Assembly: GCF_002266435.3 (NCBI RefSeq)
Contig: NZ_CP029426.2
Span: 3,750,001-3,814,000, forward strand
Source of the DNA: Bradyrhizobium amphicarpaeae
GTDB lineage: Bacteria > Pseudomonadota > Alphaproteobacteria > Rhizobiales > Xanthobacteraceae
Length of the DNA: 64,000 nucleotides
Direction of reading: 5' to 3'
The notes under the pieces were generated by a model. The model was not told the origin of the DNA. It did not search any database and saw only the letters and a program-made list of their open reading frames with translations. Positions 1 through 64,000 of this stretch are shown here, piece by piece; position 1 is the first letter of the stretch; each line of letters begins with the position of its first letter. Position numbers and translations under genes: made by a program.

Positions 1-111
1 TTGCGATCGTGGATTGGATCGAATGAGAAGAAGCGCTTCGATCTGGGCCACAGAATCGATCCGCTTCAAAATGAAGCCCCGCAGTTCGTCGGAAACGTAA
101 TGATCTGCCAT
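1..111 (-). CDS. hypothetical protein, 5' end only
   Basis: Only the first 37 codons lie in the window; the gene runs off the left edge. It begins ATG at 111 on the minus strand, and the peptide starts MADHYVSDELRGFI and continues with a helical, charged sequence (KRIDSVAQIEALLLI). No signal peptide or membrane segment is visible in this part. The look is that of a short helical or winged-helix-like N-terminus, but no family can be named from 37 residues. The reading frame is open to the edge and codon use matches the neighbours, so it is probably a real gene. Confidence 0.55.
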   Translation of the reverse strand, partial: MADHYVSDELRGFILKRIDSVAQIEALLLIRSNPRSQ

Positions 112-165
112 AGTGAGCGCGCAAGCATCGTATTCCGGCAAGCACGCCTGCCGACGGTCGCAACC

Positions 166-336
166 CTAATTGTCGCCGACGTCCTTGGGTCGTTCGGTGT
201 TGCACGTCAGACAAACCGACCGCGCTACGATTCGCCCGGCAACGGCACGCCGTTCGTGCAGATGAGGCGTCCTCGTCGCGCAGAACGCGCAGTGCGCTTC
301 CGGATATTTGAACTCCGCCGTTGCAGTCTTGGCCAT
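166..336 (-). CDS. small zinc-ribbon-like protein
   Basis: A 56-residue protein starting MAKTATAEFKYPE. It has two CxxC knuckles, CAFC and CLTC, about 27 residues apart, with two histidines (HLHE) between, which is the layout of a small zinc ribbon. An ATG 21 nt upstream (357) is an alternative start, but the internal ATG gives the cleaner N-terminus. Function is unknown. Three further mini zinc-ribbon proteins occur in this window, so this is probably one of a family of small lineage-specific metal-binding proteins. The zinc binding is inferred from the cysteine spacing only. Confidence 0.55.
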   Translation of the reverse strand: MAKTATAEFKYPEAHCAFCATRTPHLHERRAVAGRIVARSVCLTCNTERPKDVGDN

Positions 337-518
337 CTCATTGCCCCCATTCACCAAACTTCAATTCGCGAATGCCGCAATCACGATGGAATCGTGGCGG
401 CTTCGAGAACGTGGTGTGCTGGAAGCGTGGACGCAATCAGGCGTTAGGCACGATCGGTCCGATACTGTACCGAGAATTCGGCAGTTCGCGCCCCGAGTTC
501 CGCCGCGGCCCGGGCCGC

Positions 519-1493
519 TCACGGCTTCAAGATCGAAGCCCCCGTGGTCTTGCGGCTTTCGAGATCGATATGCGCTTTGGCGGCATCCTTGAGCGCGTAG
601 GCGTGGTTGATCGGCACGTGCAGCTTGCCGTTGATGACGGCGGCGAACAGCGTGTCGGCGCCTTCGAGCAGCTCCTTGCGCGTGCCGACATAATCATTGA
701 GCTTCGGCCGCGTCGCAAACAGCGAACCGTGATTGTTGAGCTCGGCGATCGAGAACGGCGGGACCGGACCCGAGGCGTTGCCGAAGGAGACGAACATGCC
801 GCGCGGCTTCAGGCACGACAGCGAGCCGGGGAAGGTCGCCTTGCCGACGCCGTCATAGACGACGTCGCAGCCCTCGTTGCGGCTGATCTGCTTGACGCGC
901 GCGACGAAATCCTCCTCGTTGTAGAGGATGACGTGATCGCAGCCATTTGCCTCGGCGAGCTCGGCCTTCTCGCGCGAGCCGACCGTGCCGATGACGTGGG
1001 CCCCGAGCGCCCTCGCCCATTGGCAGGCCAAAAGGCCGATGCCGCCGGCGGCGGCATGGATCAGGACGCGGTGATGCGGCTCGACCTTGAAGGTCTTGTG
1101 CAGGAGATACCAGACGGTCAGCCCCTTCAGCATCAGCACGGCGCCCTGCTCGTGGGTGATGTGATCGGGCAGCTTGACCAGCTTCTCCCAGGGAATGTTG
1201 CGCTCGCCGGTGTAGGCGCCGAGGTTGTAGTAGTAGGCGACGCGATCGCCGGGATGGAAATTGGTCACGCCCGGCCCGACCGCGACCACCTCGCCCGAGG
1301 CCTCGTTGCCCGCGATGAAGGGCAGCCCCGGCGCCTTGTAGAGACCGGTGCGGTAATAGACGTCGATGAAGTTCAGGCCGACCGCATGCTGGCGGATGCG
1401 CACCTCGCCGGGGCCGGGCGCCGGGACATCGACGCTCTCATAGACCAGGGCTTCGGGGCCTCCGACCTTGTGCACACGGACCGCTTTGGTCAT
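519..1493 (-). CDS. qor: NADPH:quinone oxidoreductase (zeta-crystallin type)
   Basis: A 324-residue medium-chain dehydrogenase/reductase starting MTKAVRVHKVGGPEAL, at the usual length for the quinone reductase family. An N-terminal GroES-like fold (NFIDVYYRTGLY, PGDRVAYY) precedes a Rossmann domain with the NADPH-binding AAAGGIG loop at residues 148-154. The catalytic and structural zinc cysteines of alcohol dehydrogenases are absent, as expected for QOR. It should reduce quinones with NADPH in the cytoplasm. An upstream ATG-less extension (to 1514) is open but the conserved start is at 1493. It is monocistronic as far as can be seen. Confidence 0.88.
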   Translation of the reverse strand: MTKAVRVHKVGGPEALVYESVDVPAPGPGEVRIRQHAVGLNFIDVYYRTGLYKAPGLPFIAGNEASGEVVAVGPGVTNFHPGDRVAYYYNLGAYTGERNIPWEKLVKLPDHITHEQGAVLMLKGLTVWYLLHKTFKVEPHHRVLIHAAAGGIGLLACQWARALGAHVIGTVGSREKAELAEANGCDHVILYNEEDFVARVKQISRNEGCDVVYDGVGKATFPGSLSCLKPRGMFVSFGNASGPVPPFSIAELNNHGSLFATRPKLNDYVGTRKELLEGADTLFAAVINGKLHVPINHAYALKDAAKAHIDLESRKTTGASILKP

Positions 1494-1567
1494 CTTCTGA
1501 CCTCCTCTTCTCAAAGGCCAGCGAAAGACATCGCGCCCGCCTTGTCAACTCGATGCAGCCTAGACGC

Positions 1568-2302
1568 CTAAACCGGCGGCTTGCCGGTCTTCCTGCGGTT
1601 GCGTTTGGCCAGCACGTTGAAGAATTCGACCGCCGCCGAGAACGCGATTGCAAAATAGATGTAGCCGCGCGGAATGTGGAATTGGAAACCATCCGCAACC
1701 AGCGCGACGCCAATCAGCACCAGGAACGCCAGCGCCAGCATTTTCGTGGTCGGATGCTCCGCGACGAAGCGCGCGACCGGCCCGGACGAAATGTACATGA
1801 TCAGGCAGGCGATCACGACCGCCGCAACCATGATCTCGATATCCTCAGCCATGCCGATCGCGGTGATGATCGAATCCAGCGAGAACACGATGTCGATGAC
1901 GATGATCTGGACGATCACCCAGAAGAAGGCGTTGCCCCCCGATTTCTGATCACCCTCGCCGTCATCGGCCTCGACCTCGGCGTGGATCTCGTGCGTCGCC
2001 TTGGCGATCAGGAACAGGCCGCCGCCGATCAGGATCAGGTCGCGCCAGGAGAAGCCGTAACCGGCAAACGAGAACACGGGTGCGGTCAGGCCGATCAGCC
2101 AGACCAGCAGGCTGAGCAGGATGATGCGGAAGATCAGCGCCAGCGCGAGCCCGATCTGGCGGGCGCGATGCGCCTGCCTTTCGGGAATGCGCGAGACGAT
2201 CACAGAGATGAAAATGACGTTGTCGATGCCGAGCACGATCTCGAGCGCGGTCAGTGTCAGCAGCGCCGCCCAGGCTTCGGGGCTGGTCAGCAGATGCATC
2301 AT
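1568..2302 (-). CDS. TerC family integral membrane protein
   Basis: A 244-residue polytopic protein starting MMHLLTSPEAW. The TerC family signature is clear: ALEIVLGIDNVIFISV in helix 1 and a second acidic in-membrane motif, DIVFSLDSIITAIG, near residue 135. About seven membrane spans are expected. TerC/Alx-type proteins are linked to metal (notably manganese) efflux and metalation of exported proteins; the substrate here is not shown by the sequence. The start codon overlaps the stop of the upstream pcs gene by 4 nt (ATGA), so the two are translationally coupled. The acidic linker after the third span (EVEADDGEGDQ) is a cytoplasmic loop. Confidence 0.9.
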   Translation of the reverse strand: MMHLLTSPEAWAALLTLTALEIVLGIDNVIFISVIVSRIPERQAHRARQIGLALALIFRIILLSLLVWLIGLTAPVFSFAGYGFSWRDLILIGGGLFLIAKATHEIHAEVEADDGEGDQKSGGNAFFWVIVQIIVIDIVFSLDSIITAIGMAEDIEIMVAAVVIACLIMYISSGPVARFVAEHPTTKMLALAFLVLIGVALVADGFQFHIPRGYIYFAIAFSAAVEFFNVLAKRNRRKTGKPPV

Positions 2303-3024
2303 GCGAACGACCGCACCAACCGGATCAAGCCGTCGCTGAAGCTGATCCAGAGCGCGATCGCACAAAGCGCGACGGTGACGCCGGCGCCGACGCGGAAATC
2401 CATCTCCAGCACGTAGAGGCCGAGCAGCGCCCAGACCGCGATCAGCGACATCGTCAGCCAGCGCAGCCGCACGACGCGGACCGGATGCAGCACGTGGAAC
2501 GGCACGAAGGTCAGCACGACGAGCGCCGCCACCAGCAGCGTCGACCACAGCGGCGGCCAGTGCAGCAGGAACAGATAGAACGCCGCCGCATTCCACAGCG
2601 CCGGGAAGCCGCGGAAATGATTGTCGTCCGCCTTCATGCGCAGATCGGCGAAATATAGTGCACTGGTGACGATGATGGCGACGCCGAGCAAAGGCGCCGC
2701 GACCGGCAGCAGCAGGCCGCTGGCGACGATCGCGTAGGCCGGCACGAAGACATAGGTGACGAAGTCGACCACGAGATCGAGCACATCGCCCGACCAGTTC
2801 GGCTGCACGTTCTTGACGTCGAGCCGGCGCGCAATTGGCCCGTCGATCGCGTCGATGATCAGGGCCACGCCCAGCCATTGAAACATCGCCGCCCAGTGCT
2901 CGCGCACGGCCTCCAGCATCGCCAATAGCGCAATCGCCGCGCCGAACGCGGTGAAGATGTGCACCGAGAAGGCTGCGGCGCGGATCGCCGGTTTCGGCTT
3001 CAGGGAATCCTGCTGGGTATCCAT
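2299..3024 (-). CDS. pcs: phosphatidylcholine synthase
   Basis: A 241-residue CDP-alcohol phosphatidyltransferase starting MDTQQDSLKP. The active-site motif D-x2-DG-x2-AR-x8-G-x3-D-x3-D is complete: D58, D61-G62, A65-R66, G79, D83 and D87. The length and the membrane-helix pattern fit the bacterial Pcs branch, which condenses CDP-diacylglycerol with choline to make phosphatidylcholine in the inner membrane; rhizobia use it to exploit choline from the plant. It is first in an operon with terC (4-nt overlap). The upstream in-frame ATG at 3084 would add 20 unconserved residues. Confidence 0.9.
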   Translation of the reverse strand: MDTQQDSLKPKPAIRAAAFSVHIFTAFGAAIALLAMLEAVREHWAAMFQWLGVALIIDAIDGPIARRLDVKNVQPNWSGDVLDLVVDFVTYVFVPAYAIVASGLLLPVAAPLLGVAIIVTSALYFADLRMKADDNHFRGFPALWNAAAFYLFLLHWPPLWSTLLVAALVVLTFVPFHVLHPVRVVRLRWLTMSLIAVWALLGLYVLEMDFRVGAGVTVALCAIALWISFSDGLIRLVRSFA

Positions 3025-3153
3025 GGCTTCTGCTATCAGAATGGGGCCGGTTTGCACATAAGCCAGTGCGGCGCCCGGTCGCACAATTCGTCATAAAATC
3101 AGGGAAATATAGGTGGGCTTGAATTTGCCGCCGAGCGTGTCAAATGTCGTTCC

Positions 3154-4338
3154 ATGACAGACGCATCGACACTCCATGACGCCGCCGTGATCGGCGGCGG
3201 ACCGGCCGGACTTGCTGCGGCAATCGCGCTGGCGCAGGCGGGCGCCCAGACCGCTCTGGTGGCACGACGCGTGCCGTATGCCGACAACCGCACCACCGCG
3301 CTGTTGGGCGCCTCCATCGACCTGCTGGAGACGCTCGACGTCTGGTCTCGGTGCAAGAACAAGGCCGCCGCGCTGGAGGTCATGCGCCTGGTCGACGACA
3401 CCGGCCGGCTGTTCCGCAGCCCCGAGGTTCGTTTCTCCTGTCACGAAATCGCGCTCGACGCCTTCGGCTACAACATCGACAACCGCTCGCTGATGCTGGC
3501 TCTGGAAGAGCGTGCGGCCGAATTGCCCAATCTGGTCCGCTTCGACGACGAGGCCGAAAGCGTCGTCATCGAAGCCGACGACGTTGCAGTCCGCACGGCC
3601 TCCGCGCGGTTTCTCGTCGCTCGCCTCGTGGTCGGCGCCGACGGCCGGCATTCGCTGTGCCGGGAAGCTGCCGGCATCGAAGTGACGCGGCGCGAGCTGA
3701 CACAGACCGCACTGACCTTCAACGTCGGTCACACGCGGCCGCATCGCAATGTCTCGACCGAGTTCCACACGCCGCATGGTCCCTGCGTGTTCGTACCCCT
3801 GCCCGGCGACCGCTCCAGCGTCGTCTGGGTCTCGGCGCCTGCCGAGGCCGAGCGGCTGCGGAGCCTGAGCGACGTGGAGCTGTCCGCCGCGATCGAGAAG
3901 CAGTCGCATTCGATCCTGGGACGCATGACGGTCGAGCCCGGCCGCAACCTGTTCCCGCTGGCGATCGAACGCCCGAGAGCCTTCGGCCGCGACCGCATCG
4001 CGCTGGTCGGCGAAGCCGCCCATGTGGTTCCGCCGATCGGCGCCCAGGGCCTCAATCTCGGCCTGCGCGATGCCGCCGATATTGCGAGACTTGCGGGCGA
4101 AGCCATCGCTGCGGGACAGGATCCCGGTGCGGACGACGTACTCAAGCGCTACGACCGCGCGCGTCGCCCGGATATCCTGAGCCGCACGTTCGCAATCGAC
4201 ATGGCCAACCGCTCGCTGCTCAACGATTTCCTGCCGCTGCAGCCGGTCCGCGCCGTCGGCATGCACCTGCTCGGCGCCATCGGCCCGCTCCGCCGTTTTG
4301 CGATGCGCGAGGGCCTGACGCCAACCTGGCGGCGGTAA
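3154..4338 (+). CDS. UbiH/UbiF/VisC family FAD-dependent hydroxylase
   Basis: A 394-residue flavoprotein monooxygenase starting MTDASTLHDAAVIGG. It shows the dinucleotide-binding GGGPAG at residues 14-19, the DG motif (VVGADGRHS) and the second FAD-ribityl motif (ALVGEAAHVVPPIGAQG). These place it in the aromatic-ring hydroxylase group that modifies ubiquinone precursors. Alphaproteobacteria often have one such enzyme of relaxed position specificity, so the exact ring carbon cannot be assigned. It is divergent from pcs, with only about 130 nt between the two starts, so both promoters lie there. Full length, no truncation. Confidence 0.85.
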   Translation: MTDASTLHDAAVIGGGPAGLAAAIALAQAGAQTALVARRVPYADNRTTALLGASIDLLETLDVWSRCKNKAAALEVMRLVDDTGRLFRSPEVRFSCHEIALDAFGYNIDNRSLMLALEERAAELPNLVRFDDEAESVVIEADDVAVRTASARFLVARLVVGADGRHSLCREAAGIEVTRRELTQTALTFNVGHTRPHRNVSTEFHTPHGPCVFVPLPGDRSSVVWVSAPAEAERLRSLSDVELSAAIEKQSHSILGRMTVEPGRNLFPLAIERPRAFGRDRIALVGEAAHVVPPIGAQGLNLGLRDAADIARLAGEAIAAGQDPGADDVLKRYDRARRPDILSRTFAIDMANRSLLNDFLPLQPVRAVGMHLLGAIGPLRRFAMREGLTPTWRR

Positions 4339-4344
4339 GGTCGC

Positions 4345-5298
4345 TCACGGAAAGACCAGCCGTCCGCTCTGAAGCAGCCACATCACGCTGGTCAGCGTGA
4401 CCACCGACGCGAACGTCCCGAGCAGCACCGCCACCGAAGCAGACTCGATCCAGGCATCGTTCTGCCGGGCGATCACGAACACGTTCAGCGCCGGCGGCAG
4501 CGAGGCCATCAGCACGGCGGTCGCGGCCCAAGGTTGCGCGAACGGCCCGAACGCGAGCATCAGGCCGAATGCCGCGAGCGGATGGAACAGCAGCTTGATC
4601 GCGATCACGCCCGGCACCTCCCATGGCACACGGTCGAACGGCCGCAACGCCACGGTCACGCCGAGCACGAACAGCGCCGTCGGGGCCGCCGCGTTCTGCA
4701 GGAAGGTGATGGTGCGATCGAGCGCGACGGGCATCTCGATGTGCAGCGATGCGAAGGCCGCGCCGAAGCAGGCCGACATGATCAGCGGGTTGAGCACGAT
4801 CTGCTTCAGCACCACGCCGAAGGCATGCACGATGGAGGGATGATCGCGGTCGGACAGCTCGATCAACAGCGGCACGATCGTGAACAGGAAGATGCTGTCG
4901 CAGCAGAAGATCAGCGCGGTCGGCGCCGACGCCTTCGATCCCAGCACCGCAAGCGCCAGCCCCGGCCCCATATAGCCGATATTGCCGTAGCCCCCGGACA
5001 GGCCCGCAAGCGTCGCCTCGCGCAGCGTCAGCCGTCCCAGAACCTTGCCGACCACCAGCGCCAGGGTGAAGGCCGCAACCGTCGACAGCGTGGTCGCCAC
5101 CAGGAACGGCGGGTTGTTCAATTCCGAAAACGGCGTCTTCGACATGATCGCAAACAGCAACGCCGGCAGCGACACGTAGAGCAGGAAGAAGTTCATCCAG
5201 GCGAGGCCCGCTTCCGGCAGGGACTTGACCTTGCCGCAGGCGAACCCGACGAAGATCAAGCCGAAATAAGGTAACGCCAGATTGAGGATATCGACCAT
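4345..5298 (-). CDS. AEC family transporter (auxin efflux carrier fold)
   Basis: A 317-residue protein starting MVDILNLALPYFGLIF with about ten hydrophobic segments in two halves separated by a polar middle, the usual layout of AEC/BART-fold permeases. Family features include the early small-residue helix (GFACGKVKSLPEAG), the N-x-P break (LNNPPF) and the late LPPALNVFV motif with its invariant Asn. The family exports small carboxylates or auxin-like acids; the substrate here is unknown. It ends 6 nt from the end of the convergent ubiH-like gene. Confidence 0.87.
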   Translation of the reverse strand: MVDILNLALPYFGLIFVGFACGKVKSLPEAGLAWMNFFLLYVSLPALLFAIMSKTPFSELNNPPFLVATTLSTVAAFTLALVVGKVLGRLTLREATLAGLSGGYGNIGYMGPGLALAVLGSKASAPTALIFCCDSIFLFTIVPLLIELSDRDHPSIVHAFGVVLKQIVLNPLIMSACFGAAFASLHIEMPVALDRTITFLQNAAAPTALFVLGVTVALRPFDRVPWEVPGVIAIKLLFHPLAAFGLMLAFGPFAQPWAATAVLMASLPPALNVFVIARQNDAWIESASVAVLLGTFASVVTLTSVMWLLQSGRLVFP

Positions 5299-5404
5299 TG
5301 ATGAAGCGTTTTCTGAGGACTCAGGGGCTATCCGCCCCTTAAGTGAACGTTAATTCCAGATGAGGCCACTAGCATCAGCCACAATCCTGGTCTATCGACG
5401 GGGA

Positions 5405-5737
5405 ATGATTAAAGCGCGGACCGCCAAATTCCAGATCGGACAGGTCGTACGCCACCGGATCTTCTCGTTCCGGGGCGTGATCTTCGACATCGATCCGGAA
5501 TTCAACAACACCGAGGAGTGGTGGCTGTCGATCCCCGAGGAGGTGCGGCCCCACAAGGACCAGCCGTTCTACCACCTGCTCGCAGAGAACGCGGAATCGG
5601 AGTACGTCGCCTATGTCTCCGAGCAGAACCTTCTGCCCGACGAGTCCGGCGAGCCGGTCCGGCATTCCCAGGTCGCCGAGATCTTCATCAAGGACAAGGC
5701 CGGCGGCTATCGCCCGCGTAACCCCTCGCTGAACTGA
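5405..5737 (+). CDS. hspQ: heat-shock protein HspQ (hemimethylated-DNA-binding YccV family)
   Basis: A 110-residue protein starting MIKARTAKFQIGQVVRH. The family core is clear: RHRIFSFRGVIFDIDPEF near the N-terminus, then DQPFYHLLAENAESEYVAYVSEQNLLPD. In enterobacteria HspQ is a specificity factor for Lon and was first described as binding hemimethylated oriC DNA; which role applies here is not shown. It is a single-gene unit followed 25 nt later by a strong hairpin terminator. A 15-codon upstream extension (5360) is open, but the family begins at 5405. Confidence 0.9.
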   Translation: MIKARTAKFQIGQVVRHRIFSFRGVIFDIDPEFNNTEEWWLSIPEEVRPHKDQPFYHLLAENAESEYVAYVSEQNLLPDESGEPVRHSQVAEIFIKDKAGGYRPRNPSLN

Positions 5738-5761
5738 GTTTCGCCGCCGACGCGGCCCAGC

Positions 5762-5790
5762 AAAAAAGGCGCTCGATAGGAGCGCCTTTT
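5762..5790. terminator. bidirectional intrinsic terminator between hspQ and ialB-like gene
   Basis: A perfect 7-bp GC stem (ggcgctc / gagcgcc) with a 5-nt loop at 5768-5786, flanked by six A on the left and four T on the right. The A and T runs let it stop transcription from both sides: hspQ from the left and the convergent IalB-like gene from the right. Confidence 0.85.
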
Positions 5791-5812
5791 CATGTCGGGG
5801 ATATGGTCCCGA

Positions 5813-6610
5813 TTACTTCTGCCCCGCCGGAGCGGCGCCACCGCTTTGCTGCTGCTTCTTCTGCAGCTCTTCGGCCTTCTTCTGAAGCTCTTCCTGAAGC
5901 TTCTTCTGGTTTTCCTCGAACACCTTCGGATCGGTCGGCGGACCGTCATAGGCCTTCTGGAATTCGCCGGCGAGCGGCAGCGGCAGGGTCAGCGGCGCGC
6001 CGTTGGCGTTGATCGCCTGGACAACCAGATTCTGGCCCTTCTTCATGCTGTTGATGAGCTCGGGGGTCGCCTCGTAATCGGACATGCAGCCGTTCTGGAA
6101 GCAGATCACATAGGGTTGCTGCAGCGGCGCGTTGCTGTCCACGATGATCCGGGTGCCGTGCACGAGCTGCATGCCGAGCGGCAGCGTCACGCGCAGGATC
6201 TTCTTGGGCTCGCCTTCCGGCTCGATGATGACGGCTGCGATGACCGGTTGGCCCGATTCGATGCGGCCGTCCTTGCCGGTGAAGCAGACCTGCTTGGCGT
6301 TGGCATCCTGGCCCTTGAGACAGAACTTGGTCCAGGGGGCGTAGATCAGCTGGATCTGCTGATCAGCCGGCTGGGCCGCGCCCTGCTGCGCCGGAGCGCC
6401 TGCCGCGGGAGCCTGCTGGGCGGGGGCCTGAGCGGCCGGCGCCTTGGGGGCAGCCTTGGGAGCCGCTTTCGGGGCCACCTTGGGCGCACCGGGGGCCGGC
6501 GCGGGGGTCTGGGCCTCGGCGGCAAACGGAACGGCCAACGCCGTCGCCGTCAACAGGGCGAGAAGTCGCCCACGCGGCCGGACGGACGCGGCCAAGTAAC
6601 GGAAATTCAT
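5813..6610 (-). CDS. invasion-associated locus B (IalB) family secreted protein
   Basis: A 265-residue exported protein starting MNFRYLAASVRPRG, with a signal peptide cleaved near residue 33 (AEA|QT). A long Ala/Pro/Lys low-complexity linker follows (PAPGAPKVAPKAAPK), then the IalB domain at about residues 85-215 with paired cysteines (WTKFCLKG, KQVCFTG, YVICFQNGC). The C-terminal 45 residues are a Glu/Lys/Gln-rich coiled coil (KKLQEELQKKAEELQKK). IalB proteins are periplasmic; rhizobia keep several copies of unknown function. The Pro/Ala linker and the coiled coil suggest a tether spanning the periplasm, which is inference. Confidence 0.85.
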   Translation of the reverse strand: MNFRYLAASVRPRGRLLALLTATALAVPFAAEAQTPAPAPGAPKVAPKAAPKAAPKAPAAQAPAQQAPAAGAPAQQGAAQPADQQIQLIYAPWTKFCLKGQDANAKQVCFTGKDGRIESGQPVIAAVIIEPEGEPKKILRVTLPLGMQLVHGTRIIVDSNAPLQQPYVICFQNGCMSDYEATPELINSMKKGQNLVVQAINANGAPLTLPLPLAGEFQKAYDGPPTDPKVFEENQKKLQEELQKKAEELQKKQQQSGGAAPAGQK

Positions 6611-6871
6611 TGCGGAAAACCCTTTCTGAACGGGAAGCGCCCGAACCGCTCCGAAGCGCCGAACCTAGCCGCCTTGGGCGCGGCTCTCTTCCCGTCAATT
6701 GAGGCAGATAAGTGACGGGCTCGACGCTCTTGCGCGATTGCCCGCCTTCTTAACGTGGCCGACGAAAAGATCAATGCCGACAACCGTCTTTGGCCACATC
6801 CGCAGCTGCGTCCAGTGAAATTCCCTGTGATAGGATTCAAGGCCAGCCGGTCCTCGAATCAACGTGTGCCG

Positions 6872-8716
6872 ATGTTCAAGTTCCCGCGCCTTTTCGAGGG
6901 CCCCGGTTTCCGCCTTTGCGTCCTTGCCTCTGTGCTCGCGGTTGCGCTGTCCGCCGGCGGCGTGCGGGCCGAGGAAGCCCATGCCATCGCCATGCACGGC
7001 AAGCCGGCCATGCCGGCCGATTTCACCCACATGCCCTATGCCAATCCCGATGCCCCCAAGGGCGGCCGCCTGACCTGGGGTGTTCTCGGCACCTTCGACA
7101 GCCTCAATCCCTTCATCGTGAGGGGATTGGCCGTGCAGCAGATGCGGGGCTACGTGGTCGAAAGCCTGCTCGCGCGCGGCAATGACGAGCCGTTCACGCT
7201 CTATGGCCTGCTCGCCAGGAGCGTCGAAACCAACGACGAGCGGAGCTTCGTCACGTTCCGCCTCGATCCGCGCGCCCGGTTCTCCGATGGCAAGCCGGTC
7301 ACGGCCGAAGACGTGCTGTTCTCCTGGCAGCTGCTGCGCGATCACGGCCGCCCGAACCACCGGCAGTACTACGCCAAAGTTGCTACCGCCGAAGCCCCCG
7401 ATCCCCTCACCGTCCGCTTCGACCTTGCAGGCGCCAACGACCGCGAGCTGCCGCTGATCCTCGGCCTGATGCCGATCCTGCCCAAGCACGCGGTCGACGT
7501 CGCGACCTTCGAGGAGACGACGCTGACGAGCCCGATCGGCTCCGGCCCCTATCGCGTCACGGCCGTGAAGCCCGGGGCCAGCGTCACGCTCACCCGCAAT
7601 CCCGACTATTGGGGCCGCGACCTGCCCATCAACCGCGGGCTCTACAATTTCGACGAGATCCGGCTCGACTATTTTCGCGAAGCCAACGGCCAGTTCGAAG
7701 CCTTCAAGCGCGGCCTCTATGATTTCCGCGTCGAGCACGAGCCGCTGCGCTGGCACGAGGGCTACGATTTTCCGGCCGCCAAAAGCGGCGAGGTGATCCG
7801 CGATACCGTCAAGCCGGGCCTGCCGCAGCCATCCGAATTCCTGGTGTTCAACACCCGCCGTCCAGTATTCGCGGACATCCGCGTTCGCCAGGCGCTGACG
7901 CTGCTGTTCGATTTCGAGCTGGTCAACCGCAACTACTTCTTCGGGCTCTATTCGCGCGTGGCCGGCTATTTCGCCGGCTCCGACCTGTCGGCCTATGGCC
8001 GGCCTGCCGACGCGCGCGAGCGCGAGTTGCTGAAACCCTTCGCGGCGCAGATTCGGCCCGACATCATGGACGGAAGCTACCGCTTGCCGGTGACCGACGG
8101 CTCGGGACGCGATCGCACCACGCTGCGCGCGGCGCTGAAGCTGTTGTCGGAAGCCGGCTACGATCTCGACGGCACGGTGCTGCGCAACCGCGCGACCAAA
8201 GCGCCCTTCGCCTTCGAGATCCTGGTCACGACCCGCGACCAGGAGCGGATCGCGCTCGCGTTCCAGCGCGACCTCAAGCGCGCCGGCATCGAGCCGAGCG
8301 TGCGAACCGTCGATCCCGTGCAGTTCGACCAGCGCCGGCTCGCTTACGAATTCGACATGATCCAGAACCGCTGGGACCAGTCGCTGTCGCCCGGCAACGA
8401 ACAATCTTTCTATTGGGGCAGCGCTGCCGCGGACAATCCGGGGACCCGCAACTACATGGGCGCCAGGGATGGCGCGGTCGATGCCATGATCGCCGCCCTG
8501 CTCGAGGCCCGTGAACATACGGAGTTCGTCTCGTCGGTGCGGGCGCTCGACCGCGCCCTGATCGCCGGCTTCTACACAATCCCCCTGTTTAACGTATCCG
8601 AGCAATGGATCGCGCGGTGGAATCGGATAGAACGGCCCAAGGCCACCTCGCTCTCGGGCTACTTGCCGGAGACCTGGTGGTCGAAAGGGCAGCCGCAAGC
8701 TCATCAAGCAAAGTGA
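6872..8716 (+). CDS. ABC transporter substrate-binding protein, family 5 (peptide/opine type)
   Basis: A 614-residue periplasmic binding protein starting MFKFPRLFEGPGFR. The signal peptide ends near residue 33 (GVRA|EE). The SBP_bac_5 core follows: LNPFIVRG, ARFSDGKPVTAEDVLFSWQLL, SPIGSGPYRV and NPDYWGRDLPINRG, which resembles the YejA branch. The start at 6872 was chosen because the longer frame (from 6755) would place a hydrophilic stretch before the signal peptide. No permease or ATPase genes are adjacent, so it is an orphan receptor or works with a distant transporter. The next gene starts 5 nt downstream, indicating an operon. Confidence 0.88.
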   Translation: MFKFPRLFEGPGFRLCVLASVLAVALSAGGVRAEEAHAIAMHGKPAMPADFTHMPYANPDAPKGGRLTWGVLGTFDSLNPFIVRGLAVQQMRGYVVESLLARGNDEPFTLYGLLARSVETNDERSFVTFRLDPRARFSDGKPVTAEDVLFSWQLLRDHGRPNHRQYYAKVATAEAPDPLTVRFDLAGANDRELPLILGLMPILPKHAVDVATFEETTLTSPIGSGPYRVTAVKPGASVTLTRNPDYWGRDLPINRGLYNFDEIRLDYFREANGQFEAFKRGLYDFRVEHEPLRWHEGYDFPAAKSGEVIRDTVKPGLPQPSEFLVFNTRRPVFADIRVRQALTLLFDFELVNRNYFFGLYSRVAGYFAGSDLSAYGRPADARERELLKPFAAQIRPDIMDGSYRLPVTDGSGRDRTTLRAALKLLSEAGYDLDGTVLRNRATKAPFAFEILVTTRDQERIALAFQRDLKRAGIEPSVRTVDPVQFDQRRLAYEFDMIQNRWDQSLSPGNEQSFYWGSAAADNPGTRNYMGARDGAVDAMIAALLEAREHTEFVSSVRALDRALIAGFYTIPLFNVSEQWIARWNRIERPKATSLSGYLPETWWSKGQPQAHQAK

Positions 8717-8720
8717 CGCC

Positions 8721-10223
8721 GTGAACCAGCCAGCCATATCGCCGACGCTCGACACGTTGTTTCAGCGCACGCTGATACGGCAGCCGCACGCGCCCGCCCT
8801 GCTCGATCCCCTCAACAAGGCCCGCGTCACCGGGCACCAGCCGCGGCGGATGACCTATGCCGAGGCCGACACGGCGATCGAGGCGCTGTCGGCCTATTTC
8901 GTCGAATCGGGCCTGCCGGCCAATTCCGTCATCGCGATCCAATTGCCTGCGACGGTCGAGTTCGTGCTCACCGTGCTCGCCGCCCATCGCGCCGGCCTCG
9001 TCGTCGCGGTGCTGCCGTTGCTCTGGCGGCATGCGGAACTGACCGCGGCGCTGAACCGCACCGCGGCGCGCGCCATCGTCACCATGAGCACGGTCGACGG
9101 CGTCAGCTATGCCGATCTGGCAATGCATGCGGCCGCCGAGGCCTTCTCGATCCGTCACGTCTGCGGCTTCGGCGCCGATCTGCCCGAAGGCATGGCTTCG
9201 CTCGACGATGTGCTGGCCCGCCCGCCCGGCACCACGCGCGCCGTGATCCAGGACGGCCGCAAGGCGGCGATGATCTCCTTCGACGTCACCGCGGAAGGCT
9301 TTCGCCCGGTGCCGCGGCCGCATTTCAGCCTGATCGCCGGCGGCCTTGCGATGTCGCTGGAAGCCGACATCCGGCAGGGCGCGACCGTGATGGCGGCGTT
9401 CACGCCGATGTCGTTCGCAGGCCTCGCCTCCTCGCTCGCAGTGTGGCTGCTCTCGGGCGGTGCGCTGGCGCTGCATCACCCGTTCGAGAACGAGGTGCTG
9501 GAACGGCAGATCAACGAGCATGAATGCGAGGTGCTGATCGCGCCGGCACAGCTCGCCTTGCGCCTCGGCGATTCTGACCTGGCGGCGCGGATGCCGTCCT
9601 TGCGCAACGTCATCGGCCTGTGGCGCGCGCCCGAGCAGGTGGCAACGAGCGATGCCTGGATCGCCCCGCATGCGCCGTTGACCGACGTCTACCTGTTCGG
9701 CGAGGCCGGGCTGTTCGGCGCCCGCCGCGGCGAGGACGGCATGCCTGTTGCGGTGATGCCCGGGCCGCACGGCGCCCCTCGCGAGCAATCCGGCTCGTCC
9801 ATTGCCGGCGAGATCCTGCTGACGCCGAAGGGCACGCTCGGCCTGCGCGGCGCGATGGTGCCGATCGCGGCCTATGCGCCGCCGCAGCCGGTCGGCGACA
9901 CACTGGTCGCGCAGCCGCCGCGCGACTATGTCGACACCGGCTATGCCGCACGGCTCGACCGCCCGAGCGGCGCCATCTGCATCACCGCGCCGCCCTCCGG
10001 CATCATGGCCGTCGGCGGCTACCGCTTCCTTTCCAACGACCTCCAGGAATGGGCCCGCAGGCTCGGCCAGGGCGCCCTGCTCACCGCACTGCCCGACCGG
10101 CTTTCCGGCCACCGGCTGGCCGGACGCGCTCAGGACAATACAAGGGCCCGCGAGGCGCTCAGCGAGCTCGGGCTTAACCCCCTGATGGTTGAGGCTTTTC
10201 GCGACCGCTCCGGCCCGGTCTGA
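8721..10223 (+). CDS. AMP-binding (acyl-CoA synthetase-like) protein with degenerate active site
   Basis: A 500-residue adenylate-forming-enzyme homologue with a GTG start 4 nt after the upstream stop. The N-terminal subdomain is recognisable (RMTYAEADTAIEAL, VIAIQLPATVEFVLTVLAAHRAGLV), as is a late core motif (VDTGYAARLD, VGGYRF). The phosphate-binding loop, normally Thr/Ser/Gly-rich with a conserved PKG, is replaced at residues 184-201 by ISFDVTAEGFRPVPRP. The C-terminal catalytic lysine motif is also not visible. It is therefore probably unable to form acyl-adenylates. It could be a scaffold or carrier partner, or a highly divergent enzyme. The open frame is intact, so it is not a simple pseudogene. 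Confidence 0.75.
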   Translation: MNQPAISPTLDTLFQRTLIRQPHAPALLDPLNKARVTGHQPRRMTYAEADTAIEALSAYFVESGLPANSVIAIQLPATVEFVLTVLAAHRAGLVVAVLPLLWRHAELTAALNRTAARAIVTMSTVDGVSYADLAMHAAAEAFSIRHVCGFGADLPEGMASLDDVLARPPGTTRAVIQDGRKAAMISFDVTAEGFRPVPRPHFSLIAGGLAMSLEADIRQGATVMAAFTPMSFAGLASSLAVWLLSGGALALHHPFENEVLERQINEHECEVLIAPAQLALRLGDSDLAARMPSLRNVIGLWRAPEQVATSDAWIAPHAPLTDVYLFGEAGLFGARRGEDGMPVAVMPGPHGAPREQSGSSIAGEILLTPKGTLGLRGAMVPIAAYAPPQPVGDTLVAQPPRDYVDTGYAARLDRPSGAICITAPPSGIMAVGGYRFLSNDLQEWARRLGQGALLTALPDRLSGHRLAGRAQDNTRAREALSELGLNPLMVEAFRDRSGPV

Positions 10224-10309
10224 GCGCAGTTTCGCCTGGTATGTTGACGCCGCATTAAGGCGGCCAAACTAGATTGCGCGGCATCTGTCGCGTGATCAGA
10301 GTTTGTCGA

Positions 10310-11533
10310 ATGTCCCAGGCGGGCCCGATACTGTTTGTGTCCAATGCCGAGCGGCCGCCCTTCATCGCGGCGCTGGACGAGGCCCGGCTCTTTCCCGTCG
10401 TCGACACCGACTGGGCCAGCGCAGCGCGCGCGGTCGAGCAGGTCCAGCCGGCCGTGGTTCTCGCCCAGATATCCGGCGGTCATGAGCCGCATATCGCGCC
10501 GCTCGCGAAGAAGATCGCCGACCAGTCGCCCTACCTTCCCTTCGTGGCCCTTGATGCTTCGGGCGCGCTGCCCCTCAATGCCCTGCCCTTCTCCTCGCAC
10601 GGCGGCAATCCCGACCGCCTGATCGCGCGGCTTCGCGCCGCTTTGCGCGTGCGCACCCTGCATGCCACGGTGCTGCGCCGGCTGCCGGAAGTGAAGGTCG
10701 CGTTGCCGGAGGGCGATCCCGCCCGCGATGCCACCGTGCTCCTGATCGGCCGCGGCCCGGCCTATCCCGCGCTCTCCGTCGCGCTCGGCGAACGCGCCGG
10801 CGTGATCGGTGCTCTCTCGATCGAGGCCGCCGCCAAACACCTCAACACCCGCGACCTCGACGGCGTCGTGCTCGCCGAAGGTTTTACCCCGCGCGTCACC
10901 GACGCCTTTCTCACGGTGCTCGCCGAGGACACCCGCTTCCGCAGCCTTCCCGTCGTCGTCACCGCGCATCAGCTGACGCAGAGCTACGATCTGCCCAATC
11001 TCGAGTTGATCCCGGGCGAGCCGGCCAAGGTCGCGGCCAACGCGCTGCCGCTGATCCGCCAGCATGCGATGGAAGCACAATTGAGCCGCACGCTGCGCTC
11101 GATCGATGCCGGCGGCTGGCTCGATCCGCGCAGCGGCCTGCTCACGGTGGAAGCTTTCGCCCGCGATTTCTCCAGGGCGGTCGAGCAGACGCTGGCCCGC
11201 GGCGGCGGCCTGTCGGTTGCGCGCTTCGCCTTCGACCCAGGCAATTCCCGCGCCCAGCTCGATGCCGCCCGCATCCTCAGCCGGCTGATGCGGCAGATGG
11301 ATTTCGGCGCGGCGCAGAAGGACGGCTCCGTCATCGTCGTTTTCGCGGAGACCGACTTCCGCACCGCTCACATGATCGCCCGCCGCCTCTCGGCGGTGAT
11401 GCGGCATACCTCCAACGGCAAGCACGAGATGCGCAGCGATCCCGTCGTCAGCGTGGATTCGCTGTCGCCGTCGGACAATGCGCGCTCGCTGCTGGCGCGG
11501 TTGTCGGCGGATGGGACGCGCGCGGCGTCCTGA
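10310..11533 (+). CDS. receiver-like / degenerate GGDEF protein
   Basis: A 407-residue soluble protein starting MSQAGPILFVSNAERP. It looks like a PleD-type layout: an N-terminal receiver-like fold (about 1-120), a second alpha/beta region (about 135-245, DATVLLIGRGPAYPAL onward) and a GGDEF-like domain (about 260-400, GWLDPRSGLLTVEAFARDF onward). The GGDEF signature is missing; the equivalent strand reads KDGSVIVVFAE. No aspartate triad typical of a phosphorylatable receiver is obvious. It is probably a non-catalytic signalling or scaffold protein. It is 86 nt downstream of the AMP-binding gene, so possibly a separate transcript. Confidence 0.65.
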   Translation: MSQAGPILFVSNAERPPFIAALDEARLFPVVDTDWASAARAVEQVQPAVVLAQISGGHEPHIAPLAKKIADQSPYLPFVALDASGALPLNALPFSSHGGNPDRLIARLRAALRVRTLHATVLRRLPEVKVALPEGDPARDATVLLIGRGPAYPALSVALGERAGVIGALSIEAAAKHLNTRDLDGVVLAEGFTPRVTDAFLTVLAEDTRFRSLPVVVTAHQLTQSYDLPNLELIPGEPAKVAANALPLIRQHAMEAQLSRTLRSIDAGGWLDPRSGLLTVEAFARDFSRAVEQTLARGGGLSVARFAFDPGNSRAQLDAARILSRLMRQMDFGAAQKDGSVIVVFAETDFRTAHMIARRLSAVMRHTSNGKHEMRSDPVVSVDSLSPSDNARSLLARLSADGTRAAS

Positions 11534-11575
11534 CCGTTGCCGCCTGCTCCAGAGCATGATCCGGAATGTGGTCCG

Positions 11576-14449
11576 TCAGAGGCCCTTCCCTGCAGCCGTC
11601 AGCTTGGCGAGCTGGGACGCGGTTTCAGTCGCGATGGCAGATTGCAGGTCCGGACTGACCTTCGGCAGCAGGGCTCTTTGCGTGCTGACGGCGAGACGGA
11701 ACAAGTCCGGCCAGCCCGGCAGCTGATCCCGATGAGCCTGGTTGAGAAACTCCGTGGTGAGACCGAGCGCCTGTCGCGTGCCGTCCATAGCGCGGCAGTC
11801 GGCGAACGCGGTCGCGGACTCGAAGCCGAGGGCGATTGCGTCATGCAGGCGATCCTCGACCGCACAGATACGGGCGCGATCAAGCAAAAACTGCGCAGCG
11901 CGGGCCGGCTGGTTCATGGCGCGGGCGTTGTCCAGCGCCTGTCTTGCGACTTGATCCGCTTCCTGCGTTTCGCCAGCCATGGTGAGGGCCTGGACCAAGG
12001 CACCGGCAGCCGATAGGTCCTCACGGTCGCCGAAAGCATGTCGGGCGAGGTCGCGGTACAGCCGCGCTGACGCCACGGCCTCCTGGGCCCGTTGCAGGAC
12101 CAGCAAGGCACGGGTCTCGTCGCCCTTGAACTTCGCACGTTCCTTCAGATCGTCCAGTTCGGTGGCGAGCGCGAAGCCATCGCGGGCAACGTCGAGCGCA
12201 CGCTCCTCGTCGTGATTGATGCGGGCCAATTGGCCGACGCGGCCGAGCGTGAAAAGCCGCTGCCTGCGGTCGTCGGGCTGAACACTGGCAAGGGCCCGTT
12301 CGGCCGTGGCGAAAGCCTCCTGCATTTGTCCTGCGGCGCGCAACGCATCGCTGCGCAGGTTGAGCACGGCGGTCGACCCGTCCTCGGCCAGCAAATCCAG
12401 CGTATCCTGGATGCGGCTTTCCGCGAGAGCGATCCGCGCTCCGTGATAGTGGATAAGCCCTCGAGACAAGGTGCGGCCGGCATCGGCGAGTCCGGCGCGG
12501 TCGAGCAGTGACTGCGCAGCCGCAACCTCGGCGGCGCGAGCAGGCACGTGGTCTTGCCTGTCCTCCGCCTGGCGGGCCATCACGGAAAGGCGATCGGAGG
12601 CTATGTCGAGCCGATCCGCATCGGGCGCGGGCCAGCGCTGGTCGAGCACGTCGATCAGTTGTCCCGCTACGGTCCACAGCAGTTCCTGCATCGGCCGGAT
12701 GAAGATGCCGGGCGGCCCTCCACTGCCCTGCGCCAGCGATCGCAGCAAGGCGTTCAACAGTTGCCTGATGCCCTTTGCCAGCGCTTCGCGGCGTGAGCGA
12801 TTGTCCGAGAGCGTCGCGAGCTGCGCGCTGGCAGTACCGGCAAAGATATAGGCCCGATCGGTGTGGCGGTCGACGCCGGTCTGGCGGATGGCGCGGGCAA
12901 TCGACCAGCCATGCTGAACGGTGCGCTCGAGGACGGATCTGGCAAGACGCGCGGCCTGCTCCGCATCCACCGGCCAGAGCGTGCCGATATAGCCGCGCGC
13001 CCCGGTGCGGATGAACTCTCGACCAACACCGACCCAGCTCAGGCAAGAATTGTTGAAGACGAAAGGCCGGCTCGGCAGCGCGCTTCGAAACAGTTTCCAC
13101 GCCGGGAGTTCGCCATCGGCCAGCACGATCTCCTGCTGATTGCCATGGGTGTTGAAGTGAATGAACTCAATCGGGAGAAGCTCTCCGAGACGGATCAGAT
13201 TGAGGCCGGCGGCTGCGGCACCCGACAGCAACAACACGATGGCGGGGCGGTCATTCAGCACGTGCAGCACGTCGGCAGTTTCATTGGTGTCGAATTCGCC
13301 GGTGTCGAACAGCAGCGTGAAGCCGATGGTATCGGTGGCCGGTGTGTCGAGCAGTTCCGTCAGCACGATCAGGGTCGGATCGCCGGCAACATGGCCGATC
13401 GTCTTGCCGACCCAGTCGGCGCCGCACTTGCGGACGAAGCTGTACGGCACCGCGTAAGTGAAGACAGTGAGATCGCGCTCGCCGATTGCGGTGACCACCA
13501 CGTCGGGAACGGCATCGTTCACGGCAGCCTCGATCGCCTGGAGCGGGCCCGCGATATCGGGGCTTTCGGTGAGCGACCGCCACCAGTCGCGCACGGTGGC
13601 AAATAACTTATCGCCAGACCGGCCGGACATGGCGGCGAGAGCGTCGGATATGGCGGCAGTATCGGGTGCCGGCGTCAGTACCAGCAGGGCCCGCCGCTCG
13701 TGGGCATATTGCACGCCGATCAGGGCTGTGGCGTCCGGTTCGGATTGTATCTCGACCAGAATCGCCTCGGTGGCCTCCGCCGCTGGCAGGTCGGGGCACG
13801 CGGCAGCTCCGGGAGCAAGGGGACGGCCTGTCTTGAGCGCACTCGCCAAGGCCGCAAACCAACCGAACGCATCGTCATGCTCCGGGCCTTGCGGAATCGG
13901 GAACGCCGTATCGCGGCCGCAGGCCGACCAGGCGCGCATCGCAAGAGTGTCGAGGCCGGGGTCGAGCAAGATGCGCTCGGTAGCATTGGGCAGAACCGGC
14001 GTCCGATCCGGGCCAATCCGGCTGACCGGGACCGCCTCGATGAGGTCGAGCTCGCCGGGCGAAGGGTCGAACAAAAGGATCGCGCGTCTCGGCGGCTGAC
14101 CCGCCAGCAGGCCGCCAAGCGAGCGCTGGTGGCGCCACCACGAGCGGAACGGTGTGAGCGCCTGTGCCGCCGCGTCGACGGCGACGTTGAGAGCCGAGAC
14201 TTCGGTCAGTGACGCGACCTGTCGCGCCATGGCCGTACCGACCTTGGCGTCCCGCTGATTGCGGACGGCAACATAGGCGTCATACAGGAGGCGATAGCCA
14301 TCGTCGGTGACGGGCGGCGGTTCGATGACGAGCAGCGGCGTGAAGCCATCGGTGGGACAGCAGGACAGCACGATGGCCGCTTCTCGCCATTGCGCCGGGC
14401 GGCACAGGACGACGAGGCCGGACGATCGCCTCGGCGTCCCCGCGGTCAT
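11576..14449 (-). CDS. CHAT domain (caspase-like) protease with helical-repeat C-terminus
   Basis: A 957-residue protein starting MTAGTPRRSSGLVVL. The CHAT peptidase domain sits in the middle: the catalytic His in FIHFNTHG (His435) and the Cys in FVFNNSCLSW (Cys469), followed by the family hallmarks GARGYIGTLWPVD and AYIFAG. Residues 1-400 hold two or more alpha/beta segments of no family I recognise. Residues about 620-950 are an Ala/Leu/Arg-rich helical array that looks like degenerate TPRs. There is no signal peptide, so it is cytosolic. Its start overlaps by 4 nt (ATGA) the stop of a two-helix membrane protein gene, indicating a coupled pair. Such proteases process partner proteins, often in defence or cell-death modules; that role is inferred here. 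Confidence 0.85.
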   Translation of the reverse strand: MTAGTPRRSSGLVVLCRPAQWREAAIVLSCCPTDGFTPLLVIEPPPVTDDGYRLLYDAYVAVRNQRDAKVGTAMARQVASLTEVSALNVAVDAAAQALTPFRSWWRHQRSLGGLLAGQPPRRAILLFDPSPGELDLIEAVPVSRIGPDRTPVLPNATERILLDPGLDTLAMRAWSACGRDTAFPIPQGPEHDDAFGWFAALASALKTGRPLAPGAAACPDLPAAEATEAILVEIQSEPDATALIGVQYAHERRALLVLTPAPDTAAISDALAAMSGRSGDKLFATVRDWWRSLTESPDIAGPLQAIEAAVNDAVPDVVVTAIGERDLTVFTYAVPYSFVRKCGADWVGKTIGHVAGDPTLIVLTELLDTPATDTIGFTLLFDTGEFDTNETADVLHVLNDRPAIVLLLSGAAAAGLNLIRLGELLPIEFIHFNTHGNQQEIVLADGELPAWKLFRSALPSRPFVFNNSCLSWVGVGREFIRTGARGYIGTLWPVDAEQAARLARSVLERTVQHGWSIARAIRQTGVDRHTDRAYIFAGTASAQLATLSDNRSRREALAKGIRQLLNALLRSLAQGSGGPPGIFIRPMQELLWTVAGQLIDVLDQRWPAPDADRLDIASDRLSVMARQAEDRQDHVPARAAEVAAAQSLLDRAGLADAGRTLSRGLIHYHGARIALAESRIQDTLDLLAEDGSTAVLNLRSDALRAAGQMQEAFATAERALASVQPDDRRQRLFTLGRVGQLARINHDEERALDVARDGFALATELDDLKERAKFKGDETRALLVLQRAQEAVASARLYRDLARHAFGDREDLSAAGALVQALTMAGETQEADQVARQALDNARAMNQPARAAQFLLDRARICAVEDRLHDAIALGFESATAFADCRAMDGTRQALGLTTEFLNQAHRDQLPGWPDLFRLAVSTQRALLPKVSPDLQSAIATETASQLAKLTAAGKGL

Positions 14450-14796
14450 AACGCGTCCAGAAAGCTGTGATAGGGCGACAGGCGCGCTGGCGCTGCCTCT
14501 GCGCCTGCCTCTTTGGTCTGGCTGGTTTTCCTCCTCCTGTTGCCTGCGGCGGCTGCATGTGCCTTGCCGATCAGCACGTCGGTCGAGATGCCATTATAGA
14601 AAGCGGAATAGAGGTTGGCGCTAGGCAGGATCGCCGCCACCACACCGGCAATGGCGGCATAGACCAATGAAAAGAATATCAGGGAGGGAGACCAAGTATA
14701 GGTGCCGCCGTTCCGCAAGACATTGACCTGGCGCACGACTTCAGGGGCGATGGCACCGAGCGCGCCCAGAAGAAAAAGAGGTTGCCAATCCGCCAT
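14446..14796 (-). CDS. two-helix membrane protein paired with CHAT protease
   Basis: A 116-residue protein starting MADWQPLFLLGALGAIAPEV. There are two hydrophobic segments, about residues 5-22 and 38-60 (SLIFFSLVYAAIAGVVAAILP), then a conserved-looking amphipathic stretch (NLYSAFYNGISTDVLIG) and a basic, Ala-rich tail (GNRRRKTSQTKEAG). No family is recognised. The minus-strand stop overlaps the CHAT gene start by 4 nt, so both proteins are made in step. A purine-rich AAAGGG about 7 nt upstream of the ATG can serve as ribosome-binding site. A pore-forming or anchoring partner released or activated by the protease would fit, but this is inference. Confidence 0.75.
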   Translation of the reverse strand: MADWQPLFLLGALGAIAPEVVRQVNVLRNGGTYTWSPSLIFFSLVYAAIAGVVAAILPSANLYSAFYNGISTDVLIGKAHAAAAGNRRRKTSQTKEAGAEAAPARLSPYHSFLDAL

Positions 14797-14996
14797 GACA
14801 CAACCCTTTTAATATTCGGAGGCAATATACCGCGTAAGGTTGATCAGAACAAGGACCTCGCCTGGTCTCAAGAACGACTCCCTTCCGACCGCGGACGGCG
14901 GCGGCACCAACCGTTCTGTCGGTGATCACGGCACAGCGCCTGGTCCGGACGCAGCGCACGTTTCAACTGCGCGGCGCGTCCGGAGCACAACGGATC

Positions 14997-17900
14997 CTAC
15001 GCCGCCTTCTTGCTCTCCGCGAGTTGCGCCAGCTGACGCATGATCTCCGTCGTGCCGGCGAGACGCTCTTCCGGCGTCTCCCAGTCCTGCAGGAACACCA
15101 CCTTCATGTCGGGCCGCACCTTGGCGGCCTGACCGTAGCTGCGGATGAACGACACCAGGCGATCGGGATGGGCGAAGGAATTGTCGCGGAAGGCGATGAC
15201 GGCGCCCTTCGGACCGGCATCGATCTTTCCGACATTGGCGCGGCGGCAGAACGCCTTGATCGCCGCGACCTTGAAGAGGTAGCGGACCTCGTCCGGCAGC
15301 ACCCCGAAGCGGTCGCGCATCTCGGCGCCAAAGTTCTCGATCTCCTCCTCGCTGTCGAGATCGGCCAGACGCCGGTACAGCGACAGCCGCACCGAGAGAT
15401 CGCCGACGTAATCCTCCGGAATGAGCACGGGCATGCCGATGGTGATCGACGGCGACCAGCGGTCGGCGGCTGGCTCGGACACGCCGGCCTTGAGGTTGAC
15501 GATCGCCTCCTCCAGCATCGATTGATAAAGCTCGAACCCGACCTCCTTGATGTGGCCCGACTGCTCCTCGCCGAGCAAATTGCCGGCGCCACGGATGTCG
15601 AGGTCGTGCGAGGCGAGCTGGAAGCCCGCACCCAGCGTTTCCAGAGATTGCAGCACGGTGAGCCTGCGCTCGGCCTGCGCCGTGATCTTCTGCTGCGCCG
15701 GCAGCGTGAACAGCGCATAGGCCCGCAGCTTGGAACGGCCGACGCGGCCGCGCAGCTGATAGAGCTGGGCGAGACCGAACATGTCGGCGCGGTGCACGAT
15801 CAGCGTGTTGGCGTTGGGGATGTCGAGGCCGGACTCGACGATCGTGGTCGACAGCAGGATATCGAACTTGCCGTCGTAGAACGCCGTCATGATGTCCTCG
15901 ATCACGGCGGGCGGCATCTGACCGTGCGCGACCGCGACCTTCATCTCCGGTACGTTCTTGTCGAGGAAGTCCTTGACCTCGGCGAGATCGTCGATGCGCG
16001 GCACCACATAGAACGCCTGGCCGCCGCGATAACGCTCGCGCAGCAGCGCCTCGCGGATCATCAGCGGATCGTGCGGGGCGACGAAGGTGCGGACCGCGAG
16101 GCGGTCGACCGGGGGCGAGGCGATGATCGAGAGCTCGCGGACGCCGGTGAGCGCGAGTTGCAGCGTGCGCGGGATCGGCGTCGCCGACAGCGTCAGCACG
16201 TGCACCTCGGCGCGAAGCGCCTTCAGCCGCTCCTTGTGGGTGACGCCGAAATGCTGCTCCTCGTCGACGATGACGAGCCCGAGGTCGCGGAATTTGATGG
16301 CCTTGCCGAGCAGTGCGTGGGTGCCGACGACGATGTCGACCGAACCGTCGGCGATGCCCTTCTTGACCAAATTGAGCTCCTTGGTCGGGACCAGGCGCGA
16401 AGCCTGCGCCACGTTGACCGGAAAGCCCTTGAAGCGCTCTGTGAATGTCCTGTGATGCTGGCGCGCCAGCAGCGTGGTCGGCACCACGACCGCGACCTGC
16501 TTGCCTTCGAGCGCCACGGCGAAGGCCGCGCGCAAGGCCACCTCGGTCTTGCCGAAGCCGACGTCGCCGCAGATCAGCCGGTCCATCGGGCGGCCGAGCT
16601 CGAGGTCCTTCAGCGTGGATTCGATCGCGCCTAATTGGTCCTCGGTCTCGTCATAGGGGAAGCGCGCGCAGAACTCGTCGTAAAGGCCCGGCTGCACCGG
16701 CAGCTTGGGCGCTTCGTGCAGATGGCGCGCGGCGGCGATCTTGATCAGCTCGCCCGCGATCTCGCGGATGCGGTTCTTGAGCTTTGCCTTGCGGGTCTGC
16801 CAACCGCCGCCGCCGAGGCGATCGAGCTCGACACTGGTCTGGTCGGAGCCGTAGCGCGAGAGCAGCTCGATGTTCTCGACCGGAAGGAACAGTTTGGTCT
16901 CGGCGGCATAATGCAATTCGAGGCAGTCGTGCGGAGCGCCGGCGACGTCGAGGGTCTGCAGGCCGACGAAGCGGCCGATGCCGTGGTCGACGTGGACGAC
17001 GATGTCGCCGGCCGACAGGCTCGTGATCTCCGAGATGAAATTGTCGAGCTTGCGGCTCGCCTTGCGCGGGCGCACCAGGCGGTCGCCCAAAATATCCTGT
17101 TCGCTGATGAGGGCGATCTCGTCGGTCTCGAACCCGCTCTCGAGGCCGAGCACGGCCAGCATGGTCTCGTTGCGCGGGGTCGCCTGCACCGTCCGCCAGC
17201 TGTTGACGCTGGTGGTATGGGCCAGCTTATGGTCGCGCAGCATCGAATTCATGCGGTCGCGCGAGCCTTCGCTCCAGAGCGCGATGACGACCTTCTTGCG
17301 CTGGGCATGCAGCGCCATGACGTGGCTGACGACGGCTCCGAACACGTTGACCGTCGTATCGTTGCGCTCAGGCGCGAAATCGCGGCCCTTGCGCGCACCG
17401 GCATCGACGACGCTCGTCCCGTCGGCCGGGACCGAAAACTGCGTCAGCCGCACCAGCGGCATGTCGCTCTCGCGCCTGGTCCATTCTTCGGCGGTGAGAT
17501 AAAGCCGGTCCGGCGGCAGCGGCTTGTAGATGGCGCCGCCGGCTGGATGCTCCATGGCGTCGCGGCGGGCCTCGTAATAGTCCTGGATCTGCTTGAAGCG
17601 CTCGCGGACGGCGTCCTCGGCCTGCGGCTCGATGGCGATGGGCGCGCCTTGCAGATAGTCGAACAGCGTGTCCATCCGATCCTGGAACAGCGGCAGCCAG
17701 TGCTCCATGCCGGGATGACGGCGGCCCTCGCTGACGGCCTCGTACAGCGCATCGTCGCGCTCGGGCGCGCCGAACTCGGCGACATAGCCCATGCGGAAAC
17801 GACGGATGGTGTCGGTGACGAGCTGGAATTCCGAGATCGGGACCAGATTGAGCGCGCGCATGTCCAACAGCGTGCGCTGGGTCTCGGCATCGAAGGTGCG

Positions 17901-18515
17901 GATCGATTCCAGGCTGTCGCCGAAGAAGTCGAAACGGACCGGCTGCTCGAGGCCAGCCGGAAACAGGTCGAGGATGCCGCCGCGCACGGCATATTCGCCG
18001 GGCTCGCGCACGGTCGAGGAGCGGTTGTAGCCGTTGTGCTCGAGCCAGGCGACGATGGTGTCCATCGGCACGACGTTGCCGGGCGCGACCGACAGCGCCT
18101 GCGCCGCGACGAGCTCGCGCGCGGGCACGCGCTGCACCACCGCGTTCACCGTGGTGAGCACGATCAACGGCTTGTCGCTGCCGGTGAGCGAGGCCAGCTG
18201 CGCCAGCGTGGTCAGGCGTTGCGCCAGGATACCGCCATGCGGCGAGACGCGGTCATAGGGCTGGCAGTCCCAGGCCGGGAAAGTCAGCACCGGCAGATCG
18301 GGCGCGAAGAACTGCAGCGCGCGTTCGAGCTGCTGCATCCGCGCCCCGTCGCGGCAGACCACCGCAAGGCTGACGGCCGGCCTCTTCGGCCGCGCCGCGA
18401 TGGCCCGGGCGAGATCGGAGACCACCAGGCCTTCGGCGCCTTCCGCGACATTGGCGAGCGTGACCGCGCGGCCGGGCGTGAGCAGCTCGGCCGGCGACTT
18501 CATCCCCAGCTTCAT
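14997..18515 (-). CDS. mfd: transcription-repair coupling factor Mfd
   Basis: A 1172-residue protein at the normal length for Mfd, starting MKLGMKSPAELLTPG. Domains in order: UvrB-homology region (PAWDCQPYDRVSPHGG, GEYAVRGGILDLFPAG), RNA polymerase interaction domain (HVDHGIGRFVGLQT), then the RecG-like translocase with GDVGFGKTE, DEEQHFG, SATPIPRT, ESGLDIPNANT and QLRGRVGR, and the C-terminal TRCF domain. It removes stalled RNA polymerase and recruits UvrA. The start overlaps the sdhE stop by 4 nt, so sdhE-mfd form an operon. A divergent paralogue lies at about 42-45 kb. Confidence 0.97.
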   Translation of the reverse strand: MKLGMKSPAELLTPGRAVTLANVAEGAEGLVVSDLARAIAARPKRPAVSLAVVCRDGARMQQLERALQFFAPDLPVLTFPAWDCQPYDRVSPHGGILAQRLTTLAQLASLTGSDKPLIVLTTVNAVVQRVPARELVAAQALSVAPGNVVPMDTIVAWLEHNGYNRSSTVREPGEYAVRGGILDLFPAGLEQPVRFDFFGDSLESIRTFDAETQRTLLDMRALNLVPISEFQLVTDTIRRFRMGYVAEFGAPERDDALYEAVSEGRRHPGMEHWLPLFQDRMDTLFDYLQGAPIAIEPQAEDAVRERFKQIQDYYEARRDAMEHPAGGAIYKPLPPDRLYLTAEEWTRRESDMPLVRLTQFSVPADGTSVVDAGARKGRDFAPERNDTTVNVFGAVVSHVMALHAQRKKVVIALWSEGSRDRMNSMLRDHKLAHTTSVNSWRTVQATPRNETMLAVLGLESGFETDEIALISEQDILGDRLVRPRKASRKLDNFISEITSLSAGDIVVHVDHGIGRFVGLQTLDVAGAPHDCLELHYAAETKLFLPVENIELLSRYGSDQTSVELDRLGGGGWQTRKAKLKNRIREIAGELIKIAAARHLHEAPKLPVQPGLYDEFCARFPYDETEDQLGAIESTLKDLELGRPMDRLICGDVGFGKTEVALRAAFAVALEGKQVAVVVPTTLLARQHHRTFTERFKGFPVNVAQASRLVPTKELNLVKKGIADGSVDIVVGTHALLGKAIKFRDLGLVIVDEEQHFGVTHKERLKALRAEVHVLTLSATPIPRTLQLALTGVRELSIIASPPVDRLAVRTFVAPHDPLMIREALLRERYRGGQAFYVVPRIDDLAEVKDFLDKNVPEMKVAVAHGQMPPAVIEDIMTAFYDGKFDILLSTTIVESGLDIPNANTLIVHRADMFGLAQLYQLRGRVGRSKLRAYALFTLPAQQKITAQAERRLTVLQSLETLGAGFQLASHDLDIRGAGNLLGEEQSGHIKEVGFELYQSMLEEAIVNLKAGVSEPAADRWSPSITIGMPVLIPEDYVGDLSVRLSLYRRLADLDSEEEIENFGAEMRDRFGVLPDEVRYLFKVAAIKAFCRRANVGKIDAGPKGAVIAFRDNSFAHPDRLVSFIRSYGQAAKVRPDMKVVFLQDWETPEERLAGTTEIMRQLAQLAESKKAA

Positions 18516-18802
18516 AGATCGCCGTCCGTGATCGGGAACGCCTTGATGCGCGCAAACAGCGCGCCGGTGACAGCAGCTGGCAGCACCTTGTCGCCGGTGA
18601 TGGCAGCATAGAGGTCAGGATCCGACTCCTCGAGCAGGGTCTCGAGCTCGGCCAGCTCGGCGTCGGACAAATTGCCGATCTCGGCATCGGCAAAGCGGCC
18701 GAGGATCAGGTCCATTTCGCGCGTGCCTCGGTGCCAGCAGCGGAACAGCAGCCGCTTGCGGCGATTGTCCAGCCCGTCACTCGATCGTGTCGTTCCCGTC
18801 AT
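18512..18802 (-). CDS. sdhE: FAD assembly factor SdhE (SDHAF2 family)
   Basis: A 96-residue protein starting MTGTTRSSDGLDNRRKR. The family signature is present: RRKRLLFRCWHRGTREMDLILGRFAD, with the RGxxE core (here RGTRE) needed for attaching FAD covalently to succinate dehydrogenase SdhA. The C-terminal part (LLEESDPDLYAAITG) also fits. A longer frame to 18862 is open but the family begins here. It overlaps mfd by 4 nt; this sdhE-mfd coupling is a common alphaproteobacterial arrangement. Confidence 0.92.
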   Translation of the reverse strand: MTGTTRSSDGLDNRRKRLLFRCWHRGTREMDLILGRFADAEIGNLSDAELAELETLLEESDPDLYAAITGDKVLPAAVTGALFARIKAFPITDGDL

Positions 18803-18908
18803 GTCTCGATTCCAGTCAAACGCCGAAAGCCCGGACGTGCCGGGCCGGGGTGATATAGCCATTGGGAATGGCCGTGTCAGCCCTTTGTTATTGCAATTGT
18901 TTAGGGAT

Positions 18909-18981
18909 CGTCATTGCCGGGCTTGACCCGGCAATCCATCGTCATCGAAAAGATGGATGCGCGGGTCGAGCCCGCATGACG
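18909..18981. repeat. dispersed palindromic repeat
   Basis: A compound palindrome of about 73 bp between sdhE and recG. The outer arms are cgtcat and atgacg, with inner inverted pairs gccgggcttgacccggc and gcgggtcgagcccgc on either side of a central catc/gatg pair. This is the typical build of intergenic repeats scattered through Bradyrhizobium genomes. It lies in the leader of recG just before its start. Confidence 0.75.
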
Positions 18982-18993
18982 AATGTTGCGAGA

Positions 18994-21102
18994 ATGCGCC
19001 CCAGCCTGCTCAATCCTCTGTTTGCCCCCGTGACCAGCCTTCCCGGCGTCGGTCCGAAGCAGGACAAGCTGCTGCAATATCTGCTCGGCCGCAGCGAGAC
19101 GCCGCGGCTGGTCGACCTGTTGCTGCATCTGCCGAGCCAGGTCATCGACCGCCGCGCCCGGCCGAAGATCCGCGACGCAGCGGTCGGAACCATGGTGACG
19201 CTGGAGGTTACCGTCGACCGCCACCGCCCGCCGCCGCCGCGCAGCGCGCGCGCGCCGTATCTGGTCTACGCCAGCGACGACACCGGCGACGTCGTGCTGA
19301 CCTTCTTCCGCGCCAAGCCCGGCTACGTCGAAAAGCTGCTGCCGATCGGGGAGAAGCGCTACGTCTCCGGCACGCTGCAGATGTATGACGGCATCCCGCA
19401 GATGGTGCATCCCGACCGTGTGCTGGACGAGGAAGCGATCTCGAAACTGTCGGGCATCGATCCGGTCTATCCGCTGACGGAAGGCCTCGCGCTCGGCTCG
19501 CTGCGCCGCGCAGTCACGCAGGCGCTGCAGAAGCTACCGGCCCTGCCGGAATGGATCAGCCCGGAGGTGATGCGCCGCTGCAATTTTCCAGGGATCACCG
19601 AGGCGCTCAACCGCGTCCACCAGCCGGTCGAGCTGACGGACATCCTGCCCGATCAGCCGTTCTGGTCGCGCCTGGCCTTTGACGAGCTGCTCGCCGGCCA
19701 GCTCGCGCTCGCGCTGATCCGGGCGCAGCTGCGCCGGCCGGCCGGCGTGCGCAATGCCGGCGACGGTCACCTGCGCAACAAGATCATCGACGCCCTGCCC
19801 TATGCATTGACGCTGTCCCAGCGTGACGCGGCCGCGGCGATCGCCAGCGATCTGCAGCAACCCGTACGCATGCTGCGGCTGCTGCAGGGCGATGTCGGCT
19901 CAGGCAAGACCGTGGTCGCGCTGCTGGCCGCGGCAGCCGTCACGGAAGTCGGCAAGCAGGCGGCGCTCATGGCGCCGACCGAAATCCTGGCGCGCCAGCA
20001 CATCAAGACCATCGCCCCCCTCGCCGAACGGGCCGGCATGCGGGTCGCGATCCTCACCGGACGCGAAAAAGGCAGGGAGCGGCGTGAATTGCTGGCGCAG
20101 CTCGAAGCCGGCGAGATCGACCTGCTCGTCGGCACCCATGCGCTGATCCAGGACGACGTGATCTTCCACGATCTCGCCCTCGCCATCGTCGACGAGCAGC
20201 ACCGCTTTGGCGTGCGCGAACGGCTCGCGCTGACATCCAAGGGCGAGGCGGTCGACGTGCTGGTGCTGAGCGCGACGCCGATCCCGCGCACGCTGGTGCT
20301 GACCTATTTTGGCGACATGGACATCTCCGAGCTGCGCGAAAAGCCCGCCGGCCGCCAGCCGATCGAAACCCGCACCATCTCGATCAGTCGCCTCGCCGAG
20401 GTCACGGACAGCATCGGCCGGGCCCTGGAGGCCGGCAAGCTGGTCTACTGGATCTGCCCGCTGGTGGAAGAGTCCGAGGCCGAAGGCACCGAGCACCTCA
20501 CCAACGCGACCAAACGTTTCGAGAGCCTGCAGAAGCGGTTCGGCGAGCGCGTCGGCCTCGTCCACGGCCAGATGAAGGGGGCCGAGAAGGACCGCGTGAT
20601 GGGCCAGTTCGCCGCCCACGAGATCGGCCTGCTGGTCGCGACCACCGTGGTCGAGGTCGGCGTCGACGTACCGGCCGCGACCATTATGGTGATCGAAAAT
20701 GCCGAGCGCTTCGGCCTTGCCCAGTTGCACCAGCTGCGCGGCCGGATCGGACGCGGCTCGGAGGCCTCGACCTGTCTGCTGCTTTACTCCGAGCCACTCG
20801 GCGAGATGTCGAAGGCGCGGCTGAAGGTGATCCGCGAAACCACCGACGGTTTTCGCATCGCCGAGGAAGACCTGAAGCTGCGCGGCGAAGGCGACGTGCT
20901 GGGCGTCCGCCAGAGCGGCCTGCCCGGCTACCGCATCGCGCGCTCGGAGGTCCACGGCCAGCTCATCACCCAGGCGAGAGACGAGGCGCTGCGGATCCTC
21001 AAGGACGATCCCAAGCTGAAGGGCGAGCGCGGCGAGGCGCTGCGCTGCCTGTTGTATCTATACGAGCGCGACGAAGCGATCCCGCTGATCGGGGCGGGTT
21101 AA
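18994..21102 (+). CDS. recG: ATP-dependent DNA helicase RecG
   Basis: A 702-residue protein starting MRPSLLNPLFAPVTSLPG. It has the wedge/OB domain (PSQVIDRRARPKIRD, DDTGDVVLTFFRA) and helicase motifs GDVGSGKT (Walker A), DEQHRFGVRER (motif II), SATPIPRTL and the C-terminal QLRGRIGRG. The length fits RecG. It remodels stalled forks and Holliday junctions. In-frame ATGs upstream (18976, 18862) would run through the palindromic repeat, so 18994 is preferred. The stop overlaps the convergent panE stop by 4 nt. Confidence 0.96.
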   Translation: MRPSLLNPLFAPVTSLPGVGPKQDKLLQYLLGRSETPRLVDLLLHLPSQVIDRRARPKIRDAAVGTMVTLEVTVDRHRPPPPRSARAPYLVYASDDTGDVVLTFFRAKPGYVEKLLPIGEKRYVSGTLQMYDGIPQMVHPDRVLDEEAISKLSGIDPVYPLTEGLALGSLRRAVTQALQKLPALPEWISPEVMRRCNFPGITEALNRVHQPVELTDILPDQPFWSRLAFDELLAGQLALALIRAQLRRPAGVRNAGDGHLRNKIIDALPYALTLSQRDAAAAIASDLQQPVRMLRLLQGDVGSGKTVVALLAAAAVTEVGKQAALMAPTEILARQHIKTIAPLAERAGMRVAILTGREKGRERRELLAQLEAGEIDLLVGTHALIQDDVIFHDLALAIVDEQHRFGVRERLALTSKGEAVDVLVLSATPIPRTLVLTYFGDMDISELREKPAGRQPIETRTISISRLAEVTDSIGRALEAGKLVYWICPLVEESEAEGTEHLTNATKRFESLQKRFGERVGLVHGQMKGAEKDRVMGQFAAHEIGLLVATTVVEVGVDVPAATIMVIENAERFGLAQLHQLRGRIGRGSEASTCLLLYSEPLGEMSKARLKVIRETTDGFRIAEEDLKLRGEGDVLGVRQSGLPGYRIARSEVHGQLITQARDEALRILKDDPKLKGERGEALRCLLYLYERDEAIPLIGAG

Positions 21103-22028
21103 CCCCCTACCCTTCGTCGCCCGACTTCGTAAGCCGCCACATGCGCGCGAGCCAGATCCAGCAGCGGTGTTTCGATGCCGAGCGTACGGGCTCGATTGGC
21201 CATATCGCCCAGAATATGCTCCGCCTCGGTGATCGAGCCGCGCTCGATATCGCGCAGCATCGAGGCCTTCAGCGGAGAGTCCAAGGTCGTGAAGAGCTTC
21301 CGGTCGAACTCGATGAACGGCGCGCGCGGCTCGAAACCCGAACCCGTCGCAACGGCGCAGCATTCCGCGAACAGGCGGAAGATCGACTGCTCGCCGTTCG
21401 GCACGGCCAGGATGTCACCGATGCTCGCCCGCATCAGGCAGGTGATGCCGGCAAGCGTCGAGAGCTGCACGAATTTCTCCCACATGTCCTGCATGATCGC
21501 TTCGCTCGCACGCACGTCGATGCCGGGTACGTCAAGCAGCGTCTCCAGCGCGAGCGCGCGCTCGCTCAGTGCCCCCTCGATTTCGCCGAAGACGATGGTC
21601 TGGTTTGCCATGAAGTTAACGACCCGACCGTCCGCATCGAGTCCGGCGCTGACATTCGCGAGGCCGCCGAGGACGCGAGCGGCGCCGAACCTTGTGGCGA
21701 GAGCATCGACGTGTTTCAGTCCGTTGAGGATCGGAAGGATCATCGAACTCGAGCCGATGGCGGGCGCAAACTGGCTCATCGCGTCATCGAGCGAGTAGGC
21801 TTTCACGCCGACGAGCACGACATCGAACGGCTCCCCGAGATCGCCGACCCCAAGAAGCTTCGGCCGCACGGCGAAGTCACCGTGCGGGCTGACGACCTGG
21901 AGTCCGTTCCGCCGCAATTGCTCCGCCCGCTTCTCGCGCACAAGAAAGCTCACGTCTCGGCCTGCTCGCACGAGGCAAGCACCGTAATAGCCGCCCAGCG
22001 CGCCCGCGCCGATCACCAGCACTCTCAT
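21099..22028 (-). CDS. panE: 2-dehydropantoate 2-reductase
   Basis: A 309-residue ketopantoate reductase-family enzyme starting MRVLVIGAGALGGYYGA, with the N-terminal NADPH loop GAGALGG. Family residues include the catalytic Lys region (VGVKAYSLDDA), PILNGLKH and the C-terminal helical domain with KFVQLSTLAGITCL and SSMLRD-like (KASMLRDIERG) motif. It would make pantoate for coenzyme A. Rhizobia usually carry several paralogues, so pantothenate synthesis is not certain for this copy. It is convergent with recG. Confidence 0.85.
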   Translation of the reverse strand: MRVLVIGAGALGGYYGACLVRAGRDVSFLVREKRAEQLRRNGLQVVSPHGDFAVRPKLLGVGDLGEPFDVVLVGVKAYSLDDAMSQFAPAIGSSSMILPILNGLKHVDALATRFGAARVLGGLANVSAGLDADGRVVNFMANQTIVFGEIEGALSERALALETLLDVPGIDVRASEAIMQDMWEKFVQLSTLAGITCLMRASIGDILAVPNGEQSIFRLFAECCAVATGSGFEPRAPFIEFDRKLFTTLDSPLKASMLRDIERGSITEAEHILGDMANRARTLGIETPLLDLARAHVAAYEVGRRRVGG

Positions 22029-22151
22029 TCGAACTCCGGTCCCAGAACCGCGAATACCATAGCAGATGGGCTCCGCAGCGTCTCCTCCCTGTCATTGCGT
22101 AGAGACACTCACGCGCCTCAACAACATGACGGCCCTCACCCCCCACTCCGT

Positions 22152-22274
22152 CGTCATCCTGAGGTGCGAGCCTTGCGATGCCTCGCATCGCAAGGTGAGC
22201 CTCGAAGGATGGGCACCAGGCTCGCTTGCGGCCCATCCTTCGAGGCGCGCAAGAGCGCGCACCTCGGGATGACG
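22152..22274. repeat. dispersed compound palindromic repeat
   Basis: About 123 bp with outer arms cgtcatcctgaggtgcgag and a matching right arm reading cacctcgggatgacg. Two inner perfect or near-perfect hairpins occur: cttgcgatgc/gcatcgcaag at 22174-22196 and cctcgaaggatgggc paired with gcccatccttcgagg. This is a second class of Bradyrhizobium-type intergenic repeat, different from the one before recG. The 22029-22295 interval holds no gene. Confidence 0.75.
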
Positions 22275-22295
22275 GCAGAACGAGCTTGGGCGACG

Positions 22296-23153
22296 TCAGG
22301 ATTTCGTCCGCGCGATCCCCGCAGCGAAGGCTTTCATCAGGTCGGCATCCACGGCATCGCCATTTGCATCCTCGGCGAGATGCTCGAACCAGCGCGCAAA
22401 ACCTTCATAGATCTGGCTGGCCGGATGATCGGCGCCGAGAAAGCCGGAGATCTCACGCATCTCCGCAATCCAACGATAGGCCTTCGGAATCATGTCGGGC
22501 AGCGCGACCTCGAGCCGCGCCAGGATCGCGGGCTGGCTCAGCGCCAGTTCGTCACGCAACGCGTCCGCGGCGCCGGCTTTGGTCGCCGCGACCACCATGG
22601 CCGAGCCGATGCCGGCGAGGCCCTTGACGATGCCGGCGTAGGACATCTTCAGAGCCGACGCCGCGCCGACCGGGCCCGCGACGATGCGCACATCGAGTCC
22701 GAAATCCTTCAGCACCGCGACGTCCCTGGCGTGCTCGCCGGACATGTAGAAGGCCGGGCTCTTGGCCCCCGGCTGCGGCGGAAAGCCGATGATGCCGCCA
22801 TCGACGAACGGTGCCTGCGCCGAGCCGATGATCTCCTCGATTCCACGCACGGTGTCGACGTTGACGGCATTGCAGTCGACCACGATCGGCTTTTTCTCGC
22901 GCCTGACCATCAGCGCCGCCAGCCGCTTGGCCAGCGCGACGGCTTCGCCCGGCGGCACGATCGAGAGGATGATGTCGGCGTCCGCAATTTGGCTGTCATC
23001 GGCGCCGATCATGCCGGCGTCCGCCGCGCGCTTCCGCGTCGCATCACTCCGCCCTTCCAATGACGTCAGCACCCGCGCGCCATGCTCACTGAGGCGGCGG
23101 GCGACGGCGCTGCCCATGGCGCCGGGCGCGAGGATCGCAATGGTCTTGGACAT
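22296..23153 (-). CDS. NAD(P)-dependent oxidoreductase, 6-phosphogluconate dehydrogenase-like
   Basis: A 285-residue protein starting MSKTIAILAPGAMGSAV, with a Rossmann GxGxMG variant (APGAMGSAVARRL) and the beta-hydroxyacid dehydrogenase pattern: FVDGGIIGFPP in place of the usual DAPVSGG, and ALKMSYAGIVKGLAG with the catalytic lysine. The C-terminal domain is the DUF1932 type (YRWIAEMREISGFLG). The substrate is unknown. The frame stays open to 23486, but the family start and the divergence of sequence beyond 23153 fix the start there. Confidence 0.82.
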   Translation of the reverse strand: MSKTIAILAPGAMGSAVARRLSEHGARVLTSLEGRSDATRKRAADAGMIGADDSQIADADIILSIVPPGEAVALAKRLAALMVRREKKPIVVDCNAVNVDTVRGIEEIIGSAQAPFVDGGIIGFPPQPGAKSPAFYMSGEHARDVAVLKDFGLDVRIVAGPVGAASALKMSYAGIVKGLAGIGSAMVVAATKAGAADALRDELALSQPAILARLEVALPDMIPKAYRWIAEMREISGFLGADHPASQIYEGFARWFEHLAEDANGDAVDADLMKAFAAGIARTKS

Positions 23154-23257
23154 CGTGCACTCCGGATCGAACGCCGAGCGAGGCGCTCGGCTCAATCGGA
23201 GACTAGCAGAGGATACCGACGCGCGCGTGACCGCGGCCATCCCGCAGGGGAATGGCC

Positions 23258-24028
23258 CTACTCCACCTTCGCAGGCTCGGGCTGGAGCGCCGCCGCATTG
23301 GCGATGCGCGCGGCGTTCGCCATGCCCGCGAGCGCGGCGGCTTTCTTCGGGTCGGGCGCGGCGCCTGGCTGCACCACGCCGGCCGACATGATCAGGGTCG
23401 CGGCATCCTCGGTGCTCATGTCGACCTCGACGATCTTGCTCTTGGGCACGTAGAAGAAGAATCCCGTGGTCGGGTTCGGCGAGCACGGCAGGAACACGGA
23501 GACGTGCTCCTCCTGTCCCGGCAGGCTGCGCGCGACCTCTTCATTCGGTGACTGCGAGATCAGCACGATCGACCACATGCCCGGCGAAGGAAACTCGACC
23601 AGGCCGACTTTACGGAAGCTCGAGCCCTTGCCCGAGAACAGCGTCTCGAACACCTGCTTCAGGCCGCGATAGATGGCGCGCACCGCCGGGATCCGGCCGA
23701 GGAAGGTCTCGCCGACATCGACCAGCGTCCGGCCGATCAGATTGGCCGCGAGGAATCCGACCAGTGTCAGCGTGAAGAATGCGACAACCAGTCCCCAGCC
23801 GGGAATGACGTACGGCAGATAGGTTTCGGGCCGCCAGGCCAGCGGCACGAACGGCCGCACCACACCGTCGACCCAGGTGACGAACCACCAGACCAGATAC
23901 AAGGTGATGGCGATCGGCCCCGTCACCACGAGGCCAGTCAGAAAATAGTTGCGGAAGCGGCCCATCAGGCCGGTATGCGGTTCCGGGAGGGGATCAAGAG
24001 GCGCAGGCGCGTCGTCGCGGGGGGTCAT
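23258..24028 (-). CDS. DUF502 domain membrane protein
   Basis: A 256-residue protein starting MTPRDDAPAPLDPLPEP. Two membrane spans appear near residues 25-50 (NYFLTGLVVTGPIAITLYLVW) and 75-100 (GWGLVVAFFTLTLVGFLAANL). Then comes the DUF502 core: IPAVRAIYRGLKQVFETLFSG, VEFPSPGMWSIVLISQS and the NPTTGFFFYVP motif. The family is widespread and uncharacterised; it sits in the inner membrane with a cytoplasmic or periplasmic C-terminal domain. It is upstream of and on the same strand as the preceding oxidoreductase, 104 nt apart. Confidence 0.87.
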   Translation of the reverse strand: MTPRDDAPAPLDPLPEPHTGLMGRFRNYFLTGLVVTGPIAITLYLVWWFVTWVDGVVRPFVPLAWRPETYLPYVIPGWGLVVAFFTLTLVGFLAANLIGRTLVDVGETFLGRIPAVRAIYRGLKQVFETLFSGKGSSFRKVGLVEFPSPGMWSIVLISQSPNEEVARSLPGQEEHVSVFLPCSPNPTTGFFFYVPKSKIVEVDMSTEDAATLIMSAGVVQPGAAPDPKKAAALAGMANAARIANAAALQPEPAKVE

Positions 24029-24112
24029 TCGGGTTCCAGGTCGGTCGCAGCAGACAAGCTAGGGGCTTGTAGCAGGTTTTGGAAGACCGCGACCGACTGA
24101 TATCCTGATTGC

Positions 24113-25939
<1,827 letters not shown>

Positions 25940-26148
25940 GCGGATCACTATCCCCCAAATCGTCGAAAAATCGCCTAAACGACGCGCGCGGTTTTTAGCG
26001 AATTTGCTAAGGAACCAGATACTCAATAATTATTGCTGATTGAGACAGCAGCGTCGGCCTGCTCGGCCGCGTCGAATTGACCGGCGTTAAACCGCGTCAA
26101 TTAACTTCTTGTCAATCAAATTGGCCAACGATTCCCCTTCAGGGAGTT

Positions 26149-26385
26149 ATGGCCATGAAGGGCTCATCCGACCGCAAAGGCTTGTCATCGACGCTCGTGC
26201 GCGTCAGCGAGAGCACGGGTACGCATCTCGCGCATTGGCCGCCGCCCCAGCGCGCCATGGAGCGTGGCAAGGAAAGCAAACCCGTCCTCGTCACGCAGTC
26301 CGCCGGCGAACCGACAAAGCGGGCCAGGCCGCGCGGCTGGCGCCTGACGCGCGCGATGGTCTCGGACGTCGCCGACGACGACTAG
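26149..26385 (+). CDS. small basic hypothetical protein
   Basis: A 78-residue protein starting MAMKGSSDRKGLSSTL, with a good ribosome-binding site (agggag) 4 nt before the ATG. It is polar, rich in Arg/Lys/Ser, with a VRVSESTGTHLAHW segment and an acidic end (SDVADDD). No family is recognised, and there is no signal peptide or membrane span. It lies between glmS and glmU on the opposite strand, ending 6 nt from the glmU stop. The intact frame and Shine-Dalgarno support expression. The second ATG (26155) is an alternative start. Confidence 0.6.
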   Translation: MAMKGSSDRKGLSSTLVRVSESTGTHLAHWPPPQRAMERGKESKPVLVTQSAGEPTKRARPRGWRLTRAMVSDVADDD

Positions 26386-26391
26386 CCCCGC

Positions 26392-27747
26392 TTATTTCTC
26401 GGTCTTCTTGCCGCCCGTCTTCATCTCGCGATAGCGCGCAGCGCCGCCTTCGCGGATGGTCTGCTGGCTGCGCTCCAGCGCCATGGCATCGTCAGGCACG
26501 TCTTTCGTGATCACCGAGCCGGAGCCGATATAGGCACCGTTGCCGATCCTCACGGGGGCGACCAGCGAGGAATTGGTGCCGACGAAGGCGCCCTGCCCGA
26601 TGACGGTCTTGTGCTTCTTGAAGCCGTCGTAGTTGCAGGTGATGGTGCCGGCGCCGATGTTGGAATTGGCGCCGACGGTGGCATCGCCGATGTAGGAGAG
26701 ATGATTGACCTTGACGCCGGCCTCCAGCGTCGCCGCCTTGGTCTCGACGAAATTGCCGATGCGCGCGCCGTCGCCGAGCGAGGTGCCCGGCCGCAGCCGT
26801 GCATAGGGCCCGATCGAAACGTTCTTGCCGAGCTTCGTCTGCACGATGTGCGAAAAGGAATGGATCACGGTGCCGTCGTCGATCGATACGCCGGGGCCGA
26901 TCACCACGAAGGGCTCGATGGTGACGTCCGCGCCGAACACGGTGTCGGCGGAGAGATGAACGGTCTCGGGCGCGATCAGCGTGACGCCGGCCTCCATCGC
27001 AGCTTTCCGCAAGCGCGCCTGCATCACGGCTTCGGCTTCGGCGAGCTGCGCCTTGGTGTTGATGCCGCGCACTTCATCCTCGCTGGTCTCGATCACCACG
27101 GCCTCCCAGCCCTGCTCGCGGACGATGCCGACGGCGTCGGTGAGATAATATTCGCCCTTGGAATTCGCATTGCCGATCTTGTCCAGGATCGCGAGCGCCC
27201 GGCGACCGTCGATCGCCATCACGCCGGCATTGCACAGATCGATCTTGCGCTCCTCGGTGCTCGCATCGGCCTGCTCGCGGATCGCGACCAGGCGTTCGCC
27301 CTCGACGATGAAGCGGCCATAGCCCGTTGGATCGGCGGCGCGGAAGCCGAGCGCGGCAATCGCGGCGCCCCTGGCCAGCGGTGCACGCAGCCGCGCAAAG
27401 GTCTCGGCCGCAATCAGCGGCGTATCGCCGAACGCAATCAGGAGATCGTCCACGCCGCGTCCGATCGCCTCGCGTGCCGCCAGCACCGCATGCGCGGTGC
27501 CGAGCCGCTCGGCCTGCACGAAGATGAGCGCGTCGGGGCGGATGCGCTTGGCCTCGTCCGCGACAGCCTGGTGGTCGGGGCCGATCACGACCGCGAGCGA
27601 GGTGCCGGTTCCCTTGGGTGCCGCGGCAAGGACGTGGGCAAGCAAGGTCTCGTGGGCCACCGGATGCAGTACTTTCGGCAGGTGCGAGCGCATGCGCGTG
27701 CCTTCGCCGGCGGCGAGCACGATCGTGAGGCTGGAACGGACGGTCAT
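26392..27747 (-). CDS. glmU: bifunctional GlcNAc-1-P uridyltransferase / GlcN-1-P acetyltransferase
   Basis: A 451-residue enzyme starting [16 protein letters not shown]. The N-terminal pyrophosphorylase has the LAAGEGTRM signature and [14 protein letters not shown]. The C-terminal half is a left-handed beta helix of hexapeptide repeats ([48 protein letters not shown]) with the acetyltransferase active-site region. It acetylates GlcN-1-P and converts GlcNAc-1-P to UDP-GlcNAc for peptidoglycan and LPS. Full length. Confidence 0.97.
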
Positions 27748-27870
27748 CGAAATCCTGTCAGATACGGCCGAATCAACTGGCGCTGCGGGCGGGTCGCCTT
27801 CAAAAGCTCTCGCCTTGCTACCCCCGCAAACGCCCGGAATTCAAGTGCGACGGGGTTTTCCTGTTAATGT

Positions 27871-27891
27871 TCCCCGATTGATTCGGGGAAG
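27871..27891. promoter_or_regulatory. perfect inverted repeat upstream of a SPOR-like gene
   Basis: An 8-bp perfect inverted repeat (ttccccga / tcggggaa) with a 5-nt loop, 28 nt before the start of the gene at 27919. It has no T run, so it is more like an operator or leader hairpin than a terminator. No matching regulator can be named. Confidence 0.4.
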
Positions 27892-27918
27892 CCGGACAGG
27901 GCTGGGCACTTAACGTTC

Positions 27919-29277
27919 ATGGCAAAGGATACCGACCCACTGGCGGATGCCTTCGGCACCAAGGAGACCGGGGGGCTGTTCTCAGGACTTGTGGCCGAGG
28001 AACGCGCGTTCGACCGCCGCATGATGTGGCGGCTGGGCTCATGGGGCGCGGCGGCCGTGGGCGCCGTCGTCATCGCGGTGATGGCCAACCAGGCCCAACT
28101 CGGCTGGCGGCGCGACCAGGTTGCGTCCGCTGATCTCGCGCGCCAGGCGGAGCGGCTCCAGGTGCTGACCAAGGAGAGCCAGAACGAGGCCCGCCGGCTC
28201 GCGGCCGCCATCGACACGCTGAACACGGATCGCGACCGGCTCTATTCCCGCGTCACCGTCGTGGAGCAAGGGCTCGATTCCGTCACCGGCGCCATCGCCA
28301 GGCAGCCCACCACGCCGCCGCAGGCTGGGAAGCCGCAGGATGCTGCCCCCACAGCCCCCAGCGTCGCGCCGGTCGCCTCGACCCCCGCCTCCGCCGGCGA
28401 CAAGCCGCGGACCGAGGCCGCCAAGGACACGCCCAAGGAAACGATCAAGGAATCGGTCAAGGAGACTGCAAAGGAGCCGTCGAGCCTGCCGCCGCAGACT
28501 GCGGCCGCCGCCTCGCTGGTACAGCAGCCGCTGGCAACGAATTCGGCGCTCCCGACGATTCCGCTGGTGCCCTCCAAATCGATCATGGCGCCGCCCGATC
28601 CGGCCGCGTCGAAATTGACGCAGCTCGAAACGAGCGAGAAGTCCGCCGAGAAGAAGGCCGAGCCAGCGCCCGCCCCGACCGAAATTGTCGCGACAGCCGC
28701 GAAGGCACCCGAGGCGACCGAGAATGATTCCCCCGCCATCGCGGTCCAGCAGACGCGTTTCGCGATCGACCTCGGCGGCGCCAATTCAGTTGACGGCCTT
28801 CGCGCACTCTGGCGCGGCCTGAGCAAATCCAATCCGGAGATCGCAGCGCTGCGGCCGATCATCATGATCAAGGAAGGCACCACCGGGCTCGGCATGCAGC
28901 TCCGCCTGGGGGCCGGCCCGCTGGTCAACGCCGCCGCCGCCGCAAAATTCTGCGCGAGCCTCGCCGAGAACGACCGTCACTGCGAGACCACCGTGTTCGA
29001 CGGCCAGCGCCTGTCGCTGCGCGGCGGTTCGGAGAAGGGACAAGAGAAGTCGCAGGACAGAGTTTTGGACAAGAACTCCGAGAAGAACCAGGACGCGGTC
29101 CCGCAAGCCGAAACCGCGCCCGTCGCCAAACCCGAGAAGCCGGACAAGCGCCGCCGCGGCTATTCCTCCAAGCGCTCGTCGAAGCGCGAGGAGCCAACGC
29201 CTGCAGCGCAGCCGGCGCCGGCCAAGCCGGAGACCGCGTCGGCGGCATCGACGCTGACGTCGTTCTTCAGGCGGTAG
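27919..29277 (+). CDS. membrane-anchored SPOR-like envelope protein
   Basis: A 452-residue protein starting MAKDTDPLADAFGTKET. There is one membrane span near residues 40-58 (WGAAAVGAVVIAVMANQ), a coiled coil (about 65-115, ARQAERLQVLTKESQNEARR), and a long Pro/Ala/Lys/Glu low-complexity region with repeated KE(T/S)-type units. A folded domain at about 275-370 (FAIDLGGANSVDGLRALWRGL, and a paired Cys region) resembles a SPOR fold. The tail is basic (DKRRRGYSSKRSSKREE). The topology fits an inner-membrane protein reaching through the periplasm to peptidoglycan. The SPOR assignment is from pattern only. Confidence 0.65.
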   Translation: MAKDTDPLADAFGTKETGGLFSGLVAEERAFDRRMMWRLGSWGAAAVGAVVIAVMANQAQLGWRRDQVASADLARQAERLQVLTKESQNEARRLAAAIDTLNTDRDRLYSRVTVVEQGLDSVTGAIARQPTTPPQAGKPQDAAPTAPSVAPVASTPASAGDKPRTEAAKDTPKETIKESVKETAKEPSSLPPQTAAAASLVQQPLATNSALPTIPLVPSKSIMAPPDPAASKLTQLETSEKSAEKKAEPAPAPTEIVATAAKAPEATENDSPAIAVQQTRFAIDLGGANSVDGLRALWRGLSKSNPEIAALRPIIMIKEGTTGLGMQLRLGAGPLVNAAAAAKFCASLAENDRHCETTVFDGQRLSLRGGSEKGQEKSQDRVLDKNSEKNQDAVPQAETAPVAKPEKPDKRRRGYSSKRSSKREEPTPAAQPAPAKPETASAASTLTSFFRR

Positions 29278-29408
29278 GACGCCCCTCGACCGAAGCCCCT
29301 TGCATGCGGCGATCGGACGCTGCGACCCGCGCTGCCCTTTCGCGGCAGGTTTGCGTTCATTCACGGCGCGCGCCGAGCGTCGCCCCCTTCCGAAACGCAC
29401 GGGATTCG

Positions 29409-29848
29409 ATGAACGAACTGGATGATGTGCTGAGGCTTCTCGTCGCGGCGGGAACAGGATTGCTGATCGGCATCGACCGCGACATGAACAACAAGCCGGT
29501 CGGCATGCGGACGCTCGCGCTGGTCGCTCTCGGCTCCGCGCTGGTCTCGATCTCCGTGATCGAGTTCCAGAATCTGCGCGATCATCCGGATGCGATCTCG
29601 AGAGTCATTCAGGGCGCGTTGCCGGCGTGCTGACCGGCGTCGGCTTCATCGGCGCCGGCGTCATCCTGCACGACGCCAAGGCGAAAACCGTGCACGGCCT
29701 CACGACCGCGGCGACGGTCTGGATCGCGGCCGGACTCGGCATCGCATGCGCGCTGGGAGCCTGGCTGCTGGTCGGCGCTGCCATCGCCGTGACGCTGCTG
29801 GTGCTGTTCGTGCTCGGCTGGGTCGAGCGTCGGCTCGGATTGAAATAG
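29409..29848 (+). pseudogene. MgtC/SapB family membrane protein, frameshifted
   Basis: The frame from ATG 29409 encodes an MgtC-like N-terminus (LLVAAGTGLLIGIDRDMNNK, GMRTLALVALGSALV, ISRVIQG) and stops at 29633. The continuation (VLTGVGFIGAGVILHDAKAK, VHGLTTAATVWIAAGLG, ending at 29848) lies in another frame. The break is at 29611-29632. Adding one G in the ttgccggc stretch would give GALAGVLTG and restore one frame; an 11-nt insertion would also explain it. The two halves together have the full-length MgtC transmembrane pattern. Either the gene is broken or there is a sequencing error. Confidence 0.75.
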
Positions 29849-29922
29849 CGGGCATACCAAATGATACCGACGAGGTCGGCGTAAGACGGCAGTATCCGCG
29901 ACGGATTTGATTCGGAGCGGAG

Positions 29923-30078
29923 ATGACGGACGCCAAGTTTCTGCGGGAGCAACTCGCGCTGATCCGGGAATTGGCAGAGAAGGCGGATCCCTACATCAGG
30001 AAGCGGCTGCTCGCGTTGGCTGAGACATACGAGCGACGGCTCGCGGACAAGAACCGGGCAACGCAAAGCCGCCGTTGA
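29923..30078 (+). CDS. small helical hypothetical protein
   Basis: A 51-residue protein starting MTDAKFLREQLALIREL and ending TQSRR. It is a single amphipathic charged helix (EKADPYIRKRLLALAETYERR) with no Cys and no membrane segment. It starts ATG with a ggagcgg purine stretch upstream. Proteins of this look are frequent in Bradyrhizobium; function unknown. It lies 74 nt after the broken mgtC-like gene. Confidence 0.55.
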   Translation: MTDAKFLREQLALIRELAEKADPYIRKRLLALAETYERRLADKNRATQSRR

Positions 30079-30158
30079 CGGCCGCTCTCGCGGGCCGGAT
30101 CACTGGAAATATCACCGGCCCTGTTGCCTGCCCGCGCCATCGCGACCATATTGCCGCC

Positions 30159-30539
30159 ATGACAAAAAAGCCCTTCCGCCTCTCGCCCTACCAGGTCCAG
30201 TTCCTGATCGTCGTCGGCTTCGCCGCGGTCGGCTATGCGCTCTATCTGCGCTACCTCGCGATCGAGCTGTCGCAGGTCGCGCTCGCCTGCGACGCCGGGC
30301 TGCAGACGATGATCTGCAAGGCGCGCTCGGTCGCGACGGTGCTGTTCAAGAATTCGGTGTTCGGCATCGTCGCGCTGGTGGTCGCGACCTTAAACCTGAT
30401 GCGGCCGTCGATCGTGCTGCTCACCGTCGGCATCGTCGCCGCCGGCCTCGGCATCGTGCTCTACAATGTCGTGCTGTCGGGCCTGGCGATCGGACTGTTC
30501 ATCCTTGGGTTTGCTCGGCCCGCGCCCGCCACAGCGTGA
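30159..30539 (+). CDS. four-helix inner-membrane protein
   Basis: A 126-residue hydrophobic protein starting MTKKPFRLSPYQVQFLI. Four predicted spans: about 15-33, 55-80 (after a CDAGLQTMICKARS loop with two Cys that may pair in the periplasm), 83-100 and 102-120. No family is named. The C-terminal codons overlap the convergent ndvC gene by 41 nt. The open frame extends upstream to 30075 but the cationic MTKK start before the first span is the natural N-terminus. Confidence 0.65.
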   Translation: MTKKPFRLSPYQVQFLIVVGFAAVGYALYLRYLAIELSQVALACDAGLQTMICKARSVATVLFKNSVFGIVALVVATLNLMRPSIVLLTVGIVAAGLGIVLYNVVLSGLAIGLFILGFARPAPATA

Positions 30540-32058
30540 GCGCGAACAACAGATAGATCGTGCCGGTCCACAGCGACTGCCAATTGTCGCGGCCTTCGTT
30601 GAACAGCATGAAGACCGCCGACAGCGCCAGCACGCCGGCGAACACCGATTCCGCGATGGGACGCTGGCCGATCTGCGGCCGGTTCAGCATCAGAAGCGCG
30701 AACGGCACCACCGCCATCGTCAGCGCGGCGTAGGGAAAATCCTTGTAGCGCGGGTCGAACACGAAGCCGAGCGCAGTGTCGGCCGCGATCACCGCCGTCA
30801 CCGCGAGCGTCAGGCCGAGCACGGCGCTGAGCTTCGACCATTTGCGGCCCTCGCGCGGGCCGAGCAGATCGAGGAAGGTCGGAAGGCTGCGGCCGATCAC
30901 CATCGCCTGCGCGCAGAAGATCGGCGACAGGATTCCGGCCGCAAGCAGCGCGCCCCAGAGCAGCCAGCCGCCGATGCCGTAGCTCTCGTAATACATCTTG
31001 TCGGCGCCGATCCCGAGCAGGCTGCCCGCCGTGGTCGCCGAGATGGCGACGCCGAGCCAGGCCGAGAAGCGCGGCGTCCACGGCCGCCTTCGCAGCGTGA
31101 TCATCGCCACCGCGAACACCAGCACGCACAGACCCATGCCGGCGCCCATGTACCATTTCCAGAGCGGGAAATTGCTGATCGGCTGGCCCGGCGGATATTT
31201 CAGGGTCCGGCGCACCGAGTCGTACAGGCCCCAATAGCCGCCAACGGTGCCCTCCAGCTTGCGCTTCCAGGGCTGGTCATAGGACTCGATCAGATTGACA
31301 CGAAATTTCTGCGCCTTCGCCAGAGCCAGGATTTCCGAGACCACCCGCGCCTGGTTGGCGCGTGACGGCAGCGCGCCATCGCGCATGCGTCCCTCGCTCG
31401 GCCAACCGGTCTCGCCGATCAGGATTTCCTTGCCGGGAAACGCCACCGCCATGCGCTCGCGGATCGACTCGACATGGCCCGAGGCGAACTTCGCCTTGAC
31501 CGGAAAATCCTCCCAATAAGGCAGGATGTGGATGGTGACGAAGTCGACGGCGTCATAGACCTCGCGGTTCTTCAGCCAGAACTCCCAGACGTCGGCATAG
31601 GTGACGGGCACGCTGACCTGCGTCTTGACCGAGCGGATGATCGAGACGAGATCCGCCGTCGTCATCTCGCCGCGCAGCAGCACTTCGTTGCCGACGATGA
31701 CCGCGGTGATGATGCCGGGGAATTCCTTGGTGAGGCGAACGGCGAGCGCGGCCTGTTCGAAATTCTTGGCTCGGTTGCTGGAGAGCCAAATGCCCTGCAG
31801 CACTTTCAGCCCGCCGACCTTGGCGGCGATTGCCGGTACCTGGTCGAGCCCGTTCTCCATCGAATAGGTGCGGACGCAGTCGGTGATTTCCCTGAGCTGG
31901 CGCAGATCCTGCTCGATCTGCTCGGCCTCGATATGGGTCCACGGCTCCAGCGGCGTCTGCTCGCCGCGGAACGGCGCGTAGGAGACGCATTGGACCTTCT
32001 CGGCGGGATCGATCGGGGCGCGCGCGAGCGTGATCGGCGTCGCCAACCACCACCACAC
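30499..32058 (-). CDS. ndvC: NdvC, beta-glucan synthesis protein (GH17-like domain plus membrane spans)
   Basis: A protein of about 519 residues. An N-terminal GH17-type domain carries VIVGNEVLLRGE (acid/base Glu) and ILIGETGWPSEG (nucleophile Glu), and about eight membrane helices follow. In Bradyrhizobium, NdvC is needed for the beta-1,6 linkages of cyclic beta-(1,3),(1,6)-glucans, as I recall it. It is divergent from ndvD and ndvB. The first standard start codon is GTG 32058, but this cuts into a hydrophobic signal-anchor (LALLLVSLGAIAAVWWW) that is in frame upstream. An ATT at 32115, nine bases after a GGAGG, would include it, so the true start is uncertain. Confidence 0.8.
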   Translation of the reverse strand: MWWWLATPITLARAPIDPAEKVQCVSYAPFRGEQTPLEPWTHIEAEQIEQDLRQLREITDCVRTYSMENGLDQVPAIAAKVGGLKVLQGIWLSSNRAKNFEQAALAVRLTKEFPGIITAVIVGNEVLLRGEMTTADLVSIIRSVKTQVSVPVTYADVWEFWLKNREVYDAVDFVTIHILPYWEDFPVKAKFASGHVESIRERMAVAFPGKEILIGETGWPSEGRMRDGALPSRANQARVVSEILALAKAQKFRVNLIESYDQPWKRKLEGTVGGYWGLYDSVRRTLKYPPGQPISNFPLWKWYMGAGMGLCVLVFAVAMITLRRRPWTPRFSAWLGVAISATTAGSLLGIGADKMYYESYGIGGWLLWGALLAAGILSPIFCAQAMVIGRSLPTFLDLLGPREGRKWSKLSAVLGLTLAVTAVIAADTALGFVFDPRYKDFPYAALTMAVVPFALLMLNRPQIGQRPIAESVFAGVLALSAVFMLFNEGRDNWQSLWTGTIYLLFALTLWRARAEQTQG

Positions 32059-32411
32059 GGCAGCAATCGCACCCAGTGAAACGAGCAGAAGCGCCAGTGG
32101 CGTACGAAGAGAAATCGGTTCCGTCCTCCGCGAAGGGTCCGTCGATTACCTGCTTGCACGCCGTCTGCCAAGGGGGGCCATGCGGGTGTCCAAATGCCGC
32201 TCCACTCTACAGATCCGTTCCTGCCCCACAAGGAATCCGGCCGCGACCGTTCGACCGTGACCTAGCATCGTGACTTTGCTGGACAAAATTCCAAATTCAG
32301 GCCATGGACTCCAAAAGACTTTTCCGCCGCATTGGAGACCCATTTGGACGCCATCACCGACGCGTCCGCGGGATCCTGACGCGGACGGGCAGCGGATACA
32401 TTGGGGAATTC

Positions 32412-33023
32412 ATGCGGCAACGGGTGTTCGAGTCACGAAATGCGGTCCTGCGGCAGTTCGCCGCCACGTTGGCCGTCTCCTGCCTTGTCCTTATGGCCAG
32501 CTTCGGCGGCGCATCCGCCCAGAGCGGCACGCCGGCCCCCGACCAGGGCAAGGCCGCCGCCCAGCCCGCCGACGCCCCCAAGGACGCCAACCAGAGCCAG
32601 AGCCAGAGCCAGAACCAGAAGCGGACCGACGAGTTCGCCGAGGCTGCCCGTGCCATCAATGGTCCGGGCGGCAATCCGGAATGCGTCTGGCTCGGCCGTC
32701 GCGCGGTTCAGTTGATGTACCGGGACGACCTCGATACTGCCTTCCGCCACCTCGATCTGTACGATCGCTTCGGCTGCCCCGGCGGCCACATCCAGGCCGC
32801 GTTCCGCTGCCTGACGCGCTTCCTGCCCCAGATTGACGACAAGGTTCCGAACAGCCTGAATAATCTGACACAGGCTTGCTGGATCAACCCGGCTGCACAG
32901 CCGCAGCAGGCGGCGGCCGCAGGCTCCCAGCCGGCAGCGCCGACCACCGGCAATGCGCCGGCACCGCAGCCCGCCGCGAGCCCCTCGCCTGCGGCAAGCC
33001 CGTCGCCGGCGCCCCCCAAATAG
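32412..33023 (+). CDS. ndvD: NdvD-like secreted protein of the beta-glucan cluster
   Basis: An exported protein starting MRQRVFESRNAVLRQFA, with a signal peptide cleaved near FGGASA|QS. A Gln/Ser low-complexity stretch (SQSQSQNQ) leads to a cysteine-containing helical core with NPECVWLGRRAVQLMYRDD, DRFGCPGGHIQ and TQACWINP, and the tail is Pro/Ala-rich. An in-frame ATG at 32304 would add 36 residues ahead of the signal peptide. A third glucan gene, ndvD, has been described between ndvB and ndvC in Bradyrhizobium japonicum; the symbol rests on this position and on size, so it is moderate in confidence. Confidence 0.7.
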   Translation: MRQRVFESRNAVLRQFAATLAVSCLVLMASFGGASAQSGTPAPDQGKAAAQPADAPKDANQSQSQSQNQKRTDEFAEAARAINGPGGNPECVWLGRRAVQLMYRDDLDTAFRHLDLYDRFGCPGGHIQAAFRCLTRFLPQIDDKVPNSLNNLTQACWINPAAQPQQAAAAGSQPAAPTTGNAPAPQPAASPSPAASPSPAPPK

Positions 33024-33240
33024 CCACGAACGTTTCAGCTGTCGTTCAGGAACGATCGGCGATAGAGGCGGTTGGCACTGCCGCGCGTCTTCTGGAAAAG
33101 GCCATGCCCTTGGAAGGACATGAGCTCATGACAGTTGTGAAACCGCGCGGCAGAGGTATGCTCCCTTTGCCGCGGACTCGGTCGGATCTCGGGGTCGGAT
33201 CCGCTTCCCTGCCCCTTCAGCCCCTTTTGGTTTAGCCGCG

Positions 33241-35907
33241 ATGCGCGTTGTCGCCGCCGTTCTGTTGCTCGTGTCCGTGCTCCACGCCGGCCTCTGGGGA
33301 GTCCTGCGCGACAAGGAACCCGCGCCCGACTTCAAAGGCCTGCTGCCGAGCGTCTCCTATGCGCCGTTCGAGGGCTCGGCCCACCCGGACATCGACAACA
33401 TCCCGACCATCGAGAAAATTCGCGCCGACCTGAAGACGCTGTCGACCATGACCCGCGCGATCCGCCTTTATTCGTCGACGGGCGGCGTCGAGCTCGTGCC
33501 GCCGATCGCGGCCGAGTTCGGCATCAAGGTCACCGTCGGCGCCTGGATCGACAAGGACAAGGATCGCAACGACCGCGAGATCAAGGCGGCGATCGACCTC
33601 GCCCGCAAGAACAGCAACGTCGTCGGCGTCGTCGTCGGCAACGAGGTGATCTACCGCGGCGAGCAGAAGGTCGAAGACCTCATCGACATGATCAAGAAGG
33701 TGAAGAGCGCAGTCCGCGTGCCCGTCACCACCGGCGAGATCTGGAATATCTGGCGCGACAACCCCGAGCTCGGCTCCAGCGTCGATTTCATCGCCGCGCA
33801 CGTGCTGCCCTATTGGGAAAATTTCCGCTCGGACCAGGCGGTCGACCAGGCCGTGGACCGCTACAATTTGTTGCGCAATCAGTTCCCGGGCAAGCGCATC
33901 GTCATCGCCGAATTCGGCTGGCCGAGTGCGGGCTATAATCTACGCAACGCCGACCCGGGTCCATTCCAGCAGGCCCTGACGCTGCGCAACTTCGTCAGCC
34001 GCGCCGAAGCGCTTGGCATGGAATACAATATCGTCGAGGCGATCGATCAGCCCTGGAAGTATTTCGAGGGCGGCGTCGGTCCCTATTGGGGCATCCTCAA
34101 CGCCAGTCGCGAGCCGAAATTCGCATGGACCGGTCCGGTCGAGAATCCTGATTATTGGAAGCTGATGGGAATAGCGCTGCTGGTCGGCATCCTGCTGTCG
34201 CTGCCGATCCTGCGGATTGAAAAGCCGACCGCGAAGCAAGCCTTCCTGCTGTCGGCGACCGCCAACGGCGTCGGCGCCTGGGCCGCGACCGTGTTCGCGT
34301 TCTGGAACGGGCACTATTTCATCTTCGGCTCCGCCTTTGCGCTGACCCTCGGCATGATCTTGCTGGTCCCGCTGGTGCTGATTGCGATGGCGCGCATCGA
34401 CGAGATCGCGGCCGTCGCCTTCGGCCGGCCGCCGCAGCGCCTGCTCACCAAGGGCAAGTCGATCGAGACCGTGCCTGAGAACTACTACCCGAAAGTCTCG
34501 ATCCACATCCCGGCCTATTTCGAGCCGGTCGACATGCTCAAGCAGACGCTGGATGCGCTGGCGCGGCTGAACTACCCCAACTACGAATGCGTGGTCATCA
34601 TCAACAACACGCCGGACCCCGCGTTCTGGCAGCCGATCCAGGACCATTGCCGCGCGCTCGGTGAACGCTTCAAGTTCATCAATGCCGAGAAGGTGCAGGG
34701 CTTCAAGGCCGGCGCGCTGCGCATTGCGATGGACCGCACCGCCGTCGATGCCGAGATCATCGGCATCCTCGATGCCGACTATGTCGTCGAGCCAGACTGG
34801 CTGAAGGACCTCGTTCCCGCCTTCGCCGATCCCAGCGTCGGCCTGGTGCAGGCGCCGCAGGAGCACCGCGACGGCGACCTGTCGATCATGCACTACATCA
34901 TGAACGGCGAATATGCCGGCTTCTTCGACATCGGCATGGTCCAGCGCAACGAGGCCAATGCCATCATCGTGCACGGCACGATGTGCCTGATCCGCCGCGC
35001 CGCGATGGACATGGCCGGCGGCTGGTCGTCCGACACGATCTGCGAGGATTCAGATCTCGGCCTCGCCATCCAGGAGCTCGGCTGGACCACGCATTACACC
35101 AACACCCGCTACGGCGCGGGCCTGCTGCCGGACACCTACGAGGCCTTCAAGAAGCAGCGGCACCGCTGGGCCTATGGCGGCCTGCAGATCGTCAAGAAGC
35201 ACTGGCGCCGCTTCCTGCCCGGCGCGAGCCGGCTGACCGCCGACCAGAAGCGCGAATACGGCCTCGGCTGGCTGAACTGGCTCGGCGCCGAAAGCCTCGG
35301 CGTGGTCGTGGCGCTGCTCAACCTCGTCTGGGTGCCGATCGTCGCCTTTGCCGACATCGCCATCCCCGACAAGATCCTGACGCTGCCGATCATCGGCGCC
35401 TTCGTCGTCTCGCTGGCGCATTTCCTGTCGATGTACCGCGCTCGCGTCGCCATCAAGCCCGGCCAGATGCTGGGCGCCATGATTGCGGCGATGAGCGTGC
35501 AATGGACGGTGTCGCGCGCGGTGGCACAGGGCCTCATCACCGAGCACATCGCCTTCGCCCGCACGTCCAAGGGCGGCCTCAGCCGAATGTCGATCGAGTT
35601 CCAGGCGTTCTGGGAGGCCGTGATCGGCGCCCTCTTGCTGATCGGCTCCGGCGTCCTGATCGCCAGCAACAGCTTCCGACAGATTACCGAGATCTACATC
35701 TTCGCCGGCGTGCTGGTGCTGCAGAGCCTGCCGTTCCTGGCCGCGGTTGCGATCGCCATCCTCGAGCTCAGCCGCATCAACTCGTTCCAGTTCTGGCACG
35801 ACAGCGCGATCCGCACCGCCGAGCTGATCGGCCTGCGACCGGTCGCCCTGCCCCCCGTGGGGGCGCCACAAGCCGTGACGAACGAGGTGCGGCGGGAGAC
35901 GAAGTGA
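33241..35907 (+). CDS. ndvB: NdvB, cyclic beta-glucan synthase (GH17-GT2 fusion)
   Basis: An 888-residue membrane protein starting MRVVAAVLLLVSVLHAG. Residues about 30-290 form a GH17-like domain with both glutamate motifs (VVVGNEVIYRGE, IVIAEFGWPSAG). Three membrane helices follow, then a family 2 glycosyltransferase (about 415-650) with IGILDADYVVEPDW, CEDSDLGLAIQELG and KKQRHRWAYGG (QxxRW), then C-terminal spans. The size (about 98 kDa) fits the Bradyrhizobium NdvB that makes the beta-1,3 chain from UDP-glucose. The glucans act in osmotic adaptation and nodulation. No terminator hairpin with a T run was found directly after it. Confidence 0.88.
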   Translation: MRVVAAVLLLVSVLHAGLWGVLRDKEPAPDFKGLLPSVSYAPFEGSAHPDIDNIPTIEKIRADLKTLSTMTRAIRLYSSTGGVELVPPIAAEFGIKVTVGAWIDKDKDRNDREIKAAIDLARKNSNVVGVVVGNEVIYRGEQKVEDLIDMIKKVKSAVRVPVTTGEIWNIWRDNPELGSSVDFIAAHVLPYWENFRSDQAVDQAVDRYNLLRNQFPGKRIVIAEFGWPSAGYNLRNADPGPFQQALTLRNFVSRAEALGMEYNIVEAIDQPWKYFEGGVGPYWGILNASREPKFAWTGPVENPDYWKLMGIALLVGILLSLPILRIEKPTAKQAFLLSATANGVGAWAATVFAFWNGHYFIFGSAFALTLGMILLVPLVLIAMARIDEIAAVAFGRPPQRLLTKGKSIETVPENYYPKVSIHIPAYFEPVDMLKQTLDALARLNYPNYECVVIINNTPDPAFWQPIQDHCRALGERFKFINAEKVQGFKAGALRIAMDRTAVDAEIIGILDADYVVEPDWLKDLVPAFADPSVGLVQAPQEHRDGDLSIMHYIMNGEYAGFFDIGMVQRNEANAIIVHGTMCLIRRAAMDMAGGWSSDTICEDSDLGLAIQELGWTTHYTNTRYGAGLLPDTYEAFKKQRHRWAYGGLQIVKKHWRRFLPGASRLTADQKREYGLGWLNWLGAESLGVVVALLNLVWVPIVAFADIAIPDKILTLPIIGAFVVSLAHFLSMYRARVAIKPGQMLGAMIAAMSVQWTVSRAVAQGLITEHIAFARTSKGGLSRMSIEFQAFWEAVIGALLLIGSGVLIASNSFRQITEIYIFAGVLVLQSLPFLAAVAIAILELSRINSFQFWHDSAIRTAELIGLRPVALPPVGAPQAVTNEVRRETK

Positions 35908-36222
35908 TTGAGGCTCAGCGCTAGCCTTTGGACCACCTGATGAAGAGACACGTGGTCTTCGGCGTGGATGATGGCCACCAACCGGGTTGAGCTTTCCGCC
36001 TTAAGCGACGGAAACCGCGAGAAAATCCCCGCTCCTGCCAAGACTTTCGGCAGCCACCCGCGCTATTGACCTCAGCGCCCCATCACCCTACACAGCGCGG
36101 GCCGAGAGCATGATCCGGAAACAGCCGGTTTTCCCCACGACGCCCTCAAAGCGTAGCGGCAAGACATGCTCCTCGAATGTCCGAAACGATGGCGATCTCG
36201 TCAAATCCATCGTCGGCCATGG
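35908..36222. other. intergenic region between ndvB and tRNA-Lys
   Basis: No supported gene. A 16-codon ATG frame near 35941 has no family look. At about 36106-36120 the string gagcatgatccggaa occurs, shared with 11551-11565, marking a short dispersed element. The tRNA promoter must lie in the last 100 nt. Confidence 0.5.
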
Positions 36223-36298
36223 GAGCGCGTAGCTCAGCCGGTAGAGCACGTGACTTTTAATCACGGGGTCCTGGGTTCGAGCCCCAGCGCGCTCACCA
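36223..36298 (+). tRNA. tRNA-Lys(UUU)
   Basis: A complete cloverleaf with encoded CCA. Acceptor gagcgcg/cgcgctc, D stem gctc/gagc, anticodon stem cgtga/tcacg with loop cttttaa giving anticodon TTT, variable loop ggggt-type, and T arm ctggg-ttcgagc-cccag. Discriminator base A. Confidence 0.97.
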
Positions 36299-36643
36299 TT
36301 TAACGCCCCATCGCCAACAACAAATCGACGGGTTCGCGGGCGTATCTGGACGTCGACGCAAACTGCTCGCCACTCGGCCGAACCTGGCGCCCGGATTTGG
36401 AAGCGGAACGCGCTCCGCGCGACGACCGACCGCCGGCGCCACGTCGACCGGTCGCGCGCCTTGCGCGCTTGGAAAAGTCGTTCTTGACCGAGCTTGAGCG
36501 TACGCCTGCATTCATATGCAAGCTGCGAAACCTCCAAGGTCTAAACTCGGGAAGGCCAGGCTCGTTTGCGCCCTGCTTCACGAGGATGCTACCATTTCGA
36601 ACGTCCTTGACTCTGCCAGTACGCTTTACGTGAGCAACTTGGA
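36299..36643. other. intergenic region after tRNA-Lys
   Basis: No convincing gene. The minus strand has a 71-codon ATG frame (36515 to 36300) encoding an Arg/Ser/Gly-rich peptide that ends 2 nt from the tRNA; its composition follows the local GC bias. The promoter of the LuxR-type gene should be at the right end. Confidence 0.4.
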
Positions 36644-37786
36644 ATGCAGCAGGCTTCGGTTGAGAAATTCTCCGACCTCATCGGCAACATCTACGATTGT
36701 GTCATCGAGCCCGAACGCTGGACTGAGGTGCTGGAGGCAATTTGCGGCGAGCTTGGTTTCGCCACGGGCGCTCTCTCGGTCGCCAGCCTCACCAACATGA
36801 AAGGCGTCGTCAACGCCGTCAGCGGGTCAAAGCTCGCCGAAATGACTCAAAACGCGACCGCTTACGGGTCCGACATCATCAACCTGTGGGGCGGAGCCGC
36901 GCGCATCCAGCAATACCCGCTCGGAGAGCCGATCGTACAATCGCAAGCCGTTCGCCAGGATATCATCGCCGCAAATCGCTATTATCGCGAATGGGCTGTC
37001 CCCAGGGGCCTCCTGGATGCCGTCGCGCTCGGCCTCGTTCGCGACCAGGGAATGATCGGCAACGCCATTTTCGGCCAGCATGAATCAGCCGGCCCCATCT
37101 GCGATTCCCAGTTGAACGGCTTGCGTCTCCTCGCGCCGCATATCCGCCGCGCCGTGACGATCAGCAACTTGTTCGACTTGAAGGCGGTCGAAGCCGCAAC
37201 ATTCGCCGCGACCGTGGAGGCACTGACGGCCGGTGTCGTGCTGGCCGACGAGAATGCGGCGATCGTTCACAGCAACGGAACTGCATCGGCAATGCTCGCG
37301 GCCGAAGATCCGATCCTGGTCCGGGAAGGACGCGTTGCAGTCCACTCCGCGATCATCACGAGCACGTTGCAGTCGGCAATCACGCAGGCCGCAAAGGACG
37401 AGGCGGCGCTCGGCCAGAACGGCATCGGCATCCCGGTCGTGCGGGCGAACGGAGATCCGCTCGTCATCCACGTCATGCCCCTGCGGCGCGGACCCATGCG
37501 TGCGGGCTTGGTCCAGAGGGCCGGCGCCGCCCTATTCGTGGCTTCGGCGTCCGGGCCGCCTCGGATGTCCCATGTCGCCCTGAACCAGCTCTACAACCTC
37601 ACACCTGCTGAGATCCGCATCTTCGAGCTGATTTGCGACGGACACACACGCGGCGCGATCTCAGACATGCTCGGCGTATCGATCGCCACCGTGAAGACGC
37701 ACTTGGTTCACGTGTTCGAGAAGACCGGTTGCCGCCGCCAGGTCGACCTCGTCAGGCTGGCGAAGTCGCTGACATTCCCAGTGTAA
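36644..37786 (+). CDS. LuxR-type helix-turn-helix transcriptional regulator
   Basis: A 380-residue regulator starting MQQASVEKFSDLIGNIY. The C-terminal LuxR HTH (about 315-375) reads LTPAEIRIFELICDGHTRG, ISDMLGVSIATVKTHL, HVFEKTGCRRQ. The N-terminal 300 residues are a PAS/GAF-like sensory region (FDLKAVEAATFAATVEALTAG and ENAAIVHSN are typical of the PAS part). There is no acyl-homoserine-lactone-binding domain, so it is not a quorum-sensing LuxR. The ligand is unknown. It is monocistronic, with a hairpin 165 nt downstream. Confidence 0.85.
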   Translation: MQQASVEKFSDLIGNIYDCVIEPERWTEVLEAICGELGFATGALSVASLTNMKGVVNAVSGSKLAEMTQNATAYGSDIINLWGGAARIQQYPLGEPIVQSQAVRQDIIAANRYYREWAVPRGLLDAVALGLVRDQGMIGNAIFGQHESAGPICDSQLNGLRLLAPHIRRAVTISNLFDLKAVEAATFAATVEALTAGVVLADENAAIVHSNGTASAMLAAEDPILVREGRVAVHSAIITSTLQSAITQAAKDEAALGQNGIGIPVVRANGDPLVIHVMPLRRGPMRAGLVQRAGAALFVASASGPPRMSHVALNQLYNLTPAEIRIFELICDGHTRGAISDMLGVSIATVKTHLVHVFEKTGCRRQVDLVRLAKSLTFPV

Positions 37787-37952
37787 GTCGCAGCGCGTTT
37801 GAATGCGCCAAGGACGCCAACGCAACTGCGCCTGCCCCATCCCCCAGTAGCTGCACTGCAGCCGCCGGACCCTGCCGCCCGCGACGTACAATCGAAGCCG
37901 TCCTTGCAGAACCGGTGCGGCGTTTCCCACCAGATGTCGTCCGAAAATGGCA

Positions 37953-37978
37953 AAGGCCCCCGGAATGCCGAGGGCCTT
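37953..37978. terminator. hairpin between LuxR-type gene and a convergent small gene
   Basis: Arms aaggccc and gggcctt with an inner cgg/ccg pair and an aatg loop. It is followed by cttcattt on the plus strand, a weak T tract. It lies 45 nt beyond the stop of the minus-strand gene ending at 38023 and may serve both sides. Confidence 0.5.
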
Positions 37979-38022
37979 CTTCATTTCACGCGGGGGTACA
38001 TCCGCCCCGGATGAAATAATCT

Positions 38023-38193
38023 CTATTTGGTACGCAGATATCTCAGCCCCTCGATGGCGAGCTGGTTCTCATCGGTGCTCGGTGAGGCCGAGAGAAATCC
38101 CGCGACGTCTGCTCGCAGCGTTTTTTCCTGCCCGAATGTGATGTTCACCATCATGCCGTAAGCCTGCATGACGCGATCGACTGCGACTTCCAT
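38023..38193 (-). CDS. small hypothetical protein
   Basis: A 56-residue protein starting MEVAVDRVMQAYGMMVN. A strong Shine-Dalgarno (aggggg) stands 6 nt before the ATG. The sequence is helical at the start and ends with NQLAIEGLRYLRTK; there is no signal peptide or span. It contains VAGFLSASPSTDE, which looks like a conserved loop. Function unknown. The longer frame to 38304 has no conserved look. A hairpin follows about 45 nt downstream. Confidence 0.6.
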   Translation of the reverse strand: MEVAVDRVMQAYGMMVNITFGQEKTLRADVAGFLSASPSTDENQLAIEGLRYLRTK

Positions 38194-38242
38194 GAAATCC
38201 CCCTGGTTGGAGTAACAACCCCTCCCAGGCAGTTTGGTTCCA

Positions 38243-38368
38243 TCACCACGGAGATAATCGCAGGATATCCACCGCCAGCCCCGCCGACAGCAATGCGATG
38301 GCAATGTCGATCAGGAATTGAAGCAAGCGCCGCTCGTTATCATCGAGCTTCTCTGCAAGTTTTGTCAC
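38243..38368 (-). CDS. tiny single-span membrane peptide
   Basis: A 41-codon frame with a GTG start at 38368 preceded by aaggaa. It begins VTKLAEKLDDNERRLLQ, followed by a hydrophobic helix (FLIDIAIALLSAGLAVDIL). An ATG at 38425 would extend it to 60 residues. It is just upstream of, and on the same strand as, the small gene at 38023-38193. It could be a real small membrane protein, but evidence is limited to the RBS and the amphipathic/hydrophobic design. Confidence 0.4.
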   Translation of the reverse strand: MTKLAEKLDDNERRLLQFLIDIAIALLSAGLAVDILRLSPW

Positions 38369-38501
38369 AGCGTGATTCCTTGTCGAGCCCCGTTGATGAG
38401 TCACGAAAGGACTAAGGAGGTTCATGATCGATCCAGATTGATTATTGTTGGATCGACGCAAGGATATTGGGAACCAGCCCTGCACGTTCTGCTTGTTCAT
38501 T

Positions 38502-38651
38502 GTGAGCAAACAATCCGAACAACTCAGAGAACAAGCGCGGCGAGCCGAGCGCCTCGCCTTGACCGTCAGCAATGACGAGGCCGGAAAGGCGCTGAAAGTA
38601 TTGGCGCGCCAGTTTGACGAGGACGCCGACAGGCTCGAAAAGCCAGCTTAG
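38502..38651 (+). CDS. small charged helical protein
   Basis: A 49-codon frame starting GTG (VSKQSEQLREQARRAER) and ending ADRLEKPA. It is one long charged helix (LALTVSNDEAGKALKVLARQFDEDA), a type common as tiny genes in Bradyrhizobium. The frame stays open upstream to an ATG at 38445, but that part (CTFCLFIV) does not resemble the rest. The stop overlaps the convergent histidine kinase stop by 4 nt. Confidence 0.5.
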   Translation: MSKQSEQLREQARRAERLALTVSNDEAGKALKVLARQFDEDADRLEKPA

Positions 38652-39814
38652 CCCGATCGGGGAAATGAGACCCTGAAAGTGGTCTCGCTCGGAGAGGATT
38701 CCGCGGTGATGATCCCGCCGTGTGCCCGCGCGATCTCTTGCGAGATGTACAGGCCGAGCCCGAGGCCCTTCTCGTTCGGAAGGACGTCACCCCGCTGAAA
38801 CGCGGTGAACAGCCGCGGCAACGCCTCCTCAGGGATGGGAGAGCCCCGGTTGGTGACGCTGATTTCGTAGCCTTCTTCGGTCGTTCTGGCAGCCACGCGA
38901 ATTGGCTGGGCGGGATCACCGTAGGACGTCGCATTCCCCAGAATGTTGGAAAGCAGCTGCTCCAGCCGCCCGACGTCCACCTTCACCGTCCCCGGCACGT
39001 TCACATCGGACAAGATATTCCAGGCCGGATAGACGTTCGCAAACTCCGAGACGACCTGATTGATGATCGGCTCCAGCTCCGCCTCCCTGAGCCTGAGCTG
39101 CATGCCCGCACCGAGACGCGTACGGGCCAGATCCATGACGTTGTCGATCAAGCCGGCCATGCGATTGACGCTGCCTTGCAACATCTTGATCCAGCCCTGA
39201 CCTTCGGCATCGACCTTCTTGTTCAGGAGCCTCAGGCCGCCCTGGATCGAGGCCAGCGGATTCCGAAGATCGTGGCCCATGACGGCAATGAACTGTTCTC
39301 GCAGCTCCGCCTTCTGCTGCTCCATGAGCAGCCTTGTTTCCGAAATCTCCATCCGGCCGGCCGCGTCGAGATGCGCCGCAATCAGCTCCGCAAACAACTT
39401 GAACATTCCGATGATCTCGGGCGTACGCAGCTTGCGGGGTTTGGGATCGATCGCGCAAAGCGTGCCGAAGAACGAACCGTCGGCCAGGATGATCGGAACC
39501 GAGATATAGCTTTGGAAGCCGTACAGTGCGGGGGTGTGATGCGAGGCGTAGGCAGCGTCCTCGCTGACATGGTCGATGATCACCGCTTCGTTCCTTTGCC
39601 TGATCTCATGGCAAATGGTGGTCTCGACCTTGAGCTCGTCCCCCGGTTTCAGGCCGAACGAGAGTTGGTCTCGGGACGCGCAGGTGATCCACCTGTCCTC
39701 GGTGACCCGAGCAACCGCGGTGAAACCCATGCCGGTGGTCAGGTTGATGACTTCCAGAATGGTGGGAACGGCAGAAATTCCGCTAACTCTTGCTACGTCG
39801 CGGTCGAAATCCAT
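38648..39814 (-). CDS. GAF-domain sensor histidine kinase
   Basis: A 388-residue soluble kinase starting MDFDRDVARVSGISAVP. A GAF domain covers about residues 10-150 (ICHEIRQRNEAVIIDHVS, YISVPIILADGSFFGTLC). The HisKA box FIAVMGHDLRNPLASI has His181 as phospho-acceptor, and an HATPase domain has the N box (LLSNILGNATSYG) and G boxes (NEKGLGLGLYI). There is no membrane span, so it senses a cytoplasmic signal. No cognate response regulator is adjacent. ATG 39814 is preferred over upstream GTG/TTG codons. Confidence 0.87.
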   Translation of the reverse strand: MDFDRDVARVSGISAVPTILEVINLTTGMGFTAVARVTEDRWITCASRDQLSFGLKPGDELKVETTICHEIRQRNEAVIIDHVSEDAAYASHHTPALYGFQSYISVPIILADGSFFGTLCAIDPKPRKLRTPEIIGMFKLFAELIAAHLDAAGRMEISETRLLMEQQKAELREQFIAVMGHDLRNPLASIQGGLRLLNKKVDAEGQGWIKMLQGSVNRMAGLIDNVMDLARTRLGAGMQLRLREAELEPIINQVVSEFANVYPAWNILSDVNVPGTVKVDVGRLEQLLSNILGNATSYGDPAQPIRVAARTTEEGYEISVTNRGSPIPEEALPRLFTAFQRGDVLPNEKGLGLGLYISQEIARAHGGIITAESSPSETTFRVSFPRSG

Positions 39815-40054
39815 CACCAAACCTATTCAAGCCCCTCTCTCCGCTAGCAGATATCGCATATTCGGGTAAGCGCGTCTCAGCGTATCGGGCCATGACCTTC
39901 GACGACGCATCAAGAGTCCGGCGTGTTCGGACGGGAACGTGCCATCGGGGGCCCAAATCTGGGCGGAAGTTCCGCGGGGTCTTTTCGCCGTCCCAAAAAC
40001 CCGCTGACAACCCTCCGAAAACGTGTAGGCTTCTTCAAAACCGGAGGGAACTGC

Positions 40055-40225
40055 ATGTTTGAAATCAACGGTTTCGACACGGCGGGCGTTGTCAGTCTCA
40101 AGCGGCTGTCACTCGCCGCCGCCCTCAAGAAGGCCAAGGAGCTGATCAAGGACGGGTGCTGGGACGTCCAGGTCGTCGATCCCGCCGGCCGGGTCTACAC
40201 CTCGTTCGAGGAGCAGGCAGCCTAG
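40055..40225 (+). CDS. small hypothetical protein
   Basis: A 56-residue protein starting MFEINGFDTAGVVSLKR with a strong Shine-Dalgarno (ggaggga) 6 nt upstream. It is a small alpha/beta sequence: a helix (LAAALKKAKELIKDG) and a strand pair (WDVQVVDPAGRVYTS). It may be a cytosolic single-domain protein. No family is recognised. The clean RBS and balanced composition make it a credible gene. Confidence 0.65.
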   Translation: MFEINGFDTAGVVSLKRLSLAAALKKAKELIKDGCWDVQVVDPAGRVYTSFEEQAA

Positions 40226-40265
40226 CCGCCAGCCATTCGAGCCAACCCGGCGCCCTCCTCCGCGG

Positions 40266-40478
40266 CTATCCACCTCGGCCGACGTTTGACGAGGCGTTTT
40301 TCAGCCAGCGCGCCGTTGCCTCGTCGCTCCAGCCGGGGACGGCAAAGCGCACCGGCGGGGCTTCATTCGCGTGGGGCCGATCCACCACGGGATGGCGTGC
40401 GCGGGCGTGATGCACATTCGCCGCGCTTGCCGAGCTGCATAGCACCAGCAACAGACCCACGGCGAACAGAGACCGCAT
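40266..40478 (-). CDS. small secreted protein
   Basis: A 70-residue protein starting MRSLFAVGLLLVLCSSAS, with a signal peptide cleaved near ASA|AN. The mature part is about 50 residues, with His/Arg/Pro (HHARARHPVVDRPHANE) then WSDEATARWLKNASS. No family known. The longer frame to 40580 would put 34 polar residues ahead of the signal peptide, so the inner ATG is chosen. Confidence 0.6.
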   Translation of the reverse strand: MRSLFAVGLLLVLCSSASAANVHHARARHPVVDRPHANEAPPVRFAVPGWSDEATARWLKNASSNVGRGG

Positions 40479-40690
40479 CGCAGCAACTCCAATCGAGCAA
40501 TCGCCCGCTGTCATCTGATGCGCCGGTCGGCGCGCCACAACCGGGCGCGGCTTCACAAGCTGGAGAGAAGCGCCGCGCACCTGCGCTGGTGCAGGCAGCC
40601 CTCAACTGCCGCGCGCGATGCCATTGCCAGTCAACTCATTTGGGAGCAGGCTCGCTTGAGGCGCTCAAGACGCCGCACAGGGAGCGAACC

Positions 40691-40933
40691 ATGAAGGAAC
40701 CGGGCCTGGATGGACGCCATCGCGACAAGGACGGCGCGATCAGCAAGAAGCACGGCAACACGCTGGTCGGCACGTTGCGCAAGATCTATGGAAAGGGTTT
40801 TGCGGCCGGATATCCAGAGACGACGCAACTGAGCGAGGTCCTGGTTCAGCTGAACGAGACGTCGCTGAGCCAACTGCGCCGCGATCACGACACCGGGCAT
40901 CTGCAGCACAAGATCGACCACGCCGCGAAGTGA
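40691..40933 (+). CDS. small hypothetical protein
   Basis: An 80-residue protein starting MKEPGLDGRHRDKDG. It has a basic, DNA-binding-like first half (ISKKHGNTLVGTLRKIYG) and a helical second half (ETTQLSEVLVQLNETSLSQLRRDH). I recognise the type as a small protein recurring in Bradyrhizobium but know no function. ATG follows gggagcgaacc, a usable RBS. The frame is open far upstream without coding look. Confidence 0.65.
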   Translation: MKEPGLDGRHRDKDGAISKKHGNTLVGTLRKIYGKGFAAGYPETTQLSEVLVQLNETSLSQLRRDHDTGHLQHKIDHAAK

Positions 40934-40988
40934 CGGGCGGTCGGACCTGACGGCCAATCCCGCTTGGTCGATCCGGAAGCTGCGGTCG

Positions 40989-41657
40989 TCAGCTTTCCGG
41001 AGCCGCCGTCGCAGCCGGCACCGTCAGCGGCGCGCCTCCAACCGAAACGGGACCCAGGGGCTTGACCTCCCTCACCATCCGCTTGCGCAGCGCGGCGGGC
41101 AGTCCGTAGCGCGCATGCGCGCGCCGGACGGACGAGGTGACGTCGGACGTAACGGTGTTTTGCAGGTTGTCGATCTTCGCCATCAGAGCGGACAGTTGCG
41201 AGGAGATCTTCCTCACATCGACCCGTTCCTCCGTGATGCTCTGCCGCAGCGACAGCAGCACCATTGAATCCTGCTGCAGCAAGACCGAGTTCTGATCCGA
41301 AGCCTGATTGTTCTGTTGCAGCAACGCGGTGTGTTGCTGCTGGGCCGCCTGAATGTCCTTCAGGGCCGCGACGACCGGATCCGGCTTCGGCACGGACGCC
41401 TCCAGGCGCGGCAGCAGTTCAGCCAGACTGGCGACGGTCAGCGACCGAAAATCGGTCGGCGAGGTGTAGATGGCCGCTGCGCCGTTGATGGCGAGGGCAC
41501 ACACCGACAGGGCCAGGACCGATTTCCGGCTGGACCGCTTGAGCAGGGCTGGAGCTTCGGTGATTTCGGGTTCGTCCGCGGATGCGGCAGCCGCAAGAGC
41601 TGCAGCATCGAGCTCTTCGGCGAAGCTTTGCGTTTCGAAAGTCGCGGTCATCTGCAT
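40989..41657 (-). CDS. single-span membrane protein with coiled coil
   Basis: A 222-residue protein starting MQMTATFETQSFAEELD. An Ala-rich cytoplasmic N-terminus is followed by one span near residues 47-63 (VLALSVCALAINGAAAI), then a Gln-rich coiled coil (about 100-165, IQAAQQQHTALLQQNNQ, ISSQLSALMAKIDNLQ) and a basic end with a Pro-rich tail. It is probably an inner-membrane protein with a periplasmic coiled-coil stalk. Function unknown; no obvious operon partner. Confidence 0.65.
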   Translation of the reverse strand: MQMTATFETQSFAEELDAAALAAAASADEPEITEAPALLKRSSRKSVLALSVCALAINGAAAIYTSPTDFRSLTVASLAELLPRLEASVPKPDPVVAALKDIQAAQQQHTALLQQNNQASDQNSVLLQQDSMVLLSLRQSITEERVDVRKISSQLSALMAKIDNLQNTVTSDVTSSVRRAHARYGLPAALRKRMVREVKPLGPVSVGGAPLTVPAATAAPES

Positions 41658-41854
41658 TGACCCCAGTGAGCGAGCAACAGGAAACCGCCCCTGGGACGTC
41701 CTCGCGACGACCCCTTGTACGCAGCACCCTTACACAACTGTCTAAAATTGTGAGCATTTCGGATTAATTCCACGTTAGCGGCCGAGCACGCCGACCCGCT
41801 CGGCGACCCCGGCCGATTACGGGGACAGTCGCGTGTGGGAGCGATTTCGCCTGT

Positions 41855-41993
41855 GGCCATCCTTCGAGACGCCCGCCGTTGGCGGGCCCTCAGGATGAGG
41901 GCCGAATGCGCGGCACTTTTTCGACGAACATGGGCGCTCCGGAGCCTCATCTTGAGGAGTCCGCGAAGCGGTCGTCTCGCAGGACGAGGCGCG
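41855..41993. repeat. dispersed palindromic repeat region
   Basis: Contains ccatccttcgagacgcccg, a gccgttggcgggc hairpin and ccctcaggatgagg, then cctcatcttgaggagtccgc with gcggtcgtctcg. The motifs pair as nested inverted repeats and share ccttcgag with the repeat at 22152-22274. This fills most of the gene-free 41658-42094 interval. A gctactgtgcatgggtg string at 42055-42071, near its right end, recurs at 51643-51660. Confidence 0.65.
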
Positions 41994-42094
41994 CGCGCAG
42001 GTGCTCACGACCTGCCTTCCGCAGGATTCAAAAAGCCTTGCGCCAGCAGCACTTAGCTACTGTGCATGGGTGTTTTCGCGTTTTTGAGTTCGCC

Positions 42095-45000
42095 CTACCC
42101 CTCGTCCAGCAGCTCGAACAGCTCCTCCACCCGCTCGAACGGCGCGTCCTGCATCTTGGCGTGATGCACCACGCGGTCGCCATCGCGCTGCAACGATTTG
42201 CCCCGCGACTTCCGCAGGCGCCCGGGCAGGAACGTTGCGGCTGCGGCCTCGGGCCCGACGTCGAGGCGGACGATGCCTCTCCGCTTGCATTCGAGCCTGA
42301 TCCGGGCTGCGGCGAAGAAATCGAGCGCGCCCCTTGGCAGCGGGCCGAAGCGGCGTGCGGTTTCCTCCTCGAGATCTTCGAGGTCGTCCTCGTCCTTGCA
42401 TCTTGCGGCGCGCGCATAGAGTTCGAGGCGCACCGGCTCGGACTGCACGTAGGTCTCGGGCAGCATGTCCGCGACCGGCAGGTTCAGGTCCGGCACCCAC
42501 ACCGCCTGCCCCTCGTCGAGCTTCTCCGAGGCCATCTTCAGGAGGTGGCTGTAGAGCACCGGCCCGAACACATGGACGTGCCCGGATTGCTCTTCGGAGA
42601 ACAGGTCGCCTGCGCCGCGCAGATCGAGGTCGCGCTCGCTGATGGCGAAGCCGGCGCCGGGCTTGCTGAATTCCTCGAGCACGGCCAGCCGCTTCTCGGA
42701 TTGTCCGGACGCCGTTTCGGTCAATAGATGGGCGAAGGCGCGGATGCCGCCGCGGCCGACGCGGCCGCGCAATTGATGCAGCTGCGCCAGGCCGAACTTC
42801 TCCGGCCAACACACCACGATGGTGTTGGCCCGGGGAATGTCGAGGCCGCTCTCAACGATGTTGGTCGCGAGCAGCACGTCGGCCCTGCCCTCGACGAAGC
42901 TCATCATGCGGTCGTCGATCTCGTCGGCTGCCAATCGGCCGTGCAGGCAGACGATGCGCAGGTCCGGCGCCACCGCCTGCACCCGCGCCAGCATCGGATC
43001 GAGATCCTGGATGCGCGGGCAGATCAGGAAGCTCTGGCCGTGGCGGCGCTGCTCGCGCAGCAGCGCGGTCGCGATCGCCGCATCCGACAACGGCGCGATC
43101 CGGGTCGCGACCGGCAGCCGGTGCACCGGGGGCGAGGCGATCACGCTGAGGTCGCGGAAGCCGGCCAGGCCCGCGGCGAGCGTGCGCGGGATCGGCGTCG
43201 CGCTCATCATCAGCACGTGGACGTTCTTGGCGAGGCCGGAGAGCTTGGCCTTCTCTGCGGCGCCAAAATGCTGCTCCTCGTCGATGATGACGAGGCCGAG
43301 ATCGTCGAACCTGACGTCCTTGCCGGTGAGCGCCTGCGTGCCGATCACGACCTTGATCCGGCCGCTGCGCAGTCCCTCCCTGGTCTCGCGCAGCTCCGCA
43401 CCCGAGGTCGCCCGCGACAAATTGCCGACCTCGATGCCGAACGGCGCAAAGCGCTTCTGGAACGTCGCGACGTGCTGCCGCGCCAGCACCGTCGTCGGCA
43501 CCGCGATCGCGACCTGCTTTCCCGACAGCACGACGGCGGCAGCTGCCCGCAGCGCCACCTCGGTCTTGCCGAAGCCGACATCGCCGCAGATCACCCGGTC
43601 CATCGGGTGACCGGACGCAAGATCGTCCAGCACGTCGGCGATCGCCTTGGCCTGGTCGATCGTCGTGAAGTAAGGGAAACGCGCGACGAACTTCTCATAG
43701 GCCGATCCCGGCGGCACCAGCTTGTCGCCGCGCCGCTTGCGGCGCTGGCTGATGTGCTTGGCGAGCGCCTTGCCTGCCACCTGGATCTCGCGCTCGGCTT
43801 CACCGCGGCGCGCCCACCACGTGCTGCCGTCCGCCTTGTCGAGCGAGAGCTTGCCGAGCTCGGCCGCGTAGGGCCACATCAGGGCGAGATCGGGCGGCGG
43901 CACCAGCACCGCATTGTCCCCGGCGAACTTCAGGCGGATCATCTCCCGCATTGCGCCGCCGCCGGTGTTCACGGTCTGCAGGCCGTCGAGCACGCCGAGG
44001 CCGCGCTGGAGATGGATGACCACGGTGCCCTGCTCGGGCACATCGGCATGGTCGAAGGCCGCGCTCCAGGCCCGCGCCATCGGCTGCGGATGATGCGCGC
44101 GGCTGCCGAGCACGTCGGAGGCGGTCACGACGACGAGAGGCTTTTTCCCAGGCACGACGAAGCCGGCGTCGAGATCCGCCAGCAGCGCCCCCTCGCTGCC
44201 CCGCCCGCGCACGGCCGCGTCCCAGTCTTCGCAGCGCTGCGCCTTGAGGCCGCTCATCCGCTCCATCACGCGCAGATCGTCCTCATGCGCTGCGACGAGG
44301 ATCAGCCGCGATCCGGCCCGCCGCGTGTCTTCGACGAAAGCCCGCAACGCCTTCCTCGCGGAGGTCAGCTTCGAAAATTCAGGGATGGTCTGGAAGGACG
44401 ATGCGCGCGGCAGCACCTTCATGCCCCGGCAGAGCTGCTTCCAGTCGCGGCGTCCGAGATATTCGCGCTCACGCTCCGCACGCGGCGCGGCCTCCTCGAT
44501 CGTATCGAACCAGCCGTCGACATGTGCCGGAACGCCCGCATCGGCGATCCATTTGGCGCGTCCGCAATAGTCGAACAGGCTGGCGCGCTTGCCGCCTTTG
44601 CCGGCAAGGCCAAGCCGCTCCGACATGGGATCGACGACCAGCTCCCTGGTCTCGAAGATGATCCTGTGCTCGTTCGGATCGAACGCCACGATCCGCTTGA
44701 TCGCGCGATCCGAATGCTCGATCCGGAACGGCCCCAGCGCGCCCGCAGGGAATATCTCGAAGGTCTGGCCGTGGAACAGCGCCCCGCCAGGATAGTCCGG
44801 CTCGTCATCGAGATCGTATCCGAGCGCTTCGAGGCGCGTCTCCAGATCCTGCTCCGAGAACGTGCCGCCGACCTTCAGGCTCACGCTCAGGCGCGACAGG
44901 CTCGCCGGTGGCGGCAGTCGCTCCATCACGGCTTCCGCCGTCGAGACGAGAAAGAGCGGCTTCCTGGATTTCGCGATGCGCCTCAGGACGGAGGCTCTCC

Positions 45001-45370
45001 GTCCTGCAAGCTCGTGCGACGGCTCGAGCTGATCGAACGGCAAGGTGTTCAAGCGCGGAAACACCACCACCTCGCAGGAGGGGTCGAGCGCGTGAATGAC
45101 ACTGCCGAGCCGCTCCGCCCTGTTCTCGTTCTCGGCGAGAAAAACGATGCCGCTCGGTCCGGACTGTTTCCATTGGACGAGCAGGTGCAGCGCCAGCACG
45201 CCGAGCGGCGACGAAGAGGAGATCGCGGCGCGCTGCGCCTCTCTGCTCTTCCCTGGCAGCGCCTTGCGTGACGGCGTCCTGGTCGGCGACGCCTTCTTCG
45301 GCGGCGTCCTGTTCGGTGACGTCTTCTTCGGCGGCGTCTTGGCCGCTCGCGCCTTCTTGGTAAGCCTCAC
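42095..45370 (-). CDS. Mfd-like DEAD/DEAH-box translocase (divergent paralogue)
   Basis: A protein of about 1091 residues. A Lys/Pro/Thr-rich N-terminal tail (KTPPKKTSPNRTPPKKAS) precedes a degenerate UvrB-homology region, an RNA-polymerase-interaction-like domain (VIHLQRGLGVLDGLQTV), and a complete RecG-type translocase: GDVGFGKTE, DEEQHFG, SATPIPRT, ESGLDIPRANT, QLRGRVGRG, then a TRCF-like end. The motor is intact, while HVDHGIGRF of true Mfd has become HLQRGLGVL. It may therefore couple to a different partner. The start chosen is GTG 45370 with acgga 5 nt upstream; GTG 45499 is also possible. Isolated from repair genes. Confidence 0.85.
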   Translation of the reverse strand: MRLTKKARAAKTPPKKTSPNRTPPKKASPTRTPSRKALPGKSREAQRAAISSSSPLGVLALHLLVQWKQSGPSGIVFLAENENRAERLGSVIHALDPSCEVVVFPRLNTLPFDQLEPSHELAGRRASVLRRIAKSRKPLFLVSTAEAVMERLPPPASLSRLSVSLKVGGTFSEQDLETRLEALGYDLDDEPDYPGGALFHGQTFEIFPAGALGPFRIEHSDRAIKRIVAFDPNEHRIIFETRELVVDPMSERLGLAGKGGKRASLFDYCGRAKWIADAGVPAHVDGWFDTIEEAAPRAEREREYLGRRDWKQLCRGMKVLPRASSFQTIPEFSKLTSARKALRAFVEDTRRAGSRLILVAAHEDDLRVMERMSGLKAQRCEDWDAAVRGRGSEGALLADLDAGFVVPGKKPLVVVTASDVLGSRAHHPQPMARAWSAAFDHADVPEQGTVVIHLQRGLGVLDGLQTVNTGGGAMREMIRLKFAGDNAVLVPPPDLALMWPYAAELGKLSLDKADGSTWWARRGEAEREIQVAGKALAKHISQRRKRRGDKLVPPGSAYEKFVARFPYFTTIDQAKAIADVLDDLASGHPMDRVICGDVGFGKTEVALRAAAAVVLSGKQVAIAVPTTVLARQHVATFQKRFAPFGIEVGNLSRATSGAELRETREGLRSGRIKVVIGTQALTGKDVRFDDLGLVIIDEEQHFGAAEKAKLSGLAKNVHVLMMSATPIPRTLAAGLAGFRDLSVIASPPVHRLPVATRIAPLSDAAIATALLREQRRHGQSFLICPRIQDLDPMLARVQAVAPDLRIVCLHGRLAADEIDDRMMSFVEGRADVLLATNIVESGLDIPRANTIVVCWPEKFGLAQLHQLRGRVGRGGIRAFAHLLTETASGQSEKRLAVLEEFSKPGAGFAISERDLDLRGAGDLFSEEQSGHVHVFGPVLYSHLLKMASEKLDEGQAVWVPDLNLPVADMLPETYVQSEPVRLELYARAARCKDEDDLEDLEEETARRFGPLPRGALDFFAAARIRLECKRRGIVRLDVGPEAAAATFLPGRLRKSRGKSLQRDGDRVVHHAKMQDAPFERVEELFELLDEG

Positions 45371-45624
45371 TTGAATCCGTTTCTGGTCGTAAGCCGTCGT
45401 CAACTGAACGCCAGCCGCCCTCGTTTCGATTCGGCGACTTTCTCGCCATGCATATGGGATTTGCCCGGTGAACGCACGCCTGGTGGCAACGTTCGGCACG
45501 GCGCCGTGATCCCTGAAATTTGTCTGTTGAGCGAGCTCGGGCCGGAACTAGCGCGGCGCGAGATCTGCGTCTGTCGATGCGACGCTTGGCGCGATTGTAA
45601 ACATTCTGCGCACGGAGAGAAACG

Positions 45625-45655
45625 AAAAACCCCAGCGCTTGGAGCCACGCTGGGG
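45625..45655 (-). terminator. minus-strand intrinsic terminator without an assigned gene
   Basis: A perfect 8-bp stem (ccccagcg / cgctgggg, 45630-45637 and 45648-45655) with five A on its left side, which read as five T on the minus strand. On the plus strand only cgttt follows. No minus-strand gene is seen ending to its right, so an unannotated transcript is possible. Confidence 0.65.
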
Positions 45656-45720
45656 CGTTTCGAGCAAAATGAACTGGTCAAGCAATGACGTCTTCATAGC
45701 AGCGATTTCAGCGCGCGCTT

Positions 45721-45734
45721 GTGAACTGGTTCAC
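45721..45734. promoter_or_regulatory. candidate operator palindrome
   Basis: Two 6-bp inverted arms (gtgaac and gttcac) separated by 2 bp, in a gene-free region about 210 nt before the small gene at 45946. It has the shape of a dimeric repressor site; no regulator is identified. Confidence 0.35.
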
Positions 45735-45945
45735 ACGTCACGACAAACAAACCACCTCGGCGCGGGGGCCTGAGGTCGCCAAACCTCAAGGGGAAGGTTT
45801 CTCGCGGCGGGGGCTTGGGGGACAGTCGTTCCAAAGCCGCCGGCGGAGGTTCGCCCGTCCACTGACGCCGGAACAGGGTACCGTATTCTCCGGTTTGAGC
45901 GCGCACGCGCCGCGCGCTAGGGTGCCTGCTTTGACGGAGGCTCAT

Positions 45946-46185
45946 TTGAAACCGATCATTTTCATCGCCGCCATCGCACTGCTTGCGACGGCTCCTGCCC
46001 GCTCACAGCCGCTGGTCGATCCCAACAAGGTTGCGCCCGAATATCGCGAGGCGGCCGAGAAGCGCCGGGCCGAGCAGTTGCGCCAGCGCGAATGCGCGCT
46101 GAAGGCGGATCTCGAGAAGGTGCTGCCCAGGGATCGCACCGCTTTTCTCAACCAGTGCCTGGACACGATGGCGGCCAAGCAATAG
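45946..46185 (+). CDS. small secreted protein (TTG start)
   Basis: A 79-residue protein starting at TTG 45946, with a perfect ggagg 5 nt upstream. The peptide begins LKPIIFIAAIALLATAP (fMet in practice), a signal peptide cleaved near ARS|QP. The mature part is charged and helical (EYREAAEKRRAEQLRQRECALK) with two cysteines, Cys in RQREC and FLNQC, that may form a disulfide. The longer ATG frame (45721) has no coding look and no RBS. Function unknown; periplasmic. Confidence 0.65.
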   Translation: MKPIIFIAAIALLATAPARSQPLVDPNKVAPEYREAAEKRRAEQLRQRECALKADLEKVLPRDRTAFLNQCLDTMAAKQ

Positions 46186-46351
46186 CGGCTGACCGGCTGT
46201 TCCATCCTGGCTGTTCCGCCACCGGCCCCGGCCGGACCATGGCGCTTGCCCGCGCGGTCTGCGGGCATCCGGCCAGCGAAGGCATTCAGGCTTTCTTCAG
46301 ACATTTGGGATCATCTGACGATCCATTTTCCAAAGACATTGTTGTCCGCGC

Positions 46352-46636
46352 ATGAGTTCGGTCCAGATTCAGTGCACGCGGTGCAAGGGCGTGTTCCGCG
46401 ATCGCGCCGGGCGGTTGCAGGACGGCTATTCCAGGCAATGTCCGAGCTGCGAAGTGGTGCTGTTCTTCGCCGAGGATTCCCAACATCCCTTCGTCAAGCG
46501 CGCGATGCGCGATGCGCGCAAGGTCCGCAAGGAGCAGCGGGAAGCCGAGGCGGTCAAGCGTGCTGCACCCGAACCGCAGGCGACGCAGTCGAGGAGGTTC
46601 TCCGGACGAACGCGGTCGATGGAACGAGAGGACTAG
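46352..46636 (+). CDS. small zinc-ribbon protein
   Basis: A 94-residue protein starting MSSVQIQCTRCKGVFRD. Two CxxC knuckles, CTRC and CPSC, are separated by about 17 residues, a compact zinc ribbon resembling the MJ0042/FmdB-like class. A basic C-terminal tail follows (ARKVRKEQREAEAVKRA). It may bind nucleic acid or a protein partner. It ends 1 nt before the stop of the convergent NUDIX gene. Function unknown. Confidence 0.65.
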   Translation: MSSVQIQCTRCKGVFRDRAGRLQDGYSRQCPSCEVVLFFAEDSQHPFVKRAMRDARKVRKEQREAEAVKRAAPEPQATQSRRFSGRTRSMERED

Positions 46637-46637
46637 C

Positions 46638-47042
46638 TCACCTCCGCCTCTGTTTCCTCGGAAACAGGCGGTCGCGGATATAGCGCGAGGTCGGCGTCAG
46701 GCGGAGGCCGCGCGGCTTCTGCCAGGCGGCGCGGTCGATCTCCTTCTTGTCGCCGATCGCCAGCCTGCCTTTGGCCGTCTTGGCAATGAAGATCGCGTCG
46801 CTCATCTTGCGGCCGGAGCGCTTGTTCCTCGCCGTCACTTCCTTCCAGAGGCTGATCCTGCCGAGCTTCAGCTTGGGCAGCTCCTCCCTGATCTCCCGCC
46901 GCAGGCAGTCCTTGTCGGACTCGCGCGCACGCTTGCGGCCGCCCGGGAACATCCACAGGCCGTCCGACCGCCGTCTGACCAACAATACCTTGCCGCGCCG
47001 GGCGGCAACCAGTTTGGAAGACTTCGCCATTGCTGCCGTCAT
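46638..47042 (-). CDS. NUDIX hydrolase
   Basis: A 134-residue NUDIX protein starting MTAAMAKSSKLVAARRG. The NUDIX box G-x5-E-x7-RE-x2-EE is complete (GGRKRARESDKDCLRRE then IREELP), with the preceding LWMFPGG. The surface is strongly basic (KRSGRKMSDAIF, PRKQRRR end), which suggests an RNA- or polyphosphate-type substrate, such as diadenosine or diphosphoinositol polyphosphates. The exact substrate is unknown. The start may also be 47030 (MAKSSK). Confidence 0.85.
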   Translation of the reverse strand: MTAAMAKSSKLVAARRGKVLLVRRRSDGLWMFPGGRKRARESDKDCLRREIREELPKLKLGRISLWKEVTARNKRSGRKMSDAIFIAKTAKGRLAIGDKKEIDRAAWQKPRGLRLTPTSRYIRDRLFPRKQRRR

Positions 47043-47172
47043 TGAAACCAGAATCGGCCCAATCGTAACTTGTCTAGTCGAACAGACAAGTTCCCGGTGC
47101 GGTTTGATCACAGCCGCGAGCGGTCGGGACCCCGCGCGACCCGGCGGAAAGATCGCGCCGATCGCGGCGAGA

Positions 47173-48258
47173 TCAGGCCTCGCCCACCCCCGCCCGATCC
47201 TCCGTCCTGATCCAGGCCATCATCATCTCCCAAGCCACCGACAGGATGATCGGCCCGATGAACAGCCCGACGATGCCGTGGGCCAGCGTGCCGCCGATTA
47301 CGCCGACGAAGATCACGATGGTCGGCGTGGTCAGGCCGCGCCCCATCACCAGCGGCTTCAACATGGTGTCGATGAAGCCGACGAGGACGAGAAACACGGT
47401 GAGCAGCAGCGCCGTGGTGAGGTCCTTGGCGGTCCAGATCCAGATGATGACGGGCAGCAGCACGAGGAAAGCGCCGATCTGCACGATCGAGAGCAGCAGC
47501 ACGATGAAGGCGAGAAGGCCGGCGCTCGGCACGGCGGCGAGCTTGAAGCCGATGCCGGCGAGCAGCGCCTGCACGATCGCGACGCCGATCACGCCCTGCG
47601 CCACGGCGCGGATGGTCGCACCCGCGAGCGACAGGAAATGCTCGGTCTGCTCAGGCACGATGCGAAACAGGAAACCGCGGCCGGCCGCGACCAGCCGCGG
47701 CCCATGGGGAAACAGGAAGCCGGCCACGAACACCGAGACCAGGAACTGGAGCGTCCCGACGCCGGCATCGCCTGCGAGAGAAAGCAGCGGCCCGGCCAGC
47801 GGCTGCAGATATGGCGCCACCTCGCGTACCAGCGCGCGGACGTTGGTGTAGGCCTGATCCCAGAGCTCGTAGAGCAAGGGGCCGACCAGCGGCCACGATT
47901 TGAGCTGCTCGGGCGCGGCCTGGAGCGCCAGATCGCCGGTGCCGAGCTGATGCGCCAGCTCGCGCACGCCGTCCACCGCGCTGATGCCGAGCCAGGTCGC
48001 CGGGCCAATGACGATGCCGAGTGTGATGAGGGTCAGGATGGCTGCTGCGGTCTTGGGCCGGCCGCCGAGGACTTTGGCGACCCAGCTGAAGGCCGGATAG
48101 AACGCGACCGCGAGCACGCCGCTCCAGGCCAGGATCGGCACGAACGGACGGATGATCAGGAAGGTCCAGATGATCAGCAGGGCGAGCAGGCCGAGCCGGA
48201 TCACGAGCTGGATGACGTCCTCTCCCGTCAGCAGCTGACGAAGGCTTTTCACGGGCAC
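47173..48258 (-). CDS. AI-2E family transporter
   Basis: A 361-residue membrane protein with a GTG start at 48258, preceded by aagga (6 nt), then VPVKSLRQLLTGEDVIQ. The AI-2E/PerM topology is seen: two N-terminal spans (LVIRLGLLALLIIWTFLIIRP), a soluble insertion (about 100-180), then five or six C-terminal spans with GVIGVAIVQALLAGIGF, PSAGLLAFIVLLLSIVQIG and the conserved GRGLTTPTIVIFVGVIGG. The family exports diverse small molecules; the link to autoinducer-2 is not general. The frame extends far upstream (48642) without family similarity. Confidence 0.85.
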   Translation of the reverse strand: MPVKSLRQLLTGEDVIQLVIRLGLLALLIIWTFLIIRPFVPILAWSGVLAVAFYPAFSWVAKVLGGRPKTAAAILTLITLGIVIGPATWLGISAVDGVRELAHQLGTGDLALQAAPEQLKSWPLVGPLLYELWDQAYTNVRALVREVAPYLQPLAGPLLSLAGDAGVGTLQFLVSVFVAGFLFPHGPRLVAAGRGFLFRIVPEQTEHFLSLAGATIRAVAQGVIGVAIVQALLAGIGFKLAAVPSAGLLAFIVLLLSIVQIGAFLVLLPVIIWIWTAKDLTTALLLTVFLVLVGFIDTMLKPLVMGRGLTTPTIVIFVGVIGGTLAHGIVGLFIGPIILSVAWEMMMAWIRTEDRAGVGEA

Positions 48259-48549
48259 GGCTTTCCTTGCGGCATTGACGCGGGTTCCGGCACTTGCGCG
48301 GGCAGCCGTTATTGCCAGCCCCGCATCTGGCGTCAAGACGACCGGAGGGGCGCGCCGCGCAAGCGGCCGGACCACGACGCCAACCGGCGCCAAGCGACGC
48401 GGGCGAGGCCCTTGACCCAAATCCGGCAACATCCGGCTGAAGCCGGGTTGGCTAACGCCGATTAACCGGATTTCTACAGGGCGGTTTACGCCGCTGCAAA
48501 AGCTCGCACCTACGCTTCGAACAAAGTCCCCAAGAACACTTGCGGTGCC

Positions 48550-48777
48550 ATGGCCAACAGCATCTGGACGATCGAAGAATTCACCTGCCCCGGTTGCAGC
48601 ATGAACTACACCGCGACACGGGAGGAGCACGTCGAGCCGCATTCAGGCCATTTCAAATGCAGCATCTGCAGCGGCGAGGTGCACGCCTGGTCGGGGAAGC
48701 ATCACTTCTTCGGCTGGCAGGCGGTGAAGACGAGGCCGCCGGTGTTCGGCCGGCGCTGGGCAGGCGCCGGGTGGTAA
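48550..48777 (+). CDS. small zinc-ribbon protein
   Basis: A 75-residue protein starting MANSIWTIEEFTCPGCS. Two knuckles CPGC and CSIC, about 21 residues apart, with nearby His residues (EEHVEPHSGHF) give a zinc-ribbon layout. It ends aromatic and basic (HHFFGWQAVKTRPPVF). Small proteins of this form occur in many Bradyrhizobium genomes; function unknown. There is no signal peptide, so it is cytoplasmic. Confidence 0.65.
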   Translation: MANSIWTIEEFTCPGCSMNYTATREEHVEPHSGHFKCSICSGEVHAWSGKHHFFGWQAVKTRPPVFGRRWAGAGW

Positions 48778-48844
48778 GGCTGGCGCCGGCCACTACCGGC
48801 AATCAGAATGGGTGTCTGGCAGCTCTTGATCACGCTCGTCATCG

Positions 48845-49135
48845 TTGCCGCCCCCGACCGAGAAATACACCGGATGGGTCATTCTGCTCGCCGGCGATCA
48901 GTTGAGCATCAACGACATCGTCAGGACCTTCAAGACCGTCACCGGAAAGAAGCCATGGGTGGCGCCGATTCCCGCGTTCTTGGCCAAGAGGGCGATGCCG
49001 AAGGAGTTCTTGGACATGTTCACCTGGATCCGTGAGAAGGGCTTCAAAGCGAACATTGCCGAGGTGCGGCGAGAACATCCGCAGATGCTGACGTTTGCAG
49101 GTTGGGTCAAGAAATACACTGACGAACACTGGCCG
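48845..49135 (+). pseudogene. remnant of an NmrA-like NAD(P)-binding protein
   Basis: The frame from 48845 encodes EKYTGWVILLAGDQLSI, NDIVRTFKTVTGKKPWV and the end GFKANIAEVRREHPQMLTF, which matches the C-terminal third of NmrA-like NAD(P)-binding proteins. The N-terminal Rossmann half is missing upstream (a zinc-ribbon gene is there instead). Past about 49135 the frame continues without similarity to 49363. It is best read as a truncated, decaying copy. The family assignment is from memory of the pattern. Confidence 0.5.
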
Positions 49136-49484
49136 AAGGTCGTGTTTTCTCACCCGCGCGGCAGCACGCGACCATCATGGCAGCGGATCCTTTGCAGATC
49201 GACACAGTCGTCGCAGTGCGCATATCCAGTTGGCTATGCCCGGGCCTCTCGTCGGAGACGGAGGCGCGCATTTTTAGCATCCGCGAGGGATCATGCTGAA
49301 GGGCAGCGCCGAGCCCTGCACGGGCACGAAGGCTTGAACCAGGAAGACGACGTCAATCTCTGAGGAGCAACGCAATGAAGACACTCCGACACGGGGCTTG
49401 AGCGGAATGGGTAGCTTCGCAACATCCTGGATGCAGCGTCTGGTGAGTTGCGCCGTCATGGCGGAAGCGCCGGCTGGCTGATGG
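49136..49484. other. decayed region between NmrA remnant and LysR gene
   Basis: No intact gene. At 49361-49402 a good ribosome-binding site (gaggag) precedes an ATG that runs only eight codons (MKTLRHGA) before a stop, the look of a truncated gene start. The rest shows no coding pattern. Confidence 0.45.
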
Positions 49485-50372
49485 CTAGATCGTTGAAAAG
49501 CTCTCTTCAAACCAGTTGACGAAGGCGCGCGCCTTTGCCGTCGGCAGTCTCCCACTGGGATAGAGTGCCCACAAGTCGGCGCTCGGAAGCTTCCACTCGG
49601 TAAGCACCCGAACAACGCTCCCACTCTCGAGCTCAGGTTCCATCATCCAGCGGGAGCTGATCGCGAGGCCAAGACCGGCAATCACCGCCTCACGGACTCC
49701 CTCGGCCGCACTGAACGAGAGCCGTGTGGGGATACGCACGGACGTATCTGCTGTTGCGCCGCGAAAACGCCATTCCTCCGCTACCAGGCCCTGTGTGTAG
49801 ACAATTGCAGTGTGAGCGAGCAGATCACTGGGAGCAGATGGTGTGCCCATTCGCGAGAGATAGGCCGGGCTCGCCACTACCGATCGCTCGCACGTCGCGA
49901 GTTTACGTGCGGTCAGGCTGGAATCAGGTAGCTCGCCCGCCCGAAGGGCCACGTCGATATTCTCCCCCATCAAATCAATGTAGCGGTCGTCCATGACGAA
50001 ATCGACGCGAAGATTGGGGTGTCCGTCCAGGAACGCGCCGATCCTTGGGACTATGTGCAATCTCGCAAAGGTGACGGACGCACAGACACGCAGTCGTCCG
50101 TCGAGCCCTTTGCCCAGCCCGCGGGCCGCAGTCTCGGCCTCATCGGCCTCCGCCAAGGTACGGCGCGCGCGCTCATAAAAGGCCTGACCCGCCTCAGTGG
50201 GGTGAAGTTGGCGTGTTGAGCGGACGAGAAGCCGCACCTGGAGGTGATCCTCCAGAGCCGCCACCAGTTTCGACACAGCCGGCTGCCCCATCCGCAAATC
50301 ACGCGCGGCAGCCGAGAACGAGCCGGTCTCGACGGTACGGACAAACACTTCCATCGCGTGCAGCCGGTCCAT
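49485..50372 (-). CDS. LysR family transcriptional regulator
   Basis: A 295-residue LysR protein starting MDRLHAMEVFVRTVETG. The N-terminal winged HTH (SFSAAARDLRMGQPAVSKLV, LLVRSTRQLHPTEAG) is followed by a periplasmic-binding-like effector domain (RVCASVTFARLHIVPRIG, DVALRAGELPDSSL, GLGLAISSRWM). It belongs to the DsdA/CrgA-type branch that responds to aldehydes or quinones. It is divergent from a peroxiredoxin-like gene (127 nt apart), and a palindrome lies between them, so it probably controls that gene. ATG 50372 has a gagagg RBS. Confidence 0.9.
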   Translation of the reverse strand: MDRLHAMEVFVRTVETGSFSAAARDLRMGQPAVSKLVAALEDHLQVRLLVRSTRQLHPTEAGQAFYERARRTLAEADEAETAARGLGKGLDGRLRVCASVTFARLHIVPRIGAFLDGHPNLRVDFVMDDRYIDLMGENIDVALRAGELPDSSLTARKLATCERSVVASPAYLSRMGTPSAPSDLLAHTAIVYTQGLVAEEWRFRGATADTSVRIPTRLSFSAAEGVREAVIAGLGLAISSRWMMEPELESGSVVRVLTEWKLPSADLWALYPSGRLPTAKARAFVNWFEESFSTI

Positions 50373-50396
50373 ATTGCCTCTCCATATATTCCGATT

Positions 50397-50416
50397 AGGC
50401 ATATATATTATTGCCT
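50397..50416. promoter_or_regulatory. candidate LysR operator between divergent genes
   Basis: Inverted arms aggca and tgcct with a 10-bp AT-rich centre, placed 25 nt before the lysR start and about 80 nt before the peroxiredoxin-like start. Position and symmetry fit a LysR-type box, with autoregulation of lysR and control of the divergent gene. Confidence 0.5.
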
Positions 50417-50498
50417 CAGGCCGTCTTCTGCAATGATTGGGAATAGCTCATTCAGGCGCTACGCCAGCGATGTCGCTGGACCGACCAGGAGACATACG

Positions 50499-51206
50499 AT
50501 GACGCTTCAGGAGACCCTCGCCACGATCGCGAAATCCGGCCTGCCATTGCAAGGCAAGCTCGACGCGCTGAAATTCGAATTCGACAACAACCTCGCGCCG
50601 CCGGCGGCAGTTGAAGTGCTGCACCGCGCCACCGACGAACTGATCGCATCCGGTGCGCCGAGCCGCGCACTGAAAGTCGGGGACGTCGCGCCGGAGTTCG
50701 TCCTTCCAGATCCGGACGGCAATCCGGTGTCTTCCAAGGCGCTGCTCGCCAAAGGACCGCTGGTGGTTACGTTCTATCGCGGTGCCTGGTGTCCGTTTTG
50801 CAACTTCGACCTGAGCGCGCTGGAGGAAGCCCGTTTGGACATCGAGTCCCGCGGCGCGACCCTGGTTGCGATCTCGCAGCAGACGGCGCCCAACAGCCGC
50901 AAATCGCAGCGACTGAACGGACTGGGATTCCCGATCCTCGGCGACCATGGCGGAGAAATCGCCGCGCGGTTCGGCGTTCGCTGGACGCTGCCGGACTATC
51001 TGCGTGAGGTTCAAAAGGCGCTTGGAGCGGACCTGACGCAGTTCAACGGCGAGGACAGCTGGACCCTGCCGATGCCCGCCCGTTATGTCATCGCGCAGGA
51101 TGGCACGATCGCCTACGCCGAGGTGAACGCCGACTACACCAAACGCCCGGAGCCCTCGGCCATCTTCCCGGTTCTTGAGAAGCTGGGGCGCCGGCAGGTG
51201 GCGTAA
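50499..51206 (+). CDS. peroxiredoxin-like (AhpC/TSA) protein
   Basis: A 235-residue thioredoxin-fold protein starting MTLQETLATIAKSGLPL, with aggaga 5 nt before the ATG. A helical N-terminal extension (about 1-60) precedes the AhpC/TSA domain: VGDVAPEFVLPDPDGN, then FYRGAWCPFCNFDLSAL with a CPFC redox motif in place of the usual peroxiredoxin PxxxT-C. The end has PARYVIAQDGTIAYAEV. It is probably a thiol peroxidase or reductase against peroxides, under the divergent LysR protein. Full length. Confidence 0.85.
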   Translation: MTLQETLATIAKSGLPLQGKLDALKFEFDNNLAPPAAVEVLHRATDELIASGAPSRALKVGDVAPEFVLPDPDGNPVSSKALLAKGPLVVTFYRGAWCPFCNFDLSALEEARLDIESRGATLVAISQQTAPNSRKSQRLNGLGFPILGDHGGEIAARFGVRWTLPDYLREVQKALGADLTQFNGEDSWTLPMPARYVIAQDGTIAYAEVNADYTKRPEPSAIFPVLEKLGRRQVA

Positions 51207-51836
51207 TTCCCTCGGCAATTTGTACCGATCGGATCTTTGGCGCTTTGGAGCGCCGAAGATCGGATCTGGCAACTGGACAGGACATCTTGCTTGGCGACCT
51301 CGCGCCGCAGCCGCTCAATTTCCCATTGTTCAAGCTCCATCTGCTCGTGGCCCGGGGAAAGCCTGCACCGGATCGGAGCAGAACGCTCTTACCTGCACCT
51401 CTCATGGAGCGATCTCTTGATCATGGCAGCTGCTCCGACATGAAAAAACCCGCGGCGGATGTCTCCGCGCGGGTGTTACGAATTTCTCGATGATGCCACT
51501 CTGCCAGTGTATTGCCCGACGTGTCAAATCCGGACCACGCAGTGCGACGTGCCGTCGATATCCGTGAGCTGGTCGCGTCAGACCACGTCCAGGAAGGGCT
51601 GCCTGGCAGCAATCGAAATTGCCGAATGCGTTCAATGTCCCCGCTACTGTGCATGGGGTTGTTTTCCAGATTTTGGTCTGAGGGCGTCTGAACGCGAGCA
51701 TTCAGGGCCGGCCGCGCGGCATCAGGCCGGGCTCGGCGGCGAGCGCCTTGCCGTTGCGCAGGGTCGAGGTACAGCGGCTTCTGCTCCGCGACGACACCGG
51801 CTAAACTCGCCCTCCCGCAATTGAAGTCGACACGCA
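51207..51836. other. decayed intergenic stretch with transposase-like fragment and minus-strand terminator
   Basis: No intact gene in 630 nt. On the minus strand, 51250-51340 encodes MELEQWEIERLRREVAK, which resembles the coiled coil of an IS3-type OrfA, then decays. At 51443-51474 a hairpin (acccgcg/cgcgggt) has six T on the minus-strand side. Short open pieces on the minus strand (about 51480-51660) end just before that hairpin. The string gctactgtgcatgggg at 51643-51658 recurs near 42055. Confidence 0.45.
51443..51474 (-). terminator. minus-strand intrinsic terminator after a decayed reading frame
   Basis: A 7-bp stem (51448-51454 with 51468-51474) with inner complementarity. Six consecutive A at 51443-51448 read as a T6 tail on the minus strand. 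No intact minus-strand gene lies upstream; a broken frame ending at about 51478 is the only candidate. Confidence 0.6.
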
Positions 51837-53885
51837 ATGACCGCAGCCTTCGTTCCCCAGATCGCCCTCTACCGCAACTGGCTCGCCGAGCAGCGCGGCC
51901 TCACTTTTGCTGATTACGAGGACATGCGGCGATGGTCGGTGCGCGATCCCGACGGCTTCTGGCGCAGCATCTGGGATTATTACGACCTGCAATCGCCGAC
52001 GCCGTTCGCGGCCGTGCTCGCCGAGCGCAGGATGCCAGGCGCGGTCTGGTTTCCGGGCGCGCATGTCAATTATGCCCGGCAGGTGTTCCGGCATGTCGCG
52101 GCGGCCGATGCCGCCGGCCTGCCCGCGATCGTCAGCGCCGGTGAAGACGGCAGGCTGACGGAGACGAGTTGGCCGGAATTGCGGCGCAAGGCGGCCGCGC
52201 TCGCGCTACACCTGAAGGACCAGGGCATCAAGCCCGGCGACCGCGTCGCGGCCTATCTGCCCAATATCCCCGAGACCATCGTTGCATTTCTCGCAAGCGC
52301 CAGCGTCGGTGCGGTCTGGAGTGTCTGTGCGCCCGACATGGCCGCGCCCGCCGTGATCGACCGCTTCAAGCAGATCGAACCCAAAGTGCTGATCGCCTGC
52401 GACGCCGTCACTTATGCAGGCCGGCGGCACGACCGCCGAGATGTCGTTGCGGAGCTGCGGCGTGCGTTGCCGACGGTCGAGCATGTCATCCTGCACAGCG
52501 AGACCGTTGCGCCTGCCGCACCGGAAGCTCAGCTCTCGAATATCCTCGCGAGGACGAGCGATCCGATCGATGCGTTCGAGCCGATGTGGCTGCCGTTCGA
52601 TCATCCGCTCTGGATCGTCTATTCCAGCGGCACCACCGGGCTGCCGAAACCGATCGTGCACGGCCATGGCGGCATCGTCATCGTGGTGCTGGCGCTGCTC
52701 GGCCTGCACAACGACATCGGCTGCTCCTATCACCCGAATTCGTTCGGCGAGCGCTATCACTGGTACTCGTCGACCGGCTGGATCATGTGGAATTCGCAGG
52801 TCGGCGGCCTCCTCAGCGGCACCACCTGCTGCATCTTCGACGGCAGCCCCGGCGGTGCAAAGGACAAGCCGGACTGGACCACGCTGTGGCGTTTCGTGGC
52901 GCAGTCGAAAGCGACCTTCTTCGGCGCGGGTGCGGCGTTCTTCGCCAACTGCGCCAAGGCCGAGGTCGATCTTGCCGCCGCCGGCGATCTGTCGCGGCTG
53001 CGCTGCCTCGGCTCGACCGGCTCACCGCTCAGCGCCGACACGCAAAGCCACTTCAACAAACGCTTCGCAGCCTTGTCGCAGAGCAACGGCAGCAGGGCGC
53101 AGGCCGACATCTGGTGGGCGAATATCTCCGGCGGCACCGATTTCGCGGGCGCCTTCATCGGCGGCAATCGCGAGCTGCCGCAGACGCCGGGCGCGATGCA
53201 ATGCCGCCTGCTGGGCGCGGCCGTCGAAGCCTTCAGCGAACAGGGCCGTGCCGTCACGGGCGAGGTCGGCGAGCTCGTCTGCACCGAGCCGATGCCGTCA
53301 ATGCCGCTGTATTTCTGGAACGACAAGGACGGTGCCCGCTATCGCGCCAGCTATTTCGAGACCTATCCGGACAATTTCGACGGCAGCGGCCGTGGACCGG
53401 TGTGGCGGCACGGCGACTGGCTCAAGGTCAACCTTGATGGATCGTGCATCATCTATGGCCGCAGCGATGCCACCATCAACCGCCATGGCCTGCGCATGGG
53501 TACCAGCGAGCTCTATTCCGCGATCGAGGCGCTGCCGGAGGTGCTCGACAGCCTCGTCGTCGACCTCGAATATCTCGGCCGCGACAGCTACATGCCGTTG
53601 TTCGTCGTGCTGCGTGAGGGCGTGGTGTTCGACGGCGCGATGCAGGCCAAAATCAACAAGGCGATCGAGACCGGCCTCTCCCGCCGATTCCTCCCGAACG
53701 AGATCTTTGCCGTCGCCGAGATCCCGCGCACCCTCTCCGGCAAGAAGCAGGAGTTGCCGATCAAGAAGCTCCTGCTCGGCCACCCCGTCGAGAACGTCAT
53801 CAACAAGGAAGCGATGGCCAACCCCGCCTGCCTGGACTGGTATCTCGCCTTCGCGCGCGACTATCTAGCGCGGACTGCCGCGTGA
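51837..53885 (+). CDS. acetoacetate--CoA ligase
   Basis: A 682-residue adenylate-forming enzyme starting MTAAFVPQIALYRNWLA, at the full length of acetoacetyl-CoA synthetases. The ACS N-terminal region (GAVWFPGAHVNYARQ) is followed by VYSSGTTGLPKPIVHGHGG (phosphate loop), YHWYSSTGWIMWN, ISGGTDFAGAF and, at the C-terminus, RTLSGKKQELPIKKLLLG with the catalytic lysine region. It activates acetoacetate for poly-hydroxybutyrate breakdown or lipid synthesis. ATG follows the decayed stretch; no other gene is in the unit. Identification as acetoacetate-specific rests on length and motif context. Confidence 0.9.
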   Translation: MTAAFVPQIALYRNWLAEQRGLTFADYEDMRRWSVRDPDGFWRSIWDYYDLQSPTPFAAVLAERRMPGAVWFPGAHVNYARQVFRHVAAADAAGLPAIVSAGEDGRLTETSWPELRRKAAALALHLKDQGIKPGDRVAAYLPNIPETIVAFLASASVGAVWSVCAPDMAAPAVIDRFKQIEPKVLIACDAVTYAGRRHDRRDVVAELRRALPTVEHVILHSETVAPAAPEAQLSNILARTSDPIDAFEPMWLPFDHPLWIVYSSGTTGLPKPIVHGHGGIVIVVLALLGLHNDIGCSYHPNSFGERYHWYSSTGWIMWNSQVGGLLSGTTCCIFDGSPGGAKDKPDWTTLWRFVAQSKATFFGAGAAFFANCAKAEVDLAAAGDLSRLRCLGSTGSPLSADTQSHFNKRFAALSQSNGSRAQADIWWANISGGTDFAGAFIGGNRELPQTPGAMQCRLLGAAVEAFSEQGRAVTGEVGELVCTEPMPSMPLYFWNDKDGARYRASYFETYPDNFDGSGRGPVWRHGDWLKVNLDGSCIIYGRSDATINRHGLRMGTSELYSAIEALPEVLDSLVVDLEYLGRDSYMPLFVVLREGVVFDGAMQAKINKAIETGLSRRFLPNEIFAVAEIPRTLSGKKQELPIKKLLLGHPVENVINKEAMANPACLDWYLAFARDYLARTAA

Positions 53886-53977
53886 TGAAGGATCGGCCCA
53901 ATTGCACCGGTGCCGTTTGGACTCCGTTCACCGATCGCCGCTAGATCAGGATGGAACCTCCGCGCCGAACAGCAGAC

Positions 53978-54280
53978 ATGGCCGACCTCAACGCCGTCCT
54001 TACCAGGCTCAACGACCGCCTGCTCCGCCTCGAGGGCGAGCTGTTCGTGCTGCGTTCGCTGGCGCGCGCGACGCTGACGGCGGGCGACGACCACGCTGCG
54101 CGCATGCGCAAGCTGGTCGAAGCCGCAAAGATCGCACTCGATGACGAGGCCAAGCGCCCTCTCGACAAACCGACACGCAAATATGTCGACGCAGCTACCG
54201 CGCTGGTGGAGGAATTGCTGGTCGAGCCGACCCCGGCGCGGCCGCTGTTCACGGTGATCGACGGCGGCCGGCGCGACTGA
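53978..54280 (+). CDS. small coiled-coil hypothetical protein
   Basis: A 100-residue protein starting MADLNAVLTRLNDRLLR. The first 70 residues are a charged helical/coiled-coil segment (LEGELFVLRSLARATL, AARMRKLVEAAKIALDDEAK), and the end is VIDGGRRD. No family known. It is cytoplasmic. An ATG at 53951 would add 9 residues; the inner one is preferred because the first look is non-coding. It starts 93 nt after the acetoacetyl-CoA synthetase stop. Confidence 0.55.
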   Translation: MADLNAVLTRLNDRLLRLEGELFVLRSLARATLTAGDDHAARMRKLVEAAKIALDDEAKRPLDKPTRKYVDAATALVEELLVEPTPARPLFTVIDGGRRD

Positions 54281-54307
54281 GCGCGCCCGCCTCGGCACGG
54301 CGACCGA

Positions 54308-54727
54308 CTATCGCCCGTACATGCCGGGAGCGCGTGCGCCGTTCGGATAGCACTGCCCGCTCGAATAGTTGTAATCGTAGCCGTCCGGACAGAGCCCGCC
54401 ACGTCGTCCGTAGGCTTCGGGACGCCCGTAAGCGCCGGGCCCGTGCGCCCCGTTCGGATAGCAGCTGCCGTTCGAGTAATTGTAGTCGTAGCCGTCCGGG
54501 CAGAGCCCGCCGCGTTGTCCGCGGCCGCGTCCGGGCGCCCCGGTGTAGACACCCGGCGCATGATAATCGTTGGGATAGCAGCGGCCGTTCGAGTGGTTGA
54601 AATCATAGCCGTCCGGGCATCGTCCGCCCGGAGCGGCCCTGAACTGAACTTGCTCCACCATAGGTGCCGGCGATGCCGCAGGCACGGTTGCAAATGCCAG
54701 CAGGCCGGCCAGCGCAAGCTCAATCAT
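54308..54727 (-). CDS. secreted protein with three Cys-rich repeats
   Basis: A 139-residue protein starting MIELALAGLLAFATVPA, with a signal peptide. The mature part is three copies of a motif of about 27-35 residues: G-G-x-CPDGYD-F/Y-N-H/Y-S-N/S-G-x-CYPN, followed by a Gly/Pro/Tyr/Arg spacer (APGVYTGAPGRGRGQRGG, GAYGRPEAYGRRGG). Each repeat has two Cys and may form one disulfide. The repeats are near-identical at the DNA level, which points to recent tandem duplication. Function unknown; a cell-surface or periplasmic role is inferred. Confidence 0.75.
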   Translation of the reverse strand: MIELALAGLLAFATVPAASPAPMVEQVQFRAAPGGRCPDGYDFNHSNGRCYPNDYHAPGVYTGAPGRGRGQRGGLCPDGYDYNYSNGSCYPNGAHGPGAYGRPEAYGRRGGLCPDGYDYNYSSGQCYPNGARAPGMYGR

Positions 54728-54889
54728 GACGTCTCCTCCAGATCACGGGGACAAGCCTTAGCAGGATTCGTGTCCCACGAAACGACCCGGGCATTGAGAC
54801 ATGGCCGGCCTGAACCATGCATGAACCGGTCCCGGACTGCGGCAAAGCGTCGTCACCCGTCCTCGCGGGCGTTCGCCTTGCGGCCCCCG

Positions 54890-55108
54890 CTAGACCGTTT
54901 TGGGATTTTCCGCCTTGAGCCGGCTGAGGCCGGCCTCGATGATCGCGATCTCCTCGTCGATCTGGCCGATCGGCAGGCTGAAATCATAGCCGGACCTGCT
55001 CTTCAGATCGACCGCGAGCCGCTGCCTGTGCATCATCAACTCGTCGAGCCCGCGCCGGTTCTTCAGCCGCACATAGCTGTCGACGATCTGCTCAATTGCG
55101 CTCGGCAT
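54890..55108 (-). CDS. small helical hypothetical protein
   Basis: A 72-residue protein starting MPSAIEQIVDSYVRLKN. Entirely helical in pattern (RRGLDELMMHRQRLAVDL, IDEEIAIIEAGLSRLKAEN), acidic/basic alternating, no Cys, no membrane part. No family is recognised. The open frame upstream to 55264 is Arg-rich and without coding look. Confidence 0.6.
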   Translation of the reverse strand: MPSAIEQIVDSYVRLKNRRGLDELMMHRQRLAVDLKSRSGYDFSLPIGQIDEEIAIIEAGLSRLKAENPKTV

Positions 55109-55453
55109 CAAAATCTGTCCCGGCGAAAACGCCCGCGCGGCGCGCGAAGGCCGGCGGGACAATTTCGGTGTCGCGGTACGCAATACAAATCCGCGACGGA
55201 TTCGTCGATACGCCAGTCTGGTTGAGATCGTGTTACCGCCGGACGAAGTCGTGATGCGCGGCATTGAAAAGGCCGCTGACGAGTGCGCCAGCGGCCCGAG
55301 CCGGGTTTAAAAACGGATGCGGGTTGAAATGTCGCCAGCCCCGGTAGGCGCTCTCTTACCAGCCGGCCCGGCTTGCCTCTGTTAAAAAAGAAACACAGGA
55401 ACCGACTTTATCGGCAGCTTGCCGCCCACCGTGGCGGCACGGCAACGCGCACT
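55109..55453. other. intergenic region
   Basis: No supported gene. It contains the minus-strand terminator hairpin at 55267-55296, and otherwise GC-rich non-coding sequence including several short palindromes such as ggcggc/gccgcc near 55420. Confidence 0.5.
55267..55296 (-). terminator. minus-strand intrinsic terminator
   Basis: Stem ggccgctg (55271-55278) paired with cagcggcc (55289-55296), with four A before it that read as T4 on the minus strand. It lies about 160 nt beyond the stop of the minus-strand secreted-protein gene ending at 55454 and probably ends that transcript. Confidence 0.6.
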
Positions 55454-55738
55454 TCAGTCCACGACGCAGAAATAGGTGCGTGGATGTCTGCGATAGGCGC
55501 CGTAGCGGTAGTACGGCCGGTAAGCGTAGCCACGATAGAGCGCCGGCGGCTCCTCACCGTAATAGGCATCGTGATAGAAATTGGTGACCGGCCCTCCGAC
55601 GCAACGATAGGCGCCCCAGCTCGGCCCCACGAACGGCGCGACCCCGGTCTCGGGTGGCACAGCGGGGTACGGCCCGCCGGCATGGGCCGGAGATGCCACA
55701 ATCAGTGCCGCAAAAACGAAAAGCCAGGCGCCCCGCAT
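55454..55738 (-). CDS. small secreted Tyr-rich protein
   Basis: A 94-residue protein starting MRGAWLFVFAALIVASP, with a signal peptide cleaved near AHA|GG. The mature part is Pro/Tyr/Gly-rich with WGAYRCVGGPVTNFYHDAYYG and YRGYAYRPYYRYGAYRRH, and ends FCVVD; two Cys may pair. It resembles the small Tyr-rich periplasmic proteins frequent in Bradyrhizobium. The longer frame to 55810 lacks any sense of a signal. Function unknown. Confidence 0.65.
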   Translation of the reverse strand: MRGAWLFVFAALIVASPAHAGGPYPAVPPETGVAPFVGPSWGAYRCVGGPVTNFYHDAYYGEEPPALYRGYAYRPYYRYGAYRRHPRTYFCVVD

Positions 55739-55924
55739 GCACTCGCTCCCGAGCCGTCCAACCCGCGTATGGAGCACCGGAACGGCCACTTGCGCAATCG
55801 CGGAATTCATCGCGTCCGCGCCGGCACATTGTTGATAACCGGCGCAAACGCCGCGCGGCTGGTGACAGGCCGTCCGGACGTGTTATCGGGGGATGACGCA
55901 GTTGCGAGACCGGATCGGACACCC

Positions 55925-56512
55925 ATGCGCATTACCCTCGTCGGCTCCCGCCATTTCGGCGTGACCACCCTGAACATGCTCCGGGAGCACGGCGTCTCGA
56001 TCGTCCGGGTCGTCGTCGCCGACGCCGAGGATCGCCTCGCCGCGACCGCCAAGGCGGCCGGCATCGAGGTCGCGGTCCAGGCGAATCCGAAGCTGGTGGT
56101 GGCCTCCGAAATTGCTCCCGATACCGATCTGATCATCACGGCGCACAGCCACGCCCGGATCGGCCAGGACGCGCTTGCGGCCGCCAAACTCGGCGGGATC
56201 GGCTATCACCCCTCGCTGCTTCCGCGCCACCGCGGCAAGGCCGCCGTGGAATGGACGATCAAGGAAGGCGATCCGATCGCCGGCGGCACGATCTATCATC
56301 TCGCCGACCGTATGGACGCCGGCGCCATCGCCGCCCAGGACTGGTGCTTCGTCAGGAAGGGCGAGACCGCCCGCGAGCTCTGGGAGCGCGCGCTCGCTCC
56401 GCTCGGCCTCAAATTGCTGGCCGACGTGGTCGACTATGCCAAGGTCCACAAGGCGCTTCCGTCCAAGACTCAGGACGAGCAGTTCGCGACCTCCGCGCCG
56501 AGTCTTTCCTGA
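55925..56512 (+). CDS. formyltransferase-fold protein with altered catalytic Asn
   Basis: A 195-residue protein starting MRITLVGSRHFGVTTLN, a stand-alone N-terminal domain of the Fmt/GART family. The loop reads GIGYHPSLLPRHRG: His95 and Asp131 (RMDAGAIA) of the catalytic set are kept, but the usual Asn two residues before the His is Gly93. The Fmt C-terminal tRNA-binding domain is missing. It may be a deformylase-like or modified formyltransferase acting on a small substrate. The frame is open further upstream (55373) without similarity. Confidence 0.7.
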   Translation: MRITLVGSRHFGVTTLNMLREHGVSIVRVVVADAEDRLAATAKAAGIEVAVQANPKLVVASEIAPDTDLIITAHSHARIGQDALAAAKLGGIGYHPSLLPRHRGKAAVEWTIKEGDPIAGGTIYHLADRMDAGAIAAQDWCFVRKGETARELWERALAPLGLKLLADVVDYAKVHKALPSKTQDEQFATSAPSLS

Positions 56513-56683
56513 CGTTTACCCTTAACGTGGAGCGGCCTTGATTCCGCTTCGAAAATTGGGTGGGCAACGCAAATAAACCATTGTTTCCACAGGAACAATT
56601 TTCGATTTGGCATCGCAACAAATTTCCGTCACATTTCGTCCGAATAAGCGTCAGCATATCAGACAAATTCAAGGACGGAATTC

Positions 56684-57034
56684 ATGCGTTTTGGTCGCAT
56701 CGCGGCGTTTTGTGCCGCTTCGGTTTTGACCGGCACCCTCGCCGCCCCCGCCTTCGCCCAGAGCCCCTACGACGGCAACTGGCAGGTCGTCATCGTCACC
56801 AAGAGCGGCACCTGCGAGCCGACCGCAAGCTCCATGCTGACGGTTGCCGACGGCAGGATCACCGCGCCCGGCGCTAACGTTTCCGGCACCATCGGTAACG
56901 GGGGACTTGTGAAAGTTTCGATCAATGGTGCATATGCCAACGGTCAACTCAACGGCAACGCCGGATCGGGAAAGTGGAATGGAGCATCTGCAGGCATACC
57001 GTGCAGCGGGCGGTGGGAAGCATCGCGCCAATAA
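56684..57034 (+). CDS. small secreted beta-rich protein
   Basis: A 116-residue protein starting MRFGRIAAFCAASVLTG, with a signal peptide cleaved near AFA|QS. The mature part is beta-strand rich: SPYDGNWQVVIVTKSGTC, LTVADGRITAPG, VSINGAYANGQLNG, ending PCSGRWEASRQ. Two cysteines are far apart and may pair. The repeated strand pattern resembles small lipocalin-like or heme-related periplasmic proteins, but no family is certain. Its 3' end overlaps the next gene by 56 nt, and both code for related-looking secreted proteins. Confidence 0.7.
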   Translation: MRFGRIAAFCAASVLTGTLAAPAFAQSPYDGNWQVVIVTKSGTCEPTASSMLTVADGRITAPGANVSGTIGNGGLVKVSINGAYANGQLNGNAGSGKWNGASAGIPCSGRWEASRQ

Positions 57035-57524
57035 ACCAATCGAGGTTCGCGCCCGGAACCGGCGGCTGCTGATCACGGCCGCTGTTTTGTTTGCGGCAGG
57101 GATCGCCAACACGGACAGCAAGGCCCAGTCCGGCCCCTTCGCCCCACTGGCGGGCAGCTGGAGCGGCGGCGGCACGGTGATGCTGGACGACGGCTCGACC
57201 GAGCGAATCCGCTGCCGGGCCAAATACGCCCCGATCGGCCCGACCATGGAGATGTCGCTGACCTGTGCCAGCGATGCCTACAAGTTCAACCTCGGAGCCA
57301 ACGTCAGGGCCGAAGGCAGCGCCATCACCGGCAGCTGGTCCGAGGCCAGCCGCAACATCTCCGGCTCGCTCCAGGGCCGCGGCGGTGGCGGGAGCTACGA
57401 ACTGGTGGCCTCCACCGCCGGCTTCAACGCCAACATCGCGCTGAAGACGAGCGGCAGCAAGCAGACCGTCACCATGCGCGCGGACAGCCAGTTCCGCGGC
57501 GCCAACATCACGCTGTCGAAGTAA
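56979..57524 (+). CDS. secreted beta-rich protein overlapping the previous gene
   Basis: A 181-residue protein starting MEHLQAYRAAGGGKHRA. The hydrophobic segment RRLLITAAVLFAAGIANT is a signal peptide with an unusually long basic n-region, cleaved near SKA|QS. The mature part has SWSGGGTVMLDDGSTERIRC and a set of alternating polar/hydrophobic strands (ITGSWSEASRNISG, VTMRADSQFRGANI), similar in kind to the preceding gene. The ATG lies inside the upstream gene (56-nt overlap); no later in-frame start precedes the signal peptide. A hairpin terminator follows. Confidence 0.65.
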   Translation: MEHLQAYRAAGGGKHRANKPIEVRARNRRLLITAAVLFAAGIANTDSKAQSGPFAPLAGSWSGGGTVMLDDGSTERIRCRAKYAPIGPTMEMSLTCASDAYKFNLGANVRAEGSAITGSWSEASRNISGSLQGRGGGGSYELVASTAGFNANIALKTSGSKQTVTMRADSQFRGANITLSK

Positions 57525-57544
57525 GACCGCAAACGATCCGACAA

Positions 57545-57577
57545 TCGATCCGTCGCCCGCGCCGGATCGATTTTTTT
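57545..57577 (+). terminator. intrinsic terminator
   Basis: A perfect 8-bp stem (tcgatccg / cggatcga) with a 10-nt loop, followed by seven T at 57571-57577. It sits 20 nt after the gene ending at 57524, and its T run touches the stop of the convergent RidA-like gene. Confidence 0.85.
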
Positions 57578-57974
57578 ACGCGCCCGGCACGAACGCCGTG
57601 ACCTCGATCTCGACCTTGGCCCGCTCATCGACGAGACCGGCGATGTAGAGCAGCGTCGATGGCGGGAAATTGCGCCCGAGCGTTTCCTTCCAGGCCGCGC
57701 CGATGCCGGCACCGGCCGCCTCATATTCGCTGCGGCTGGTCAGGTACCAGGTCAGGCGGACGACGTGCTCGGGACCGGCACCGGCCTCGCCGAGGAGCTT
57801 GATGATCCGCTTCAGCGCGGTTCCGACCTGCGCCGCCATGTCGGGCGCGTAATTGCCGGCCTCGTCGCCGCCGGTCTGGCCGGCCAGAACCACCCAGCGG
57901 CCAGGGCCTTCCGCCACAACGCCGTGAGAGAAGCCGCGCGGTTTTTTCCATTCGGCCGGCTGAAGGATCTGCAT
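57576..57974 (-). CDS. RidA family protein lacking the deaminase Arg
   Basis: A 132-residue protein starting MQILQPAEWKKPRGFSH. The Rid fold is clear: VVLAGQTGGDEAGNYAPD, VGTALKRIIKLLGEAGAG, VVRLTWYLTS and the C-terminal KVEIEVTAFVPG. At the site where RidA has FPARS (catalytic Arg105) this protein reads FPPST, so the arginine is missing. It therefore belongs with the non-deaminating Rid groups rather than RidA proper. A longer frame to 58148 lacks Rid similarity. The role is unknown. Confidence 0.85.
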   Translation of the reverse strand: MQILQPAEWKKPRGFSHGVVAEGPGRWVVLAGQTGGDEAGNYAPDMAAQVGTALKRIIKLLGEAGAGPEHVVRLTWYLTSRSEYEAAGAGIGAAWKETLGRNFPPSTLLYIAGLVDERAKVEIEVTAFVPGA

Positions 57975-58135
57975 GAGCGAAGTTCTCCCGTTTTTTGTCG
58001 TTGTTCGTTGATGCCTTAGCACGTCGTCCTGCATCGCTGCATCCGCGGATTTGCCGTTGCAAACGGCGGCGATGTCGCCGATACCGGCCGTCCTTTCACA
58101 TTCCCGTCCTTTCACATTCCCCCGCACCCGCCTCA

Positions 58136-59011
58136 ATGAGCGCGACACCGTCCAAAACGATGGCTGCCTTGTGGATGGCCGGCTGGCTGTCGCTGATGCT
58201 GGTCATGGCCGTTGCCGGACGCGAGACCACGCGTGAGCTCAACGTCTTCCAGATCATGGAAGTGCGTTCGGTGATCGGTCTCACGCTGCTCCTGCCGTTC
58301 ATCTACCGCGCCGGCGGCTTCAAGGCGGTCGCGACCAGACGCCTGCCCCAGCACCTTGCGCGCAACGGGGTGCATTATTTCGCGCAACTCGGCTGGTTCT
58401 ACGCACTGACGCTGATCGGAATCGGCCAGGTGGTGGCGATCGAGTTCACGATGCCGATCTGGACTGCGCTGCTGGCCGCAACGTTCCTGTCTGAACGCAT
58501 GACGGCCTGGAAGATCGCCGCCGTCGTGCTCGGCATCGTCGGCGTCGTCATGATCGTGCGGCCCGCCACCAGCGAGATCAATCCGGGCCAATTGATCGCG
58601 CTTGGAGCTGCGATCGGCTTCAGCGTCTCGATGATCCTGGCGAAGTCGCTGACCCGGACCGAGAGCGCCTTGTCGATCCTGTTCTGGATGATCATCGTGC
58701 AAATGGTCGTGGGCCTGCTGCCGACGTTCGCCGTCTGGACGTGGCCGTCAGCCCCCCTTTGGGGATGGCTCTTCGTCATCGGCGTGTGCGGCACTTTCTC
58801 GCACTATTGCCTTGCCAGCGCGCTTCGATATGCCGACGCAACGATCGTGGTTCCCATGGACTTCCTCCGGGTCCCCCTGACAGCGACGGTCGGTTGGCTG
58901 CTGTATTCCGAGCGGCTCGACTCCTGGACCGTGCTCGGTGCCGTGCTGATCCTGTGCGGCAATCTCCTGAATTTGAAGCCGGCGCCCGCGGTTCCCGCCC
59001 GCGCACAGTGA
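58136..59011 (+). CDS. EamA/DMT family transporter
   Basis: A 291-residue protein starting MSATPSKTMAALWMAGW, with ten hydrophobic spans in two five-helix EamA repeats (FQIMEVRSVIGLTLLLP in repeat 1; PMDFLRVPLTATVGWLLYSERL in repeat 2). It is probably an inner-membrane metabolite exporter; the substrate is unknown. It is divergent from the RidA-like gene by about 160 nt, so the promoters lie between. The frame is open from 57995 but without a span. Confidence 0.85.
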   Translation: MSATPSKTMAALWMAGWLSLMLVMAVAGRETTRELNVFQIMEVRSVIGLTLLLPFIYRAGGFKAVATRRLPQHLARNGVHYFAQLGWFYALTLIGIGQVVAIEFTMPIWTALLAATFLSERMTAWKIAAVVLGIVGVVMIVRPATSEINPGQLIALGAAIGFSVSMILAKSLTRTESALSILFWMIIVQMVVGLLPTFAVWTWPSAPLWGWLFVIGVCGTFSHYCLASALRYADATIVVPMDFLRVPLTATVGWLLYSERLDSWTVLGAVLILCGNLLNLKPAPAVPARAQ

Positions 59012-59049
59012 ACCTGACACGGCCTCGCGCGACAAAACGAAGTAGCCGT

Positions 59050-59063
59050 GTGATTTGGATCAC
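59050..59063. promoter_or_regulatory. candidate CRP/FNR-type operator
   Basis: Perfect 5-bp inverted arms gtgat and atcac with a 4-bp centre (ttgg), within tgtgatttggatcacg. The half-site tgtga and the spacing are close to CRP/FNR-family boxes. It lies about 150 nt upstream of the secreted caspase gene in an otherwise gene-free interval. Confidence 0.45.
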
Positions 59064-59211
59064 GTTGGGAGGTACTCCTATCGTGCACATTCGGCCACAC
59101 AGCAGCGGGTTGCACGCACCGGACCGCCGTTTTGGTGGCACGAAGTCGGGCACTTCGTGTAAGTTCGTTGCCAATTTGTTGCTGCCTGCAATTCGATTCT
59201 GGGGATTTCAG

Positions 59212-60630
59212 ATGCGCTATCTTACCCTCCTCGCTTCGCTGATGTGCATGGCGCTGTCGGTTAGTGCCGCGAAGGCCGACCGCCGCGTCGCTTTCGTCGT
59301 CGGCAACGGCTCCTACAAGAACGTCGCGCAATTGCCGAACCCGCCGATCGACGCCAAGGCGATGGCATCGACGCTGCGCAATGTCGGCTTCGAGGTGATC
59401 GAAGGATCCAACCTCACCCGCGACCAGATGACCGAGAAGCTGCTGGATTTCGGCCGCAAGGCGCAGGGCTCCGACGTCGCCGTGTTCTATTACGCCGGCC
59501 ACGGCATCGCCGTCAGCGGCAGCAACTATCTTCTGCCTGTCGATGCCGACATCAAATCGGAGATGGACGTCAAGCTCGGCGCAGCCATCAACATTGACCT
59601 GACGCTCGAACAGACCATGGGCGACGCCAAGGTCAAGCTCGTCTTCCTCGACGCCTGCCGCGACAACCCGTTCGCCGCCAAGATCAAGTCGAACTCCGCG
59701 ACCCGCAGCGTCAACGTGCAGAGCGGCCTTGCGGAGATGAAGTCCGGCGAAGGCACGCTGATCGCCTTCGCCACCGGGCCGGGCCAGACCGCGCTCGACG
59801 GCCAGGAGGGCAACAACAGCCCCTTCACCCGCGCGCTGATCGACAACATCACCAAGCCCGGCGTCGAGATCCAGCAGGCGATGACGTCGGTGCGCGCCCA
59901 GGTCAACGAGGAGACCCGCAAGGGCCAGCTGCCGTGGGGACATACCAACCTGATCGGCGCGGTCTATCTCAACCCGTCGCAGACGACCCAGGTTGCGAAC
60001 GCGGCACCGACCGCCTCCGGCGTCGTGCCGGCCGCGGTCAGCAGCTCTGACGGAGTCGAGCTCGAGTACTGGCGCTCGGTCAAGGAGTCCAACAAGCCGG
60101 AGGAGCTCAACGCCTATCTCTCGGCCTATCCGAACGGCCAGTTCAAGGCGCTGGCCTTGGCGCGGCTTGCGGCGATCAAGAGCGGCCCGTCCACCGCGAC
60201 CCGCAACCTCAACTCCGGTATCGATCCCGCGACCTTCACCGATGACTCGACCCAGCTCACCGAGGACCAGATCGGCCTCGACAAGGGCCAGCGCCGCGAC
60301 GTGCAGCGCCGCCTGACCGGGCTCGGCTTCGACACCAAGGTGACCGGCGTGTTCAACGACGACACCCGCACCGTGCTGAAGCGCTGGCAGGCCGCCCGCG
60401 GTTACCCGTCGACCGGCTACCTCAACAAGCTCCAGCACAAGGCCCTGCTTTCCGAGATCGTGGCTGCCCCGGCCACCGCGAGCGACGACAGCCCGAAGCC
60501 GGCCCGGCGTGCTCCCCAGGCCCAGAGCGCACCACCGGCCCAGCATCGCAACAGCGGCGGCGGCGATGCCGGCGCAGCCTTTGTCGGCGGCGTCGTCGGC
60601 GGCATGATGGGCGGCATGTTCCGCCGCTGA
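59212..60630 (+). CDS. secreted caspase-like protease (C14) with peptidoglycan-binding domain
   Basis: A 472-residue protein starting MRYLTLLASLMCMALSV. The signal peptide is cleaved near AKA|DR. The caspase p20 domain (about 24-250) has RRVAFVVGNGSYKN, the catalytic His97 in YYAGHG and Cys149 in FLDACRDNP. A linker follows (VELEYWRSVKESNKPEEL, a Sel1/SPOR-like tail), and then a peptidoglycan-binding domain 1 near residues 360-415 (QRRDVQRRLTGLGFDTKVTG, RTVLKRWQAARGYPSTGYL). The C-terminus ends in Gly/Met-rich repeats. It is exported, so unlike cytosolic caspases it acts in the periplasm or at the wall. Confidence 0.85.
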   Translation: MRYLTLLASLMCMALSVSAAKADRRVAFVVGNGSYKNVAQLPNPPIDAKAMASTLRNVGFEVIEGSNLTRDQMTEKLLDFGRKAQGSDVAVFYYAGHGIAVSGSNYLLPVDADIKSEMDVKLGAAINIDLTLEQTMGDAKVKLVFLDACRDNPFAAKIKSNSATRSVNVQSGLAEMKSGEGTLIAFATGPGQTALDGQEGNNSPFTRALIDNITKPGVEIQQAMTSVRAQVNEETRKGQLPWGHTNLIGAVYLNPSQTTQVANAAPTASGVVPAAVSSSDGVELEYWRSVKESNKPEELNAYLSAYPNGQFKALALARLAAIKSGPSTATRNLNSGIDPATFTDDSTQLTEDQIGLDKGQRRDVQRRLTGLGFDTKVTGVFNDDTRTVLKRWQAARGYPSTGYLNKLQHKALLSEIVAAPATASDDSPKPARRAPQAQSAPPAQHRNSGGGDAGAAFVGGVVGGMMGGMFRR

Positions 60631-60654
60631 GGCAAGACCCGTTACGAGCGACAG

Positions 60655-60679
60655 AAGCCCGGCTCACGCCGGGCTTTTT
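60655..60679 (+). terminator. intrinsic terminator
   Basis: A 7-bp stem (gcccggc / gccgggc, 60657-60663 and 60668-60674) with a tcac loop and five T. It follows the caspase gene by 24 nt. The two A before the stem also allow weak termination from the right. Confidence 0.85.
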
Positions 60680-60711
60680 CGTTGGTCATGCTCGCCGTGA
60701 GCGCCGAACGC

Positions 60712-60954
60712 CTACTTCCCGGCGGCCTTGCGCAGCGCCTCGTTGATGCGGTCTTGCCAACCCGGGCCGCCCGCCTGGAAGAACTCCAGCACGTCCTGGT
60801 CGATGCGCAGCGTCACCTGCTCCCTGACCCCCGGCGCCACGTTGGGCTTCGGCGGCGCGACCGCGACCTTGGCCGTCACCTTCTTGAACGCCGCCTCGGC
60901 CTCCGTCCTGGCATCGCCAAGCGTGCGCGGCCGCCTCGGTGGTTGATCCGCCAT
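60712..60954 (-). CDS. orphan BrnA-like antitoxin
   Basis: An 80-residue protein starting MADQPPRRPRTLGDART. The C-terminal half has the BrnA pattern VTLRIDQDVLEFFQAGGPG then WQDRINEALRKAAGK, a ribbon-helix-helix DNA-binding protein; the N-terminal half is polar and Pro-rich. In complete systems BrnT is encoded just upstream of BrnA, but here cysK occupies that place (3 nt between its stop and this start) and no BrnT is visible. It may be co-transcribed with cysK and act as a regulator. Antitoxin assignment is by motif only. Confidence 0.75.
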   Translation of the reverse strand: MADQPPRRPRTLGDARTEAEAAFKKVTAKVAVAPPKPNVAPGVREQVTLRIDQDVLEFFQAGGPGWQDRINEALRKAAGK

Positions 60955-60957
60955 GCG

Positions 60958-61935
<978 letters not shown>

Positions 61936-62157
61936 GACGAACTCCTGTGGCGACAAACTTCACTTCTGTCGCGGCTCTTGCGCAGTTACGGACAGCCTGT
62001 GGCGACACGCAAGCGAGAATGCGGCACATGTTAAATACGCTGCATCGCAAAATCGCGTGAGCCTTAATTAGCAGAAAACCAACGCATTTGTGTTGCGACC
62101 TCGTCAACTGATTCTGCTTATGTTAGACTTAGGTCTCGAAGCAGGGAGGTCACCACG

Positions 62158-62376
62158 ATGTCAGCAGTCGCTGAAGTGATGTCGACCGTAGCGCTAAGGC
62201 GTGATCCGCGTTGCAGCGAGTTGCCGACCTGTCCCGTCTGCGCCGACTCCATGGTCGCCGCCGAAGCATCCGCCTATGTCTCGGACCACGTCATCAGCTA
62301 TCTCTGGACCTGCGACAATTGCGGCTACGGCTTCGTCACCAAGCACGCCGTCAAGCAGCGGATCGTGTGCAATTGA
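62158..62376 (+). CDS. small zinc-ribbon protein
   Basis: A 72-residue protein starting MSAVAEVMSTVALRRDP. Two knuckles, CPVC and CDNC, about 27 residues apart, with YLW and YGF aromatic residues around the second, give a clear zinc ribbon. A further Cys is the next-to-last residue. It is divergent from cysK by about 220 nt and ends 16 nt from the convergent tgt stop. It is another member of the local mini zinc-ribbon set. Function unknown. Confidence 0.65.
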   Translation: MSAVAEVMSTVALRRDPRCSELPTCPVCADSMVAAEASAYVSDHVISYLWTCDNCGYGFVTKHAVKQRIVCN

Positions 62377-62391
62377 GTCTGGACCATTGAT

Positions 62392-63537
62392 CTAGCGCGG
62401 GGCGATATCGCCCCTCGCCCAGTCCGCGCGCGTCCGTTGATAGAACTCCTCGAACCTTCCCTGCGCGATCGCGTCCCTGATGCCCTGCATCAGGAACTGG
62501 TAGTAGGCGATATTGATTTCGGACAGCAGCATCGCCCCGAGCGTCTCGCCCGCCTTGACGAGATGATGCAGATAGGCGCGCGCACAGGTGCGCGCCGACG
62601 GCCATGAGCTCTCCTCATCGAGCGGACGGGGATCGTCGGCGTGGCGCGCATTGCGCAAATTCACCTGACCGAAGCGCGTGAAGGCGACGCCGTGCCTGCC
62701 ATTGCGGGTCGGCATCACGCAATCGAACATGTCGATGCCGCGCTTGACGGCCTCGAGGATGTCGTCGGGCGTGCCGACGCCCATCAGATAACGCGGGCGC
62801 TGTTTCGGCAGCAATGGTGCGGTCTCGTCGATCATCGCCAGCATCACCGCCTGCGGCTCGCCGACGGCGAGGCCGCCGATCGCATAACCATGGAAGCCGA
62901 TCGCGACGAGGCCCTGCGCGCTCGCATGGCGAAGCTCTGGCACGTCGCCGCCCTGCACGATGCCGAACAGCATGTAACCGTCGGGCGCGCTCTCGAAGGC
63001 GCGCTTGCTGCGCTCGGCCCAGCGCAGCGACAATTGCATGGCGCGCTCGATGTCGGCGCGCTCCGCCGGCAACCGTACGCACTCGTCCATCTGCATCGCG
63101 ATGTCGGAGCCGAGCAGGCGCTGCACCTCGATCGAGCGCTCCGGCGACAGCTCTACCTTGGCGCCGTCGATATGCGAGCGGAAAGTGACGGCGTTCTCGG
63201 TGACCTTCCGCAGGTCCGACAGCGACATCACCTGGAAGCCGCCGGAATCCGTCAGCATCGGCCCGTTCCAGCCGGTGAATTTCTGCAGGCCCCCGAGCGC
63301 TGCGATCCGCTCGGCGCTCGGACGCAGCATCAAATGATAGGTGTTGCCGAGCACGATGTCGGCGCCGGCATCGCGCACCTCGCGCCAGTGCATGCCCTTC
63401 ATCGCACCGGCGGTACCGACCGGCATGAAGGCGGGCGTGCGCACCACGCCGTGAGGCGTGGTCAGGCGCCCGGTGCGCGCGGCGCCGTCGGTGCCGAGCA
63501 ATTCAAAGTGATTGGGAAGATCATGGTTCGGATTCAT
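62392..63537 (-). CDS. tgt: tRNA-guanine transglycosylase without zinc ligands
   Basis: A 381-residue enzyme starting [17 protein letters not shown]. The catalytic parts are present: [22 protein letters not shown] and [11 protein letters not shown] (nucleophile Asp). The zinc motif CxCxxC...H of Tgt (PLDPECDCYTC and TIHNL in E. coli) reads [12 protein letters not shown] and SEINI here: the ligands are Ser310, Trp312, Ala315 and Ile341. The RAYLHHL motif that follows is kept. It exchanges guanine 34 for preQ1 in Asp/Asn/His/Tyr tRNAs. Loss of the metal may be lineage-wide. Convergent with the zinc-ribbon gene. Confidence 0.92.
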
Positions 63538-63751
63538 GGCCGTGCTTATTGCGTGTCAGAGGAAGCCGATCAACCCGCCCGGTCCGCGCTCTGGCACCCC
63601 GTGCCTCAGACTGGGACAGAACTGACGCAGTCATTTCGCGCCGCGGCCCTTGCTAAACAAAACGATACCGTGTAGTTTTACCGGTGGGGCTGGACGAGAT
63701 GCCGCGGCAAATTGCCGGCGGCGGTAGATGCGTGATCGCCAGCCACCGACA

Positions 63752-64000
63752 ATGCCCTTCCCTTCAGGTTCGACTGACAAGTCCGGCCGCTCGCCCGGCC
63801 GGAAAAGACAGGCAGGCGCACGCCTGACCGCATTTCAGCTTCTGACGTGCAGCCTGGCGCTCGGCGCCTGCACTTCCCTGCCCCGCACGCCCTACACAGC
63901 CGCGGAAGCCAGCACGTCGCGCGTGCTCGATATCGACGGCCTCCGGCGCTACGCCAACGACCCCGTCACCAAATTCAGCTACGAGAAGGACACCGGCACC
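63752..64000 (+). CDS. patatin-like lipoprotein, 5' end only
   Basis: The first 83 codons of a gene that runs off the right edge, starting MPFPSGSTDKSGRSPGRK. A long basic n-region leads to a hydrophobic core (LTAFQLLTCSLALGAC) with lipobox LGAC, Cys40 as the lipidated residue. The mature start (LPRTPYTAAEASTSRVL) followed by DIDGLRRYANDP resembles the N-terminus of patatin-like phospholipases often found downstream of tgt in Bradyrhizobium. The patatin domain itself is outside the window, so the family is inferred from memory of that context. Confidence 0.6.
   Translation, partial: MPFPSGSTDKSGRSPGRKRQAGARLTAFQLLTCSLALGACTSLPRTPYTAAEASTSRVLDIDGLRRYANDPVTKFSYEKDTGT

Follow-up and report, generated by a model that had tools for sequence, protein, structure and literature searches.

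The window, i.e. the whole 64,000-nt stretch of Bradyrhizobium amphicarpaeae DNA that was analysed (contig NZ_CP029426.2, positions 3,750,001 to 3,814,000), contains two overlapping genes on the reverse strand that are the only occupants of the stretch between the gene at 10310-11533 and mfd (11532..14995). The upstream gene (14446..14796, reverse strand) encodes a small membrane protein of 116 aa and the downstream gene (11576..14449, reverse strand) a CHAT-TPR protease of 957 aa; stop and start codon overlap by 4 nt (ATGA; 14446..14449, reverse strand). Positions, lengths, strand and overlap of both open reading frames were verified as given in the initial annotation of this DNA, and a Pfam search of the flanking genes bore out mfd as a neighbour of the pair. 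The description of the other neighbour (10310-11533) as a signalling gene is unsupported, as Pfam gives no match for it.

Comparison with the nearest orthologue pair, found in the Bradyrhizobium genome G141, revealed purifying selection on the small gene (dN 0.063, dS 0.45, dN/dS ~0.14) and on the CHAT gene (dN 0.058, dS 0.33, dN/dS ~0.18). Changes at first, second and third codon positions numbered 8/8/30 in the small gene and 70/43/206 in the CHAT gene. Since most changes fall on third positions and dN/dS is low, both open reading frames represent real proteins. The GC content of the module (0.64-0.68) is similar to that of the surrounding DNA, and Rfam showed no match at gathering score between 11400 and 15100.

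G141 carries the module in the same chromosomal place, with 88.7% identity over 5.9 kb. The site was compared in twelve further relatives of the genus, taken from 20 relatives searched, and none of the twelve matches between 11567 and 14984. In five of them the flanking genes lie 95-235 bp apart and the site is empty, and in three it holds 1.1-1.3 kb of unrelated DNA; the module is therefore absent from the site in all eight relatives with both flanks read. For the remaining four only one flank was read, because the sequence contains other genes and stops short of mfd. A full-length CHAT protein of the window's family was found nowhere in the genomes of the twelve. A phage or plasmid origin was considered and rejected, as tblastn at E 1e-5 gave no match for the window protease among 50,697 phage records or 72,556 plasmid records. 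Plasmid searches with the proteins P0166 and P0066 and with both proteins of the locus L096, described below, likewise gave no match. On viral contigs neither the protease nor the small-protein alignment matched; pattern searches returned 83 and 41 stretches, none of which was confirmed.

Domain architecture of the two proteins

Pfam assigns a CHAT domain to residues 421-526 of the 957-aa protein (E 4.6e-7, 30 bits, cut-off 24) and places TPR_12 at residues 695-763, under its cut-off. NCBIfam gives no match to this protein, the PADLOC match to BovA is weak (E 0.014, residues 475-510 only), and solved structures showed no noteworthy sequence match to the protease part alone. Alignment and structure delimit an N-terminal alpha/beta region of residues 1-225 (13775..14449, reverse strand), in which C16, R17, Q20 and E23-A25 are at least 90% conserved. 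By fold comparison, a clan CD double domain follows, made up of a pseudo-protease half (residues ~226-400, inner border estimated; 13250..13774, reverse strand) and, also supported by Pfam, the catalytic CHAT half (residues ~401-549; 12803..13249, reverse strand). Residues 226-549 align to gingipain R, and separase and Csx29 match this caspase-like double fold too. The initial annotation had treated residues 1-400 as a single unassigned region and possible sensor; its second part, from about residue 226, is now accounted for by the pseudo-protease half.

The catalytic residues are His435 (codon 13145..13147, reverse strand), just after the strand 427-433, and Cys469 (codon 13043..13045, reverse strand), within the strand 463-470. 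The dyad had been noted from the sequence, and it proved invariant across an alignment of 56 rows. In one gene with a partner (L011) the otherwise nearly invariant N433 is replaced by Ala. The C-terminal region is all-helical (residues 553-952; 11594..12793, reverse strand), with a TPR superhelix at residues ~607-953 that resembles the peptide-binding protein LGN and offers, beside the N-terminal region, another possible site of sensing or docking. By profile, motifs and double fold, the 957-aa protein is classified as a clan CD/CHAT protease, with proteolytic activity predicted.

The 116-aa protein has no family match in Pfam, NCBIfam or PADLOC, and no noteworthy sequence match among solved structures. 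A first homologue search with it revealed 13 matches, and a wider profile including actinobacterial relatives revealed 196 homologues; members of the family are mostly 100-125 aa long. Hydropathy over a 54-member alignment identified hydrophobic segment 1 at residues 7-23 (14728..14778, reverse strand), in which G14, A17, E19 and R22 are invariant and G11, A15 and P18 almost so, and the strongest segment, segment 2, at residues 37-56 (14629..14688, reverse strand), with G51 and A54 invariant. Family-averaged hydropathy means were 1.5 for segment 1, 2.5 for segment 2 and 1.2 for a weaker third segment (64-80). The two membrane spans proposed earlier are a reasonable reading of the two hydrophobic segments, although the first is only moderately hydrophobic. 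The structure model of the small protein is poor (pLDDT 62) and was used solely for the helix outline.

In order, the family consensus reads G..GALAPEIVRLY, WSWFY, A.LGG..A..LPAT and GA.Y.G.STPVLVN, followed by a basic linker of variable length and a conserved tail. In the window protein the linker spans residues 83-104 (14485..14550, reverse strand); across the family the linker's median net charge of +4, counted in 52 of the 54 members, agrees with the basic tail described initially, and no conserved cleavage motif was found in it. The tail itself, RLSPYHSFLDAL, occupies residues 105-116 (14449..14484, reverse strand) and was defined by homologue alignment. R105-S107 and S111-L116 are invariant in 12/12 close homologues. 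Among the best 120 of the 196 homologues, 108 end in [FY][LVITS]x[AG][LFY]-COOH, 97 have Ser at position -6 and 109 have Leu at position -1; these tail counts exclude P0013, a 63-aa fragment from the first homologue search. In a comparison with known small membrane effectors (SLATT, CBASS TM effectors, holins), Pfam matches among the 54 members were weak and scattered: TM7S3_TM198 (7e-4, 1/54), FA_desaturase (0.0016, 20/54), Phage_holin_3_3 (0.019, 7/54) and S_4TM (0.18, 1/54). Of the 28 Pfam families matched by these members, the 25 displayed include no gasdermin.

Distribution of the pair and of CHAT genes without the partner

Clear homologues of the small protein were read in 11 genomes, ranging from Bradyrhizobium to Streptomyces and Nonomuraea, and each of them (11/11) adjoins a CHAT-TPR gene, intact or as a remnant, as the proposal of a dedicated pair had anticipated. 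The CHAT gene is damaged in two of these 11 pairs. Four of the genomes were first reached via CHAT, and seven also emerged when sets of genomes were searched using the small protein; since only these seven were recovered with the small protein itself, the unbiased count of adjacency is 7/7. The distance between the small-gene stop and the CHAT start ranges from -4 to +23 nt at the eight loci with a placed start. Ten of the 11 clear homologues carry the conserved tail; the exception is the frame-broken copy of the Streptomyces genome G638.

Searches of 265 Bradyrhizobium genomes revealed a protease match at E 1e-3 in 11, of which three (the window's own, G141 and G223) are full-length CHAT genes and the other eight cover 85-140 residues. 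The small protein was found in the same three genomes out of 265, adjoining the full-length CHAT gene. At six actinobacterial CHAT loci the small gene lies directly upstream, in a single copy per genome (6/6); as these loci were found through CHAT, they test one direction only. The small-protein profile had five matches in 343 Streptomyces genomes, one of which, at 22 bits, was discarded as weak; the four clear ones all adjoin a CHAT gene or its remains. In G533 the CHAT gene is broken, lacking profile positions 254-488 and lying in two frames, and in G638 it is a remnant. All that a further genome, G541, retains is a CHAT remnant interrupted by stops. In 200 sampled genomes of the Saccharothrix family no clear small protein was detected (two matches at 22-23 bits), and in 269 genomes of the window's order the sole clear small protein was the window's own, beside three weak matches.

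Contig sizes gave a further measure of co-occurrence. The representative contig sizes of 14 of 50 CHAT matches recur among the small-protein matches, compared with a mean of 0.18 and a maximum of 3 in shifted controls (n=400). The pair occurs in Alphaproteobacteria and Actinomycetota, in line with a dedicated unit, and it is old. For the clear homologues we saw neither a small protein without a CHAT gene nor an unconserved dyad, the two outcomes that the initial annotation had named as refuting it.

Several low-scoring sequences (L054, L055, L062/L072, L093, L091/L095 and G268; 15-42 bits) were treated as chance matches or unrelated membrane proteins. For L054, L055, L072, L093 and L095 no CHAT gene of the window's family lies in the stretch read, which is short for L054, L055 and L093, and the conserved tail is absent at the end of the frames. 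L096 reaches 27 bits to the small-protein profile, with an hhalign probability of 93.6, and may be a remote relative judging from its sequence; no CHAT gene was found within 17 kb, and 42 nt after its small gene lies a gene for an M78-like HEIGH protein (E 0.0085, under its cut-off). If these weak matches, L096 included, were true members, they would be evidence against strict pairing.

CHAT genes without the partner also speak against strict pairing, as they occur in 11 Saccharothrix genomes and one Burkholderiales genome. We traced 13 CHAT loci lacking an upstream small gene genome-wide: the 11 from Saccharothrix, L012 (Burkholderiales) and L007 (planctomycete), the contig of which begins just before the CHAT gene. 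None of the 13 genomes matched the first small-protein profile at E 0.1 or the wider one at E 0.001, G268 reaching only 0.084 (15.8 bits). In the same search the control genomes G533 and G141 gave E 1e-46 and 4e-36, respectively; the control small proteins (that of G533, and P0003 of G141) were outside the profile, though close relatives of P0003 were inside.

H435, G436 and C469 are intact in 8/8 tabulated loci with a partner, which upholds the expected conservation of the dyad where the small protein is present. Among the 11 Saccharothrix CHAT genes, a catalytic-motif residue is changed in ten (G436D in nine; C469R in one, L018, a metagenome bin); L009 keeps all three residues, and His435 is retained in all 11. 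In the tree, the Saccharothrix genes all fall on one side of a branch with support 100, inside a group of actinobacterial genes that have the partner. From the nesting and the several motif changes, the sequences suggest that the partner was probably lost once in Saccharothrix and that the active-site motifs were altered more than once thereafter; being one clade, the erosion carries no statistical claim alone. A span-like hydrophobic stretch at ~1030-1060 of the Saccharothrix CHAT protein had suggested that the membrane part is fused to its C-terminus; this idea was dropped, since inspection by eye showed a similar helix in the equivalent position of partnered relatives.

In L012 the CHAT motifs are intact, and a gene for an LCAT-like alpha/beta hydrolase (Pfam E 1.7e-9) ends 4 nt upstream of the CHAT gene. 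The hydrolase ends in GFNLLKIL, which is hydrophobic and unlike the tail motif. As a general alternative partner the hydrolase was rejected: it was seen in L012 only, and of 250 genomes of that order a single one, that of L012 itself, had this CHAT.

Proposed mechanism and relation to known systems

Our favoured reading, to which we assign a probability of roughly 0.45, is that the pair forms a defence-like module of sporadic occurrence: once activated, the protease would cut the small protein in its tail region and thereby free an effector that acts on the membrane. The small gene would provide a membrane protein with a basic and probably cytoplasmic linker bearing the conserved C-terminal tail, and the second gene a clan CD cysteine protease with a pseudo-protease half and a CHAT half (His435/Cys469), followed by the TPR superhelix. 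The tail would dock onto the protease, either in the TPR groove or on the CHAT surface. A trigger altering the TPR or N-terminal parts would render the dyad active, and the small protein would then be cut within the linker or tail. The freed membrane part may then oligomerise and, like gasdermins but with a different fold, perturb the membrane. The anatomy of the pair, its co-inheritance and sporadic distribution, the conservation of dyad and tail and the catalytic-motif changes in the clade lacking the partner are shown by the data; tail docking, cleavage, membrane disruption, the reading of a trigger by the TPR or N-terminal region and the defence role are what we infer.

The tail fits a docking tag of a membrane anchor equally well. 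The small protein could be an anchor or receptor whose tail, lying in the TPR groove, tethers a protease that cuts another target. Binding of C-terminal peptides by TPR domains is a known mode, to which a tail conserved at the extreme C-terminus behind a variable linker can be likened, and the TPR part resembles peptide-binding LGN. The motif erosion in the partnerless Saccharothrix clade is slightly easier to read with the small protein as substrate, yet a protease deprived of its anchor could become useless as well; we regard the anchor as rather unlikely. Less probable still is a sensor role, in which the small protein would respond to membrane damage by switching on the protease and the protease itself would be the broad killing effector: the coupling of the two genes and the conservation of the membrane core (E19 and R22 of segment 1 are invariant) suit such a sensor, but the TPR repeats and the N-terminal region already provide sensor surfaces. 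An ordinary regulated-proteolysis pair in housekeeping signalling, with no conflict role, is the least probable, since purifying selection on both genes, the shared chromosomal place in G141 and the absence of matches in the phage, plasmid and viral-contig searches are set against a very sporadic occurrence (full-length CHAT in 3/265 Bradyrhizobium, clear small protein in 4/343 Streptomyces), decayed copies and absence from the site in 8/8 relatives with both flanks read.

The hydrolase neighbour of L012 hints that the protease guards membrane-acting effectors, and L096, as a fainter hint, that the membrane part may change its protease; each hint comes from one locus. A wider proposal, which we hold only tentatively and consider doubtful, is a class of protease-gated membrane effectors: non-gasdermin proteins of ~110 residues with a conserved 12-residue C-terminal protease tag, in modules with exchangeable parts (L012, L096), serving as a cell-death system of Alphaproteobacteria and Actinomycetota.

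We found no description of the CHAT/small-protein pair among the papers listed by searches of a library with few subscription journals; the parts seen of PMC8195603 and PMC10910872 do not mention it. Csx29, which acts on Csx30 in type III-E CRISPR systems, carries its TPR before CHAT, whereas in the window the TPR (~607-953) follows CHAT (~401-549). By this domain order the window pair is not a Craspase; its partner is moreover a membrane protein, and no Cas7-11 is found within the pair. The Canu caspase-nuclease and trypsin-nuclease pairs (PMC12799240) join a protease to a pro-effector that is inherited with it and released by cleavage, but there the gated effector is a nuclease instead of a membrane protein. 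In VMAP ternary conflict systems, a caspase-superfamily gene neighbours an alpha/beta hydrolase (PMC7159879), which is reminiscent of L012 but differs from the window pair, where no hydrolase is present. Borvo (BovA) is entered in a table as a CHAT protease defence gene (PMC10952713), and its likeness to the window protein lies in the CHAT protease, the match between them being the weak one given above.

By the favoured reading, the pair would work like a bacterial gasdermin pair or like a protease-gated pro-effector pair such as Canu. Gasdermins are the textbook case of membranes being opened by a caspase-type protease. In bacterial gasdermin pairs a caspase-type protease stands beside a partner that acts on the membrane and depends on its C-terminal end for function, and one characterised bacterial gasdermin comes from a Bradyrhizobium (PMC9079055). 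The window pair likewise has a caspase-like protease encoded next door, but its partner consists of hydrophobic helices instead of the beta-sheet gasdermin fold, and its membrane action is putative. The system is small, and its putative substrate, likely cut region and candidate recognition tail are named beforehand, which makes it directly testable. If the favoured reading is true, gene order, tail sequence and correlated loss link a second, unrelated membrane protein with a separase-like protease, and this would suggest that protease-triggered membrane attack originated more than once.

The window site and further CHAT genes in the genome

The site that holds the window pair (11532-14995, between mfd and the gene at 10310-11533) differs in its contents among the Bradyrhizobium relatives compared (L075-L085). 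The gap between the two flanking genes is empty in five of these relatives and occupied by unrelated DNA in others. Besides the window protease, five further CHAT matches were detected in the same genome (G000:C1), three of which are strong (E < 1e-50) and lie in open frames of 885-1149 aa.

CHAT-TPR genes of Saccharothrix

In 10 of the 11 Saccharothrix loci (L009, L013, L014, L017-L024) the catalytic motif is changed, yet the long CHAT-TPR frame has remained open. The motif-changed proteins are possibly pseudo-proteases in a new role. At L009, the one Saccharothrix locus scanned, a GGDEF gene is located about 0.8 kb upstream of the CHAT gene.

Genes adjoining other CHAT genes and a possible homologue of the small protein

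At L096:8156-9604, a protein that may be remotely homologous to the small membrane protein is encoded 42 nt ahead of an M78-like HEIGH ORF; no CHAT of the window protease's family was found in the 17 kb read at this locus. In a Burkholderiales locus (L012:4494-9117), a CHAT gene of the window protease's family comes 4 nt after the gene for an alpha/beta hydrolase that is LCAT-like, carries the motif AHSMGG and is hydrophobic at its C-terminal end.

In the Bacteroidota loci L030, L031 and L037, a CHAT gene encoding about 620 aa lies 36-43 nt behind a gene of 524-530 aa; for the latter, the L031 protein has a match to T4SS coupling proteins (PF02534, E 1.6e-17). An 849-aa gene is found 28 nt behind the CHAT gene in L030 and L031, that of L031 with a weak HATPase_c match. 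Compared by eye, the short Bacteroidota CHAT proteins (L025-L039) seem to begin with the same strand-helix unit as the window protease has at its N-terminus.
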